Shown here: positions 1 through 38,371 of the stretch, in pieces
Numbering within the stretch: the first letter of the stretch is position 1
Layout: every line of letters starts with the position of its first letter
DNA from: Armatimonadota bacterium
Lineage (GTDB): Bacteria; Armatimonadota; Fimbriimonadia; Fimbriimonadales; Fimbriimonadaceae
Direction of reading: 5' to 3'
NCBI GenBank assembly: GCA_020438215.1
Contig: JAGQUX010000024.1
Coordinates: forward strand, 1-38,371
DNA length: 38,371 nucleotides
Notes under the pieces: generated by a model
Databases searched by the model: none
Seen by the model: only the letters and a program-made list of their open reading frames with translations
Told to the model about the DNA's origin: nothing
Position numbers and translations under genes: made by a program

Positions 1-642
1 TACAATACAGGCTGGGTCTTGGGTCTTTGCCTTGATATTGAAATGCGTTACCAAACTGGTGGCAAGGCTACTCTTGATGATGTGAGCCATGAGCTCTTCA
101 AACGCAATCGCAACAACCAGCCGGGCTTCCAAGAAGATGAAATTCGGCGCATCATGGTGGCTTATGCAGGCGGACACATGGGTGAGGTGTATGACAAGTG
201 GGTCATGAAACCGGGCGAACTGCCAGTGGAAGCTCAACTGATGAAGATCGGTTTGATCATGAAGCAAGTGGATGTGAAGTCGGTTACTCCTGGCTTTGCT
301 TCGACTTATCGTGCAGGGAATATGGTGGTCACGGCTGATTCCGCAGACAAGACCTTCCTTCAAAACGACAGAATCCTTTCGATTGGGGATGTCAAGTTCG
401 ATGGCATGAAGCCGGCGCAGGTTCGTATGGGACTGGAAAAGCTCAGCACGAGTTACAAAGTGGGGACTCCGGTGACCGTTGTGGTCAAGCGCGGAGAAGA
501 AACCATGACTTTGACCGCGAACCCGGTTGCCGCAACCGTCAAGGGATGGCGAGTGATGAACGATCCTCTGGCAACACCGGAAGCGAAAAAACTTCGTGAA
601 GGCTGGCGCGGATACACCAAGCTGAAAGGCTGGAACTACTAA
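1..642 (+). CDS. M61-type peptidase with PDZ domain, C-terminal fragment
   Basis: The reading frame is open from base 1, so the gene begins upstream of the window and only about 213 C-terminal residues are visible. The first residues (YNTGWVLGLCLDIEMR) resemble the segment after the catalytic zinc site in M61 glycyl-aminopeptidase-like proteins, which runs K/T-G-x-x-x-x-x-LD-x-x-x-R. It is followed by a helical stretch containing LDDVSHELF. A PDZ-like domain occupies the middle (FLQNDRILSIGDVKFDGM, then VVVKRGEETMTLTANP), as is usual at the C-terminus of this family. The zinc-binding HExxH motif would lie upstream and cannot be checked. M61 enzymes are typically periplasmic or secreted aminopeptidases. 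The gene ends in TAA just before a perfect inverted-repeat terminator. The family call rests on the fragment only; another PDZ-bearing protease is possible. Confidence 0.72.
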   Translation, partial: YNTGWVLGLCLDIEMRYQTGGKATLDDVSHELFKRNRNNQPGFQEDEIRRIMVAYAGGHMGEVYDKWVMKPGELPVEAQLMKIGLIMKQVDVKSVTPGFASTYRAGNMVVTADSADKTFLQNDRILSIGDVKFDGMKPAQVRMGLEKLSTSYKVGTPVTVVVKRGEETMTLTANPVAATVKGWRVMNDPLATPEAKKLREGWRGYTKLKGWNY

Positions 643-663
643 GTCAAAGGCTGACTTAAAGTG

Positions 664-694
664 AAATCGGGGTTCAAATTTGAACCCCGATTTT
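664..694. terminator. bidirectional terminator palindrome
   Basis: A perfect inverted repeat with arms at 664-678 and 679-693 is flanked by A-rich and T-rich ends. It lies between the convergent ends of the M61 fragment (+) and the ThuA gene (-), so it can terminate both. Its core TCGGGGTTCA/TGAACCCCGA recurs in the terminator at 9471-9508. Confidence 0.85.
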
Positions 695-695
695 A

Positions 696-1409
696 TTACT
701 TATCTTGATGTGTGATCCACTTGATCGCGCCAAGTAGGTGCTTCTGGAAATCGGGCTCGTCATAGGCTTCGGAGGTGTGCCCGCCACCAGTATAGAAAGC
801 TCGCCCGTCGAACTTATCGTGGCACCAAGCGGTTGGGTGAGCATCGCCCATTTTGTGGCCCTCGTAGCTATTCGTGTCGAGTTCACAAAGGATGTGGACA
901 TCCTTTGCCGGCTGCGCTTTGTAGTCGTACCATTCATCGGTGCGAACCCAGCGTTCGGGAAGGTGTTTGGTGGAGATGTGTGTGCGATCTACTACCTTGA
1001 CCGTGGCTTCTTGAACTCGTGGGTGGCTCATAAACCAACCGCCGACGAGCTCGCCGTAAAACGGCCAATCGTATTCTGTGTCAGCGGCAGCGTGAATGCC
1101 AAGGAAACCACCCCCATTGCGGACAAACCATTCCAGAGCTTGTTCTTGTGCCGGTTCAAAGATGTCGCCAGTCGTATTGAGGAAGACAACAATTTTGTAC
1201 CGCTTCAAGAGGTCTTTCGTGATGAGGCTGGCATCCTCGGTATGGCGAACAAAGAACCCGTTTGCCTCTGCCATCTTGGAAACGACTTCGGTGCCGTGTT
1301 CAATTGATCCGTGGCGATAGCCAGCGGTTTTGGTGAAGATCAGCATCCCATTGGTGCGAAGTTGGCCCTGAGCCATAACGGCTCCGGCAGCAAGCGAGGC
1401 AAGCAACAT
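696..1409 (-). CDS. ThuA-domain secreted protein
   Basis: This 237-residue protein has a short hydrophobic N-terminus (MLLASLAAGAVMAQ) that looks like an export signal. The rest matches the ThuA-like fold, a class I glutamine-amidotransferase-like domain named after trehalose-utilisation proteins. Visible hallmarks are the GYRHGSI segment near the N-terminus, the GGGFLGIHAAAD nucleophile-elbow-like loop, a WYDY segment, and GRAFYTGGGH near the end. Many ThuA-domain proteins in Planctomycetes- and Armatimonadota-like genomes act on sugars or stand next to oxidoreductases, but no reaction can be assigned here. It starts 12 bases after the stop of the thioredoxin-like gene, so the two probably form one minus-strand operon. 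The terminator at 664-694 closes it. Confidence 0.88.
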   Translation of the reverse strand: MLLASLAAGAVMAQGQLRTNGMLIFTKTAGYRHGSIEHGTEVVSKMAEANGFFVRHTEDASLITKDLLKRYKIVVFLNTTGDIFEPAQEQALEWFVRNGGGFLGIHAAADTEYDWPFYGELVGGWFMSHPRVQEATVKVVDRTHISTKHLPERWVRTDEWYDYKAQPAKDVHILCELDTNSYEGHKMGDAHPTAWCHDKFDGRAFYTGGGHTSEAYDEPDFQKHLLGAIKWITHQDK

Positions 1410-1421
1410 GCGGTCAGTTTA

Positions 1422-2675
1422 TCAGGGAGTGCGGCACCAGCGCAAACCGTAACCCCAATACCACTGCTGAGGAAGCATCCGGTCATCTGCATCGGTAAGA
1501 GGATTGAGACTAAAACTGCTGGCTACGCGCTGAACTCGATCTCCTTTGTGGAGGTTAGATACGAGAACACCAACATCGTGAGTGCCGAGCATGACGGCAT
1601 CAAAGTTGGTCATGGAATCGATGGCAGAATCGTAAACCGCTCGGCCAAGCAAGTCGCCTTCGTAGCTGGCCTTATTCCACTGAGTGTTGGCTTTGGCAAT
1701 GTAGTGCGCCCGGATTTCCAGGTGAACCTGGCTGCCTTCGATCCTAGTGATGCGGCTGGTCATATCGCCGGTTTTGATATGGCTGACATCCCATGCTCCT
1801 TGCGCCTTCATCATGTGGCTCATCAGGATGTATCGCTCCATTGCTGGCCCACTGACCTTGATGGAATTGCCTACCTTGAGTTCTCGGGGGACATAGGCGC
1901 GGAATTCGCTGGGTTTGAACCAAAGCCGGTCAATCCCGAAGAACTTGGGGTGGCGTTCATCGAAGGTTTCCATGCCGGGATAGGCGTAGCCACGCTTGAC
2001 AACCCGAAGATCGAGTGTGCGCTCTGGCTTGAAAAACTTATCTTCTTCCCAGGTGATGCGATCGGCATCGGTAAGAGGCTGAGAAAGAAGTCGCTCGGAC
2101 TTCGGCATCGCCTTGTACTTTGCCAGAGCTTGTTTCATCCGTTCCAGAGCGGCAACCGGGTCGGGGTCGGGCCAGCCGGTGTTGGCAGTAGTCAGCCATC
2201 GCCCAGATGGAGTCACAACAAAAATGCCCTGATGAATGCCGTTCGGGTCGTTTCTAAAAACGTTGGCGAGCAGTTGAAATTCGCGCTTGCTTTTCTGATC
2301 GGAGTTGTTGTAGTCCACATCATCTGCCGCGACAGTGATGAAGTTTTCCTTGACGAACTGTGTGATATCTGGTCGAGTCCAGACAAACTGCCTGGTCTTG
2401 GCACCGTTTTGTCAGCACGCGCCTCGGGGGTCGCCGAAGTACAGCCAGAGGATGACCGGCTTATCGAGTTCCTGCCCGTACTTCAAGCCCTCAAAGACGG
2501 TGGTCTTCCAATCGAGGGATTGAAAACGCAGATCGTCGGTGGTGAGTGATGCGTGCTTCTTCACCGTCTCGAAGGTCTCCCAAGAGAGTTCTTTGGGCGC
2601 AACATTCTTGATGAGCTGGGCTTCGGTTGGGGAAGCCTGCCCAATGGTTGCGAAATTGAGAAGAAGGCTGAGCAT
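1422..2675 (-). CDS. thioredoxin-like secreted protein with in-frame UGA (candidate selenoprotein)
   Basis: Two open stretches in the same frame, 2675-2415 and 2411-1422, are separated by a single TGA at 2412-2414. Reading through gives 417 residues. The start at 2675 gives a short signal peptide (MLSLLLNFATIGQA). A thioredoxin-like strand (KPVILWLYFG) follows, and then a loop with Cys87 immediately before the UGA at codon 88. After the UGA the protein continues naturally (QNGAKTRQFVW, then FITVAADD) with the rest of a thioredoxin-like domain (QGIFVVTPSGRWL) and a C-terminal domain of unknown function up to residue 417. No frameshift is needed. A hairpin begins at the G of the UGA. A Cys-Sec redox pair would fit the position of a thioredoxin active site. 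The alternatives are a nonsense mutation or a base-calling error. No selenocysteine machinery is visible in the window. A standard annotation would split this gene at the UGA. Confidence 0.7.
2382..2414 (-). promoter_or_regulatory. UGA codon with SECIS-like hairpin
   Basis: On the minus strand the UGA (2414-2412) opens directly into a hairpin. Arm GACAAA (2413-2408) pairs with UUUGUC (2387-2382). Above it lie a bulged A, a C-G pair, a bulged GG, and a UGCC/GGCA stem closed by the loop AAGACCA. Bacterial SECIS elements sit just 3' of the Sec codon inside the coding sequence, with bulges below a small loop that usually has G near its start. Here the loop G is third and the loop starts only about 13 bases past the UGA, so the match is suggestive but not clean. 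Confidence 0.4.
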
Positions 2676-2773
2676 CGCACTCACACTTGCATATTCGGAC
2701 GAAAGTGAGAAAGTCAAAGGTTTCGGCAAATGCGCTTGAATCTCGCTGGGGGCGTGGGGGTAGCGTATGACGC

Positions 2774-3931
2774 ATGTCCGCAAATGATTCGCACAAGCCC
2801 GACACGATTCTCCAGCATTTGGGGGAAGACACCCATTGGGCGGGGGCGGTCACACCGCCGATCTTCCAGACATCGTTGTTTGTGCACGAATCGATTGACC
2901 AGTATCTGAGTGCTCACGAAGAAGGGAGATACACCTATTCGCGGTGTGGAAACCCGAATCTGGATTTGGCGCAGGTGAAGCTAGCCGCCCTGGAAAAAGC
3001 GGAGGAAGGGCAGCTCTATAACTCGGGGATGAGCGCGATCACTGCCGCAATCATGAGCGAGACAAAAGCCGGGGCACATGTCGTTTGTGTGGACACTTGC
3101 TATGGCCCGACGCGGATCTTCCTCGAAACGTATTTGCCAAAGTTTGGAGTGACAACGACATTCGTTTCTGGTCACGATCCCCAAGAGATTTTTGATGCTT
3201 GCAAGCCAGAAACAACACTGATCTACCTCGAATCCCCAAGTAGTTTGATCTTCCAGTTCCAAGATTTGAGGGCGATCTCCGCATTTGCGAAAGAGCGGGG
3301 AATTGCAACGTGTATTGATAACAGCTACGCCTCCCCCATCTATCAGCAGCCGATCACTATGGGGATTGATCATGTCGTCCATAGCGGTACCAAGTACATC
3401 GCCGGGCATAGCGACGTTGTTTGCGGGTTGCACTGTACGTCGGCAGAGAAAATGGCAGTCGTCCGCAAGAATGAGATGGAACTGATCGGCGCAGCATTGC
3501 CGCCATTTCCGTCGTGGCTTGTTTTGCGGGGATTGCGAACCCTCAAGCTCCGGATGGAGCGCGCTCAAGAAACTGGGAATACGATGTGTCAGTTTCTCAA
3601 GGGTCGTTCGGAGGTTACGGAGGTGTTCCATGCTTCTGATCAAGATCATCCGCAGCATGATCTGTTCAAATCGCAGATGTCGGGTTCCGGTTCGTTGATC
3701 ACGTTTGCCCCTGCGTTCCAAGATGAAATCAAAGTGCGGCAGTTTGTCGAGAGCCTAGAAATCTATCAAATGGGTGTCAGCTGGGGTGGCTACGAAAGCT
3801 TGGCAATGCCGCTCAAAGTCAAGCCGATGCACTGGAAAGAAGAGCGGCTTTTGGTTCGCCTTTATTGTGGGCTCGAAGACGTTGGTGACCTCATGGACGA
3901 CCTCGATCAGGCGTTCAAAAAGATCGGTTAG
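2774..3931 (+). CDS. Cys/Met-metabolism PLP-dependent enzyme (cystathionine gamma-synthase/lyase family)
   Basis: This 385-residue protein has the standard length for the cystathionine gamma-synthase, beta-lyase and gamma-lyase family of PLP enzymes. Family motifs appear in order: YTYSRCGNPN near the N-terminus (substrate/PLP region); LYNSGMSAI, the phosphate-binding SGM loop; the IDNSYASPI strand with the PLP-nitrogen aspartate; and HSGTKYIAGHSDVVCG with the Schiff-base lysine. The C-terminal SWGGYESLAMP matches the substrate-carboxylate region. These enzymes act in the cytoplasm on cystathionine, homocysteine or activated homoserine. The sequence alone does not decide between synthase and lyase. 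The gene stands alone, and its stop overlaps the stop of a small minus-strand gene by two bases (3929-3930). There is no clear Shine-Dalgarno site; a weak TAGCGT lies 7 bases before the ATG. Confidence 0.93.
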   Translation: MSANDSHKPDTILQHLGEDTHWAGAVTPPIFQTSLFVHESIDQYLSAHEEGRYTYSRCGNPNLDLAQVKLAALEKAEEGQLYNSGMSAITAAIMSETKAGAHVVCVDTCYGPTRIFLETYLPKFGVTTTFVSGHDPQEIFDACKPETTLIYLESPSSLIFQFQDLRAISAFAKERGIATCIDNSYASPIYQQPITMGIDHVVHSGTKYIAGHSDVVCGLHCTSAEKMAVVRKNEMELIGAALPPFPSWLVLRGLRTLKLRMERAQETGNTMCQFLKGRSEVTEVFHASDQDHPQHDLFKSQMSGSGSLITFAPAFQDEIKVRQFVESLEIYQMGVSWGGYESLAMPLKVKPMHWKEERLLVRLYCGLEDVGDLMDDLDQAFKKIG

Positions 3932-4038
3932 GCTTGCGGGAACGCAAACCAAATCGCGAAGCTGACGATCATCGCCGCGATTACGATTTGGATGACAAGA
4001 ACACGCCTCCGTCTTTCTTTGGCGTCGATTTCTGTCAT
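3928..4038 (-). CDS. 36-residue single-pass membrane peptide
   Basis: This is a short reading frame of 36 codons. Its ATG overlaps the stop of the upstream helix-hairpin-helix gene in a TAATG arrangement, which favours translational coupling. The N-terminus is strongly charged (MTEIDAKERRRR), and one hydrophobic helix follows from about residue 13 to 33, ending FAFPQA. By the positive-inside rule the N-terminus should stay in the cytoplasm. I do not recognise a family. The stop-start overlap, the good membrane-protein composition and the end within the last bases of the convergent gene argue that it is real. It could be a small partner of the membrane-anchored protein encoded just before it. 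Confidence 0.6.
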   Translation of the reverse strand: MTEIDAKERRRRVLVIQIVIAAMIVSFAIWFAFPQA

Positions 4039-4766
4039 TAGCTTTTTGCCTTGGCTTCTATTTGCCATGTGTAGATGTTGAGCACATCCCACGGTTGTTC
4101 TTTGACAGCAGCACGGATGGTGGATTCGTCAGCAGAAGCGAGTGCAGAGAAACTTGTGATTCCCGATTCCACGAGCATCCGCGATTGCTCGGCGTTGATG
4201 CCCTCGATGACCGAAAAATCAACATCAGAAATTGACTCAGCAACGGGAGTCACTGGTGCAACAACAGAACCACCAACATGAGAAATCCAGGCATCCACGT
4301 CGAGGTTGTCCCAGGGTTGGGCGTTACAGATTTCTAGAATGCGATCTCTAGGAGTGGCGGCAAGTTCAGCGAAACTGGTGATTCCGGCGGAGGAAAGTAA
4401 CTCTGCATGAGCAGGAGTAAGCCCCGGCAGACTGGTGAGATCGTCTGCCTTTCCTTCATGAACTTCCGGAGTTTCCACAACTGAAGCGACAGAAGCGACC
4501 GCAACTGGTCGAGATTCCAATGCCGTAATCCGAGCCTCAAGACTACTCAAACCGCCTAACTTGCCATCCAGAGTATTGAGCCGAGCATCCAGTTCTTTGA
4601 CTTGCCCGAGATTCTCGCGCAACCGGGCAACATCGGCTTCAAGCTCTTTGATCCGCGACTCATCGACTGCCCCAGAAACAGGGCGGCGGAACATCGTGGC
4701 ATCTACGAGCCAGAACACACCAAACCCCACTATTGAGCCGATAAGAAGACCAGCCGGATCGAACAT
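4038..4766 (-). CDS. membrane-anchored coiled-coil protein with two helix-hairpin-helix repeats
   Basis: With the start at 4766 this is a 242-residue protein. An N-terminal membrane helix (about residues 5-23) is followed by a heptad-like coiled coil (about 35-85), a linker, and two related helix-hairpin-helix modules. The first is around LTSLPGLTPAHAELLSSAGI and the second around FSVIEGINAEQSRMLVESGI. Each is followed by an AQPWD/EQPWD segment. Such HhH pairs resemble those in DUF4332-type proteins and can bind DNA or mediate protein contacts; the role here is unknown. A longer reading from 4820 would leave only 12 bases before the divergent protease gene. The start at 4766 is preferred because a TAAGAT hexamer lies 7 bases upstream. 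The 36-residue membrane peptide is coupled downstream. Confidence 0.72.
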   Translation of the reverse strand: MFDPAGLLIGSIVGFGVFWLVDATMFRRPVSGAVDESRIKELEADVARLRENLGQVKELDARLNTLDGKLGGLSSLEARITALESRPVAVASVASVVETPEVHEGKADDLTSLPGLTPAHAELLSSAGITSFAELAATPRDRILEICNAQPWDNLDVDAWISHVGGSVVAPVTPVAESISDVDFSVIEGINAEQSRMLVESGITSFSALASADESTIRAAVKEQPWDVLNIYTWQIEAKAKS

Positions 4767-4773
4767 ATTGAGA

Positions 4774-4779
4774 ATCTTA
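4774..4779 (-). promoter_or_regulatory. -10 element of a leaderless promoter
   Basis: On the minus strand TAAGAT lies 7 bases before the ATG at 4766. The transcript would start at or next to the ATG, and there is no Shine-Dalgarno site. This supports the shorter start of the helix-hairpin-helix gene. Confidence 0.45.
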
Positions 4780-4832
4780 CTCGGAGAAGCAACTTTGACG
4801 CCGCTCTGCCCGGTATACATGGCACATCCGTT

Positions 4833-7800
4833 ATGAGTTTGTTGACAACACTAATTCTCGTTACTCATGCGCCCACGGGAGGTCAGCTTGCGCCGCCAGT
4901 TGCAAAAGAACTGGTAGGGGCACACTCGCTGGCTCTCAGCCCCGATGGGTCGCAACTTGCTTTCTCCTATCGAGGTGACATCTGGGTTGCCCCATCCGCT
5001 GGTGGGCGTGCAATCCCGGTTGCTAGCCATCTGGAAATGGACGACTATCCGACTTGGTCACCTGATGGTAAGTGGATTGCATTTTCTTCTGATCGCTATG
5101 GAAGTTGGGACATCTTTGCTGTCCCTGCTGAGGGTGGTTCTCCAATCCGCGTAACAGAAATGAGCGGCACGGAAATCCCGATGTCGTTCTCGCCCGATGG
5201 CAAGAAGATCGCGATGCGCGGTGTCTTTGATAAGGTCACCAACGGCGTCTACACAATCGACATCAACACCGGGAAGTTCGAGGAAATCTCGATTGATAAC
5301 CAGCGAATCTCCGAAGTGATTTACAGCCCGGACGGCTCGAAGTTTGCCTACACTCGCAAGGCGGCGTTCCCATATGCGCGACCCAGATATCAAGGTTCAG
5401 GTGCGGCCCAGATTTATGAAACTGCGCCAGGGCAGGGAACAGGGAAGCTGATCCGCAATACTGGTCTGCAACACCTGTGGTTGAATTACGCTCCAGATAG
5501 CAACAGCATCTATTGCGTGAGTGCAACCGAAGTCACCCCGAGTTCTCACAACATCAACGAAAAGCCGGGCGTCTTTGCAGATAATGTCAACCGCACTCCT
5601 AACGTGTATTCAGTAGATGGACGCGGAAAGGCAACCCGCCTGACTGACTACGTTGGTTCTGGCCCGCGCTTCTTGACCGTTGCTTCCAAAGCCGGAAACA
5701 TTGCTTTCGAGCGCGATGGTTCTCTTTACACCATGTCGCCAGGTGGTCAACCGAAGAAAATCACGATCACAGGCTTTGTGGATGATAAGACCACCCAAGA
5801 AGAACGGCTCGTTCTGACCAATGGCGTCGAATGGTTCTCTCTCTCTCCTGATGGCAAGACGTTTGTCTTCCAAGTCAATCGTGAGCTTTGGAGCGTTCCG
5901 GTCGAGCAAGGTAAAGGCCCGAACAAGAGCGATGCGACACAGATCACTGATTACGCCGGTTCCGATGAGAATCCGCTCTACGCGCCGGATGGCAAGAGCG
6001 TGTTCTTTGTCTCTGATCGGGAAGGGGCGCGGTCGCTGTATCGCTACACCTTCGCGGATAAGAAAGCCACCAAAGTTGTCGATTCCAAGTACGACATCAT
6101 GGGCATGACAATCTCGCCGGATAAGAAGAGCCTGAACTACTGGCTCGGCGGGCCGGATGGTGGTCTCTTCACGATTCCGGTGGAAGGTGGCACGCCAAAG
6201 CTCGTTCTCAAAACTGGCTTCCAGCAAGCGTATTCTTGGTCACCGGATGGTCGATACCTGGCATATGCACGGCAATTGCTGAACTCCGGTTTCAATCCGT
6301 GGGAAAACAAGACGAACATCTATGTTCTCGACACCCAAACCGGGAAAGAGCAAAATGTGACGCGTCTGTCGGCGTATCACACCTGGCCGGAATGGTCGAA
6401 AGACGGTAAGTATCTGTACTTTATCAGCGACCGAGATGGCGGTAACTCGCTTTACGCACTGCCGCTTCAGAAAGAAGATGCCACTGGCATTGCTCTTGAA
6501 ATCAAGTACGAAAAACCGAAGGATGCGGTGAAATGCGACTTTGATTTCAACAAGCCGGAAGATCGTATTCGACGACTGTATCGCGGTTCGGTGGACGCAT
6601 TGCCATTGATGGATCCGGAAAAAGGTGACATCTACTTCCTTGGCGGTGGTCAAGTTTGGCGCGTTGGTTACGATGGAGAAGGTGCACGCCAGCTCACCAA
6701 TGGTGGTGCAGTCGGTGGTTACGAATTTTCGGGTGATTACAACAACATCGCCTACATCCAAGATGGGCGACTCAAAATCACCGATATTCGCAAGCCGAAT
6801 CTCCCCACTCAAACGGTTGACTTCCGCGCGGTCTGGATGCACGATCTGAAGGCCGAGCGCAAAGCGGCATTCGATGAGTTCTGGAGAATTTACAATCTGA
6901 GCTTCTACGATCCGTATATGCACCGCCGTGACTGGGCTTCGATCAAGAAGCGCTACGAACCGCTTCTTGATGGTGTCGGTCACCGCCGAGAAATGGCTGG
7001 TGTTCTCAACTTGATGGTGGGCGAACTCGAGTCGTCGCACTCTGAAGTTGGGCCGGCTCCGGGCGGTACATTTGCGACTCCTGATGCTCACCCAGGCTTC
7101 CTAGTGGATTACTCCTGGCAAGGTCGTGGTATCAAGATTTCGGAAGTGCCCGACGGAACTCCCGGATCGTTTGAGAAGACCAAGCTCAAAGCGGGCGAAT
7201 ACGTTCTGCAGATCAATGGAGTGGATGTGACCAACGGGTTGAGCATGTACAAGGCTCTGAGCGGGCAAACCGGTCGCGAAGTGGAGTTCACAGTTAATAG
7301 CTCACCCACTACTGACGGCGCACGCAAAGTCAAATATGTTGCTCCAAGTTCAGGTCAAGTTGGTGGAATCATCAACAACAACCGCGAAAAGTGGCGACGT
7401 GAATATGTCGAGAAGAAATCTGGCGGAAAGCTGACTTATGTTCACATCGCGGGTATGGGCGGTGGCAATATGCGCCAGTTCAACTTCGAGGCCTGGCAGT
7501 ATGTCCAAGGCAAAGAGGGCGTGATCATCGACGTTCGTGAAAACGGTGGTGGCAACATTTCGGATGCTTTGATCGACATGCTGGAGCGCTCTCCGCAGAT
7601 GCGTTATCTGCCGCGAGATGATGAAGAAGTTCTCGGCCCCGGTACCAGCTGGAACAAACCGACTGTCGTGATGCACGCAGAAAGCAGCTTCTCGAATGCG
7701 GAAATGTTCCCAGCGGCAATGAAGGCTCGCGGACTCGCGACCCTGGTCGGGATGCCGACTCCGGGTTATGTCATCTACACGTATGGTGGGCGCCTGGTGG

Positions 7801-7982
7801 ATGGAACAAGCATTCGCCTCCCGAACACGGGCGTCTATCGCATGGATGGCACCCCCACCGAGAACATGGGTCAAGAGCCCGATTTCAAGGTGGATATCAC
7901 TCCGGAGCAGTACTTCGGCATGATGGAAGAACCGCAACTCGACAAGGCAATTGAAGTCTTGATGAAGAAGATCAAGAAATAA
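4833..7982 (+). CDS. Tricorn-like protease (beta-propellers + PDZ + S41-type core)
   Basis: This 1049-residue protein has the full layout of Tricorn-type proteases. WD40/TolB-like beta-propeller repeats (many SPDGK, APDGK and SDRDG motifs) fill about residues 30-600. A C1 helical domain follows, then a PDZ domain (about 755-840) and a C-terminal S41-type catalytic domain. The tetrad expected from Thermoplasma Tricorn can be placed: Ser735-His736 in ELESSHSEVG, the nucleophile Ser954 in SSFSNAEMFP, and Glu1010 in TPTENMGQEPDF. These enzymes degrade oligopeptides. The short hydrophobic N-terminus (MSLLTTLILVTHA) may be an export signal, as in bacterial homologues, but it is weak. There is no Shine-Dalgarno site; TATACA lies 13 bases before the ATG. 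A strong terminator follows. Confidence 0.93.
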   Translation: MSLLTTLILVTHAPTGGQLAPPVAKELVGAHSLALSPDGSQLAFSYRGDIWVAPSAGGRAIPVASHLEMDDYPTWSPDGKWIAFSSDRYGSWDIFAVPAEGGSPIRVTEMSGTEIPMSFSPDGKKIAMRGVFDKVTNGVYTIDINTGKFEEISIDNQRISEVIYSPDGSKFAYTRKAAFPYARPRYQGSGAAQIYETAPGQGTGKLIRNTGLQHLWLNYAPDSNSIYCVSATEVTPSSHNINEKPGVFADNVNRTPNVYSVDGRGKATRLTDYVGSGPRFLTVASKAGNIAFERDGSLYTMSPGGQPKKITITGFVDDKTTQEERLVLTNGVEWFSLSPDGKTFVFQVNRELWSVPVEQGKGPNKSDATQITDYAGSDENPLYAPDGKSVFFVSDREGARSLYRYTFADKKATKVVDSKYDIMGMTISPDKKSLNYWLGGPDGGLFTIPVEGGTPKLVLKTGFQQAYSWSPDGRYLAYARQLLNSGFNPWENKTNIYVLDTQTGKEQNVTRLSAYHTWPEWSKDGKYLYFISDRDGGNSLYALPLQKEDATGIALEIKYEKPKDAVKCDFDFNKPEDRIRRLYRGSVDALPLMDPEKGDIYFLGGGQVWRVGYDGEGARQLTNGGAVGGYEFSGDYNNIAYIQDGRLKITDIRKPNLPTQTVDFRAVWMHDLKAERKAAFDEFWRIYNLSFYDPYMHRRDWASIKKRYEPLLDGVGHRREMAGVLNLMVGELESSHSEVGPAPGGTFATPDAHPGFLVDYSWQGRGIKISEVPDGTPGSFEKTKLKAGEYVLQINGVDVTNGLSMYKALSGQTGREVEFTVNSSPTTDGARKVKYVAPSSGQVGGIINNNREKWRREYVEKKSGGKLTYVHIAGMGGGNMRQFNFEAWQYVQGKEGVIIDVRENGGGNISDALIDMLERSPQMRYLPRDDEEVLGPGTSWNKPTVVMHAESSFSNAEMFPAAMKARGLATLVGMPTPGYVIYTYGGRLVDGTSIRLPNTGVYRMDGTPTENMGQEPDFKVDITPEQYFGMMEEPQLDKAIEVLMKKIKK

Positions 7983-8000
7983 GTTGCTGAGTTGAAAACG

Positions 8001-8037
8001 AACGCCCTCGGGATTTTGCGATTCCGGGGGCGTTTTT
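8001..8037 (+). terminator. rho-independent terminator of the Tricorn-like gene
   Basis: Arm AACGCCCTCGG (8001-8011) pairs with CCGGGGGCGTT (8024-8034), with one T-G wobble. A 12-base loop separates the arms and a T run follows. Confidence 0.88.
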
Positions 8038-8074
8038 CTGCGAAAATAGCGTCATATATTATCGGTGACCAGAC

Positions 8075-9469
8075 ATGGAAGCGATTAGCGTTTTTGATAT
8101 CTTCAAGATTGGAGTGGGGCCGAGCAGCTCGCATACTCTGGGGCCTTGGCGTGCGGCTCGGCAGTTCCTTGCAAAGCACCCGGATATCCAAGCGATTGAG
8201 CATGTTGAAGTTCATCTGTTTGGTTCGCTGGCAAAAACAGGGAAGGGGCATGGCACGGACATCGCCGTTCAGTTGGGGTTAATGGACTTTGATCCGGAAT
8301 ATTTCGATGTTGATAGTCTGGGCACAGTCATTTCTGATGTGGAAATCTCACGCCAACTTATAGTGCGAGATGAGCATCAGTTCACATTCGATCCGACCAC
8401 TGACATTGTCTTCCACATGAGCGAAAGTCTGCCGTTCCACCCGAACGCAGTGACTTTCAAATCGAATCTGTTTGAGGAAACCTACTACTCGGTAGGAGGT
8501 GGGTTTGTTGTCACCGAAAACGAAGAACTGAGCGATAAGCGTACGGTCACCCTCCCCCACCATACAAACTGCGCGGAGGATATCAAGCGGGAATGCGCCG
8601 CGAACAAACTGAGCATTGCCGAGATGGTGTTCCGCAACGAACTGGCTTGGCGAACCGAAGACCAGATCAATGCCCGCCTTGACCAAATCTGGCATACGAT
8701 GCTGGAATGTCTGTATCGCGGGTGCCACACAGAAGGGATTTTGCCCGGTGGATTGAACGTTGTTCGGCGTGCGGCAAAGAAGAACCGAGAGCAGATCGGT
8801 GATGTTCCGTACAAAAGTCAAGAGCAGTGGTGCGAGGCAATCCAGCATCTGTTCGTAGATTTCGATGACGTGGTGAACTGGATCAGCACATTCGCGCTGG
8901 CAGTAAATGAAGAGAATGCCGCGTTTGGGCGGGTTGTAACTGCACCAACGAACGGAGCGGCAGGTGTCATTCCTGCCGTGATGTTGTACGCATATCTCTT
9001 CAAAAAGGCATCTCAAGAGCAACTTCGAGAGTTTATGTTGGTCGCCGGAGAAATCGGGAGCTTGTTCAAAAAAGGCGCAACGATCAGTGCAGCGATGGGT
9101 GGCTGTATGGCAGAAATCGGCGTCAGTTCGGCGATGGCGGCGGCTGGCTTGACTCACATTCTGGGTGGCTCGACGGATCAGGTATTGATGGCGGCTGAGA
9201 TTTCAATGGAGCATCACTTGGGGATGACCTGCGACCCGATTCTGGGGCTCGTTCAAGTGCCGTGCATTGAGCGTAATACGATGGGGGCAATGAAGGCGAT
9301 CACCGCGGCGAATATGGCAATCACGAGCGACCCAAGTAAAGCGAAAGTGAGCCTGGATGATGTCATCAAAACAATGTGGGATACCGCTAAGGATATGAAC
9401 AGCAAGTACAAGGAAACCAGCGAAGGCGGGCTTGCAACCAATATTTCTGTACTAGTTCCTGAGTGTTAA
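8075..9469 (+). CDS. sdaA: L-serine ammonia-lyase, iron-sulfur type, single chain
   Basis: The 464-residue protein matches one-chain L-serine dehydratases, which deaminate L-serine to pyruvate and ammonia using a [4Fe-4S] cluster. The N-terminus [18 protein letters not shown] is the signature of the family's beta domain. In the C-terminal alpha domain the cysteines expected to hold the cluster are visible in [29 protein letters not shown] and [11 protein letters not shown]. Length and order fit the E. coli SdaA/SdaB type. The gene is monocistronic, lying between two strong terminators. There is no good Shine-Dalgarno site. A TATATT hexamer at 8055-8060 could be its -10 element, giving a leader of only about 8 bases. 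Confidence 0.96.
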
Positions 9470-9470
9470 A

Positions 9471-9508
9471 ACAAAGTCGGGGTTCAGAAACCTGAACCCC
9501 GACTTTGT
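9471..9508. terminator. bidirectional terminator with 17-bp perfect stem
   Basis: Arms 9471-9487 and 9492-9508 are perfect complements around the loop AAAC. The site lies between the convergent sdaA (+) and PEP-CTERM (-) genes. Its core TCGGGGTTCA matches the terminator at 664-694. Confidence 0.92.
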
Positions 9509-9520
9509 CAAGCTAAATTC

Positions 9521-12016
9521 TTAGCTTTTCTTTCGTCGGCGGAGGGCAGCGAGTGCGCCCAGTCCAAGTACAGCAAAGGTTGCTGGCTCTGGTACGCCGC
9601 TGAACTGCACATCCAAGTAGTCCGCGCCGTAGATCGCATCCCAACCGGTAGTCACCGAAGCAAACGTGCCTGTGACACCGTTGTTGTTATCGGTTGTGAA
9701 CAGCCGGAAGGTGTCCCCGATAGAAGCGTTGAATCCACCGATTGTGGAGATGTTCAGTGCGCCGTCTAGATTCAGGAAGTTGGCGTTGATAGTGTCCCAC
9801 TCTCCTGAGTTAGTTCCTTCAATTTCCATTTGGAACGATCCGCCAGCAGCATTGATGAGAGTTCCGCTGAAGTCCAGGGCTCCAACCGAGAAACCTGGAT
9901 CCATCACGCCATTGTTGGTGAAGTCTGTGCTGGATTGCTGCGTAACTGTCCCGTTTCCGGAGAACGTTCCGTTGTTGTTGAATCCAAGGCCACTGAACTG
10001 GAAGGTGCCATCAAGTTCAATCGTGCCGTTATTCACGTGAGTTCCCGTACCCGTTTGCTTGAATGTCGTATTGATGTCATACAAGCCATTGTTGAGCATG
10101 TCGCCATTGGCCGTTCGTAGTCCACCCGCTCCTGCTTCAACCCGCACGACACCCTTATTGTCTAGGTCACCATTGATGGTCGACGACCACGAGGTGTTGA
10201 TGCTGGTCATGATGACCTCACCCAGGTTGGTCGTTGGAGCTGTGAATGTCAGATTGCTGCCGCCTCCGGAACTTGCGCCTTTGACGATCAGCTTGGCATT
10301 GGAACCAATCACACCAGTGAAATTGGATGTTCCGAAGGCAGTCACTTCGCCAGTGAACGCGGAAGTCAGTAGTTCCAGGTCACCGTGACGCACTCCGAAG
10401 ACCAGTCCGTTGGTGTGATCAGCGGAACCACCAGTTATCCGCAGAGTGTCGGTGCTGATGAGCTCGGAACTGCCTTTTGCAACGCCATTGTGAGTGAAAA
10501 TCCCACCCTGGTGGATGGTGCTTGCGTCGAACTCAGCGTTGCCAATGTTATTCACCGAACCGTTGATTGTTCGGGGGCCGCCTGCACCAGCCGTGACCAG
10601 CAAATTGCCCATGTTTGTCCATGTTCCGTTGATGGTTGAAGACCAGCTAGAGTTGATCGAAGTCATCTCAACCGTGCCACGGTTGACAAAACTATTGAAG
10701 GTTGTATTTGCACCACCACCCGTGTTTGCACCTTGAACCAATAGCGTATTGGTCGTGCTATTTTGCCCAGTCACCGTGTTTGCGCCCAGCAGTCGAATGA
10801 CACCGGTGGCAGTCGAGTTCGTTCCGAAGTTTAGTGTGGAGTTCCGGAGCGTTACGTCGCCGATTGTCTGGCCGCCAAACATATCGACATTCGCGTTAGT
10901 GAAAGCGAGAGTGGCGCTATTGCCAACGAGGTTGCCGAAGTTTCGGTAGTTGCCAGTGACGGTGCGGTTACCGCCTGCACCGGCCGCAACTTCGAACGTT
11001 CCATTGTTGACAAATGTTCCGACAGCGTCCAGGCTAGCACTCCAACTCGCATCTTGAGAAGTGAGGATAGTCGTGCCGTTGTTAGTAAAGCCATTGGTTG
11101 TCACGGCAGCTGTTCCGCCTGTGCTTGCACCTTTGATTTCTACAGTTCCACCGGCACCAGTTCCGCCTTCCAGGGTTGAACTTCCGCGCGCTTGAACAAT
11201 TCCATTGAATCCAGTTCCGACCTGGAGTTCTCCTCCGCGAACAAAAATGTCAGCTGAGTTGCTACCGGAGAGTGCTTCCATGCGGCCACCATTGACATCG
11301 AGAGATGAAGCTCCAAAGACATTCCCAGCGGCGCTTGCCATTCTGAAAAGTCCGGTTGCTCCATTGATTCGCAATGTCGTTTCTAGGTTGAGCAGACCAC
11401 TGTTGTGGAACTCACCGTTGAGAGTTCGATTACCACCAGTACCCGTCAGAACATTAAATGTGCCGCTATTGGCGATGTTTCCATTGATTGTGCTGCCCCA
11501 AGCGGAGTTGATGGAAGTCATGTTGAGAACCCCACCGTTGTTCAGCGTATTAGAAAGATTGAGAACCGCAAAGCCACCGGTGTTCTGACCCTGAACATTA
11601 AGAGTTCCTGTATTGGCGAGATTCGATCCGTTCAAATTGTTGTTTCCGAAAGAATTGAATGTGCCACTACTGATTAGGGTGCCAACCGTTAAGGTCGTAT
11701 TACGCATGTCGATATTCGACGTGAACGCGCCACCAGAGATACTCCAATTTCGACTGACCATGCTGAGCGTTGAGTTTGCGTGCATGTTCAGAGAATTAAG
11801 GACGACGTCAATATCTGCTGTGACAGTGTAAGGAACGCCCACATCTCCGAGAGCGGCATTGGCAGTTGCACCATTTGGGGCAATGCCTCCAGCCCAGTTA
11901 CTTCCGAGACTCCAGTTACCGCTACCAATCGTGATCCAAGATTGGCTCATGGCCGTTGATGAAGTCGCTACGATTGCAGCAAGCGCAATGACGCGCATAC
12001 GATTATCAATATTCAT
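9521..12016 (-). CDS. large repeat-rich PEP-CTERM surface protein
   Basis: The 831-residue protein starts with a signal peptide (about residues 1-24, ending TAMSQ). It consists mostly of Gly/Asn/Thr-rich beta-strand repeats of the autotransporter or beta-helix kind. A repeated unit with the hallmark TSIN-SSW-STING, followed by TAGAGG-RT-NG, begins near residues 166, 318, 431 and 603; the second copy has diverged. The last part (about 700-800) resembles the beta-sandwich that precedes sorting tails in such proteins. The C-terminus is a PEP-CTERM sorting signal: VPEPATF, a hydrophobic helix, then ALRRRKKS. These tails are handled by exosortase-type enzymes; none is in the window. A strong Shine-Dalgarno sequence at 12021-12031 fixes the start. 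The gene probably encodes an exported surface or matrix protein; its ligand is unknown. Confidence 0.93.
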   Translation of the reverse strand: MNIDNRMRVIALAAIVATSSTAMSQSWITIGSGNWSLGSNWAGGIAPNGATANAALGDVGVPYTVTADIDVVLNSLNMHANSTLSMVSRNWSISGGAFTSNIDMRNTTLTVGTLISSGTFNSFGNNNLNGSNLANTGTLNVQGQNTGGFAVLNLSNTLNNGGVLNMTSINSAWGSTINGNIANSGTFNVLTGTGGNRTLNGEFHNSGLLNLETTLRINGATGLFRMASAAGNVFGASSLDVNGGRMEALSGSNSADIFVRGGELQVGTGFNGIVQARGSSTLEGGTGAGGTVEIKGASTGGTAAVTTNGFTNNGTTILTSQDASWSASLDAVGTFVNNGTFEVAAGAGGNRTVTGNYRNFGNLVGNSATLAFTNANVDMFGGQTIGDVTLRNSTLNFGTNSTATGVIRLLGANTVTGQNSTTNTLLVQGANTGGGANTTFNSFVNRGTVEMTSINSSWSSTINGTWTNMGNLLVTAGAGGPRTINGSVNNIGNAEFDASTIHQGGIFTHNGVAKGSSELISTDTLRITGGSADHTNGLVFGVRHGDLELLTSAFTGEVTAFGTSNFTGVIGSNAKLIVKGASSGGGSNLTFTAPTTNLGEVIMTSINTSWSSTINGDLDNKGVVRVEAGAGGLRTANGDMLNNGLYDINTTFKQTGTGTHVNNGTIELDGTFQFSGLGFNNNGTFSGNGTVTQQSSTDFTNNGVMDPGFSVGALDFSGTLINAAGGSFQMEIEGTNSGEWDTINANFLNLDGALNISTIGGFNASIGDTFRLFTTDNNNGVTGTFASVTTGWDAIYGADYLDVQFSGVPEPATFAVLGLGALAALRRRKKS

Positions 12017-12020
12017 TTGG

Positions 12021-12031
12021 CTCTTCTCCTT
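12021..12031 (-). promoter_or_regulatory. strong ribosome binding site of the large PEP-CTERM gene
   Basis: AAGGAGAAGAG lies 4 bases upstream of the ATG at 12016 on the minus strand, with the AGGAG core about 10 bases away. It contrasts with the leaderless-looking genes nearby. Confidence 0.8.
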
Positions 12032-12100
12032 GAAAAATCAAGTTTGCAGATGGCAATCCCACCTAGCGAAGCTTAGAATACAGAATAATTCCTGCTCGTG

Positions 12101-12832
12101 TCAAGATAACGGGGACTCTTCGGGTTCTTTTAGATTGTGATCGACGGCCCGGCGATCATCAAAGATAAAGCAGTTGCCATCAAAGAGCGATTGATCTTCT
12201 GGTATTTCCTCCAGATATTTAAGAATCCCACCCTGAAGGTGATAAACCTCCTCGAACCCGAGCTGCTTGAGATACGCCGTTGATTTCTCGCAACGGATGC
12301 CACCGGTGCAGAACATCGCGATTGGTTTTTTCTTGTCCTTCAGTTCGCTCTCAACATAAGCAGGGAATTCATGGAATTCCATGGTCTTCGGATCGACCGC
12401 ACCGCGAAATGTGCCGTCAGTGAATTCGTAAGTGTTGCGGCAGTCGATGAGCATCACATCATCGCGCTGGATGAGGTCGTTCCATTCCTCGGGCGGAATG
12501 TAGGTGCCGACACCATTGTTTGGGCTGACGCCGGGCACTTTCATTGTCACGATCTCTTTCTTGAGCTTGACTTTCCAGCGGTGGAAAGGAGCCTCGGGTG
12601 CAAATGAATCCTTGAATTCGAGGTTTGCTAATCGCTCATCAATTTCGCCGATCCGTACGAAGAATTCGCCAACTTTTTCAGGGTCACCGCAAAGGGTTGA
12701 GTTGATCCCTTCTTCCGCAAGGAGGATCGTTCCCAAAAGGCCAAGCTCTTGCCCCAACGCTTCAATTTGAGGTTTGAGTTCCTTGTATTCCGGAAGGGAA
12801 ACGAATCGGTAGAAAGCGGAAATTCGGATCAT
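12101..12832 (-). CDS. trhO: tRNA uridine-34 hydroxylase (rhodanese-domain TrhO)
   Basis: The 243-residue protein matches the TrhO/YceA (former UPF0176) family, which hydroxylates U34 of certain tRNAs on the way to 5-methoxyuridine-type modifications. The N-terminal acylphosphatase-like domain starts MIRISAFYRFVSL and contains AEEGINSTLCG. The rhodanese domain follows, with MLIDCRNTYEFTDGTFRGA and the active-site loop MFCTGGIRCEKS (Cys175 and Cys181). The Shine-Dalgarno AGGGGGAG at 12840-12847 sets the start at 12832, not at the upstream ATG at 12868. The gene is transcribed opposite to the redoxin lipoprotein gene, with which it shares a 98-base intergenic region. Confidence 0.95.
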   Translation of the reverse strand: MIRISAFYRFVSLPEYKELKPQIEALGQELGLLGTILLAEEGINSTLCGDPEKVGEFFVRIGEIDERLANLEFKDSFAPEAPFHRWKVKLKKEIVTMKVPGVSPNNGVGTYIPPEEWNDLIQRDDVMLIDCRNTYEFTDGTFRGAVDPKTMEFHEFPAYVESELKDKKKPIAMFCTGGIRCEKSTAYLKQLGFEEVYHLQGGILKYLEEIPEDQSLFDGNCFIFDDRRAVDHNLKEPEESPLS

Positions 12833-12839
12833 GGCTTTG

Positions 12840-12847
12840 CTCCCCCT
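12840..12847 (-). promoter_or_regulatory. ribosome binding site deciding the trhO start
   Basis: AGGGGGAG lies 7 bases before the ATG at 12832. The alternative ATG at 12868 has no comparable site and would add 12 residues that look non-native. Confidence 0.75.
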
Positions 12848-12916
12848 ATTGTGTCCGAAGTGCGACAATTGTCCGGGGTTTCCCGGGCCAAACTAACGAT
12901 CACGACGGTTCAGCAA

Positions 12917-12922
12917 TATAAT
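12917..12922 (+). promoter_or_regulatory. consensus -10 box of a near-leaderless promoter
   Basis: A perfect TATAAT ends 8 bases before the ATG at 12931. Transcription would start at most a couple of bases before the start codon, and no Shine-Dalgarno sequence fits. No clear -35 is visible. Confidence 0.55.
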
Positions 12923-12930
12923 TAAGGTCT

Positions 12931-13542
12931 ATGAAGACCTGGACACTGCTTCTGTCTTCGGCGTTAGCCATCGCTCTCGTTGGCTGTGCGTCGAAAGCGG
13001 AAGAGCCAGCGGCTCCGGAAGGAGAAACCACTTCATCGGTGAATACCGAGATGAAAGTGGCCTCTATGACGGCGGCGCAAGCTCCCGCTTTTACATTGAA
13101 AACGGCAAAGGGGGAAACTCATTCCCTGAAGTCGCTGACCGCTACCAATGATCTGGTGGTGCTTTACTTTATTGGACACACTTGCCCGACCAACAGCGCA
13201 GCGATCAAATACATCCACCAAATCGCAAACCAAAAGCACGATAAGGTGGCCTTTGTTGGCATTATCAATACCGATAAAGCTGGATTCGAGAAATGGAACG
13301 CAAAGAACAAAGCGCAATATCCCGTTTTGCTCGATGCAGACCTGAAGACGATCCGCGCATATAAGGCAGAACGTTCTCCTTGGTTCATCATGGTGAACAA
13401 AAGCGGCGAAATCGTCCAGACCGATAAGGGTTACTCCGAAGGTTCTCTGCGCGAAATGAATGCCAAACTCGCCAAAGTGGAAGGTCATGCCGCGAAAGCA
13501 CTGGATTTGAAAGGTGCTTCCGCAAACATGACCTATGGTTGA
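12931..13542 (+). CDS. redoxin-domain lipoprotein
   Basis: The 203-residue protein carries a lipoprotein signal (lipobox LVGC with Cys19). A low-complexity Glu/Pro/Thr linker follows, and then a thioredoxin-fold redoxin (AhpC/TSA-like) domain. The motif IGHTCPTNS, with a single cysteine at 85, sits where peroxiredoxins and thioredoxin-like extracytoplasmic proteins have their reactive site. Only one cysteine remains after lipidation, so a one-cysteine mechanism or a partner thiol would be needed. The later segments YPVLLDADLKTIRAY and PWFIMVNKSGEIV are typical of the fold. The substrate is unknown. A TATAAT just upstream of the ATG suggests a leaderless transcript. Confidence 0.85.
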   Translation: MKTWTLLLSSALAIALVGCASKAEEPAAPEGETTSSVNTEMKVASMTAAQAPAFTLKTAKGETHSLKSLTATNDLVVLYFIGHTCPTNSAAIKYIHQIANQKHDKVAFVGIINTDKAGFEKWNAKNKAQYPVLLDADLKTIRAYKAERSPWFIMVNKSGEIVQTDKGYSEGSLREMNAKLAKVEGHAAKALDLKGASANMTYG

Positions 13543-13584
13543 CCCTTCTAGAGGTCTTCACCCCCAGGTTGGGGGACTTTGAAC

Positions 13585-13631
13585 AACGCAGGGCGAACCT
13601 CCTCAATCGGGAAGTTCGCCCTGGTTGCGTT
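13585..13631 (+). terminator. terminator-like inverted repeat between the redoxin gene and icd
   Basis: AACGCA-GGGCGAAC (13585-13598) pairs with GTTCGCCC (13614-13621) and, past a 4-base bulge, TGCGTT (13626-13631). The T run is weak. A smaller CCCCC/GGGGG hairpin lies at 13561-13575. Confidence 0.5.
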
Positions 13632-13684
13632 TATTGATGGCCCGGATTCCGCAGGGAGCCGATGGTAACCTGACTCGCAACACC

Positions 13685-14986
13685 ATGGGTACAAAAATCA
13701 CGAAGTCGGCAACCGGCTTGAATGTTCCGAACGATCCAATTATTCCGTTCATCGAAGGCGATGGCACTGGCCCCGATATCTGGCGAGCCAGCCAGCGCGT
13801 TTTGGATGCGGCCGTTGAAAAGGCGTATGGCGGCGAGCGCAAGATTGAATGGATGGAAGTGCTTGCGGGTGAAAAAGCCTTCAATCAAACCGAGAACTGG
13901 CTCCCTGATGCAACACTGGACGCATTCCGCGATTATCTGATTGGCATCAAAGGGCCGCTGACCACTCCGGTTGGTGGGGGAATCCGCTCCATCAACGTCG
14001 CTCTTCGCCAGATGCTTGATCTCTTTGTCTGCCTGCGCCCCGTGCGATGGTTTACCGGCGTTCCGAGCCCGGTCAAAGAGCCGAATCTGGTGGACATGGT
14101 GATCTTCCGAGAAAACACAGAAGACATCTACGCCGGTATTGAATACAAAGGTGGCACGGAAGAAGCAGCAAAGATTCTCGATTTCCTTCAATCCAATTTC
14201 CCGGCACAGTTCGACAAAGTGCGGTTTGGCTCCAAAGCCAAAGTTGATGCTTGGAACAAAGAGCTTGAAGGGATTGGAGCTCCGTCTCGCGATATGCCGG
14301 TGGAAGTTGGAATTGGTATCAAACCGGTTTCCAAATTGGGCACGGAACGATTGGTTCACAGCGCGATTGAGTACGCCATCGAGACTGGTCGCAAATCCGT
14401 GACTCTTGTTCACAAGGGGAACATCATGAAGTTCACCGAGGGCGCGTTCGCTGATTGGGGTTACCAAGTTGCGGCGCAATTCTTTGGTGCCGTGCCGCTG
14501 GATGGCGGCCCGTGGCACGTGATTCCGGAAGGTCAGCGGGGAGCTGGCATTGTGATCAAAGATGTGATCGCTGATGCCTTCTTGCAACAAATCCTTCTCC
14601 GCCCGGCGGAATACGATGTGGTCGCGACCCTCAACCTGAATGGTGACTATGTGAGTGATGCTTTGGCCGCGCAGGTCGGCGGGATCGGTATTGCTCCCGG
14701 TGCGAACATCAACTATGTGACCGGTCACGCGATTTTTGAGGCCACCCACGGAACGGCTCCAAAGTACGCCAACCAAGATAAGGTCAATCCGAGTTCGGTC
14801 ATCCTCTCGGGTGAGATGATGCTTCGTTATATGGGCTGGACAGAAGCCGCTGATATGATTGTAAAGGGTGTTGAGGGCGCGATTTCAGCTAAGACCGTCA
14901 CCTACGACTTTGAGCGGTTGATGAGCGGCGCAACGTTGGTTTCTTGTTCCGGATTCGGGGAAGAAATCATCAAGAATATGAGCTAG
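13685..14986 (+). CDS. icd: isocitrate dehydrogenase, NADP-dependent (E. coli Icd type)
   Basis: The 433-residue reading matches homodimeric E. coli-type isocitrate dehydrogenase, which converts isocitrate to 2-oxoglutarate in the TCA cycle. Clear blocks are [35 protein letters not shown] (substrate loop with the serine equivalent to E. coli Ser113), [26 protein letters not shown] and [21 protein letters not shown] preference is supported by the Lys-Tyr in [11 protein letters not shown] and by Tyr and Arg in VTYDFERLM, which correspond to E. coli K344/Y345 and Y391/R395. The start at 13685 gives an N-terminus of family length. ATGs at 13625 (within the hairpin arm) and 13637 would add 20 or 16 residues. 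No good Shine-Dalgarno site distinguishes them. Confidence 0.95.
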
Positions 14987-15007
14987 AACTGAAACATAGC
15001 AAATAAG

Positions 15008-15039
15008 AAAGCCGACTCCACTATGGAGCCGGCTTTTTT
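15008..15039 (+). terminator. icd terminator
   Basis: AAAGCCGACTCC pairs with GGAGCCGGCTTT apart from one A-C mismatch. The loop is ACTAT and a T run follows. Confidence 0.88.
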
Positions 15040-15061
15040 GTATCACATGCAAAAGGTGAGC

Positions 15062-16033
15062 TTAGGCGACGCTTTCGCCACCACCACCGCCACCCTGTCG
15101 GCCCCCGCCGCCACCAGGACGACCACCGCCAGGTTGACCTTGACCACCCGGGCCACCGAATCCGCCACGTTGCGGAGCTGGGAAGTTGAACTTCTCACCA
15201 GTCATTTGGTTGTATTTCGCTTTTTGATCAGCGGTCAGAACGTTGAAAACAGCGTTCCAGACTTTTTCTTGCTGAGCTTGCATTTGCGCTGGATCTGGGC
15301 GTTGACCTTGAGGAGGTTGCCCTTGTCCACCCTGCTGACCTTGTCCGCCGCCTTGACCTCGACCGCCTTGGCCAGGACCACCAAAGTTCGGGCGATTTTC
15401 TTCCATGATCTTTTGGATGCGTTGTTTTTGCTCTTCGGTGATGCCGAGTTGCTGGGACACTTCCGGATCCATAAACGCGTTGATTCGCATGGCTTGGACA
15501 TCAAGTTGTTGGTATCGCTTGAACTGTTGAGCGGTCAGCACTGACTTCACAAAGTCCATTTGTTGCTTCTTCATAGCTTGGCGCATTTCGCCGCCTGGGC
15601 CACCGGGGCCGCCAGGTTGACCTTGTCCACCCGGTTGTCCGCCGCCGAACTGTCCGCCACGACCTTGTCCTTGTCCACCTTGACCACCTTGTCCACCGCG
15701 ACCTTGGAATTCGCCTTCAGGAGGAGTGGGGTGCCATTCCATGAGCTTTTGAATTTGATCTTGGTTGAGCTTCAGGTGCTCGTGCACTTCCTTCATTTTC
15801 ATGATGTCCATGCCGCCACCGCGTTGCATCATGCCCGGGCCGCCTGGGCCACCAAACTGTCCGCCAGGGCCGCCTTGTTGACCGCCGCCGCGTGGGCCAG
15901 CTTGCTGAGCATAGAGCTCTTCGCAACCGTTATTTTTGGTTTGCGAATCATCATTGCCGAGAGTTGCAAAAGCGGTGCTTGTCATAAGCGCGGCAACAAC
16001 TGCGAGGGCACTGAGAAGGGTTTTGTTTTTCAT
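15062..16033 (-). CDS. secreted Gly/Gln-rich protein with CpxP/Spy-like helices
   Basis: The start at 16033 gives 323 residues beginning with a signal peptide (MKNKTLLSALAVVAALMTSTAFA). The rest alternates long low-complexity Gly/Gln/Pro tracts (GGQGGQGG-like) with helical segments: EVHEHLKLNQDQIQKLMEW; VLTAQQFKRYQQLDVQAM; a QLGITEEQKQRIQKIMEE helix; and NVLTADQKAKYNQMTGEKF. The LTxxQ-like pattern recalls CpxP/Spy periplasmic proteins, but the glycine-rich linkers are not part of that family. The C-terminus is again Gly-rich. The function is unknown; a periplasmic or surface scaffold or chaperone is possible. GGAG about 11 bases upstream may serve as ribosome binding site. The longer reading to 16189 would cross the divergent promoter region. 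Confidence 0.75.
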   Translation of the reverse strand: MKNKTLLSALAVVAALMTSTAFATLGNDDSQTKNNGCEELYAQQAGPRGGGQQGGPGGQFGGPGGPGMMQRGGGMDIMKMKEVHEHLKLNQDQIQKLMEWHPTPPEGEFQGRGGQGGQGGQGQGRGGQFGGGQPGGQGQPGGPGGPGGEMRQAMKKQQMDFVKSVLTAQQFKRYQQLDVQAMRINAFMDPEVSQQLGITEEQKQRIQKIMEENRPNFGGPGQGGRGQGGGQGQQGGQGQPPQGQRPDPAQMQAQQEKVWNAVFNVLTADQKAKYNQMTGEKFNFPAPQRGGFGGPGGQGQPGGGRPGGGGGRQGGGGGGESVA

Positions 16034-16146
16034 TTTCTCGATACTCCATCGGCCTTTTTTGGTCGATGTCAGTATTGTGGGGAAGAGATATGAGGAAATT
16101 GTGAGGTTTGTAGTTGGTCCCAAAACTTTGTCATTCAGAATGAAAT

Positions 16147-16749
16147 ATGGCTGGAACACAACACATCTGGTACGCCACGTACGGTTCAAATCTCAATGAA
16201 GACCGGCTGATGTGTTATATCAAGGGCGGGGCTCCGACGCCGAACCACGAACCGCATCCCGGATGCCGTGTTCAGAAAATCCCCAGTGCGAATTCTTGGT
16301 CGCACATTCCGTACGAGCTTTACTTTTCTGGGGTGTCACAGAGTTGGGGCGGTGCGCCGGCTTACATCAGTCCAGAGGTCGTGAACTTATCCCAAACGGA
16401 AGTGAGACTCTATCGATTGGAGCAATCCCAGTTTGAAGATGTCTTTGCCCAGGAGAACGGGCTGCAACAAGGAGATATTTGGCTAAATGACGACCTGACA
16501 GAGATCATCGGAATGCACCCGGCGGCAAAGTACAGCAAACTCATCCGATTGGGGGATTACAACGGCGAGCCCGCGATGACATTCACATCACCTGATCGGT
16601 TGGAGCCGGGCGTGCCTTCGGCCCTCTATCTCAGTATGTTTGTTGAAGGCTTCCGGCAGGGTGGTTGGTACGAAAGGGACATCAAGGAGTATCTACTTTC
16701 TCTCCCCGGTGTTGATGAAGAGACAGTCAGTGCAGCAATGAAAATGTGA
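16147..16749 (+). CDS. gamma-glutamylcyclotransferase-fold protein
   Basis: The 200-residue protein starts with IWYATYGSNLNEDRL, the YGSN signature loop of the gamma-glutamylcyclotransferase (GGCT)-like fold. Further segments (LMCYIKGG, SWGGAPAYISP, QFEDVFAQENG) fit a subfamily of uncharacterised bacterial proteins with this fold. GGCT-like enzymes cleave gamma-glutamyl amides to 5-oxoproline, but the substrate cannot be inferred here. The family is sometimes mislabelled as histone deacetylase in databases, so automatic names should be treated with care. It is divergent from the Gly/Gln-rich gene, and the intergenic 113 bases presumably hold both promoters. It precedes the unknown 635-residue gene by 48 bases on the same strand. 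Confidence 0.8.
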   Translation: MAGTQHIWYATYGSNLNEDRLMCYIKGGAPTPNHEPHPGCRVQKIPSANSWSHIPYELYFSGVSQSWGGAPAYISPEVVNLSQTEVRLYRLEQSQFEDVFAQENGLQQGDIWLNDDLTEIIGMHPAAKYSKLIRLGDYNGEPAMTFTSPDRLEPGVPSALYLSMFVEGFRQGGWYERDIKEYLLSLPGVDEETVSAAMKM

Positions 16750-16797
16750 ATCATTCAGGGTTGGTTTGCGCTATGATGAACAAACGAGGCAACCCCA

Positions 16798-18705
16798 ATG
16801 CTTGCTCAATTGATTTGTACAGTCGCGATCTTAGCTACACGTACTCCACAGGATAACGTAGGGAATCTCCGATCAGAGAGTTTTTCTTTGCCTGCGCGTG
16901 AAGTAACTTTTACGCCTGAAGGCGAAGATAAGCCTGTGAAAGGCAACTACTCGATGGATCTCAAAGTCACATATCGAGCTGCAGATGTTGGTGGCGATGG
17001 CAGTTTTTACCGCACAATGCAGATTCGTCCGGAATCACTCGGTATTCCCTTTACCTACACACCAACTTTTACACCAGCATCTCAAGTCAATGACTTTCAG
17101 TTGCTAGGTGATTTGACAAGGGTGGGCGTTGGTTTTGATGAGCTGAGTCCAATTATGCAATTTGTTAATACAACGACACCGCGGATAATCGGTGACGTTG
17201 GAAGGCTTAAGCAAAGGATTGAACCAAATGGTGATTTGCAGAGCGGTGGCTGGACTCACAAAACATGGTCACTTATTGGCCGTAGAGTAACAGCAGACGT
17301 TGAGGTTGTTTACACCCCGGTGGGACAAGGCCCTGAGAAGGCGGTGAGAGGAAAAGGCTTCTCAGTGATTATCGGGGAATTCGATGTTGTTGGCGTCCCT
17401 GTCTTGAAGTTCATTCCTGATCCAGCGGTTGGAGTTCCCAAAGAGATCAAAGAGTCTATCGGGGGAATTGAACTGACAAATGAACAGCAGGAGCGAATTT
17501 CATGGGGATTGCCGCCTTACTTTGAGCGGAGTGAGTTAAGTGATCTGCTGGACAAGATTGAAGAGGAGGAAGGACTCCTGCGCCAATCTCAAAAAGACTC
17601 TCAAGCAAAGAAAACTGCGATGCTGAGGAACAATGAGCTTGGGTGGATTAATGAGACTTTGAAAGCTAATACTTACCAAGGTGTGGAAGGGCTTGAAGGA
17701 CTCTTTGGCGAGTCCTTAGAAAGTCAGACTTATCGCACTTGGCTCAAGGATGGCTTGCCGTCTGGGGACAGTCTCAACGCATTAGAGTTTCCCAATATCA
17801 ACTTGCCAGATCCTTGCTCCGGAGAGGCATGGTTCCCGGCGGGCACTCTTTGGCTCCCTGATACACCTGGCTACCAGCCGATGGCTACTTCCGTGGGTAC
17901 CCGTTTCCCAATTACGAGCTTTGTCGCGGGAATCAATGGAGTTGCCTTGCAAAGTGATCGCCGGATGCGGACGCACTGCTTGGATATGACTCTCAAAGAA
18001 CCGGCACCAGGAGTCAAATACTATCCCTACGCCCAACCGGATTCGGTTCTCAAGAATCTGACGCAAATTACAAATGCCTCACGGTTCCGAGGGCCGTGGG
18101 ATCAAGCGCGGATTTGGCAATACACCGATATGGCGACGTTCAAAGATATTGGTGAGCGTCTATTCCCATCAATCTCTTTGCGGCAGTATGTTGATAACCT
18201 TCTAGAAGTCTCCAAAGCGGGTGGCTACGAAGGCATGGATATGGCGAAGAACAAGCAGTTCGAGCCGATGCTTTTGACCGCCGTGGATGCCAAACCCGAA
18301 GCTCTGGGATTGGTCATCGGGAAACTTGAAGAGCATAAGAAAACCGAGCTTTCGCGCTGGCTCTCCGGTGGTGCCGATGAGATGGAAGAACTCATCAAAT
18401 CGGGTGGGGAAGGGAAAGATCACGCAGTGCTCGTGATGAATGAATTGCTGACCAGCTACCAGCCGGAAATCCGGAAGGGTGCGCTTCGCTATCTGAAACG
18501 CACTTCCGCGGAACTGGCGATCAACCCTGCCGCACTTGGAATGGTGATCTTCTCGGGTGATAACGGTGATGCGCTGCTTACTCTTCAAGTTGCGGAGCAG
18601 CACTCCGTGACACTAGAGAAGCCGATGCTGGAGCACCTGACCGAAAAGGGCGCGACGAGCGAGATCAAAAATTTGGCTAAGAAGCTGCTCGGCAATATGC
18701 GCTAA
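16798..18705 (+). CDS. unknown secreted 635-residue protein
   Basis: I do not recognise this protein. It has a short hydrophobic start (MLAQLICTVAILATRTP), plausibly an export signal. The N-terminal half (about 25-230) looks beta-rich (SFSLPAREVTFTPEGEDKP, MDLKVTYRAADVGGDG). A charged helix lies around 240-275. A middle section has Cys/Trp/Pro-rich segments (LPDPCSGEAWFPAGTLWLP). The C-terminal 190 residues are helical, with an Ala/Leu/Glu pattern like HEAT-type repeats (MNELLTSYQPEIRKGALRYL). It has no transmembrane segment apart from the N-terminus. TATGAT (16772-16777) and a GAGG site before the ATG may drive it. Codon use is like that of its neighbours. Its stop overlaps that of the GIY-YIG gene by two bases (18703-18704). 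Confidence 0.8.
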   Translation: MLAQLICTVAILATRTPQDNVGNLRSESFSLPAREVTFTPEGEDKPVKGNYSMDLKVTYRAADVGGDGSFYRTMQIRPESLGIPFTYTPTFTPASQVNDFQLLGDLTRVGVGFDELSPIMQFVNTTTPRIIGDVGRLKQRIEPNGDLQSGGWTHKTWSLIGRRVTADVEVVYTPVGQGPEKAVRGKGFSVIIGEFDVVGVPVLKFIPDPAVGVPKEIKESIGGIELTNEQQERISWGLPPYFERSELSDLLDKIEEEEGLLRQSQKDSQAKKTAMLRNNELGWINETLKANTYQGVEGLEGLFGESLESQTYRTWLKDGLPSGDSLNALEFPNINLPDPCSGEAWFPAGTLWLPDTPGYQPMATSVGTRFPITSFVAGINGVALQSDRRMRTHCLDMTLKEPAPGVKYYPYAQPDSVLKNLTQITNASRFRGPWDQARIWQYTDMATFKDIGERLFPSISLRQYVDNLLEVSKAGGYEGMDMAKNKQFEPMLLTAVDAKPEALGLVIGKLEEHKKTELSRWLSGGADEMEELIKSGGEGKDHAVLVMNELLTSYQPEIRKGALRYLKRTSAELAINPAALGMVIFSGDNGDALLTLQVAEQHSVTLEKPMLEHLTEKGATSEIKNLAKKLLGNMR

Positions 18706-19382
18706 GCGGCTTCTTGGTTCATGTTCCAGATCGGGCGGAAATGCTCTTTTAGGCTGGTTTCGATGCCAGCGGTGAGAGAGATTTTGTGCCCGGCGAATTG
18801 GAGAGTGCCGGGGTCAAAGAGCGCATAAATCTGCACGTCTTTGCCGCGCTTGAGCAGACCTTGGAGATAAAAGTGGTTGCGCTCAATCCCATTATCTCCG
18901 GTGTTCTTATGATATGCGTTCATGCGGTGGCTCAAGCTACGTTTGGTGTGACCAAGATAAGCAATGGTGCCATCCACAACAAAGGCGTAAAGCACATCAC
19001 TGCGATCCCCTGATTCGAAGATGGAGTACGTCATTTGCTCGCCGAGCTGACACCACTCCCCGACGTGTTGAAATCCGATCTTGTGCAGCTCTTTGAGGTG
19101 CCAACTGTCGCTGGGGATATCGAGATCGAGCTCTTCTGAGGAAGCCTGTGGTGCAAGGTCAACCGGAGCCTCGGGGGTGTAGTCTTCGGTGAGGAAATTC
19201 GCCGAAGGTTTGCCAATCCGCTTGATTCTCTTGAGGAGCCCTTCGTTTTCTAGCTGGCGGCAGATGAGAAGCACCGGGTGAGCCGACGGCACAAATTGCC
19301 GCAGCTCTGCCGCGATTTCTTCGTCAGTCAGACCGTTTTGCTCTTCTAGCAACGAGAGAACTTGATTCCGCAATGAGTTCAT
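18702..19382 (-). CDS. winged-helix plus GIY-YIG-like nuclease domain protein
   Basis: In this 226-residue protein the first ~70 residues look like a winged-helix DNA-binding module (LTDEEIAAEL, VLLICRQLENEGLLKRIKR). After a linker, residues ~120-222 fit a GIY-YIG nuclease fold: VLYAFVVDGTIAYLGHTKRSLSHRMNAY (GIY changed to YAF, YIG to YLG), with the conserved arginine after the helix start, and the catalytic Glu in GIETSLKEHFRPIWN. Such proteins cut DNA in repair, restriction or mobile elements, but there is no methyltransferase or transposase beside it. A regulatory role is also possible. It runs opposite to its neighbour with overlapping stops. Confidence 0.75.
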   Translation of the reverse strand: MNSLRNQVLSLLEEQNGLTDEEIAAELRQFVPSAHPVLLICRQLENEGLLKRIKRIGKPSANFLTEDYTPEAPVDLAPQASSEELDLDIPSDSWHLKELHKIGFQHVGEWCQLGEQMTYSIFESGDRSDVLYAFVVDGTIAYLGHTKRSLSHRMNAYHKNTGDNGIERNHFYLQGLLKRGKDVQIYALFDPGTLQFAGHKISLTAGIETSLKEHFRPIWNMNQEAA

Positions 19383-19433
19383 ACCAACACCCAGAAGAAT
19401 TCTCGGTGAATTGAACTTGGATTTTGAGGGAGA

Positions 19434-19461
19434 GCGTTCTGGTTCAGTTGAACCAGAACGC
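19434..19461 (-). terminator. terminator-like hairpin after the small PEP-CTERM gene
   Basis: GCGTTCTGGTTCA and TGAACCAGAACGC form a perfect 13-bp stem around a 2-base loop. There is little T run on either strand. The GGTTCA/TGAACC core resembles the terminators at 664 and 9471. Confidence 0.6.
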
Positions 19462-19481
19462 AGTCCGGGCCAGGGTAAGAG

Positions 19482-20111
19482 TTAGTTTGCGCTCTTCTTG
19501 CGACGCCGTAACACGACGGGAACGAGACTTAGGGCAACCAAACTGCTCGGTTCCGGTACTGAGCTAATTGAAAATGCGCTCATTGGCATATTGTTGACAT
19601 AGGAGAAGTTATTCACCCCGTTCGACCATGCCATGCGCCCAGTAATGCCTTGATTGTTATCCATCCAAGCGGCATAGAGTGTGGAATCCGGCGGGCTGAG
19701 GACTAGCCAATACTTTTCCGTTGAGCTTAAGAAAAGGTGTGAAGGTGCAATATCAATTGTTTGAGGCGGAGAAGATGCGTTGACGAAAGGCATGTTGTTC
19801 AGTTGCCATTCTCCGAGAATTGCCCCCATTCGGTCGTCAATTGTATTCGCGTGAATGCGAACGGTCGCCGCATTTGTGCCTTCCCAGTATCGAGTAGCCA
19901 AGGAAATCGAGCGAGCGTAATCCGACGTCGTTGTGCTGAATTGCCAACCGAGATCGGAATGGATATGAGTTATGGAATTATCCGCTCCCGAGAAAGACCT
20001 TCCGACGTTTTGGATGTAGGAGTTTCCTGGTCCGAAGGTGCTGAATAAAGTTTGGGCTTGCGTTACAGGGACAATCAAGGCAAAGAAGGCGATCGAAGAA
20101 ATTGCTCGCAT
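19482..20111 (-). CDS. small PEP-CTERM protein, choice-of-anchor-R-like
   Basis: The start at 20111 gives 209 residues with a signal peptide (MRAISSIAFFALIVPVTQA). A single beta-sandwich-like domain follows. TLFSTFGPGNSY near the start, the segment ISLATRYWEGTNAATVRIHA and the late YWLVLSPPDSTLYAAWMDN fit the domain found in choice-of-anchor R proteins. The C-terminus SVPEPSSL-hydrophobic-VVLRRRKKSAN is a PEP-CTERM sorting signal, as in the 831-residue protein at 9521. It is therefore probably exported and anchored by the same exosortase-like system. There is no Shine-Dalgarno site on this strand. A longer reading to 20261 would cross the terminator hairpin at 20165-20197 and is rejected. Confidence 0.85.
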   Translation of the reverse strand: MRAISSIAFFALIVPVTQAQTLFSTFGPGNSYIQNVGRSFSGADNSITHIHSDLGWQFSTTTSDYARSISLATRYWEGTNAATVRIHANTIDDRMGAILGEWQLNNMPFVNASSPPQTIDIAPSHLFLSSTEKYWLVLSPPDSTLYAAWMDNNQGITGRMAWSNGVNNFSYVNNMPMSAFSISSVPEPSSLVALSLVPVVLRRRKKSAN

Positions 20112-20164
20112 AGCGAATAGGAGGCAACCTGAAATGAAAAAATACTGTTCACCAAAAAATTGAA

Positions 20165-20197
20165 GAGAAATCCTCCCAAAAATTGGGAGGATTTCTC
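20165..20197. terminator. proS terminator
   Basis: Arms GAGAAATCCTCCCA (20165-20178) and TGGGAGGATTTCTC (20184-20197) pair perfectly around a 5-base loop. It lies just downstream of the proS stop; on the minus strand a T-rich stretch follows. Confidence 0.85.
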
Positions 20198-20203
20198 GGC
20201 TAC

Positions 20204-21715
20204 TTAGTAAGCGCGGGCGAAGACGACGCGCTGTTTGCTCGGTTTGCCCGAGTAAACACAAACGCCCGGCTCAGCATCGCTAGGCTCAAGTGGGGTGAGC
20301 GGGATGCACCGAATCGTTGCTTTGGTCGCTGCGCTGATGGCGTCTTCGGTTTCCTGAGTGCCATCCCAATGAGCAACAACGAATCCGGCTCCGCCTTCTC
20401 CTTCGAAGACCTTTTGGAATTCATCCCAGGTGTCCACGCGGATGGTGTTTTCGGTTCGCATTGCAACGGCGCGCTCGAACAAATTCTTCTGCATTCCGTC
20501 CAGCCCTTGAGTGACAGCGGAAACAACATCGCTGAGGGTGATGGTTTCTTTGTCGCCAGTGTCACGTCGAGCGATGACACAGTTGCCTGCTTCTAGGTCG
20601 CGCGGCCCGATTTCCATTCGGAGACACGCGCCGCGCATTTCCCAATAGTTGAATTTGAAACCGGGAGACTCTTTCTCGCGGTCGTCAATCTCAACACGGA
20701 TTTTACTTCCTGCCCATTTGGTGCTGGAAACCTGATCGGCGATCTCGTTGGCTTTAGCGATGACCTTTTCGCGATCTTCACCACGGCCAATCGGGATGAT
20801 GACGAGTTGCGTGGGAGCGAGCTTCGGCGGACAGACGAACCCGTTGTCGTCGCTGTGAACCATCAACAGCGTTCCGATCAGGCGAGTGGAAACACCCCAG
20901 CTTGTTGCGTAGACGTGCTCTAGCTTGCCTTCCTTGGTTTGGAAGGTGACATCAAACGCTTTCGCGAAGTTCTGACCCAGGTGGTGACTCGTTCCTGCCT
21001 GGATCGCGCGAAGATCCTGAGTCATTGCCTCAATCGTGTAGGTGTGGTCGGCTCCAGCGAATTTCTCGCCGTCCGATTTGATTCCGCACACAACCGGCAC
21101 GCACATCCATTCTTCTGCGGCGCGGCGATAAATCTCAAGAATTGTCAGAGTTTCTTCTTCCGCTTCTTCGTAGGTTGCGTGAGCGGTGTGCCCTTCTTGC
21201 CACAGGAATTCTGCGGTGCGAAGGAAGAGACGCGGGCGTAATTCCCATCGCATGACGTTCGCCCACTGGTTGATGAGGAGTGGGAGATCACGATAGGATT
21301 GAATCCAGTTCTTGTACGAATGCCAGATGATCGTCTCACTAGTGGGGCGGATGATCAGTTCTTCTTCCAGGCGTGCTTCGGGGTCGACTACAACACCGGT
21401 TCCGTTCGGATCGTTCATCAAACGGTGGTGCGTGACGACAGCACATTCCTTGGCAAAACCGTCGACGTGCTCTGCCTCTTTGCTCAAGAAAGATTTCGGG
21501 ATGAGCAGAGGGAAGTAAGCGTTTTTGTGTCCAGAATCCTTGAACATATTGTCCAAGGCGTCGCGAAGGCGCTCCCACACGGCATAGCCATTCGGTTTGA
21601 TCACCATACAGCCGCGCACGACCGAGTTATCGGCCAGGTCGGCGGCTTTGACCAAGTCGTTGTACCATTCCGCGTAGTTTTCAGAGCGCGAGGTGATGCC
21701 CTTGTCTCTGCTCAT
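20204..21715 (-). CDS. proS: prolyl-tRNA synthetase, archaeal/eukaryote type
   Basis: The 503-residue enzyme charges tRNA-Pro with proline. It matches the shorter archaeal/eukaryote-like ProRS, which lacks the bacterial editing insertion. Class II motifs are visible: motif 1 region [20 protein letters not shown]; motif 2 region with [11 protein letters not shown], the motif 2 arginine around [25 protein letters not shown], and [14 protein letters not shown]; and motif 3 near [20 protein letters not shown]. The anticodon-binding domain (LVIIPIG) and the extra C-terminal zinc-domain-like region follow, ending VVFARAY with the conserved terminal tyrosine. It is a single gene closed by a strong hairpin. 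No clear Shine-Dalgarno site is seen. Confidence 0.97.
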
Positions 21716-21756
21716 AAGAGCATGATTTTGGCATAGGGGCGAACCTGGGCTCAGGC

Positions 21757-23142
21757 TCAGTTATTGACGAGCACGGTGACCTTTTGAGTGCCGATCACTT
21801 TGCCGTGTTTGGTGGCGACGAGCTTGATTTCGTGCTTACCGTTTTGGAGTTTGCGTGTGTCGAGTTCCACACGCCACTCTTCCTTATTTTTGCCCACCCA
21901 GAACACGCGCCCATCCACAAAGAATTTCATCACGACGTCGCCGGAGTGGTCTTGCGTCCAAGCCGAGAACATTGTGCCGCTGGTCACGCGCTGACCGTTT
22001 TTAGCAGGCATTGCGACTTCGGGCCAGTTCGCTTGGGGAAGGGGATGATCTTGAGCATCTACGGGAACAATGGCTTCTTCGACCGGGAGAAGGAAATCAG
22101 TTCCTAGCGGTTTGGAGAGGAAGTAGTCCTCGGAGACCACCTTGGCGTATGTCTTCAGAACGTTCTCGTCTTGCGTAACGGCGTAGTTGTTGTTCTTGCG
22201 GTGATCCAGGATCAGGTTGTTGCCGTTGAAATAGTTGATGCACTTGACGCGTGGGTAGGCGCGGGGAAGAGAAGAGTACATCGCCGCAATCGCCCGCTGA
22301 GCAAAGTCGCTGACAGATTTGCCTTCCAGGGCAGAGTAGTGTGTAGCTCCGTATTCACCGACCATGATCGGCTTTCTCGCGCTGTACTTGTTGTAAACAT
22401 AGTCGAGCATCTCAACCGGGTGGATTTGAGCTGCGGGCTTGTTTTTGTTCTGGTCGAAATAGGTGACAGAGTAGAGGTTCACGCCTACCCAATCCACAGA
22501 CTTGTCGCCAGGATAAAAGCTTTCTATTGGTCCGGTTGGGGTTGTGTAGGGGCACCAAACCATCGCGACATTGGGAGCCTTCTCGTGCATCACTTTGGCA
22601 ACGAGCTGGAACTTCTCTTTATAGAGCATTGAATTGCCGGAATACTTTGTCCAAGTGCCGTTCATCTCACTTGCAAAGCGGAGAAAAATCGGTGTCTTTG
22701 TTGCCGCGAACTTGATCGCAAGTTCATTCAGGTACTCGTCGTCTTTCACCCATTGGAGGCCGTTGTTGGGCTCGAGTGCGATGTGAACAATCTTGTCTTC
22801 ACTGCCGAGTTTTTGTATCCAATCGCTGGCGGTGCGGCTGCCGTACGCCATGTAATAGAAATAAGTGGCGTGGGTGCGTCCGGTTTTTTGCTCAAATTCG
22901 CTGGGGAGGCGGCGGGTTTTGCCGACTTGATCGACGTATACGGAATCAAGCGAGTAGTCGAGGTCAATGAATGCGCCAAGATAGCATCCAACTTCGGGCT
23001 CAAATTTCGCGCCAGTGAAGTTCTTAGCGACTTCTTGTGGAGTAGGAACACGGTCGATGAAGAGTTTGAGATCATCGTTGCCCGCCAGAGCCATTGAGGC
23101 TCCAAGGACACCTGTGAAAACCGTAATCCACCGCACCGACAT
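21757..23142 (-). CDS. GH26-like secreted glycoside hydrolase
   Basis: The start at 23142 gives 461 residues with a signal peptide ([21 protein letters not shown]). The catalytic barrel resembles GH26 (beta-mannanase/licheninase-like). The putative acid/base Glu159 lies in [12 protein letters not shown], and the nucleophile Glu263 lies in [13 protein letters not shown] at the expected strand ends. [10 protein letters not shown] is also typical. Residues ~370-461 form a separate beta domain ([34 protein letters not shown]) like an Ig-type or carbohydrate-linked module. The substrate is probably a beta-linked glucan or mannan, but this is inference. A GTG at 23184 would give a longer N-terminus; the signal peptide fits the ATG better. 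TATAAA lies 9 bases upstream. Confidence 0.82.
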
Positions 23143-23151
23143 CAAGGCAAC

Positions 23152-23157
23152 TTTATA
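23152..23157 (-). promoter_or_regulatory. -10 element of a near-leaderless promoter
   Basis: TATAAA on the minus strand ends 9 bases before the ATG at 23142 of the GH26-like gene. It is in keeping with the short or absent leaders seen elsewhere in the window. Confidence 0.4.
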
Positions 23158-23269
23158 CCCTCGGTTGAGGGTGAGATTTTCCACGATCCCAGGCAGATTA
23201 AGGAAACGTCAATATGGTCAAGATTTGCTACCGCCCGAATGTCCAAACGGGATAAACTGAAGGTGTCCC

Positions 23270-25231
23270 ATGAGTGATTTTCACGAAGAAGAACTGAAGC
23301 ATTACGATCCTGATCCTGTTGAGCGATCCAAGTCGGGGTTCGGCAAGCTGTTTGATGAGGTGGTTGCCTCGCGCCTCACTCGCCGCGACGTGATGAAAGC
23401 GGGGGCGATTGCTTCCATTGGTGCGACCGCGCTGTTCAAGGCAACAAAGGCTTCGGCAATCGCTGAACCAGTCGCCGATAGTTTGGGATTCGTGCCGATC
23501 AAGCCGAGCAAGCTAGACGCCGTGGTCGTGCCGGAGGGGTTTGAAGTTCAGACTTTGATACGCTGGGGTGATGCGATGAAGGGCGGGATGCCGAGTTTCA
23601 ATATGCTCACTCAAACCGCCGAAGCGCAAGAGCATCGATTTGGCTATAACAACGACTTTTTGGGATATCTGCCATTGCCGTATGGTTCGGAGAATTCAAG
23701 CCACGGCCTTTTGGTTGCGAACCACGAATATGTAAACCCCGAGATGATGTTCCCGAACGGAAACGACCGGGCGACGATTGATGCCAAGAAAGTCGCGGTG
23801 ATGAAGGCTTCAATGGGGATGGGGGTTGTGGAGATCAAGCAGAGTGACAATGGGGATTGGCATGTCATCCGAACGAGCTTGCTGAACAAGCGCTACACGT
23901 CCGATACTCCGTTTGACATTACAGGCCCGGCTCGCGGACACAAGCTGATGCAGACCTCATACGACCCTAAGGGCGAAATTGCTTACGGAACGAACTCAAA
24001 TTGCTCGGCAGGAAAGACACCTTGGGGCACCGTTTTGAGCGGGGAAGAGAACTTCCAGTCGTACTTTGGCAAAGCAAAAACTGCGCGGAAGACTGCTTCT
24101 CAGAAGCAGGTTGAAGCGTGGGATCGGTATGGGATTGATCGGGAAGAAACGCCCTTCCGATTCGAGGATTTTGATAAGCGATTCGATGTCAGTGTTGAGC
24201 CCAATGAATCGAACCACTTTGGCTGGGTGATTGAAATTGACCCTTACGATCCGGATTGGACTCCGAAGAAGCGCACGGCTCTTGGTCGCTTCCGGCACGA
24301 AGCGGCAACAACTCACGTCACCCGCGATGGTCACGTTGTCATGTATTCCGGCTGCGATGGAAAGTTTGAATACATCTATAAATTTGTCTGTCGCGATAAG
24401 TTCTCAAATGATCGGAGCAAGAACCGAGAGTTGCTGGACAGCGGCACGCTTTACGTCGCTAAGTTCAATGAAGATGGTACAGGGATCTGGATTCCGCTTA
24501 TCCACGGGAAGAACGGCCTGACTGCGGCGAACGGCTTTGAAGATCAAGGTGAGGTGGTCATTCATGCGCGATTGGCTGGCGACCACGTGGGAGCTACCAA
24601 GATGGATCGCCCTGAAGATATGGAAGTCAATCCGGTGAACGAGAAGCTCTACATCGCCTGCACGAACAACTCAGATCGCGGGAAGGAAGGCTTTCCGGGC
24701 GTTGACGCTGCGAATCCAAGAGCACTGAATCGCTGGGGGCAGATTGTTGAGCTCACTGAAAACAACAACGATCACACGAGCACCAAGTTCAGCTGGGAGT
24801 TGTTCCTTGTTTGCGGTGATCCGAAGGATGAATCCACCCACTTTGCTGGGTTTGATAAATCCAAGGTCAGCGCAATTGCCTGCCCGGATAATGTCACGTT
24901 CGATGGAGCTGGCAACCTCTGGATTGCCACCGATGGAGCGGACTCGGTCTTCGATCATCACGATGGGTTCTTTGTCTGCCCGGTGGATGGCCCCGAGCGC
25001 GGTTATTTGCGGCAGTTCATGAGTTCGGTGAAGGGTTCGGAGGTTTGTGGGCCGGAGTTCACACCCGACTGCACAACACTTTTCTTGGCAATTCAGCACC
25101 CAGGCGAAGGAAGTACATTTGAAAACCCCAGCACTCATTGGCCGGATGGTTATGGTGTGCCGCGACCGTCAGTCGTCGCAATCCGGGCTCAGGACGGGCG
25201 CCGGATCGGTGGCCCCCCCACCGACGCCTAA
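23270..25231 (+). CDS. PhoX-type phosphatase (DUF839) with twin-arginine signal
   Basis: The 653-residue protein has a twin-arginine export signal starting around residue 36 (SRLTRRDVMKAGAIASIGATA). PhoX proteins are secreted folded with Ca/Fe cofactors, which fits Tat export. Family blocks are present: NHEYVNPEMMFPNG, KTPWGTVLSGEENFQSYF, GRFRHEAATTHVTRDGHVV, MYSGCDGKFEYIYKF, DRPEDMEVNP, and GPEFTPDCTTLFLAIQHPGE near the end. PhoX enzymes release phosphate from phosphate esters outside the cytoplasm. An AAGG site about 8 bases before the ATG supports the start. Its 3' end overlaps the convergent MATE/ANKH-like gene by 63 bases. Confidence 0.93.
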   Translation: MSDFHEEELKHYDPDPVERSKSGFGKLFDEVVASRLTRRDVMKAGAIASIGATALFKATKASAIAEPVADSLGFVPIKPSKLDAVVVPEGFEVQTLIRWGDAMKGGMPSFNMLTQTAEAQEHRFGYNNDFLGYLPLPYGSENSSHGLLVANHEYVNPEMMFPNGNDRATIDAKKVAVMKASMGMGVVEIKQSDNGDWHVIRTSLLNKRYTSDTPFDITGPARGHKLMQTSYDPKGEIAYGTNSNCSAGKTPWGTVLSGEENFQSYFGKAKTARKTASQKQVEAWDRYGIDREETPFRFEDFDKRFDVSVEPNESNHFGWVIEIDPYDPDWTPKKRTALGRFRHEAATTHVTRDGHVVMYSGCDGKFEYIYKFVCRDKFSNDRSKNRELLDSGTLYVAKFNEDGTGIWIPLIHGKNGLTAANGFEDQGEVVIHARLAGDHVGATKMDRPEDMEVNPVNEKLYIACTNNSDRGKEGFPGVDAANPRALNRWGQIVELTENNNDHTSTKFSWELFLVCGDPKDESTHFAGFDKSKVSAIACPDNVTFDGAGNLWIATDGADSVFDHHDGFFVCPVDGPERGYLRQFMSSVKGSEVCGPEFTPDCTTLFLAIQHPGEGSTFENPSTHWPDGYGVPRPSVVAIRAQDGRRIGGPPTDA

Positions 25232-26590
25232 ATTGACTGGTGGGCACGGCTCGGCAATTGCGTCGAGTCGTGCCTGTTTTTTGGCATCGTTCTTCGACCA
25301 GATACGATAGCAAACACCGAGTGCCGTAGCCTCCATCAGAACAGCGAAAGTGCTTCCGATGCCGGCATAGATGACCCCGAGCCATCCCAGCTTGATCCCC
25401 ACTCCAAGCCCAACTAAGAGCGAAACTAATCCAACCGCGATTCCAATGATGCGTGCCCAGGTGATGTGGTGAGCGGTGAGGGCTCCGCGATAGTAGCTCA
25501 TCAACGCATTGACAATCGGCATTGCTACGCAGGAAAGAATGGCGATTTTCGCCATTTGCGCTGGCTCAGATTCCGCATTGTAGATGTGACGGAAGACAAG
25601 GTAATCAATCCCGGCGAAGTGGAAGACGATCATCGTCAGCGAGAGCACTCCGCCCACAATCATGCAAAAGCGCAGAAGCAGCTTCTTGCCTGCACCCGGA
25701 TCGTAGAGGCTGATAACCGCTTCGGGGAGGGCAAACGTCATCGAGCGGAAAATCCAGATGAGTGATCCCGCTACTTGCCATGCTGCCGAGGCAATCAATG
25801 GGCTAGGGGCTCGGTTCAGGGCGCTGGCGATGATGACCGGAGTGGTCAGCATCAGCATTGTAGATGCCGTCAGCGGGAAGTGAAACGCGGAAAGCTGTTT
25901 CACCGACATGTGGCTGTCCGGATCGCTCGGGAGTTTTGCGATCACTGGGCGGCTGGCGAAGTGGATAAACATTGCCTCCGACCCGACGCTGCAGATCAAT
26001 CCAATGGCAACGATTACAAGCCCGTTGAGTTGTGTGGTGAACGCAAGTCCGAACCCGACGAGGGCGATCATCAGGACGCGGACGAGGGTTCCCACGCTGA
26101 TTGGGCGTGTGACACCTTGCTTGATCATGATGCCTTGCAGGTAGCGTCGCCAACCGACGAGCGCACTCCACGGAGTCATGATTTGGAGGGGTAGCTTTGC
26201 CGCATCTGCCACTTCCGGTTTCGCTTTCATCAGCTCAACAACAGCGTCGTAGAGAGGTGTAAACATCACCCCGGCATGGGTGATTGTCACGACACCCATC
26301 ATAAACCAGGCGAATTGGGAGAGGGATTGCCACCGCTCCCGAGTTGTGCCAAGCGTAGTGGATGTCGAGAGCAAGTCAATAACCGGGCTCTCTATAAAGA
26401 TAGCGATGGCGAAAAGCAGCAACATCGCCGCGTTGTTTACGGTGATGTTTGGTTTGAGCCCCAAAACCGCCATAGAAGTTGGTGCCTCTATCGCCATGAA
26501 CAGCCACGAAAGGGCCAGCGGAAAATAGATGAACCAAATACGTCGGTTGGTTAGCGGTTCTTGAGAGAATTGGGCAACCGGTTTCGCCAA
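25169..26590 (-). CDS. MATE/ANKH-like multispanning membrane protein
   Basis: The 473-residue protein has about 11-12 hydrophobic segments and resembles bacterial relatives of the MATE/MOP flippase superfamily. Segments such as FPLALSWLFMAIEAPTSMAV, FIESPVIDLLSTSTTLG and GWRRYLQGIMIKQG are reminiscent of ANKH-like bacterial proteins. The cargo is unknown. The start is TTG at 26590, because an in-frame stop lies 9 bases upstream; the next ATG would cut into the first membrane helix. TAGTAT lies 6 bases before the TTG, consistent with a leaderless transcript. The last ~20 codons overlap the convergent PhoX gene; the tail (VGGGATDPAPVLSPDCDD) is soluble. Confidence 0.8.
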   Translation of the reverse strand: MAKPVAQFSQEPLTNRRIWFIYFPLALSWLFMAIEAPTSMAVLGLKPNITVNNAAMLLLFAIAIFIESPVIDLLSTSTTLGTTRERWQSLSQFAWFMMGVVTITHAGVMFTPLYDAVVELMKAKPEVADAAKLPLQIMTPWSALVGWRRYLQGIMIKQGVTRPISVGTLVRVLMIALVGFGLAFTTQLNGLVIVAIGLICSVGSEAMFIHFASRPVIAKLPSDPDSHMSVKQLSAFHFPLTASTMLMLTTPVIIASALNRAPSPLIASAAWQVAGSLIWIFRSMTFALPEAVISLYDPGAGKKLLLRFCMIVGGVLSLTMIVFHFAGIDYLVFRHIYNAESEPAQMAKIAILSCVAMPIVNALMSYYRGALTAHHITWARIIGIAVGLVSLLVGLGVGIKLGWLGVIYAGIGSTFAVLMEATALGVCYRIWSKNDAKKQARLDAIAEPCPPVNLGVGGGATDPAPVLSPDCDD

Positions 26591-26596
26591 GGCATC

Positions 26597-26602
26597 ATAC
26601 TA
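26597..26602 (-). promoter_or_regulatory. -10 element of a leaderless promoter (MATE/ANKH-like gene)
   Basis: TAGTAT on the minus strand lies exactly 6 bases before the TTG start at 26590, so transcription would begin at the start codon. It faces the BMP promoter at 26670-26675 in the same 91-base gap. Confidence 0.5.
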
Positions 26603-26669
26603 CCGACCGAATTCCACCGGGCCCCAGCCGTTCTCATGGGGAATTGATGAGACATTCCGCAAAACCACG

Positions 26670-26675
26670 TAGAAT
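26670..26675 (+). promoter_or_regulatory. -10 element of the nucleoside/pterin operon promoter
   Basis: TAGAAT ends 6 bases before the ATG at 26682. With usual spacing transcription starts at the A of the ATG, so the operon's first gene would be leaderless. No ribosome binding site is seen. Confidence 0.55.
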
Positions 26676-26681
26676 AGCGGC

Positions 26682-27701
26682 ATGTGGCGGACACTCTCCG
26701 TATCTGTATTGGCAACAATTGCGCTCCTGGCGGGTTGCTCGGGCGGCACCCCCGAAAAGGAAGTCAAGGTGAACTTGGAAGATGCTCCTGCGATGCAGCC
26801 GGTGGAAGGCGAGCTTCGGGTCGCACTTCTGACCCCAGGCCCGGTTAGCGATTCCGGTTGGTCGGCAATGGCGTTCGATGGGCTTCAGGCGATTAAAGAT
26901 GAGTTGGGTGCTGAAGTCAGCAATCAAGTGGCTACCGACGCGCAGATCAAGGACTCAATGCGATCGTATGCGCAGGATGGCTTCAACCTGATTATTGGGC
27001 ACGGATTTGAATACAACTCACCAGCAATGGAAGTTGGGAAAGACTTTCCGGCTGTGGCGTTTGTTTCCAGTTCGGGCGGGGAATCAGCGGCCAACGTTGG
27101 CGCATTTCGGTTTTATTTGGAACAGGGCTTTTATGCTTGCGGAATGCTCGCGGGCAAGATGTCGAAAAGCGGTGTTGTGGCGATGATTGGTGGGCCAGAT
27201 GTTCCCTCAATTCGGAGCACATTCAAAGCGTTCAAAGCGGGAGCAGAAGCTGGTCGCCCTGACATTAAAGTTATCGAAATCTTCACGAACGAAGAAGCTG
27301 ATGTTGCGGCAGCAAAGCAAGCGACATTACAGGCGATTGGTCAAGGCGCAGACTTTGTCATCCACCAAACCAACGCCGCCGCTCGCGGTGTTTTTGAAGC
27401 CTGTGAAGAGAAAGATGTGTGGGCTTTCGGGGCGAATCTTGATCAAAACAGTGAGAGCCCGAAGATTCTGGCATCGGCAATTATCGTGGCTAAGCCAGCC
27501 TTTGTGAGTCTTGCGAAGTCAGTGCGAGATGGCACTTTTAAAGGGGGAATCACCCTGGCGGGGATGGAAGATGGCGCGATAGATTTCGTTGTCAATCCAC
27601 TCAATTCCGATAAGATTCCTTCAGATGTTCGTGGTGCACTGGATGAGTTACTTTTAAAGATCAAGACCGGCTCATTTGAAGTTCCCAAAGACGAATTCTA
27701 A
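26682..27701 (+). CDS. BMP-family nucleoside-binding lipoprotein
   Basis: The 339-residue protein has a lipoprotein signal (lipobox LLAGC with Cys19). A BMP/PnrA-type periplasmic binding domain follows. Typical stretches are VALLTPGPVSDSGWSAMAFDGL, IIGHGFEYNSPAMEV, AFVSSSGG, GFYACGMLAGKMSKSGVVAMIGGPDVP and VIHQTNAAARGVFEACEE. BMP proteins bind purine nucleosides for an ABC importer. It opens an operon of six genes: ATPase, two permeases, pterin-synthase-like protein and reductase. The ligand may be a nucleoside or, given the downstream genes, a related purine or pterin compound. The second possibility is inference. Confidence 0.92.
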   Translation: MWRTLSVSVLATIALLAGCSGGTPEKEVKVNLEDAPAMQPVEGELRVALLTPGPVSDSGWSAMAFDGLQAIKDELGAEVSNQVATDAQIKDSMRSYAQDGFNLIIGHGFEYNSPAMEVGKDFPAVAFVSSSGGESAANVGAFRFYLEQGFYACGMLAGKMSKSGVVAMIGGPDVPSIRSTFKAFKAGAEAGRPDIKVIEIFTNEEADVAAAKQATLQAIGQGADFVIHQTNAAARGVFEACEEKDVWAFGANLDQNSESPKILASAIIVAKPAFVSLAKSVRDGTFKGGITLAGMEDGAIDFVVNPLNSDKIPSDVRGALDELLLKIKTGSFEVPKDEF

Positions 27702-27722
27702 GCGGCTCTCACGAGGCAGAAC

Positions 27723-29162
27723 ATGAGCGAAAGCGTTCCTGATCCGATCCTGAAGATAGATCGGATCAGCAAACGCTATGGCTCGGTTCAAGCGCTCAAT
27801 AATGTCTTTACTGAGTTCTTCTCCGGGGAGATTCATGCCGTTCTCGGTGAGAATGGTGCGGGGAAATCAACCCTGGTTTCGGCTCTTGCTGGGTTTGTTA
27901 TCCCAGATTCCGGAGAGGTTGTTTTTCATGGTCAGCCAGCACCGATGGGGCATCCTCAACGATTGCGGGAATTGGGGATCGCGATGGTGCATCAGCACTT
28001 TATGTTGGTGCCGAACTTTACGGTGGAGGAGAATCTCGCCCTTGATCAAATTCGCTCACTGAATTCTCCCCTAAAGCTCGATGACTTGACATCAAGGGCG
28101 ATGGAGTTAGCGCGCCAGCTTGGCTGGGAGATCAATCCGAAGGTACGGACAGGCAGTCTTCCGGTCGGGATTCAACAACGCATTGAGATACTGAAGGCTT
28201 TGGTGGGTGATTCCCAGGTGATCATTCTTGATGAGCCAACCGCTGTCCTGACCCCCGAGGAAATTGACGACCTTTTCTCTGTGCTCCGGGATCTGAAATC
28301 ACAAGGAAAGGCGATCATCTTGATTGCTCACAAGCTTAGCGAAGTGATGTCAATCGCCGATGTCGTGACCGTGTTGCGGAAGGGAGAGTTGATCGCCCGG
28401 GCACGGATCGCCGAAACGAATCCAACTCAGCTTGCGGAGTGGATGGTGGGGGATTTGCCCCCCTCGCGCTCAGAATCCGAGAGTCAAGTCGGAGAAGTCG
28501 TTCTTTCGTTGAATGAGATCAATGTGAAAGGCGATCGAGGAGAGGTGGCGATCAATGGTCTCTCACTCGAAGCGCGAGCCGGAGAAGTGCTGGGAATTGG
28601 GGGCGTGGACGGAAATGGCCAACTGGAGCTTGCTGAGGCCATCGTTTGCATCCGCAAGCTGGATACCGGAAGCAGAACATCGCCTGAGAAGATCGGATAT
28701 ATCCCCCAAGATCGCCAGCGGGACGGGCTCGCCCTGAGCATGTCAATTGAAGACAACCTACTTGCGGGAGCGCTTGAAGACTCTAATCTTTCGAAACGTG
28801 GGCTTCTGAAAAGCAAGAAGATCAAGACCTGGGCGCAAAAGCAGGTTGAGAATTTCAGCATCAAAATTGGTACGCTGAGCGACCCGGTGAAAAGCCTGAG
28901 CGGCGGCAACCAGCAGAAAGTGATTGTTAGCCGAGTGCTCTCCCAGAGACCGCAGCTCATTGTTGCTGTGAATCCGACACGAGGGCTCGATATCAAAGCG
29001 ACCGATTTCGTGCGTACCCAACTGGCTCAAGCGGCAGAAAAGGGTGCGGCGGTAGTGCTGATTAGTACCGACCTAGACGAATTAGCCGAGTTATCGACGC
29101 GCACGGTTTATCTCAATCGGGGGCAGCTGGCGGAAAGTTTGGTAGGAGCGGTTAGCCAATGA
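27723..29162 (+). CDS. ABC importer ATPase with two nucleotide-binding domains (NupA-like)
   Basis: The 479-residue protein fuses two ABC ATPase domains, as in sugar and nucleoside importers. Domain 1 has Walker A GENGAGKST (42-50), a signature-like LPVGIQQRIEI and Walker B VIILDEPTAVLTP. Domain 2 has a degenerate Walker A (GIGGVDGNGQLELAEA), a good signature LSGGNQQKVIVSR and the Walker B-like LIVAVNPTRGLD. A defective second ATP site is common in this subfamily. It powers uptake together with the two permeases. A GAGG site precedes the ATG, 21 bases after the BMP gene. The stop overlaps the start of the next gene (ATGA). Confidence 0.95.
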   Translation: MSESVPDPILKIDRISKRYGSVQALNNVFTEFFSGEIHAVLGENGAGKSTLVSALAGFVIPDSGEVVFHGQPAPMGHPQRLRELGIAMVHQHFMLVPNFTVEENLALDQIRSLNSPLKLDDLTSRAMELARQLGWEINPKVRTGSLPVGIQQRIEILKALVGDSQVIILDEPTAVLTPEEIDDLFSVLRDLKSQGKAIILIAHKLSEVMSIADVVTVLRKGELIARARIAETNPTQLAEWMVGDLPPSRSESESQVGEVVLSLNEINVKGDRGEVAINGLSLEARAGEVLGIGGVDGNGQLELAEAIVCIRKLDTGSRTSPEKIGYIPQDRQRDGLALSMSIEDNLLAGALEDSNLSKRGLLKSKKIKTWAQKQVENFSIKIGTLSDPVKSLSGGNQQKVIVSRVLSQRPQLIVAVNPTRGLDIKATDFVRTQLAQAAEKGAAVVLISTDLDELAELSTRTVYLNRGQLAESLVGAVSQ

Positions 29163-30184
29163 AAGGCGCACTCCGAACCCTAATTGTCTTTGCCGGATTG
29201 ATCTTGATCTTGGCGATCACACTGGCTCTCTTTGGGCTGGATGTGGGTGCCGCGCTCAGCACGATCTGGAATGGGGCGGTCGGCTCAAAGGCAGGGATTG
29301 CGCGCTCGTTGGTTCGGGCCACCCCCTTGATTTTCACCGGGCTGGGAATGGTCGTGGCTTGGCGAGCAGGGATGTACAACATTGGTGGGGAAGGCCAGTA
29401 CGTGATGGGGGGCTTGGCTTCGGCGACTCTGGCACTCGTTGTGCGCTCATGGGCTCCTGCAATTGCGACCCCCGCTCTCTTGGTTGGCGGAGCACTGGGA
29501 GGTGCACTGTTTGCTGCATTCGCTGGTTGGCTCCATGTCAAGCGGGGAGTTCAGGTAGTGATCTCAACAATCCTTTTGAATTTCGTCGCAATTGAGTTTC
29601 TGAAGTTCTGCGTGCGGGGGCCACTACAAAAATCGAGCGGAGGAATTTTCCAAACTGAAGCTTTGCCCAATACGCTGATGCTTCAGCGCTTCGACCGGCA
29701 GACCGACTTCCACAGCGGGTTCTTTTTGGCACTGATCGTTGTTGTGATTGTGGCGATCTATCTTTACCGAACTAAGTCGGGGTTTCAGATGCGGTTCTCC
29801 GGCGCGAACCCAGACGCGGCCCGGGCTAGTCGATTTGAGCCGGGCAAGAAGCAGATTCTGGCGATGGCGATTTCGGGTGGGCTCTGTGGTTTGGCCGGAG
29901 CAGTGGATTACACCGGATTGATCGGATTTGTGGGCGATGGATTTTCCCAAGACTGGGGATTCCTTGCTATTCCCGTTGCCCTTCTTGGGAACTTGAACCC
30001 GGTGGGTGCGGCAGGAGCAGCGGTCTACTTTGGAGGGCTCTTTGCTGGGTGTGAAGTTCTGCAAAGAAGCGAGCCGATTGGCGACACGATTGTGCCGCTC
30101 ATCCAAGGGGTTGCGGTGCTGGGTGTTGTCGGAATGCAACGCTGGTTAGAAAATCGCACTAACCAATCCAAGGGGGCTGATTAG
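29159..30184 (+). CDS. ABC nucleoside importer permease 1
   Basis: The 341-residue protein has many hydrophobic segments and belongs to the branched-chain/ribose-type ABC permease family (BPD_transp_2). ATPLIFTGLGMVVAWRAGMYNIGGEGQ and VQVVISTILLNFVAIEF match permeases of BMP-dependent nucleoside systems (NupP/YufP-like). It starts inside the ATGA overlap with the ATPase gene. It ends 1 base into the GTG of the second permease. The pair of permeases would form the heterodimeric channel. Confidence 0.94.
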   Translation: MKGALRTLIVFAGLILILAITLALFGLDVGAALSTIWNGAVGSKAGIARSLVRATPLIFTGLGMVVAWRAGMYNIGGEGQYVMGGLASATLALVVRSWAPAIATPALLVGGALGGALFAAFAGWLHVKRGVQVVISTILLNFVAIEFLKFCVRGPLQKSSGGIFQTEALPNTLMLQRFDRQTDFHSGFFLALIVVVIVAIYLYRTKSGFQMRFSGANPDAARASRFEPGKKQILAMAISGGLCGLAGAVDYTGLIGFVGDGFSQDWGFLAIPVALLGNLNPVGAAGAAVYFGGLFAGCEVLQRSEPIGDTIVPLIQGVAVLGVVGMQRWLENRTNQSKGAD

Positions 30185-31047
30185 TGGAAATTCTGCTCAA
30201 TATCCTGCGTTTTTCTGCGCCGGTTTCGCTTGCAGCCATGGGTGAAACCGTTGGGCAAAAATCCGGCTTGATTAACATCGGCTTGGAAGGGATGATGCTT
30301 ACTGCCGCGTATGTTTCTGTGGAAGTGGCGACTCGGTCGGGGAACGCCTGGTTGGGGCTTCTCAGCGGCGTTCTTGCCGCGGTTGTTATGGGACTGGTTC
30401 AAGCTCTCTTCACGATCAAATGGGCAATCGATCAGGTGGTGATTGGTACGGCGATCAATCTTGCGGCGATTGGTTTGACGAGCACACTCTTTGAAGCGAA
30501 TTACGGAGGCGCGGGCAAACTTCTCGATGCGCCTTCGCTTTTGATTGCAGGGAAGTACGATGTCATTTTGATCCTGTTGATCCCGTTCTTCCTGGCTGTG
30601 ACTTGGGCGCTATTCCGAACAAACTGGGGGCTTGCCCTCCGCGCTACCGGTGAGTATCCCGATGCGGCAGAAGCGGCAGGTTTCTCGGCGCAGGGTTTGC
30701 GGTATCAAGCTCAACTGATCGGCGCAATCTTTGCCGGACTTGCAGGAGTATATTTATCGCTGGGGATCGCCAGTTCTTTCGCTATCAATATGACCGCGGG
30801 CCGAGGGTTTGTGGCGATCGCGATGGTTACGTTTGGTCGCTGGAAGCCGCTTTGGGTGCTGGGAGCTTCGCTCCTTGTTGGTTTTGCGGAGAGTTTGCAA
30901 TACCTTTTGCAAAGTACGTCATCGGGTTTGCCGCCACAACTGTTTAAAGCGATCCCCTACCTGCTTGCGCTTGCTGTTTTGATTGTTGTTGGGCGGGGGA
31001 CGGTTGCGCCGGCAAGTCTCGCGGTACCGTATAGAAGAAGCAAGTAA
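30184..31047 (+). CDS. ABC nucleoside importer permease 2
   Basis: The 287-residue second permease of the same family is shorter than the first, as in NupQ/YufQ-like systems. SAPVSLAAMGETVGQKSGLINIGLEGMM is the hallmark N-terminal block, and GRGFVAIAMVTFGRW a later one. The start is GTG at 30184, overlapping the previous TAG by one base. Its TAA overlaps the ATG of the pterin-synthase-like gene by one base. The tight chain of overlaps argues for one polycistronic message. Confidence 0.94.
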   Translation: MEILLNILRFSAPVSLAAMGETVGQKSGLINIGLEGMMLTAAYVSVEVATRSGNAWLGLLSGVLAAVVMGLVQALFTIKWAIDQVVIGTAINLAAIGLTSTLFEANYGGAGKLLDAPSLLIAGKYDVILILLIPFFLAVTWALFRTNWGLALRATGEYPDAAEAAGFSAQGLRYQAQLIGAIFAGLAGVYLSLGIASSFAINMTAGRGFVAIAMVTFGRWKPLWVLGASLLVGFAESLQYLLQSTSSGLPPQLFKAIPYLLALAVLIVVGRGTVAPASLAVPYRRSK

Positions 31048-31865
31048 TGTCGCTCGTCTCTCTCTCTCGCCGCGTCACGTTCAGTAGTGGTCATCGCTAC
31101 TGGCGAGCGGATTTGTCCGCCGAAGAGAATCGAGCCCTCTATGGGGAGTGGGCGTCTCCTTTCAATCATGGGCACAACTATGTTCTTTGGGTGACGGCGC
31201 GCGGGGTAGTTGATCCAGAAAACGGCATGGTTGTGAATATCAAGTGGATTGATGATGTTCTGCAAGAAAAAGTTGTACAGACTTTCAACCAAAAGTCAAT
31301 CAACGATGAGATTCCTTGGTTTTTCGATAAATCTAGCTCACTAGAGAACTTGCTCGCCTATTTTCGCCATGAACTTCAAAACCTCCCTGGAAATGTGGAG
31401 CTTTCTCAATTGAAATTAGAGGAAACCGAAACGCTTTATGCCGAATGGCACACTGAAAACAACATGACAACCCTCACCCGAATCTATGAGTTGGCTGCCT
31501 CTCACCGGCTGCATGTCCCTGAGCTATCTGGCGAGGAAAACGTGCGCCTGTTCGGGAAGTGCAATCGTGAAAATGGCCACGGTCACAACTATGTTCTCGA
31601 AGTGACGGTGACCGGCGCGATTAACGCCGAAACTGGGATGATGGTGGATATTGGAGCTTTAGACGAGGCGGTGGAAAGGCTTGTTGTGGATCGCTATGAC
31701 CACCACAACTTGGATATGGACATCCCCGAGTTAGCAGGGAAGAACACAACCTCAGAAGTAGTGGCTCAGGCGATCTTTGATCTACTGCAAGGCAACATCC
31801 CAGGCGATTTGGTGCGGGTGCGGCTCTTTGAAACGGCACGCAACATGTTTGAGGTGACCGCGTGA
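31047..31865 (+). CDS. tandem 6-pyruvoyl-tetrahydropterin-synthase (PTPS/QueD-like) protein
   Basis: The 272 residues contain two PTPS-like domains in a row. Domain 2 (about 141-272) is complete: zinc ligands His153, His178 and His180; the catalytic Cys172 in FGKCNRENGHGHNY; DHHNLD (218-223); and Glu262 in LFETARN. PTPS enzymes act on dihydroneopterin triphosphate (biopterin or queuosine-precursor chemistry). Domain 1 (about 1-136) keeps the zinc ligands His16, His41 and His43 (SSGHRY, NHGHNY). It has Trp35 where the catalytic cysteine should be and no DHH motif, so it is probably not a normal catalyst. It could be regulatory, bind a pterin, or serve assembly. The gene overlaps both neighbours, and a reductase follows. 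Confidence 0.9.
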   Translation: MSLVSLSRRVTFSSGHRYWRADLSAEENRALYGEWASPFNHGHNYVLWVTARGVVDPENGMVVNIKWIDDVLQEKVVQTFNQKSINDEIPWFFDKSSSLENLLAYFRHELQNLPGNVELSQLKLEETETLYAEWHTENNMTTLTRIYELAASHRLHVPELSGEENVRLFGKCNRENGHGHNYVLEVTVTGAINAETGMMVDIGALDEAVERLVVDRYDHHNLDMDIPELAGKNTTSEVVAQAIFDLLQGNIPGDLVRVRLFETARNMFEVTA

Positions 31866-32563
31866 GACGAGTCCTAATCACGGGAGCAAGCGCGGGGATT
31901 GGACGCGCAACCGCCCTGGAACTTGCTAACCCCGAGACCAGCTTCGTGCTCAATGCACGGAGCGCAGATAAGCTGGAGGCGGTGAGGTCGAAGGTTTTGA
32001 ATCTCGGCTCACCTCAAGTTGAAGTTGTGCGAGGCTCCGTTGCTGATCGAGAGATCGTGGAGATCATTGGCACGGTAATGAGTCAGCTGAGTGGCGAGCT
32101 AGTGGTGATCAACAACGCCGGAACTGCCGCGTTCGGCGCATTCCACGAAGCTGATTTTGAGATGTGGAGTGATATGCTCTGTACGAACCTCACCTCATCG
32201 CTTTCTGTGATTCACCGATTGCTTCCGCTCATGCTCGAGGCGGGTGGAGGGCGAGTGATCAATGTTCTCAGCGTTGCCGCGGAACACGTCTTCAATGGAG
32301 CAGCCGTATATTCTGCTTCAAAGGCGGGGCTCCGTCAAGCAACCAAGTGCCTGAACGCGGAATACCGAGCCAAGGGGATCACTTTCACGAGCCTTCTGCC
32401 CGGCGCGGTAGACACTGATCTTTGGGAAGATGGCAAGTGCCCACCACGAGAGCAAATGCTCACCACCAAGGCGGTTGCAGAAGCGATTGCTCAAATTGTG
32501 AACACCCTAAAAGATCGGGTGGTGGAAGAAATCATCCTCACACCACCCTTAGGCATCTTATAA
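31862..32563 (+). CDS. short-chain dehydrogenase/reductase (possible pterin reductase)
   Basis: The 233-residue protein is a classical SDR. It has the cofactor loop TGASAGIG (7-14), NNAG (84-87), catalytic Ser137, and YSASK with Tyr150 and Lys154. Its GTG start overlaps the PTPS stop (GTGA). SDRs next to PTPS are candidates for sepiapterin- or pterin-type reductases, because sepiapterin reductase is an SDR acting after PTPS. The sequence alone does not decide the substrate. It is the last gene of the operon; only 9 bases separate its stop from the convergent HNH gene. Confidence 0.93.
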   Translation: MRRVLITGASAGIGRATALELANPETSFVLNARSADKLEAVRSKVLNLGSPQVEVVRGSVADREIVEIIGTVMSQLSGELVVINNAGTAAFGAFHEADFEMWSDMLCTNLTSSLSVIHRLLPLMLEAGGGRVINVLSVAAEHVFNGAAVYSASKAGLRQATKCLNAEYRAKGITFTSLLPGAVDTDLWEDGKCPPREQMLTTKAVAEAIAQIVNTLKDRVVEEIILTPPLGIL

Positions 32564-32572
32564 GAGCTAGAT

Positions 32573-33112
32573 TTATCCGGCGGCTTCTTGCCGCGCGAAC
32601 TCCTTGAAGATCGGGAGATAGAACTGCCAATCATCGCGGTCAATCGCTTTCAGATATTTCTGTAGAGAAAGATACGGTACATAGTTCGGGCGTTTTGGCA
32701 CTGTCCGCAACTTCATATTCGCTTGTTGCGGAGTTTTGTCCCCTTTTTTGAGATTGCATTTGCGGCAACACGCCACCAAATTCTCCCAAGTGCAGGGTCC
32801 ACCCACCCAACGCGGAACAACGTGATCAATGGTCAGATCACGTCCACTGCCGCAGTATTGGCATGTGTAATTGTCTCGTGCCAATACCGAATGCCGCGAA
32901 AGTCGCAACTTCGGGATTGGTCGTTTGACTTGGTAGCGCATCCGCACCACAGATGGAGCGGTCTGTTCACTTTCACTTGTCACAAGAAGCTCATCTGCTT
33001 CTTGGATGATTTCTGCTTTACCGAGCATGATCAAAGAAACCGCACGCCTCATTTGGCAGACGTTGAGCGGTTCGTAATTTGCATTCAGCAAAAGCACGTC
33101 CGTTTTCGCCAT
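32573..33112 (-). CDS. HNH endonuclease
   Basis: The 179-residue protein carries a compact HNH nuclease domain. Zinc cysteines are C84/C87 (CQYCG) and C116/C119 (CRKCN), and the HNH core is LTIDHVVPRWVGG...WENLVACC with Asp96-His97. The N-terminal part (LLNANYEPLNVCQMRRAVSLIMLGKAE) is typical of a widespread chromosomal HNH family whose role is unclear. The start at 33112 is set by AGGAG 10 bases upstream. A longer reading to 33232 would run through the terminator at 33156-33189. No restriction-modification genes lie nearby. Confidence 0.92.
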   Translation of the reverse strand: MAKTDVLLLNANYEPLNVCQMRRAVSLIMLGKAEIIQEADELLVTSESEQTAPSVVRMRYQVKRPIPKLRLSRHSVLARDNYTCQYCGSGRDLTIDHVVPRWVGGPCTWENLVACCRKCNLKKGDKTPQQANMKLRTVPKRPNYVPYLSLQKYLKAIDRDDWQFYLPIFKEFARQEAAG

Positions 33113-33155
33113 TTTCTTTGTTCTCCTGTGTTCACACACCGGGCTCAAAATCAAC

Positions 33156-33189
33156 AAAAAAGGGTTCGCGCGCTCATGCGTGCGAACCC
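33156..33189 (-). terminator. strong minus-strand terminator upstream of the HNH gene
   Basis: On the minus strand GGGTTCGC pairs with GCGAACCC (arms at 33189-33182 and 33169-33162), with a further CGC/GCG inner pair around ATGA, followed by six Ts (33161-33156). It lies 44 bases upstream of the HNH start, so it ends a separate transcript or acts as an attenuator. Confidence 0.85.
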
Positions 33190-33290
33190 CCACTATCCCG
33201 ACACACTGACGGGATACACCTGTCTTCCACATATTGGAGGGCAGGAGCTATGGGGTATCGCGATCTTGTGCCAAAAGCCCATTGGTACAT
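33156..33290 (-). ncRNA. candidate structured small RNA or attenuated leader
   Basis: The minus strand holds three successive hairpins. The first pairs CCTG/CAGG and TCCA/TGGA (33245-33219), with outer GATAC/GTATC pairing. The second is TATCCCG/CGGGATA (33216-33194). The third is the terminator with its T run. GTATC is shared by the outer stem of hairpin 1 and by hairpin 2, so two folds exclude each other. A TATACA/TACAAT -10 candidate lies at about 33289-33296. There is no coding potential. It fits no RNA family I can name; it could be a small RNA or a regulatory leader for the HNH gene. The 347-base gap to murA otherwise holds only the murA promoter region. Confidence 0.35.
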
Positions 33291-33441
33291 TGTATACAAC
33301 GAACGCCTCATCGCAAAAGAATCACATTTGTGTCAACTTTCACCGTCTCTTTACAAATTTCAAAAAGTACAGAGATTTCCGATGTTTGTGATTCGGTTCT
33401 TCCGGTAAGATCACTTGAAGCGGAATGATTCCGCATTTCCC

Positions 33442-33451
33442 AAGGAAGGGA
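33442..33451 (+). promoter_or_regulatory. ribosome binding site deciding the murA start
   Basis: AAGGAAGGGA lies 8 bases before the ATG at 33460. An upstream TTG at 33415 has no such site. A weak -10 (TAAGAT) is at 33406-33411. Confidence 0.7.
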
Positions 33452-33459
33452 ACAAACTC

Positions 33460-34743
33460 ATGAGCGTACTGAAGATTACGGGTGGACAGCCGCTTCGCGG
33501 CACAGTGGAAATCCAGGGGAGCAAGAATGCGGCCCTGGCGATTCTTTCGGCGATTCCCCTTGCTAGCGGCAAGGTGACATTGCGCAATCTCCCCGATATC
33601 TCAGACGTGAAAACGAAGGTTGATCTCCTGCGCGGATACGGTGTGGTTGTTGAGATCAATGGCGGCACCGCCACCTTCGATACTTCCAATATCCACCACT
33701 GGGAGCCAGATCCCGAACTTGTCCGCAAAATACGAACTGGTTTCTATATGCTCGGCCCGCTGATCGCGCGATTGGGTAAAGCCAAACTCCCAATGCCGGG
33801 CGGCTGTAAGATCGGCGCACGACCGGTCGATTATCACATTCGCGGTTTATCCATTCTCGGTGCCGTTGTTGAGCTTGTCGGCGGGAACTACCTTGCTGAT
33901 GGCGAAGGGATGAAAGGTGGAGAAATCTACCTGGATACTCCGAGTGCAGGGGCAACCCAGCATCTGATGTCCACGGCTTGTTTGGTGCCGGGCATCACCA
34001 CAATTCAGAACGCCTCCTCCGAGCCAGAAGTTGTTGCTCTTGCGACCTTCTTGGAGATCATCGGTGCGCGAATCGAAGGGGTGGGTACTAGCTCCATTAC
34101 GGTTTACGGAAAAGAAGAATTAGGCGGAGGGGAATTCGCAATTCCAGCTGACCGAATTCAAGCGGGAACCTATCTCCTTGCCGCAGCTATCACAGGCGGT
34201 GACATTACAACCACCGGAATCTTGCCGGAAAATCAGACCGCACTCGTCTCTAAGTTGGCGGAAGCCGGAATCCCAAGTGAAGAAGGCGCAGATTGGGTTC
34301 GCGTTTGGAGTGATGGTCGCCCGAACGCGATCAAAGTCCGAACGATGCCTTATCCCGGCTTCCCGACGGATATCCAACAGCCGATGGCGGCGTTGCTCAC
34401 TATCGCTAAAGGCACCAGCACCATCGAAGAAACGATTTACGAAAGTCGAACTGGGCACGTGAATGAACTGGTGCGAATGGGGGCAAAAGTGTCCTCCGAA
34501 GGGCGCACAACGGTCATCGAGGGCGTAGAACAACTATCCGGAGCGGTTGTCGAAGCCAGCGACCTACGAGCAGGCGCGGCTTTATGCCTGGCTGGACTCG
34601 TGGCGAACGGGGATACTTACATCAAGAACGTCCACTATATTGACCGCGGGTATCAGAACTTGGAACAAACGATCCAAGGCTTGGGCGGAACCATCGAGCG
34701 AATCAGCGCCGCAGAATGGGAAAAGAATCACCCGGTCACTTGA
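33460..34743 (+). CDS. murA: UDP-N-acetylglucosamine 1-carboxyvinyltransferase
   Basis: The 427-residue enzyme catalyses the first committed step of peptidoglycan synthesis, transferring enolpyruvate from PEP to UDP-GlcNAc. Lys22-Asn23 (GSKNAAL) correspond to the E. coli active site. Cys116 in PGGCKIGARPVDYHIRGL is the catalytic, fosfomycin-reactive cysteine. YPGFPTDIQQPMAALL and the late DLRAGAALCLAGLVA are standard. The length is normal. It is followed by mreB after 7 bases, linking precursor synthesis to the shape-determining cytoskeleton in one operon. Confidence 0.97.
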   Translation: MSVLKITGGQPLRGTVEIQGSKNAALAILSAIPLASGKVTLRNLPDISDVKTKVDLLRGYGVVVEINGGTATFDTSNIHHWEPDPELVRKIRTGFYMLGPLIARLGKAKLPMPGGCKIGARPVDYHIRGLSILGAVVELVGGNYLADGEGMKGGEIYLDTPSAGATQHLMSTACLVPGITTIQNASSEPEVVALATFLEIIGARIEGVGTSSITVYGKEELGGGEFAIPADRIQAGTYLLAAAITGGDITTTGILPENQTALVSKLAEAGIPSEEGADWVRVWSDGRPNAIKVRTMPYPGFPTDIQQPMAALLTIAKGTSTIEETIYESRTGHVNELVRMGAKVSSEGRTTVIEGVEQLSGAVVEASDLRAGAALCLAGLVANGDTYIKNVHYIDRGYQNLEQTIQGLGGTIERISAAEWEKNHPVT

Positions 34744-34750
34744 GGCCCCG

Positions 34751-35764
34751 TTGAAACTCACCACCGAAATTGGTATTGATCTTGGCACTGCGAACATCCT
34801 TGTTTATCGCCGTGGCAAAGGCATTGTCCTGACCGAACCCACTGTTGTTGCTATCAATAGCAAAACCAAGCGAGTTCTTGCAGTTGGGAATGCCGCTCGC
34901 GAGATGCTCGGTCGGACTCCGGGCAACATCACCGCCATTCGCCCGATGAAAGATGGCGTCATCGCGGAATACACAGTCACTGAGAAGATGCTGAGCTATC
35001 TTCGCCAGAAGACAATTAAAGGACCACAGTTTCGCAAACCCACCGCATTGATTTGTGTGCCGAGCGGGATTACCAACGTTGAGCAACGTGCGGTTATTAA
35101 GGCAGCACTTGCTGCTGGCTTTGGCAAAGCCGCTTTGATCGAAGAGCCAATGGCGGCGGCAATTGGAGCAGGGCTCCCTATCGCGGCGGCGGGCGGAAAC
35201 ATGGTCGTGGATATCGGCGGCGGAACCACTGATATCGCCGTGATCAGCCTTGGTGGAATTGTCACTTCGGCGAGCTTGCGCGTGGGTGGCAACAAGATGG
35301 ATGAGGCGATCATTCGCCACATCCGCAACGTTTATAACCTCGCTATCGGTGAACCGACGGCTGAGGAATTGAAGATTCGAATTGGGTCGGCTTATCCGAT
35401 GGAGACCGAACTCTCTATGCAAGTTCGCGGTCGAGATATGATCGCTGGCCTCCCTAAAACAGTGGAAGTCACGAGCGAAGAAGTCCGCGAGGCCCTGGCG
35501 GAGCCGGTGCGGATGATCGCGGAAAAGGTGTGCGCGGTTTTGGAAGACACTCCTCCAGAGCTTTCGAGTGATGTTATCGAACGAGGAATCGTTCTGACTG
35601 GCGGCGGGGCATTGCTTCGCGGTTTGGACAAATTGCTGAGCAGTATCACGCAGATCCCTGTGGTTGTTGCTGATAATGCGCTGGACTGTGTTGCCATCGG
35701 AACCGGACGCGCTCTTGAAGAAATTGAAAACATTGAGGCCTCCGGAGCCGTCACTACGTTATGA
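34751..35764 (+). CDS. mreB: rod-shape actin homologue MreB
   Basis: The start is a TTG at 34751, with GAGG 5 bases before it and just after the murA stop, giving 337 residues. A longer in-frame reading from 34547 lies wholly inside murA and is rejected. Actin-fold motifs are phosphate 1 (GIDLGTANILVY), the connect helix region (EEPMAAAIGAGLP), phosphate 2 (DIGGGTTDIAVIS) and the adenosine motif (TGGGALLRGLD). MreB polymers under the membrane guide lateral wall synthesis. The next gene overlaps its stop (ATGA). Confidence 0.97.
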   Translation: MKLTTEIGIDLGTANILVYRRGKGIVLTEPTVVAINSKTKRVLAVGNAAREMLGRTPGNITAIRPMKDGVIAEYTVTEKMLSYLRQKTIKGPQFRKPTALICVPSGITNVEQRAVIKAALAAGFGKAALIEEPMAAAIGAGLPIAAAGGNMVVDIGGGTTDIAVISLGGIVTSASLRVGGNKMDEAIIRHIRNVYNLAIGEPTAEELKIRIGSAYPMETELSMQVRGRDMIAGLPKTVEVTSEEVREALAEPVRMIAEKVCAVLEDTPPELSSDVIERGIVLTGGGALLRGLDKLLSSITQIPVVVADNALDCVAIGTGRALEEIENIEASGAVTTL

Positions 35765-36270
35765 GATTCGTTCGGTGGATAGTAGCGGGAGCGATTGGCG
35801 CATCAGCGATTTTTGCTTATGCACAGGTTCAGAAGTCATCTGCGGTGACGGGTGAAGAAGTCGCCCGAGCGATGAACAAATCTGTCCCGGAAGTTGTGAA
35901 AGTCCTTGGCGCGAAATCACCGAGCTTTCCAGCAGGAAAGGCCGAGGCAGCAAGCCGAGCCGAAATCATCCATGACTTCAAACTCGTTTTTGATGCGTGC
36001 GAACCTAATTTCCGCGTAACTCCGCGCCCTTTCCGGGTGGATGAAAAGGCTCTTGCACTTGCTCCCAAAGCCAGCCAATCGGAACTCCGTGAATTGATTG
36101 AATGGGGTTTTGTGCCGCCTTATTCGCCGCTGGTCACCAATAACCCCGACCAGATGACGCGCGAAGAATTCGGAGATGCACTGGGCTACTTTTATAACCA
36201 ACTTGCCGCACTGACAACTCAGCCTGATCCCCGCTGGACACCGGATTTGATGGGCGTTGATGGCGAGTAA
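35761..36270 (+). CDS. small secreted SLH-like protein
   Basis: The 169-residue protein has a signal peptide (MRFVRWIVAGAIGASAIFAYA). The C-terminal part (about 110-157) resembles a single, degenerate S-layer-homology unit: SELRELIEWGFVPPYSP, then MTREEFGDALGYFYNQL. SLH units normally bind secondary cell-wall polymers and come in threes; a lone copy may have another use. The start overlaps the mreB stop (ATGA), so the product is made together with MurA and MreB. I do not recognise the N-terminal half. Confidence 0.75.
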   Translation: MRFVRWIVAGAIGASAIFAYAQVQKSSAVTGEEVARAMNKSVPEVVKVLGAKSPSFPAGKAEAASRAEIIHDFKLVFDACEPNFRVTPRPFRVDEKALALAPKASQSELRELIEWGFVPPYSPLVTNNPDQMTREEFGDALGYFYNQLAALTTQPDPRWTPDLMGVDGE

Positions 36271-36319
36271 CTGAACTCGGCCTAAGTTCAAAATCTCTTT
36301 CGACCGATGATTAACCGCA

Positions 36320-37834
36320 GTGAGCGCGGTTCCCGAATGGTCGCGATCCAATCTGTGGGATCTCTTTGATCTGAGCCCGATTGCGGGTTCGGATTTGCAA
36401 GCCTATTTGGAAACCACTCTGGCCAAATGTGTGGCTTGGTTTCGCGCTTCGGGTGGCTCAATTTTCCTTGCAACCAACTACGACACCTACGAATTGAAAG
36501 CCTCTTTCGGGGCAATGATGGAACTGCCCGAGCACGCGGTGATCCATCGCGGGCAAGGGATTGGAGGGATTGTTGCTCAATCCGGGCGAGGGAAGATCAT
36601 TAATGACCCGCACCGAGATCCTGAGCTTGCCGGTGTGAAAGGGAACTCCGCCATTGTGAGTTCTATGGTCATTCCGCTGGTGGATACGAAGAGGAAAACC
36701 ATAGGAATCCTCAATATTTCTCGGCGTTTTGGTGAACTGCACTTCGGCGATGATGACCTGGAGCAAGCCGAAGCCCTGGGGGCGCACGTCGCTCTTTCCG
36801 TCAGCAATGCACAGATGGTGGCAACACTTCACGAGACGATCAATGAAACACTGATCGCCAACGAAAAGCTCCGCACGGTTCTTGATTCTGTGGCTGGCTC
36901 GGTCGTAGTGGTAGATGCCAACGGAGCCGTGGTGAATCACAATCAGTCTTCGGATCATAGCCAGTTGATCGAAGCCTTGAACCATGAGTGCGATTCTGTT
37001 TTCGGAAATGCACTCCGGGCAACTACAAAAGATGTTATCAAAAGCGGCGTGGCCAAGAAGGAGCGCGTTTTTGATAAAGAGTCTGATCGTTGGTGGGTGA
37101 TTCAAGGTTTGCCGCTGAATTCTGGTGGTGCAGTGATGACGGTTCAAGAGACTACGGATGATGTTCGTCGTCAGCGGGAAGCGTCCCGCACCAAGCGACT
37201 CGCCGAAATCGGGCAGATGACCGCCGCGATTGCCCATGAAATCAGGAATCCACTCACGGGGATTCGCTCTGCCGCGCAGATGATCAAACAGGATCATGAG
37301 ATGGTGGATGAGTTCATTCCACTCATCGAAGAAGAGGCGCTCAAACTCAATAGGCTGTGCGAAGAGTTCCTGGAATTCGCACGCCCCATCCCAATGGACT
37401 TGACTTCAACAAGCCTGGCAGACGCGATTCTTCCGGTGGTGAAGCTGGCGAAACCGTGTTTTGAGGAAAAAGGCATTCAATATCACGAAAGCCTGAGCAC
37501 GAATCAGCCGATATTACAACTGGATGTGAGGCGTGTGGGGCAGGTGGTGCACAACCTTCTGCGAAATGCGTGTGAGGCAACTCCTTCGGGCGGTTCGATT
37601 CGGCTGGAGATTGATGCGGACGATTTCCGTGTGATTGACACCGGATCGGGAATTGCACCGGAAGCACAAGAGAAGCTGTTTTCGCCGTTCTTCACAACCA
37701 AATCGGATGGGACAGGGCTTGGGCTCTGTACTAGCAGGAAAATTATTGATGCCCACGGCGGGACAATCTCGGTGACGAGTGAGCCAGGGCATGGAACAAC
37801 TTTTACAGTGACGTTTAATCGGAACGCAGCATGA
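36320..37834 (+). CDS. GAF-domain sensor histidine kinase (NtrB/AtoS-like)
   Basis: The 504-residue protein has no membrane segment, so it is cytoplasmic. An N-terminal GAF domain spans about 25-165 (ASGGSIFLATN, GQGIGGIVAQSGRG, VIPLVDTKRKTIGILNI). A PAS-like segment (about 185-285) follows, then HisKA with His306 in IAHEIRNPLTGI. The ATPase domain has the N box NLLRNACEA, G1 DTGSGI, F box FFTTK and G2 GTGLGL. The start is GTG at 36320. Its stop overlaps the ATG of an NtrC-type regulator (ATGA), its obvious partner. The GAF ligand is unknown. Confidence 0.94.
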   Translation: MSAVPEWSRSNLWDLFDLSPIAGSDLQAYLETTLAKCVAWFRASGGSIFLATNYDTYELKASFGAMMELPEHAVIHRGQGIGGIVAQSGRGKIINDPHRDPELAGVKGNSAIVSSMVIPLVDTKRKTIGILNISRRFGELHFGDDDLEQAEALGAHVALSVSNAQMVATLHETINETLIANEKLRTVLDSVAGSVVVVDANGAVVNHNQSSDHSQLIEALNHECDSVFGNALRATTKDVIKSGVAKKERVFDKESDRWWVIQGLPLNSGGAVMTVQETTDDVRRQREASRTKRLAEIGQMTAAIAHEIRNPLTGIRSAAQMIKQDHEMVDEFIPLIEEEALKLNRLCEEFLEFARPIPMDLTSTSLADAILPVVKLAKPCFEEKGIQYHESLSTNQPILQLDVRRVGQVVHNLLRNACEATPSGGSIRLEIDADDFRVIDTGSGIAPEAQEKLFSPFFTTKSDGTGLGLCTSRKIIDAHGGTISVTSEPGHGTTFTVTFNRNAA

Positions 37835-38371
37835 GCAAGAAACGCATTTTGATCGTGGATGATGAGCAGAACATTCGACGGATTCTGCAAGCCAGCTTTG
37901 ATAAGAACGGCTGGGTGGGGATCGTGGCGGAATCGGGTGACCACGCCCTGAACATCCTGAAAGACGAAGAGATCGACTGCGTATTGACCGATGTCACCAT
38001 GCCGGGGATGAGCGGTTATGACTTGCAGAAAACTCTTTCTGGTTCGCACCCAGATCTGCCGGTCATCATCATGACGGCGTACGGAACGATCCCTCAGGCA
38101 ATCGAAGCAATTCGAAACGGCGCGTTTGAATACATCCCCAAGCCGTTCGATCTGGATTCAGTGAAGAAGATTGTCGCCGCCGCATTGAGCGGCTCGGGCA
38201 AAGAAGTCAAAACACCGGGCAAAGGGAAGAAGCCAGCGGCAAAGAAATCCGGCGGGCCGGCGTTTATCGCGGAATCCCCGCAGATGAAAGAGATTTATGC
38301 GACTCTCCAGCAAGTCGCAGATAGCCGGGCCACGGTTTTGATCACCGGCGAAAGCGGCACCGGGAAAGAGG
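37831..38371 (+). CDS. NtrC-type sigma-54 response regulator, truncated at window end
   Basis: The gene runs off the end of the window after 180 codons. The receiver domain (1-120) has acidic DDE, the phospho-acceptor Asp54 in VLTDVTMPGM, Thr/Lys at IIMTAYG and IPKPFD. After a Lys/Gly/Ala-rich linker comes the start of an AAA+ domain: FIAESPQMKEIYATLQQVADS and Walker A GESGTGKE. This matches sigma-54-dependent activators of the NtrC/ZraR/AtoC kind. It is translationally coupled to the kinase upstream and should receive its phosphate. The HTH domain lies outside the window. Confidence 0.95.
   Translation, partial: MSKKRILIVDDEQNIRRILQASFDKNGWVGIVAESGDHALNILKDEEIDCVLTDVTMPGMSGYDLQKTLSGSHPDLPVIIMTAYGTIPQAIEAIRNGAFEYIPKPFDLDSVKKIVAAALSGSGKEVKTPGKGKKPAAKKSGGPAFIAESPQMKEIYATLQQVADSRATVLITGESGTGKE

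What the first reader, a model, noticed from the sequence alone, without database searches (positions are those of the whole stretch)
2382..2675. Candidate selenoprotein: in-frame UGA after Cys in a thioredoxin-like active site
The minus-strand gene 1422-2675 has one TGA at 2412-2414. Both flanks continue in the same frame and look like parts of one thioredoxin-like protein: strand KPVILWLYFG, loop, Cys87, UGA at 88, then QNGAKTRQFVW. The UGA lies where a redox residue is expected, giving a Cys-Sec pair. A bulged hairpin starts right at the UGA (arms 2413-2408 and 2387-2382, inner UGCC/GGCA stem, 7-base loop). Automatic annotation would split or shorten the gene. The hairpin's loop spacing is not ideal, and no selABCD genes are in the window.
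Basis: partly seen in the sequence, partly recalled or inferred. Interest (0 to 1): 0.82.

Follow-up and report, generated by a model that had tools for sequence, protein, structure and literature searches.

The report
New obligate selenocysteine thioredoxin-like family
The gene's "stop" codon is almost certainly read as selenocysteine, and it belongs to a large, apparently undescribed family of exported bacterial selenoproteins, spread over several phyla, in which this position is selenocysteine in nearly every member and was never found as ordinary cysteine.

Summary
The in-frame TGA at 2412-2414 is almost certainly selenocysteine (Sec88). The same genome (Fimbriimonadaceae, Armatimonadota) carries selA, selB, selD (itself with an in-frame TGA) and tRNA-Sec with anticodon UCA. 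Homologues in Armatimonadota, Planctomycetota, Verrucomicrobiota, Chloroflexota and other phyla keep the TGA. A scan of about 85,000 genomes that left the codon open as TGN gave 116 loci, all TGA. Genomes with TGA homologues have SelB: 34/38 relatives (the other four are incomplete) and 25/26 in other phyla. Purifying selection is equal on both sides of the TGA. AlphaFold (pLDDT 90) gives a thioredoxin-like domain plus a C-terminal beta-rich domain. Sec aligns with the nucleophilic Cys of CxxC; the resolving Cys is Gly (UxxG) and the cis-Pro is Gly. The Cys before Sec is not invariant, so a Cys-Sec pair is not the core. Non-Sec relatives have Ser, Asp or an insertion there, not Cys. No Pfam or NCBIfam model fits above threshold, and a 2026 inventory of 119 prokaryotic selenoprotein families lacks the motif.

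The parts
1422..2675 (-). selenoprotein gene, 417 aa with Sec88; final stop is the TGA at 1422-1424
   Evidence: homologues; dN/dS
2412..2414 (-). Sec codon TGA (residue 88), aligned with the nucleophilic Cys of CxxC in 3f9u (GYGCVNC)
2415..2417 (-). Cys87 (TGC) directly before Sec: typical of the FGDPRGxCUQNG subtype; most relatives have Cys at -2 instead (GCTUNNG) and 26/147 have neither
2379..2395 (-). SECIS hairpin: CCAGGCA (2395-2389), GUU loop (2388-2386), UGUCUGG (2385-2379); 23 nt between UGA and loop
   Evidence: fits the bSECIS model in PMC13188914
2616..2675 (-). N-terminal hydrophobic, signal-peptide-like segment (residues 1-20); export inferred from it and from clearer signal peptides in homologues
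   Evidence: sequence
2103..2531 (-). thioredoxin-like domain, about residues 49-191
1425..2018 (-). C-terminal beta-rich domain, about residues 220-417; no clear match to a known structure

Best explanation
The gene encodes an exported selenoprotein. SelB with Sec-tRNA(UCA), guided by the hairpin 2395-2379, decodes UGA 2412-2414 as Sec88, giving a 417-residue protein instead of an 87-residue fragment. It is one member of a widespread, apparently undescribed family (NGHPxGCTUNNG main form; FGDPRGxCUQNG subtype here) with a thioredoxin-like domain followed by a beta-rich domain. Sec replaces the nucleophilic Cys of CxxC, the resolving Cys is Gly (UxxG) and the cis-Pro is replaced by an invariant Gln-Gly. 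Inferred, not shown: it is an extracytoplasmic redox enzyme working through one selenol (peroxidase- or reductase-like, with an external thiol or an optional neighbouring Cys as resolving group), and its chemistry cannot be done by Cys. Supported by computation here: Sec decoding, family, fold, SECIS. Inferred: export and catalysis.
For: selA/selB/selC/selD in the genome, tRNA-Sec anticodon TCA, selD with its own in-frame TGA in the canonical place. TGA at the same codon in homologues; 116/116 TGA in an open TGN scan. In Planctomycetota 89 of 94 site-covering strong matches carry TGA; Chloroflexota 10 of 10 full-length. SelB co-occurrence: 34/38, Fisher p 4e-7; 25/26 in other phyla. SECIS: 84/84 cells paired in the subtype against 59% after synonymous shuffles, z 9.2; C-G to G-C and A-U to C-G compensations. 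dN/dS equal on both sides. Trx fold: profile hit 3f9u E 1.3e-5 with Sec on the first Cys of CVNC and Gly on the second; AlphaFold pLDDT 90, VIA Z 13.4 to 3f9u and 11-12 to AGR2/AGR3.
Against: No protein-level evidence. The hairpin position of the window subtype is only weakly shared by the larger NNG branch (z 3.0), whose SECIS may differ. Four of 38 relatives with TGA lack a SelB hit, all incomplete genomes. The redox role rests on fold and residue identity only.
Confidence: 0.96

Rival explanations
1. TGA is a true stop (or a nonsense mutation or sequencing error) and the gene is a pseudogene or two ORFs.
For: Standard ORF calling ends at the TGA and lists 1422-2318 and 2412-2783 as separate ORFs.
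Against: Same TGA in homologues from several phyla, equal purifying selection downstream, conserved hairpin with compensatory changes.
Confidence: 0.02
2. TGA is decoded as Trp or another residue (altered code or general read-through).
For: None found.
Against: TGA ends 12 of 28 long non-overlapping ORFs in the window; the open TGN scan gave no TGG; presence follows SelB; tRNA-Sec present.
Confidence: 0.01
3. A selenoprotein, but of a known family (for example Trx7/PDZ, VPGUxxT thioredoxin-like, or a prokaryotic relative of SELENON) or one already described under another name.
For: Weak sub-threshold NCBIfam hits to VPGUxxT (E 0.0044) and Trx7/PDZ (E 0.098), each in one of 35 members. The SELENON Sec context resembles it from memory only (untested lead).
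Against: No NCBIfam or Pfam model above cut-off; different Sec motif; not in the 119-family table; no PDZ domain seen in the family.
Confidence: 0.12

Closest known systems
Thioredoxin_7 / DsbD-gamma / AGR-ERp18 / DsbH thioredoxin-like domains (3f9u, AGR2, AGR3, ERp18)
   Same: Fold of residues 49-191; Sec at the position of the nucleophilic Cys after the first central strand
   Different: UxxG instead of CxxC; Gly instead of cis-Pro; extra C-terminal beta domain; Pfam PF13899 only below its gathering score
Trx7/PDZ domain (seleno)protein NF041199
   Same: Thioredoxin_7-type domain, selenoprotein
   Different: CxxU motif and PDZ domain; sub-threshold hit in one of 35 members
VPGUxxT thioredoxin-like (seleno)proteins NF041382/NF041383
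   Same: Trx-like selenoproteins
   Different: Different motif and architecture; sub-threshold hits only
Bacterial SECIS (bSECIS consensus model)
   Same: Stem of 7 bp, GUU apical loop with flanking A-U pair, 23 nt from UGA, MFE -12.4 kcal/mol
   Different: None seen in the window subtype; the NNG branch shares this hairpin position only in part

Membership tests
Bacterial selenoproteins | Sec machinery (selA, selB, selC, selD) in the genome | tested here: met
Bacterial selenoproteins | In-frame UGA conserved at one codon in homologues | tested here: met
Bacterial selenoproteins | SECIS hairpin downstream of UGA fitting the bSECIS model (3-9 nt loop, G in first two positions, 16-37 nt spacing, MFE <= -7.5) | tested here: met
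   model from PMC13188914
Bacterial selenoproteins | Cys-containing homologues at the Sec position (usual, not required for membership) | tested here: not met
   0 TGY in 116 loci; nine inspected full-length non-Sec homologues have S, D or an insertion
Bacterial selenoproteins | Sec detected in the protein | not testable with these tools
   needs mass spectrometry or 75Se labelling
Thioredoxin-like fold | Fold with catalytic residue at the start of helix 2 | tested here: met
CxxC thiol-disulfide oxidoreductases (thioredoxin, DsbD-gamma) | CxxC (or UxxC) and cis-Pro | tested here: not met
   U+3 is Gly in 143/147; cis-Pro position is invariant Gly150
Pfam Thioredoxin_7 (PF13899) | Score over the gathering cut-off | tested here: not met
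   15.5 against 27 bits
NCBIfam Trx7/PDZ or VPGUxxT selenoproteins | Score over the curated cut-off | tested here: not met
SELENON | Sequence or fold homology to the SELENON thioredoxin-like domain | not tested
   no SELENON sequence or structure was at hand; resemblance is from memory

The most novel reading that the evidence does not exclude
A large, old family of exported selenoproteins in which Sec is obligatory: in no lineage was it found exchanged for Cys, and when Sec is lost the whole active site is lost with it. This would be a chemistry that Cys cannot do, against the rule that nearly all selenoenzymes have abundant Cys homologues.
Probability: 0.6. Interest if true: 0.85.

Novelty: new variant of a known kind. 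Interest (0 to 1): 0.74.

Why it matters
Prokaryotic selenoprotein searches commonly rely on Sec/Cys pairs among homologues; a family without Cys forms would slip through, and its genes would be annotated as truncated or split. The family adds a recurrent selenoprotein to Planctomycetota, Armatimonadota and Chloroflexota, often with several copies per genome, and may help explain why these lineages keep the Sec machinery. It also makes a standing question testable: why Sec rather than Cys.

Tried and rejected
(2) The same SECIS position in the whole NNG branch: only weak support (z 3.0), so no single family-wide SECIS is claimed. (3) Gene neighbourhood as a clue to function: no neighbour recurs across the family. 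The ThuA-like gene downstream in the window recurs on the same strand only in L105; the divergent Cys/Met-metabolism PLP gene recurs only in close relatives. (4) Viral contigs: no match. (5) Fold of the C-terminal domain: Foldseek best E 0.059 and VIA best Z 7.2, within the range of chance arrangements, so no family named; a known fold is not excluded. (6) Literature: no paper found describing the family; the library lacks most subscription journals. (7) Careful tree not finished; the quick tree forces at least three changes between Sec and non-Sec, and the one-clade test did not finish, so a single loss is not formally rejected.

Full report
Observation. Minus-strand 1422-2675 reads as 417 codons plus stop with one internal TGA at 2412-2414, codon 88, after Cys87. 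The window itself has no tRNA and no Rfam match, so the question had to be taken to the whole genome and to relatives.

Machinery. The window's genome (2.64 Mb, 99.4% complete) has selA (447 bits), selB (362 bits), tRNA-Sec (71.9 bits; anticodon TCA) and selD (351 bits), the last with an in-frame TGA in the canonical SCAGUASKLG loop. The genome therefore has what is needed to decode UGA as Sec and at least one other likely Sec gene. Contigs shared with named records place its family in Fimbriimonadaceae, Armatimonadota.

Conservation of the codon. Read through, the protein has homologues in 42 of 151 relatives, nearly all with one TGA inside. Direct translation shows the TGA at the same place: FGDPRGxCUQNG in the window's subtype and NGHPxGCTUNNG in the main form. 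Titles name Planctomycetota, Verrucomicrobiota, Chloroflexota, Poribacteria, Neomarinimicrobiota, Latescibacterota, Hydrogenedentota, Armatimonadota and single MAGs of others. Profile searches gave 101 of 294 Planctomycetota genomes (of the 94 strongest matches, E under 1e-60, that cover the site, 89 have TGA, counted by hand from the listing), 9 of 251 Chloroflexota and 1 of 241 Verrucomicrobiota, the query genome itself. Full-length homologues without TGA have Ser, Asp or a short insertion there: L074, L079, L080, L083 and L225-L229; none has Cys. On a quick tree the non-Sec forms need at least three separate changes.

Co-occurrence. Of 38 relatives with a TGA homologue 34 have SelB over the cut-off, against 49 of 113 without (Fisher p 4e-7, which ignores relatedness); the four exceptions are 68-88% complete. 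Of 26 genomes of other phyla with a TGA homologue, 25 have SelB.

Selection. In pairs where dS could be estimated, dN/dS is 0.04-0.24 upstream and 0.03-0.20 downstream of the TGA, so the downstream part is translated in frame. TGA also ends 12 of 28 long ORFs of the window, which argues against a general recoding.

SECIS. Folding and alignment show another: 2395-2389 with 2385-2379 and a GUU loop, 23 nt after the UGA. In the 14 members of the subtype all 84 cells of its six outer pairs are paired, against 59% after synonymous shuffling (z 9.2). In 18 homologues pairing is 100%, with C-G to G-C in three and A-U to C-G in one; seven of these 18 are NNG members picked because they fold this way, so the test that counts is the one on the 14. 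Some of the compensatory changes alter the protein (Trp to Cys, Trp to Gly), as expected if the RNA is what is kept. It meets all four bSECIS criteria of PMC13188914. The main NNG branch shares the position only in part (z 3.0).

Fold and active site. A family profile finds 3f9u, a DsbD-gamma-like domain, at E 1.3e-5, with Sec on the first Cys of CVNC, Gly on the second, and Gln-Gly on the Gln-Pro that carries the cis-Pro. AlphaFold gives pLDDT 90, pTM 0.87; residues 49-191 match 3f9u (Z 13.4, 2.6 A over 121 residues) and AGR3/AGR2 (Z 11-12). The C-terminal part (pLDDT 86 alone) is beta-rich with no convincing match. Invariant residues include Trp56, Pro73, Trp77, Gly81, Pro83, Gly85, Sec88, Asn90, Gly91, Gln149, Gly150. 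Cys stands at -2 or -1 in most but in neither of 26 of 147 sites, so the Sec works without a fixed partner Cys. N-termini look like signal peptides or lipoprotein signals in many members, hence the inference of an extracytoplasmic enzyme.

Known or new. No NCBIfam (June 2026) or Pfam model fits above cut-off. [quoted passage not shown] The family therefore looks undescribed, with the caveat that subscription literature was not searchable.

Limits. All evidence is computational. The genome scan required fixed flanks, so Cys forms with changed flanks would be seen only by the profile searches, which sampled part of three phyla plus the relatives. Catalytic function, export and the reason for obligate Sec are inferences.

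Noticed in passing
window 696-1409 (-): ThuA-like gene (PF06283, E 3e-73) starting 12 nt after the selenoprotein stop; not a conserved neighbour across the family.
   Followed up: partly
window 2774-3931 (+): Cys/Met-metabolism PLP enzyme, divergent from the selenoprotein gene; the same divergent neighbour in close relatives (L021/L114, L096, L022, L023), possibly a sulfur amino acid link.
   Followed up: partly
L063 (G000:C41:16553-18358): Second family member in the same genome, of the GCTUNNG type, also with one in-frame TGA.
   Followed up: partly
L124, L189 (JADZEW records): Contigs titled Methanoregulaceae archaeon SJ84 have the lengths of G018 contigs, a genome of the window's own bacterial family: the record title looks wrong.
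   Followed up: no
L227 (G283:C37:8700-12200): Tandem pair: one Sec copy (AVVUNNG) next to a copy without Sec that has an insertion at the site.
   Followed up: no
G174:C26:32512-33775: Chloroflexota copy split between two frames after the TGA-bearing part; frameshift or pseudogene.
   Followed up: no
window 4833-7982 (+): Tricorn-protease-like protein with PD40 repeats and peptidase S41.
   Followed up: no
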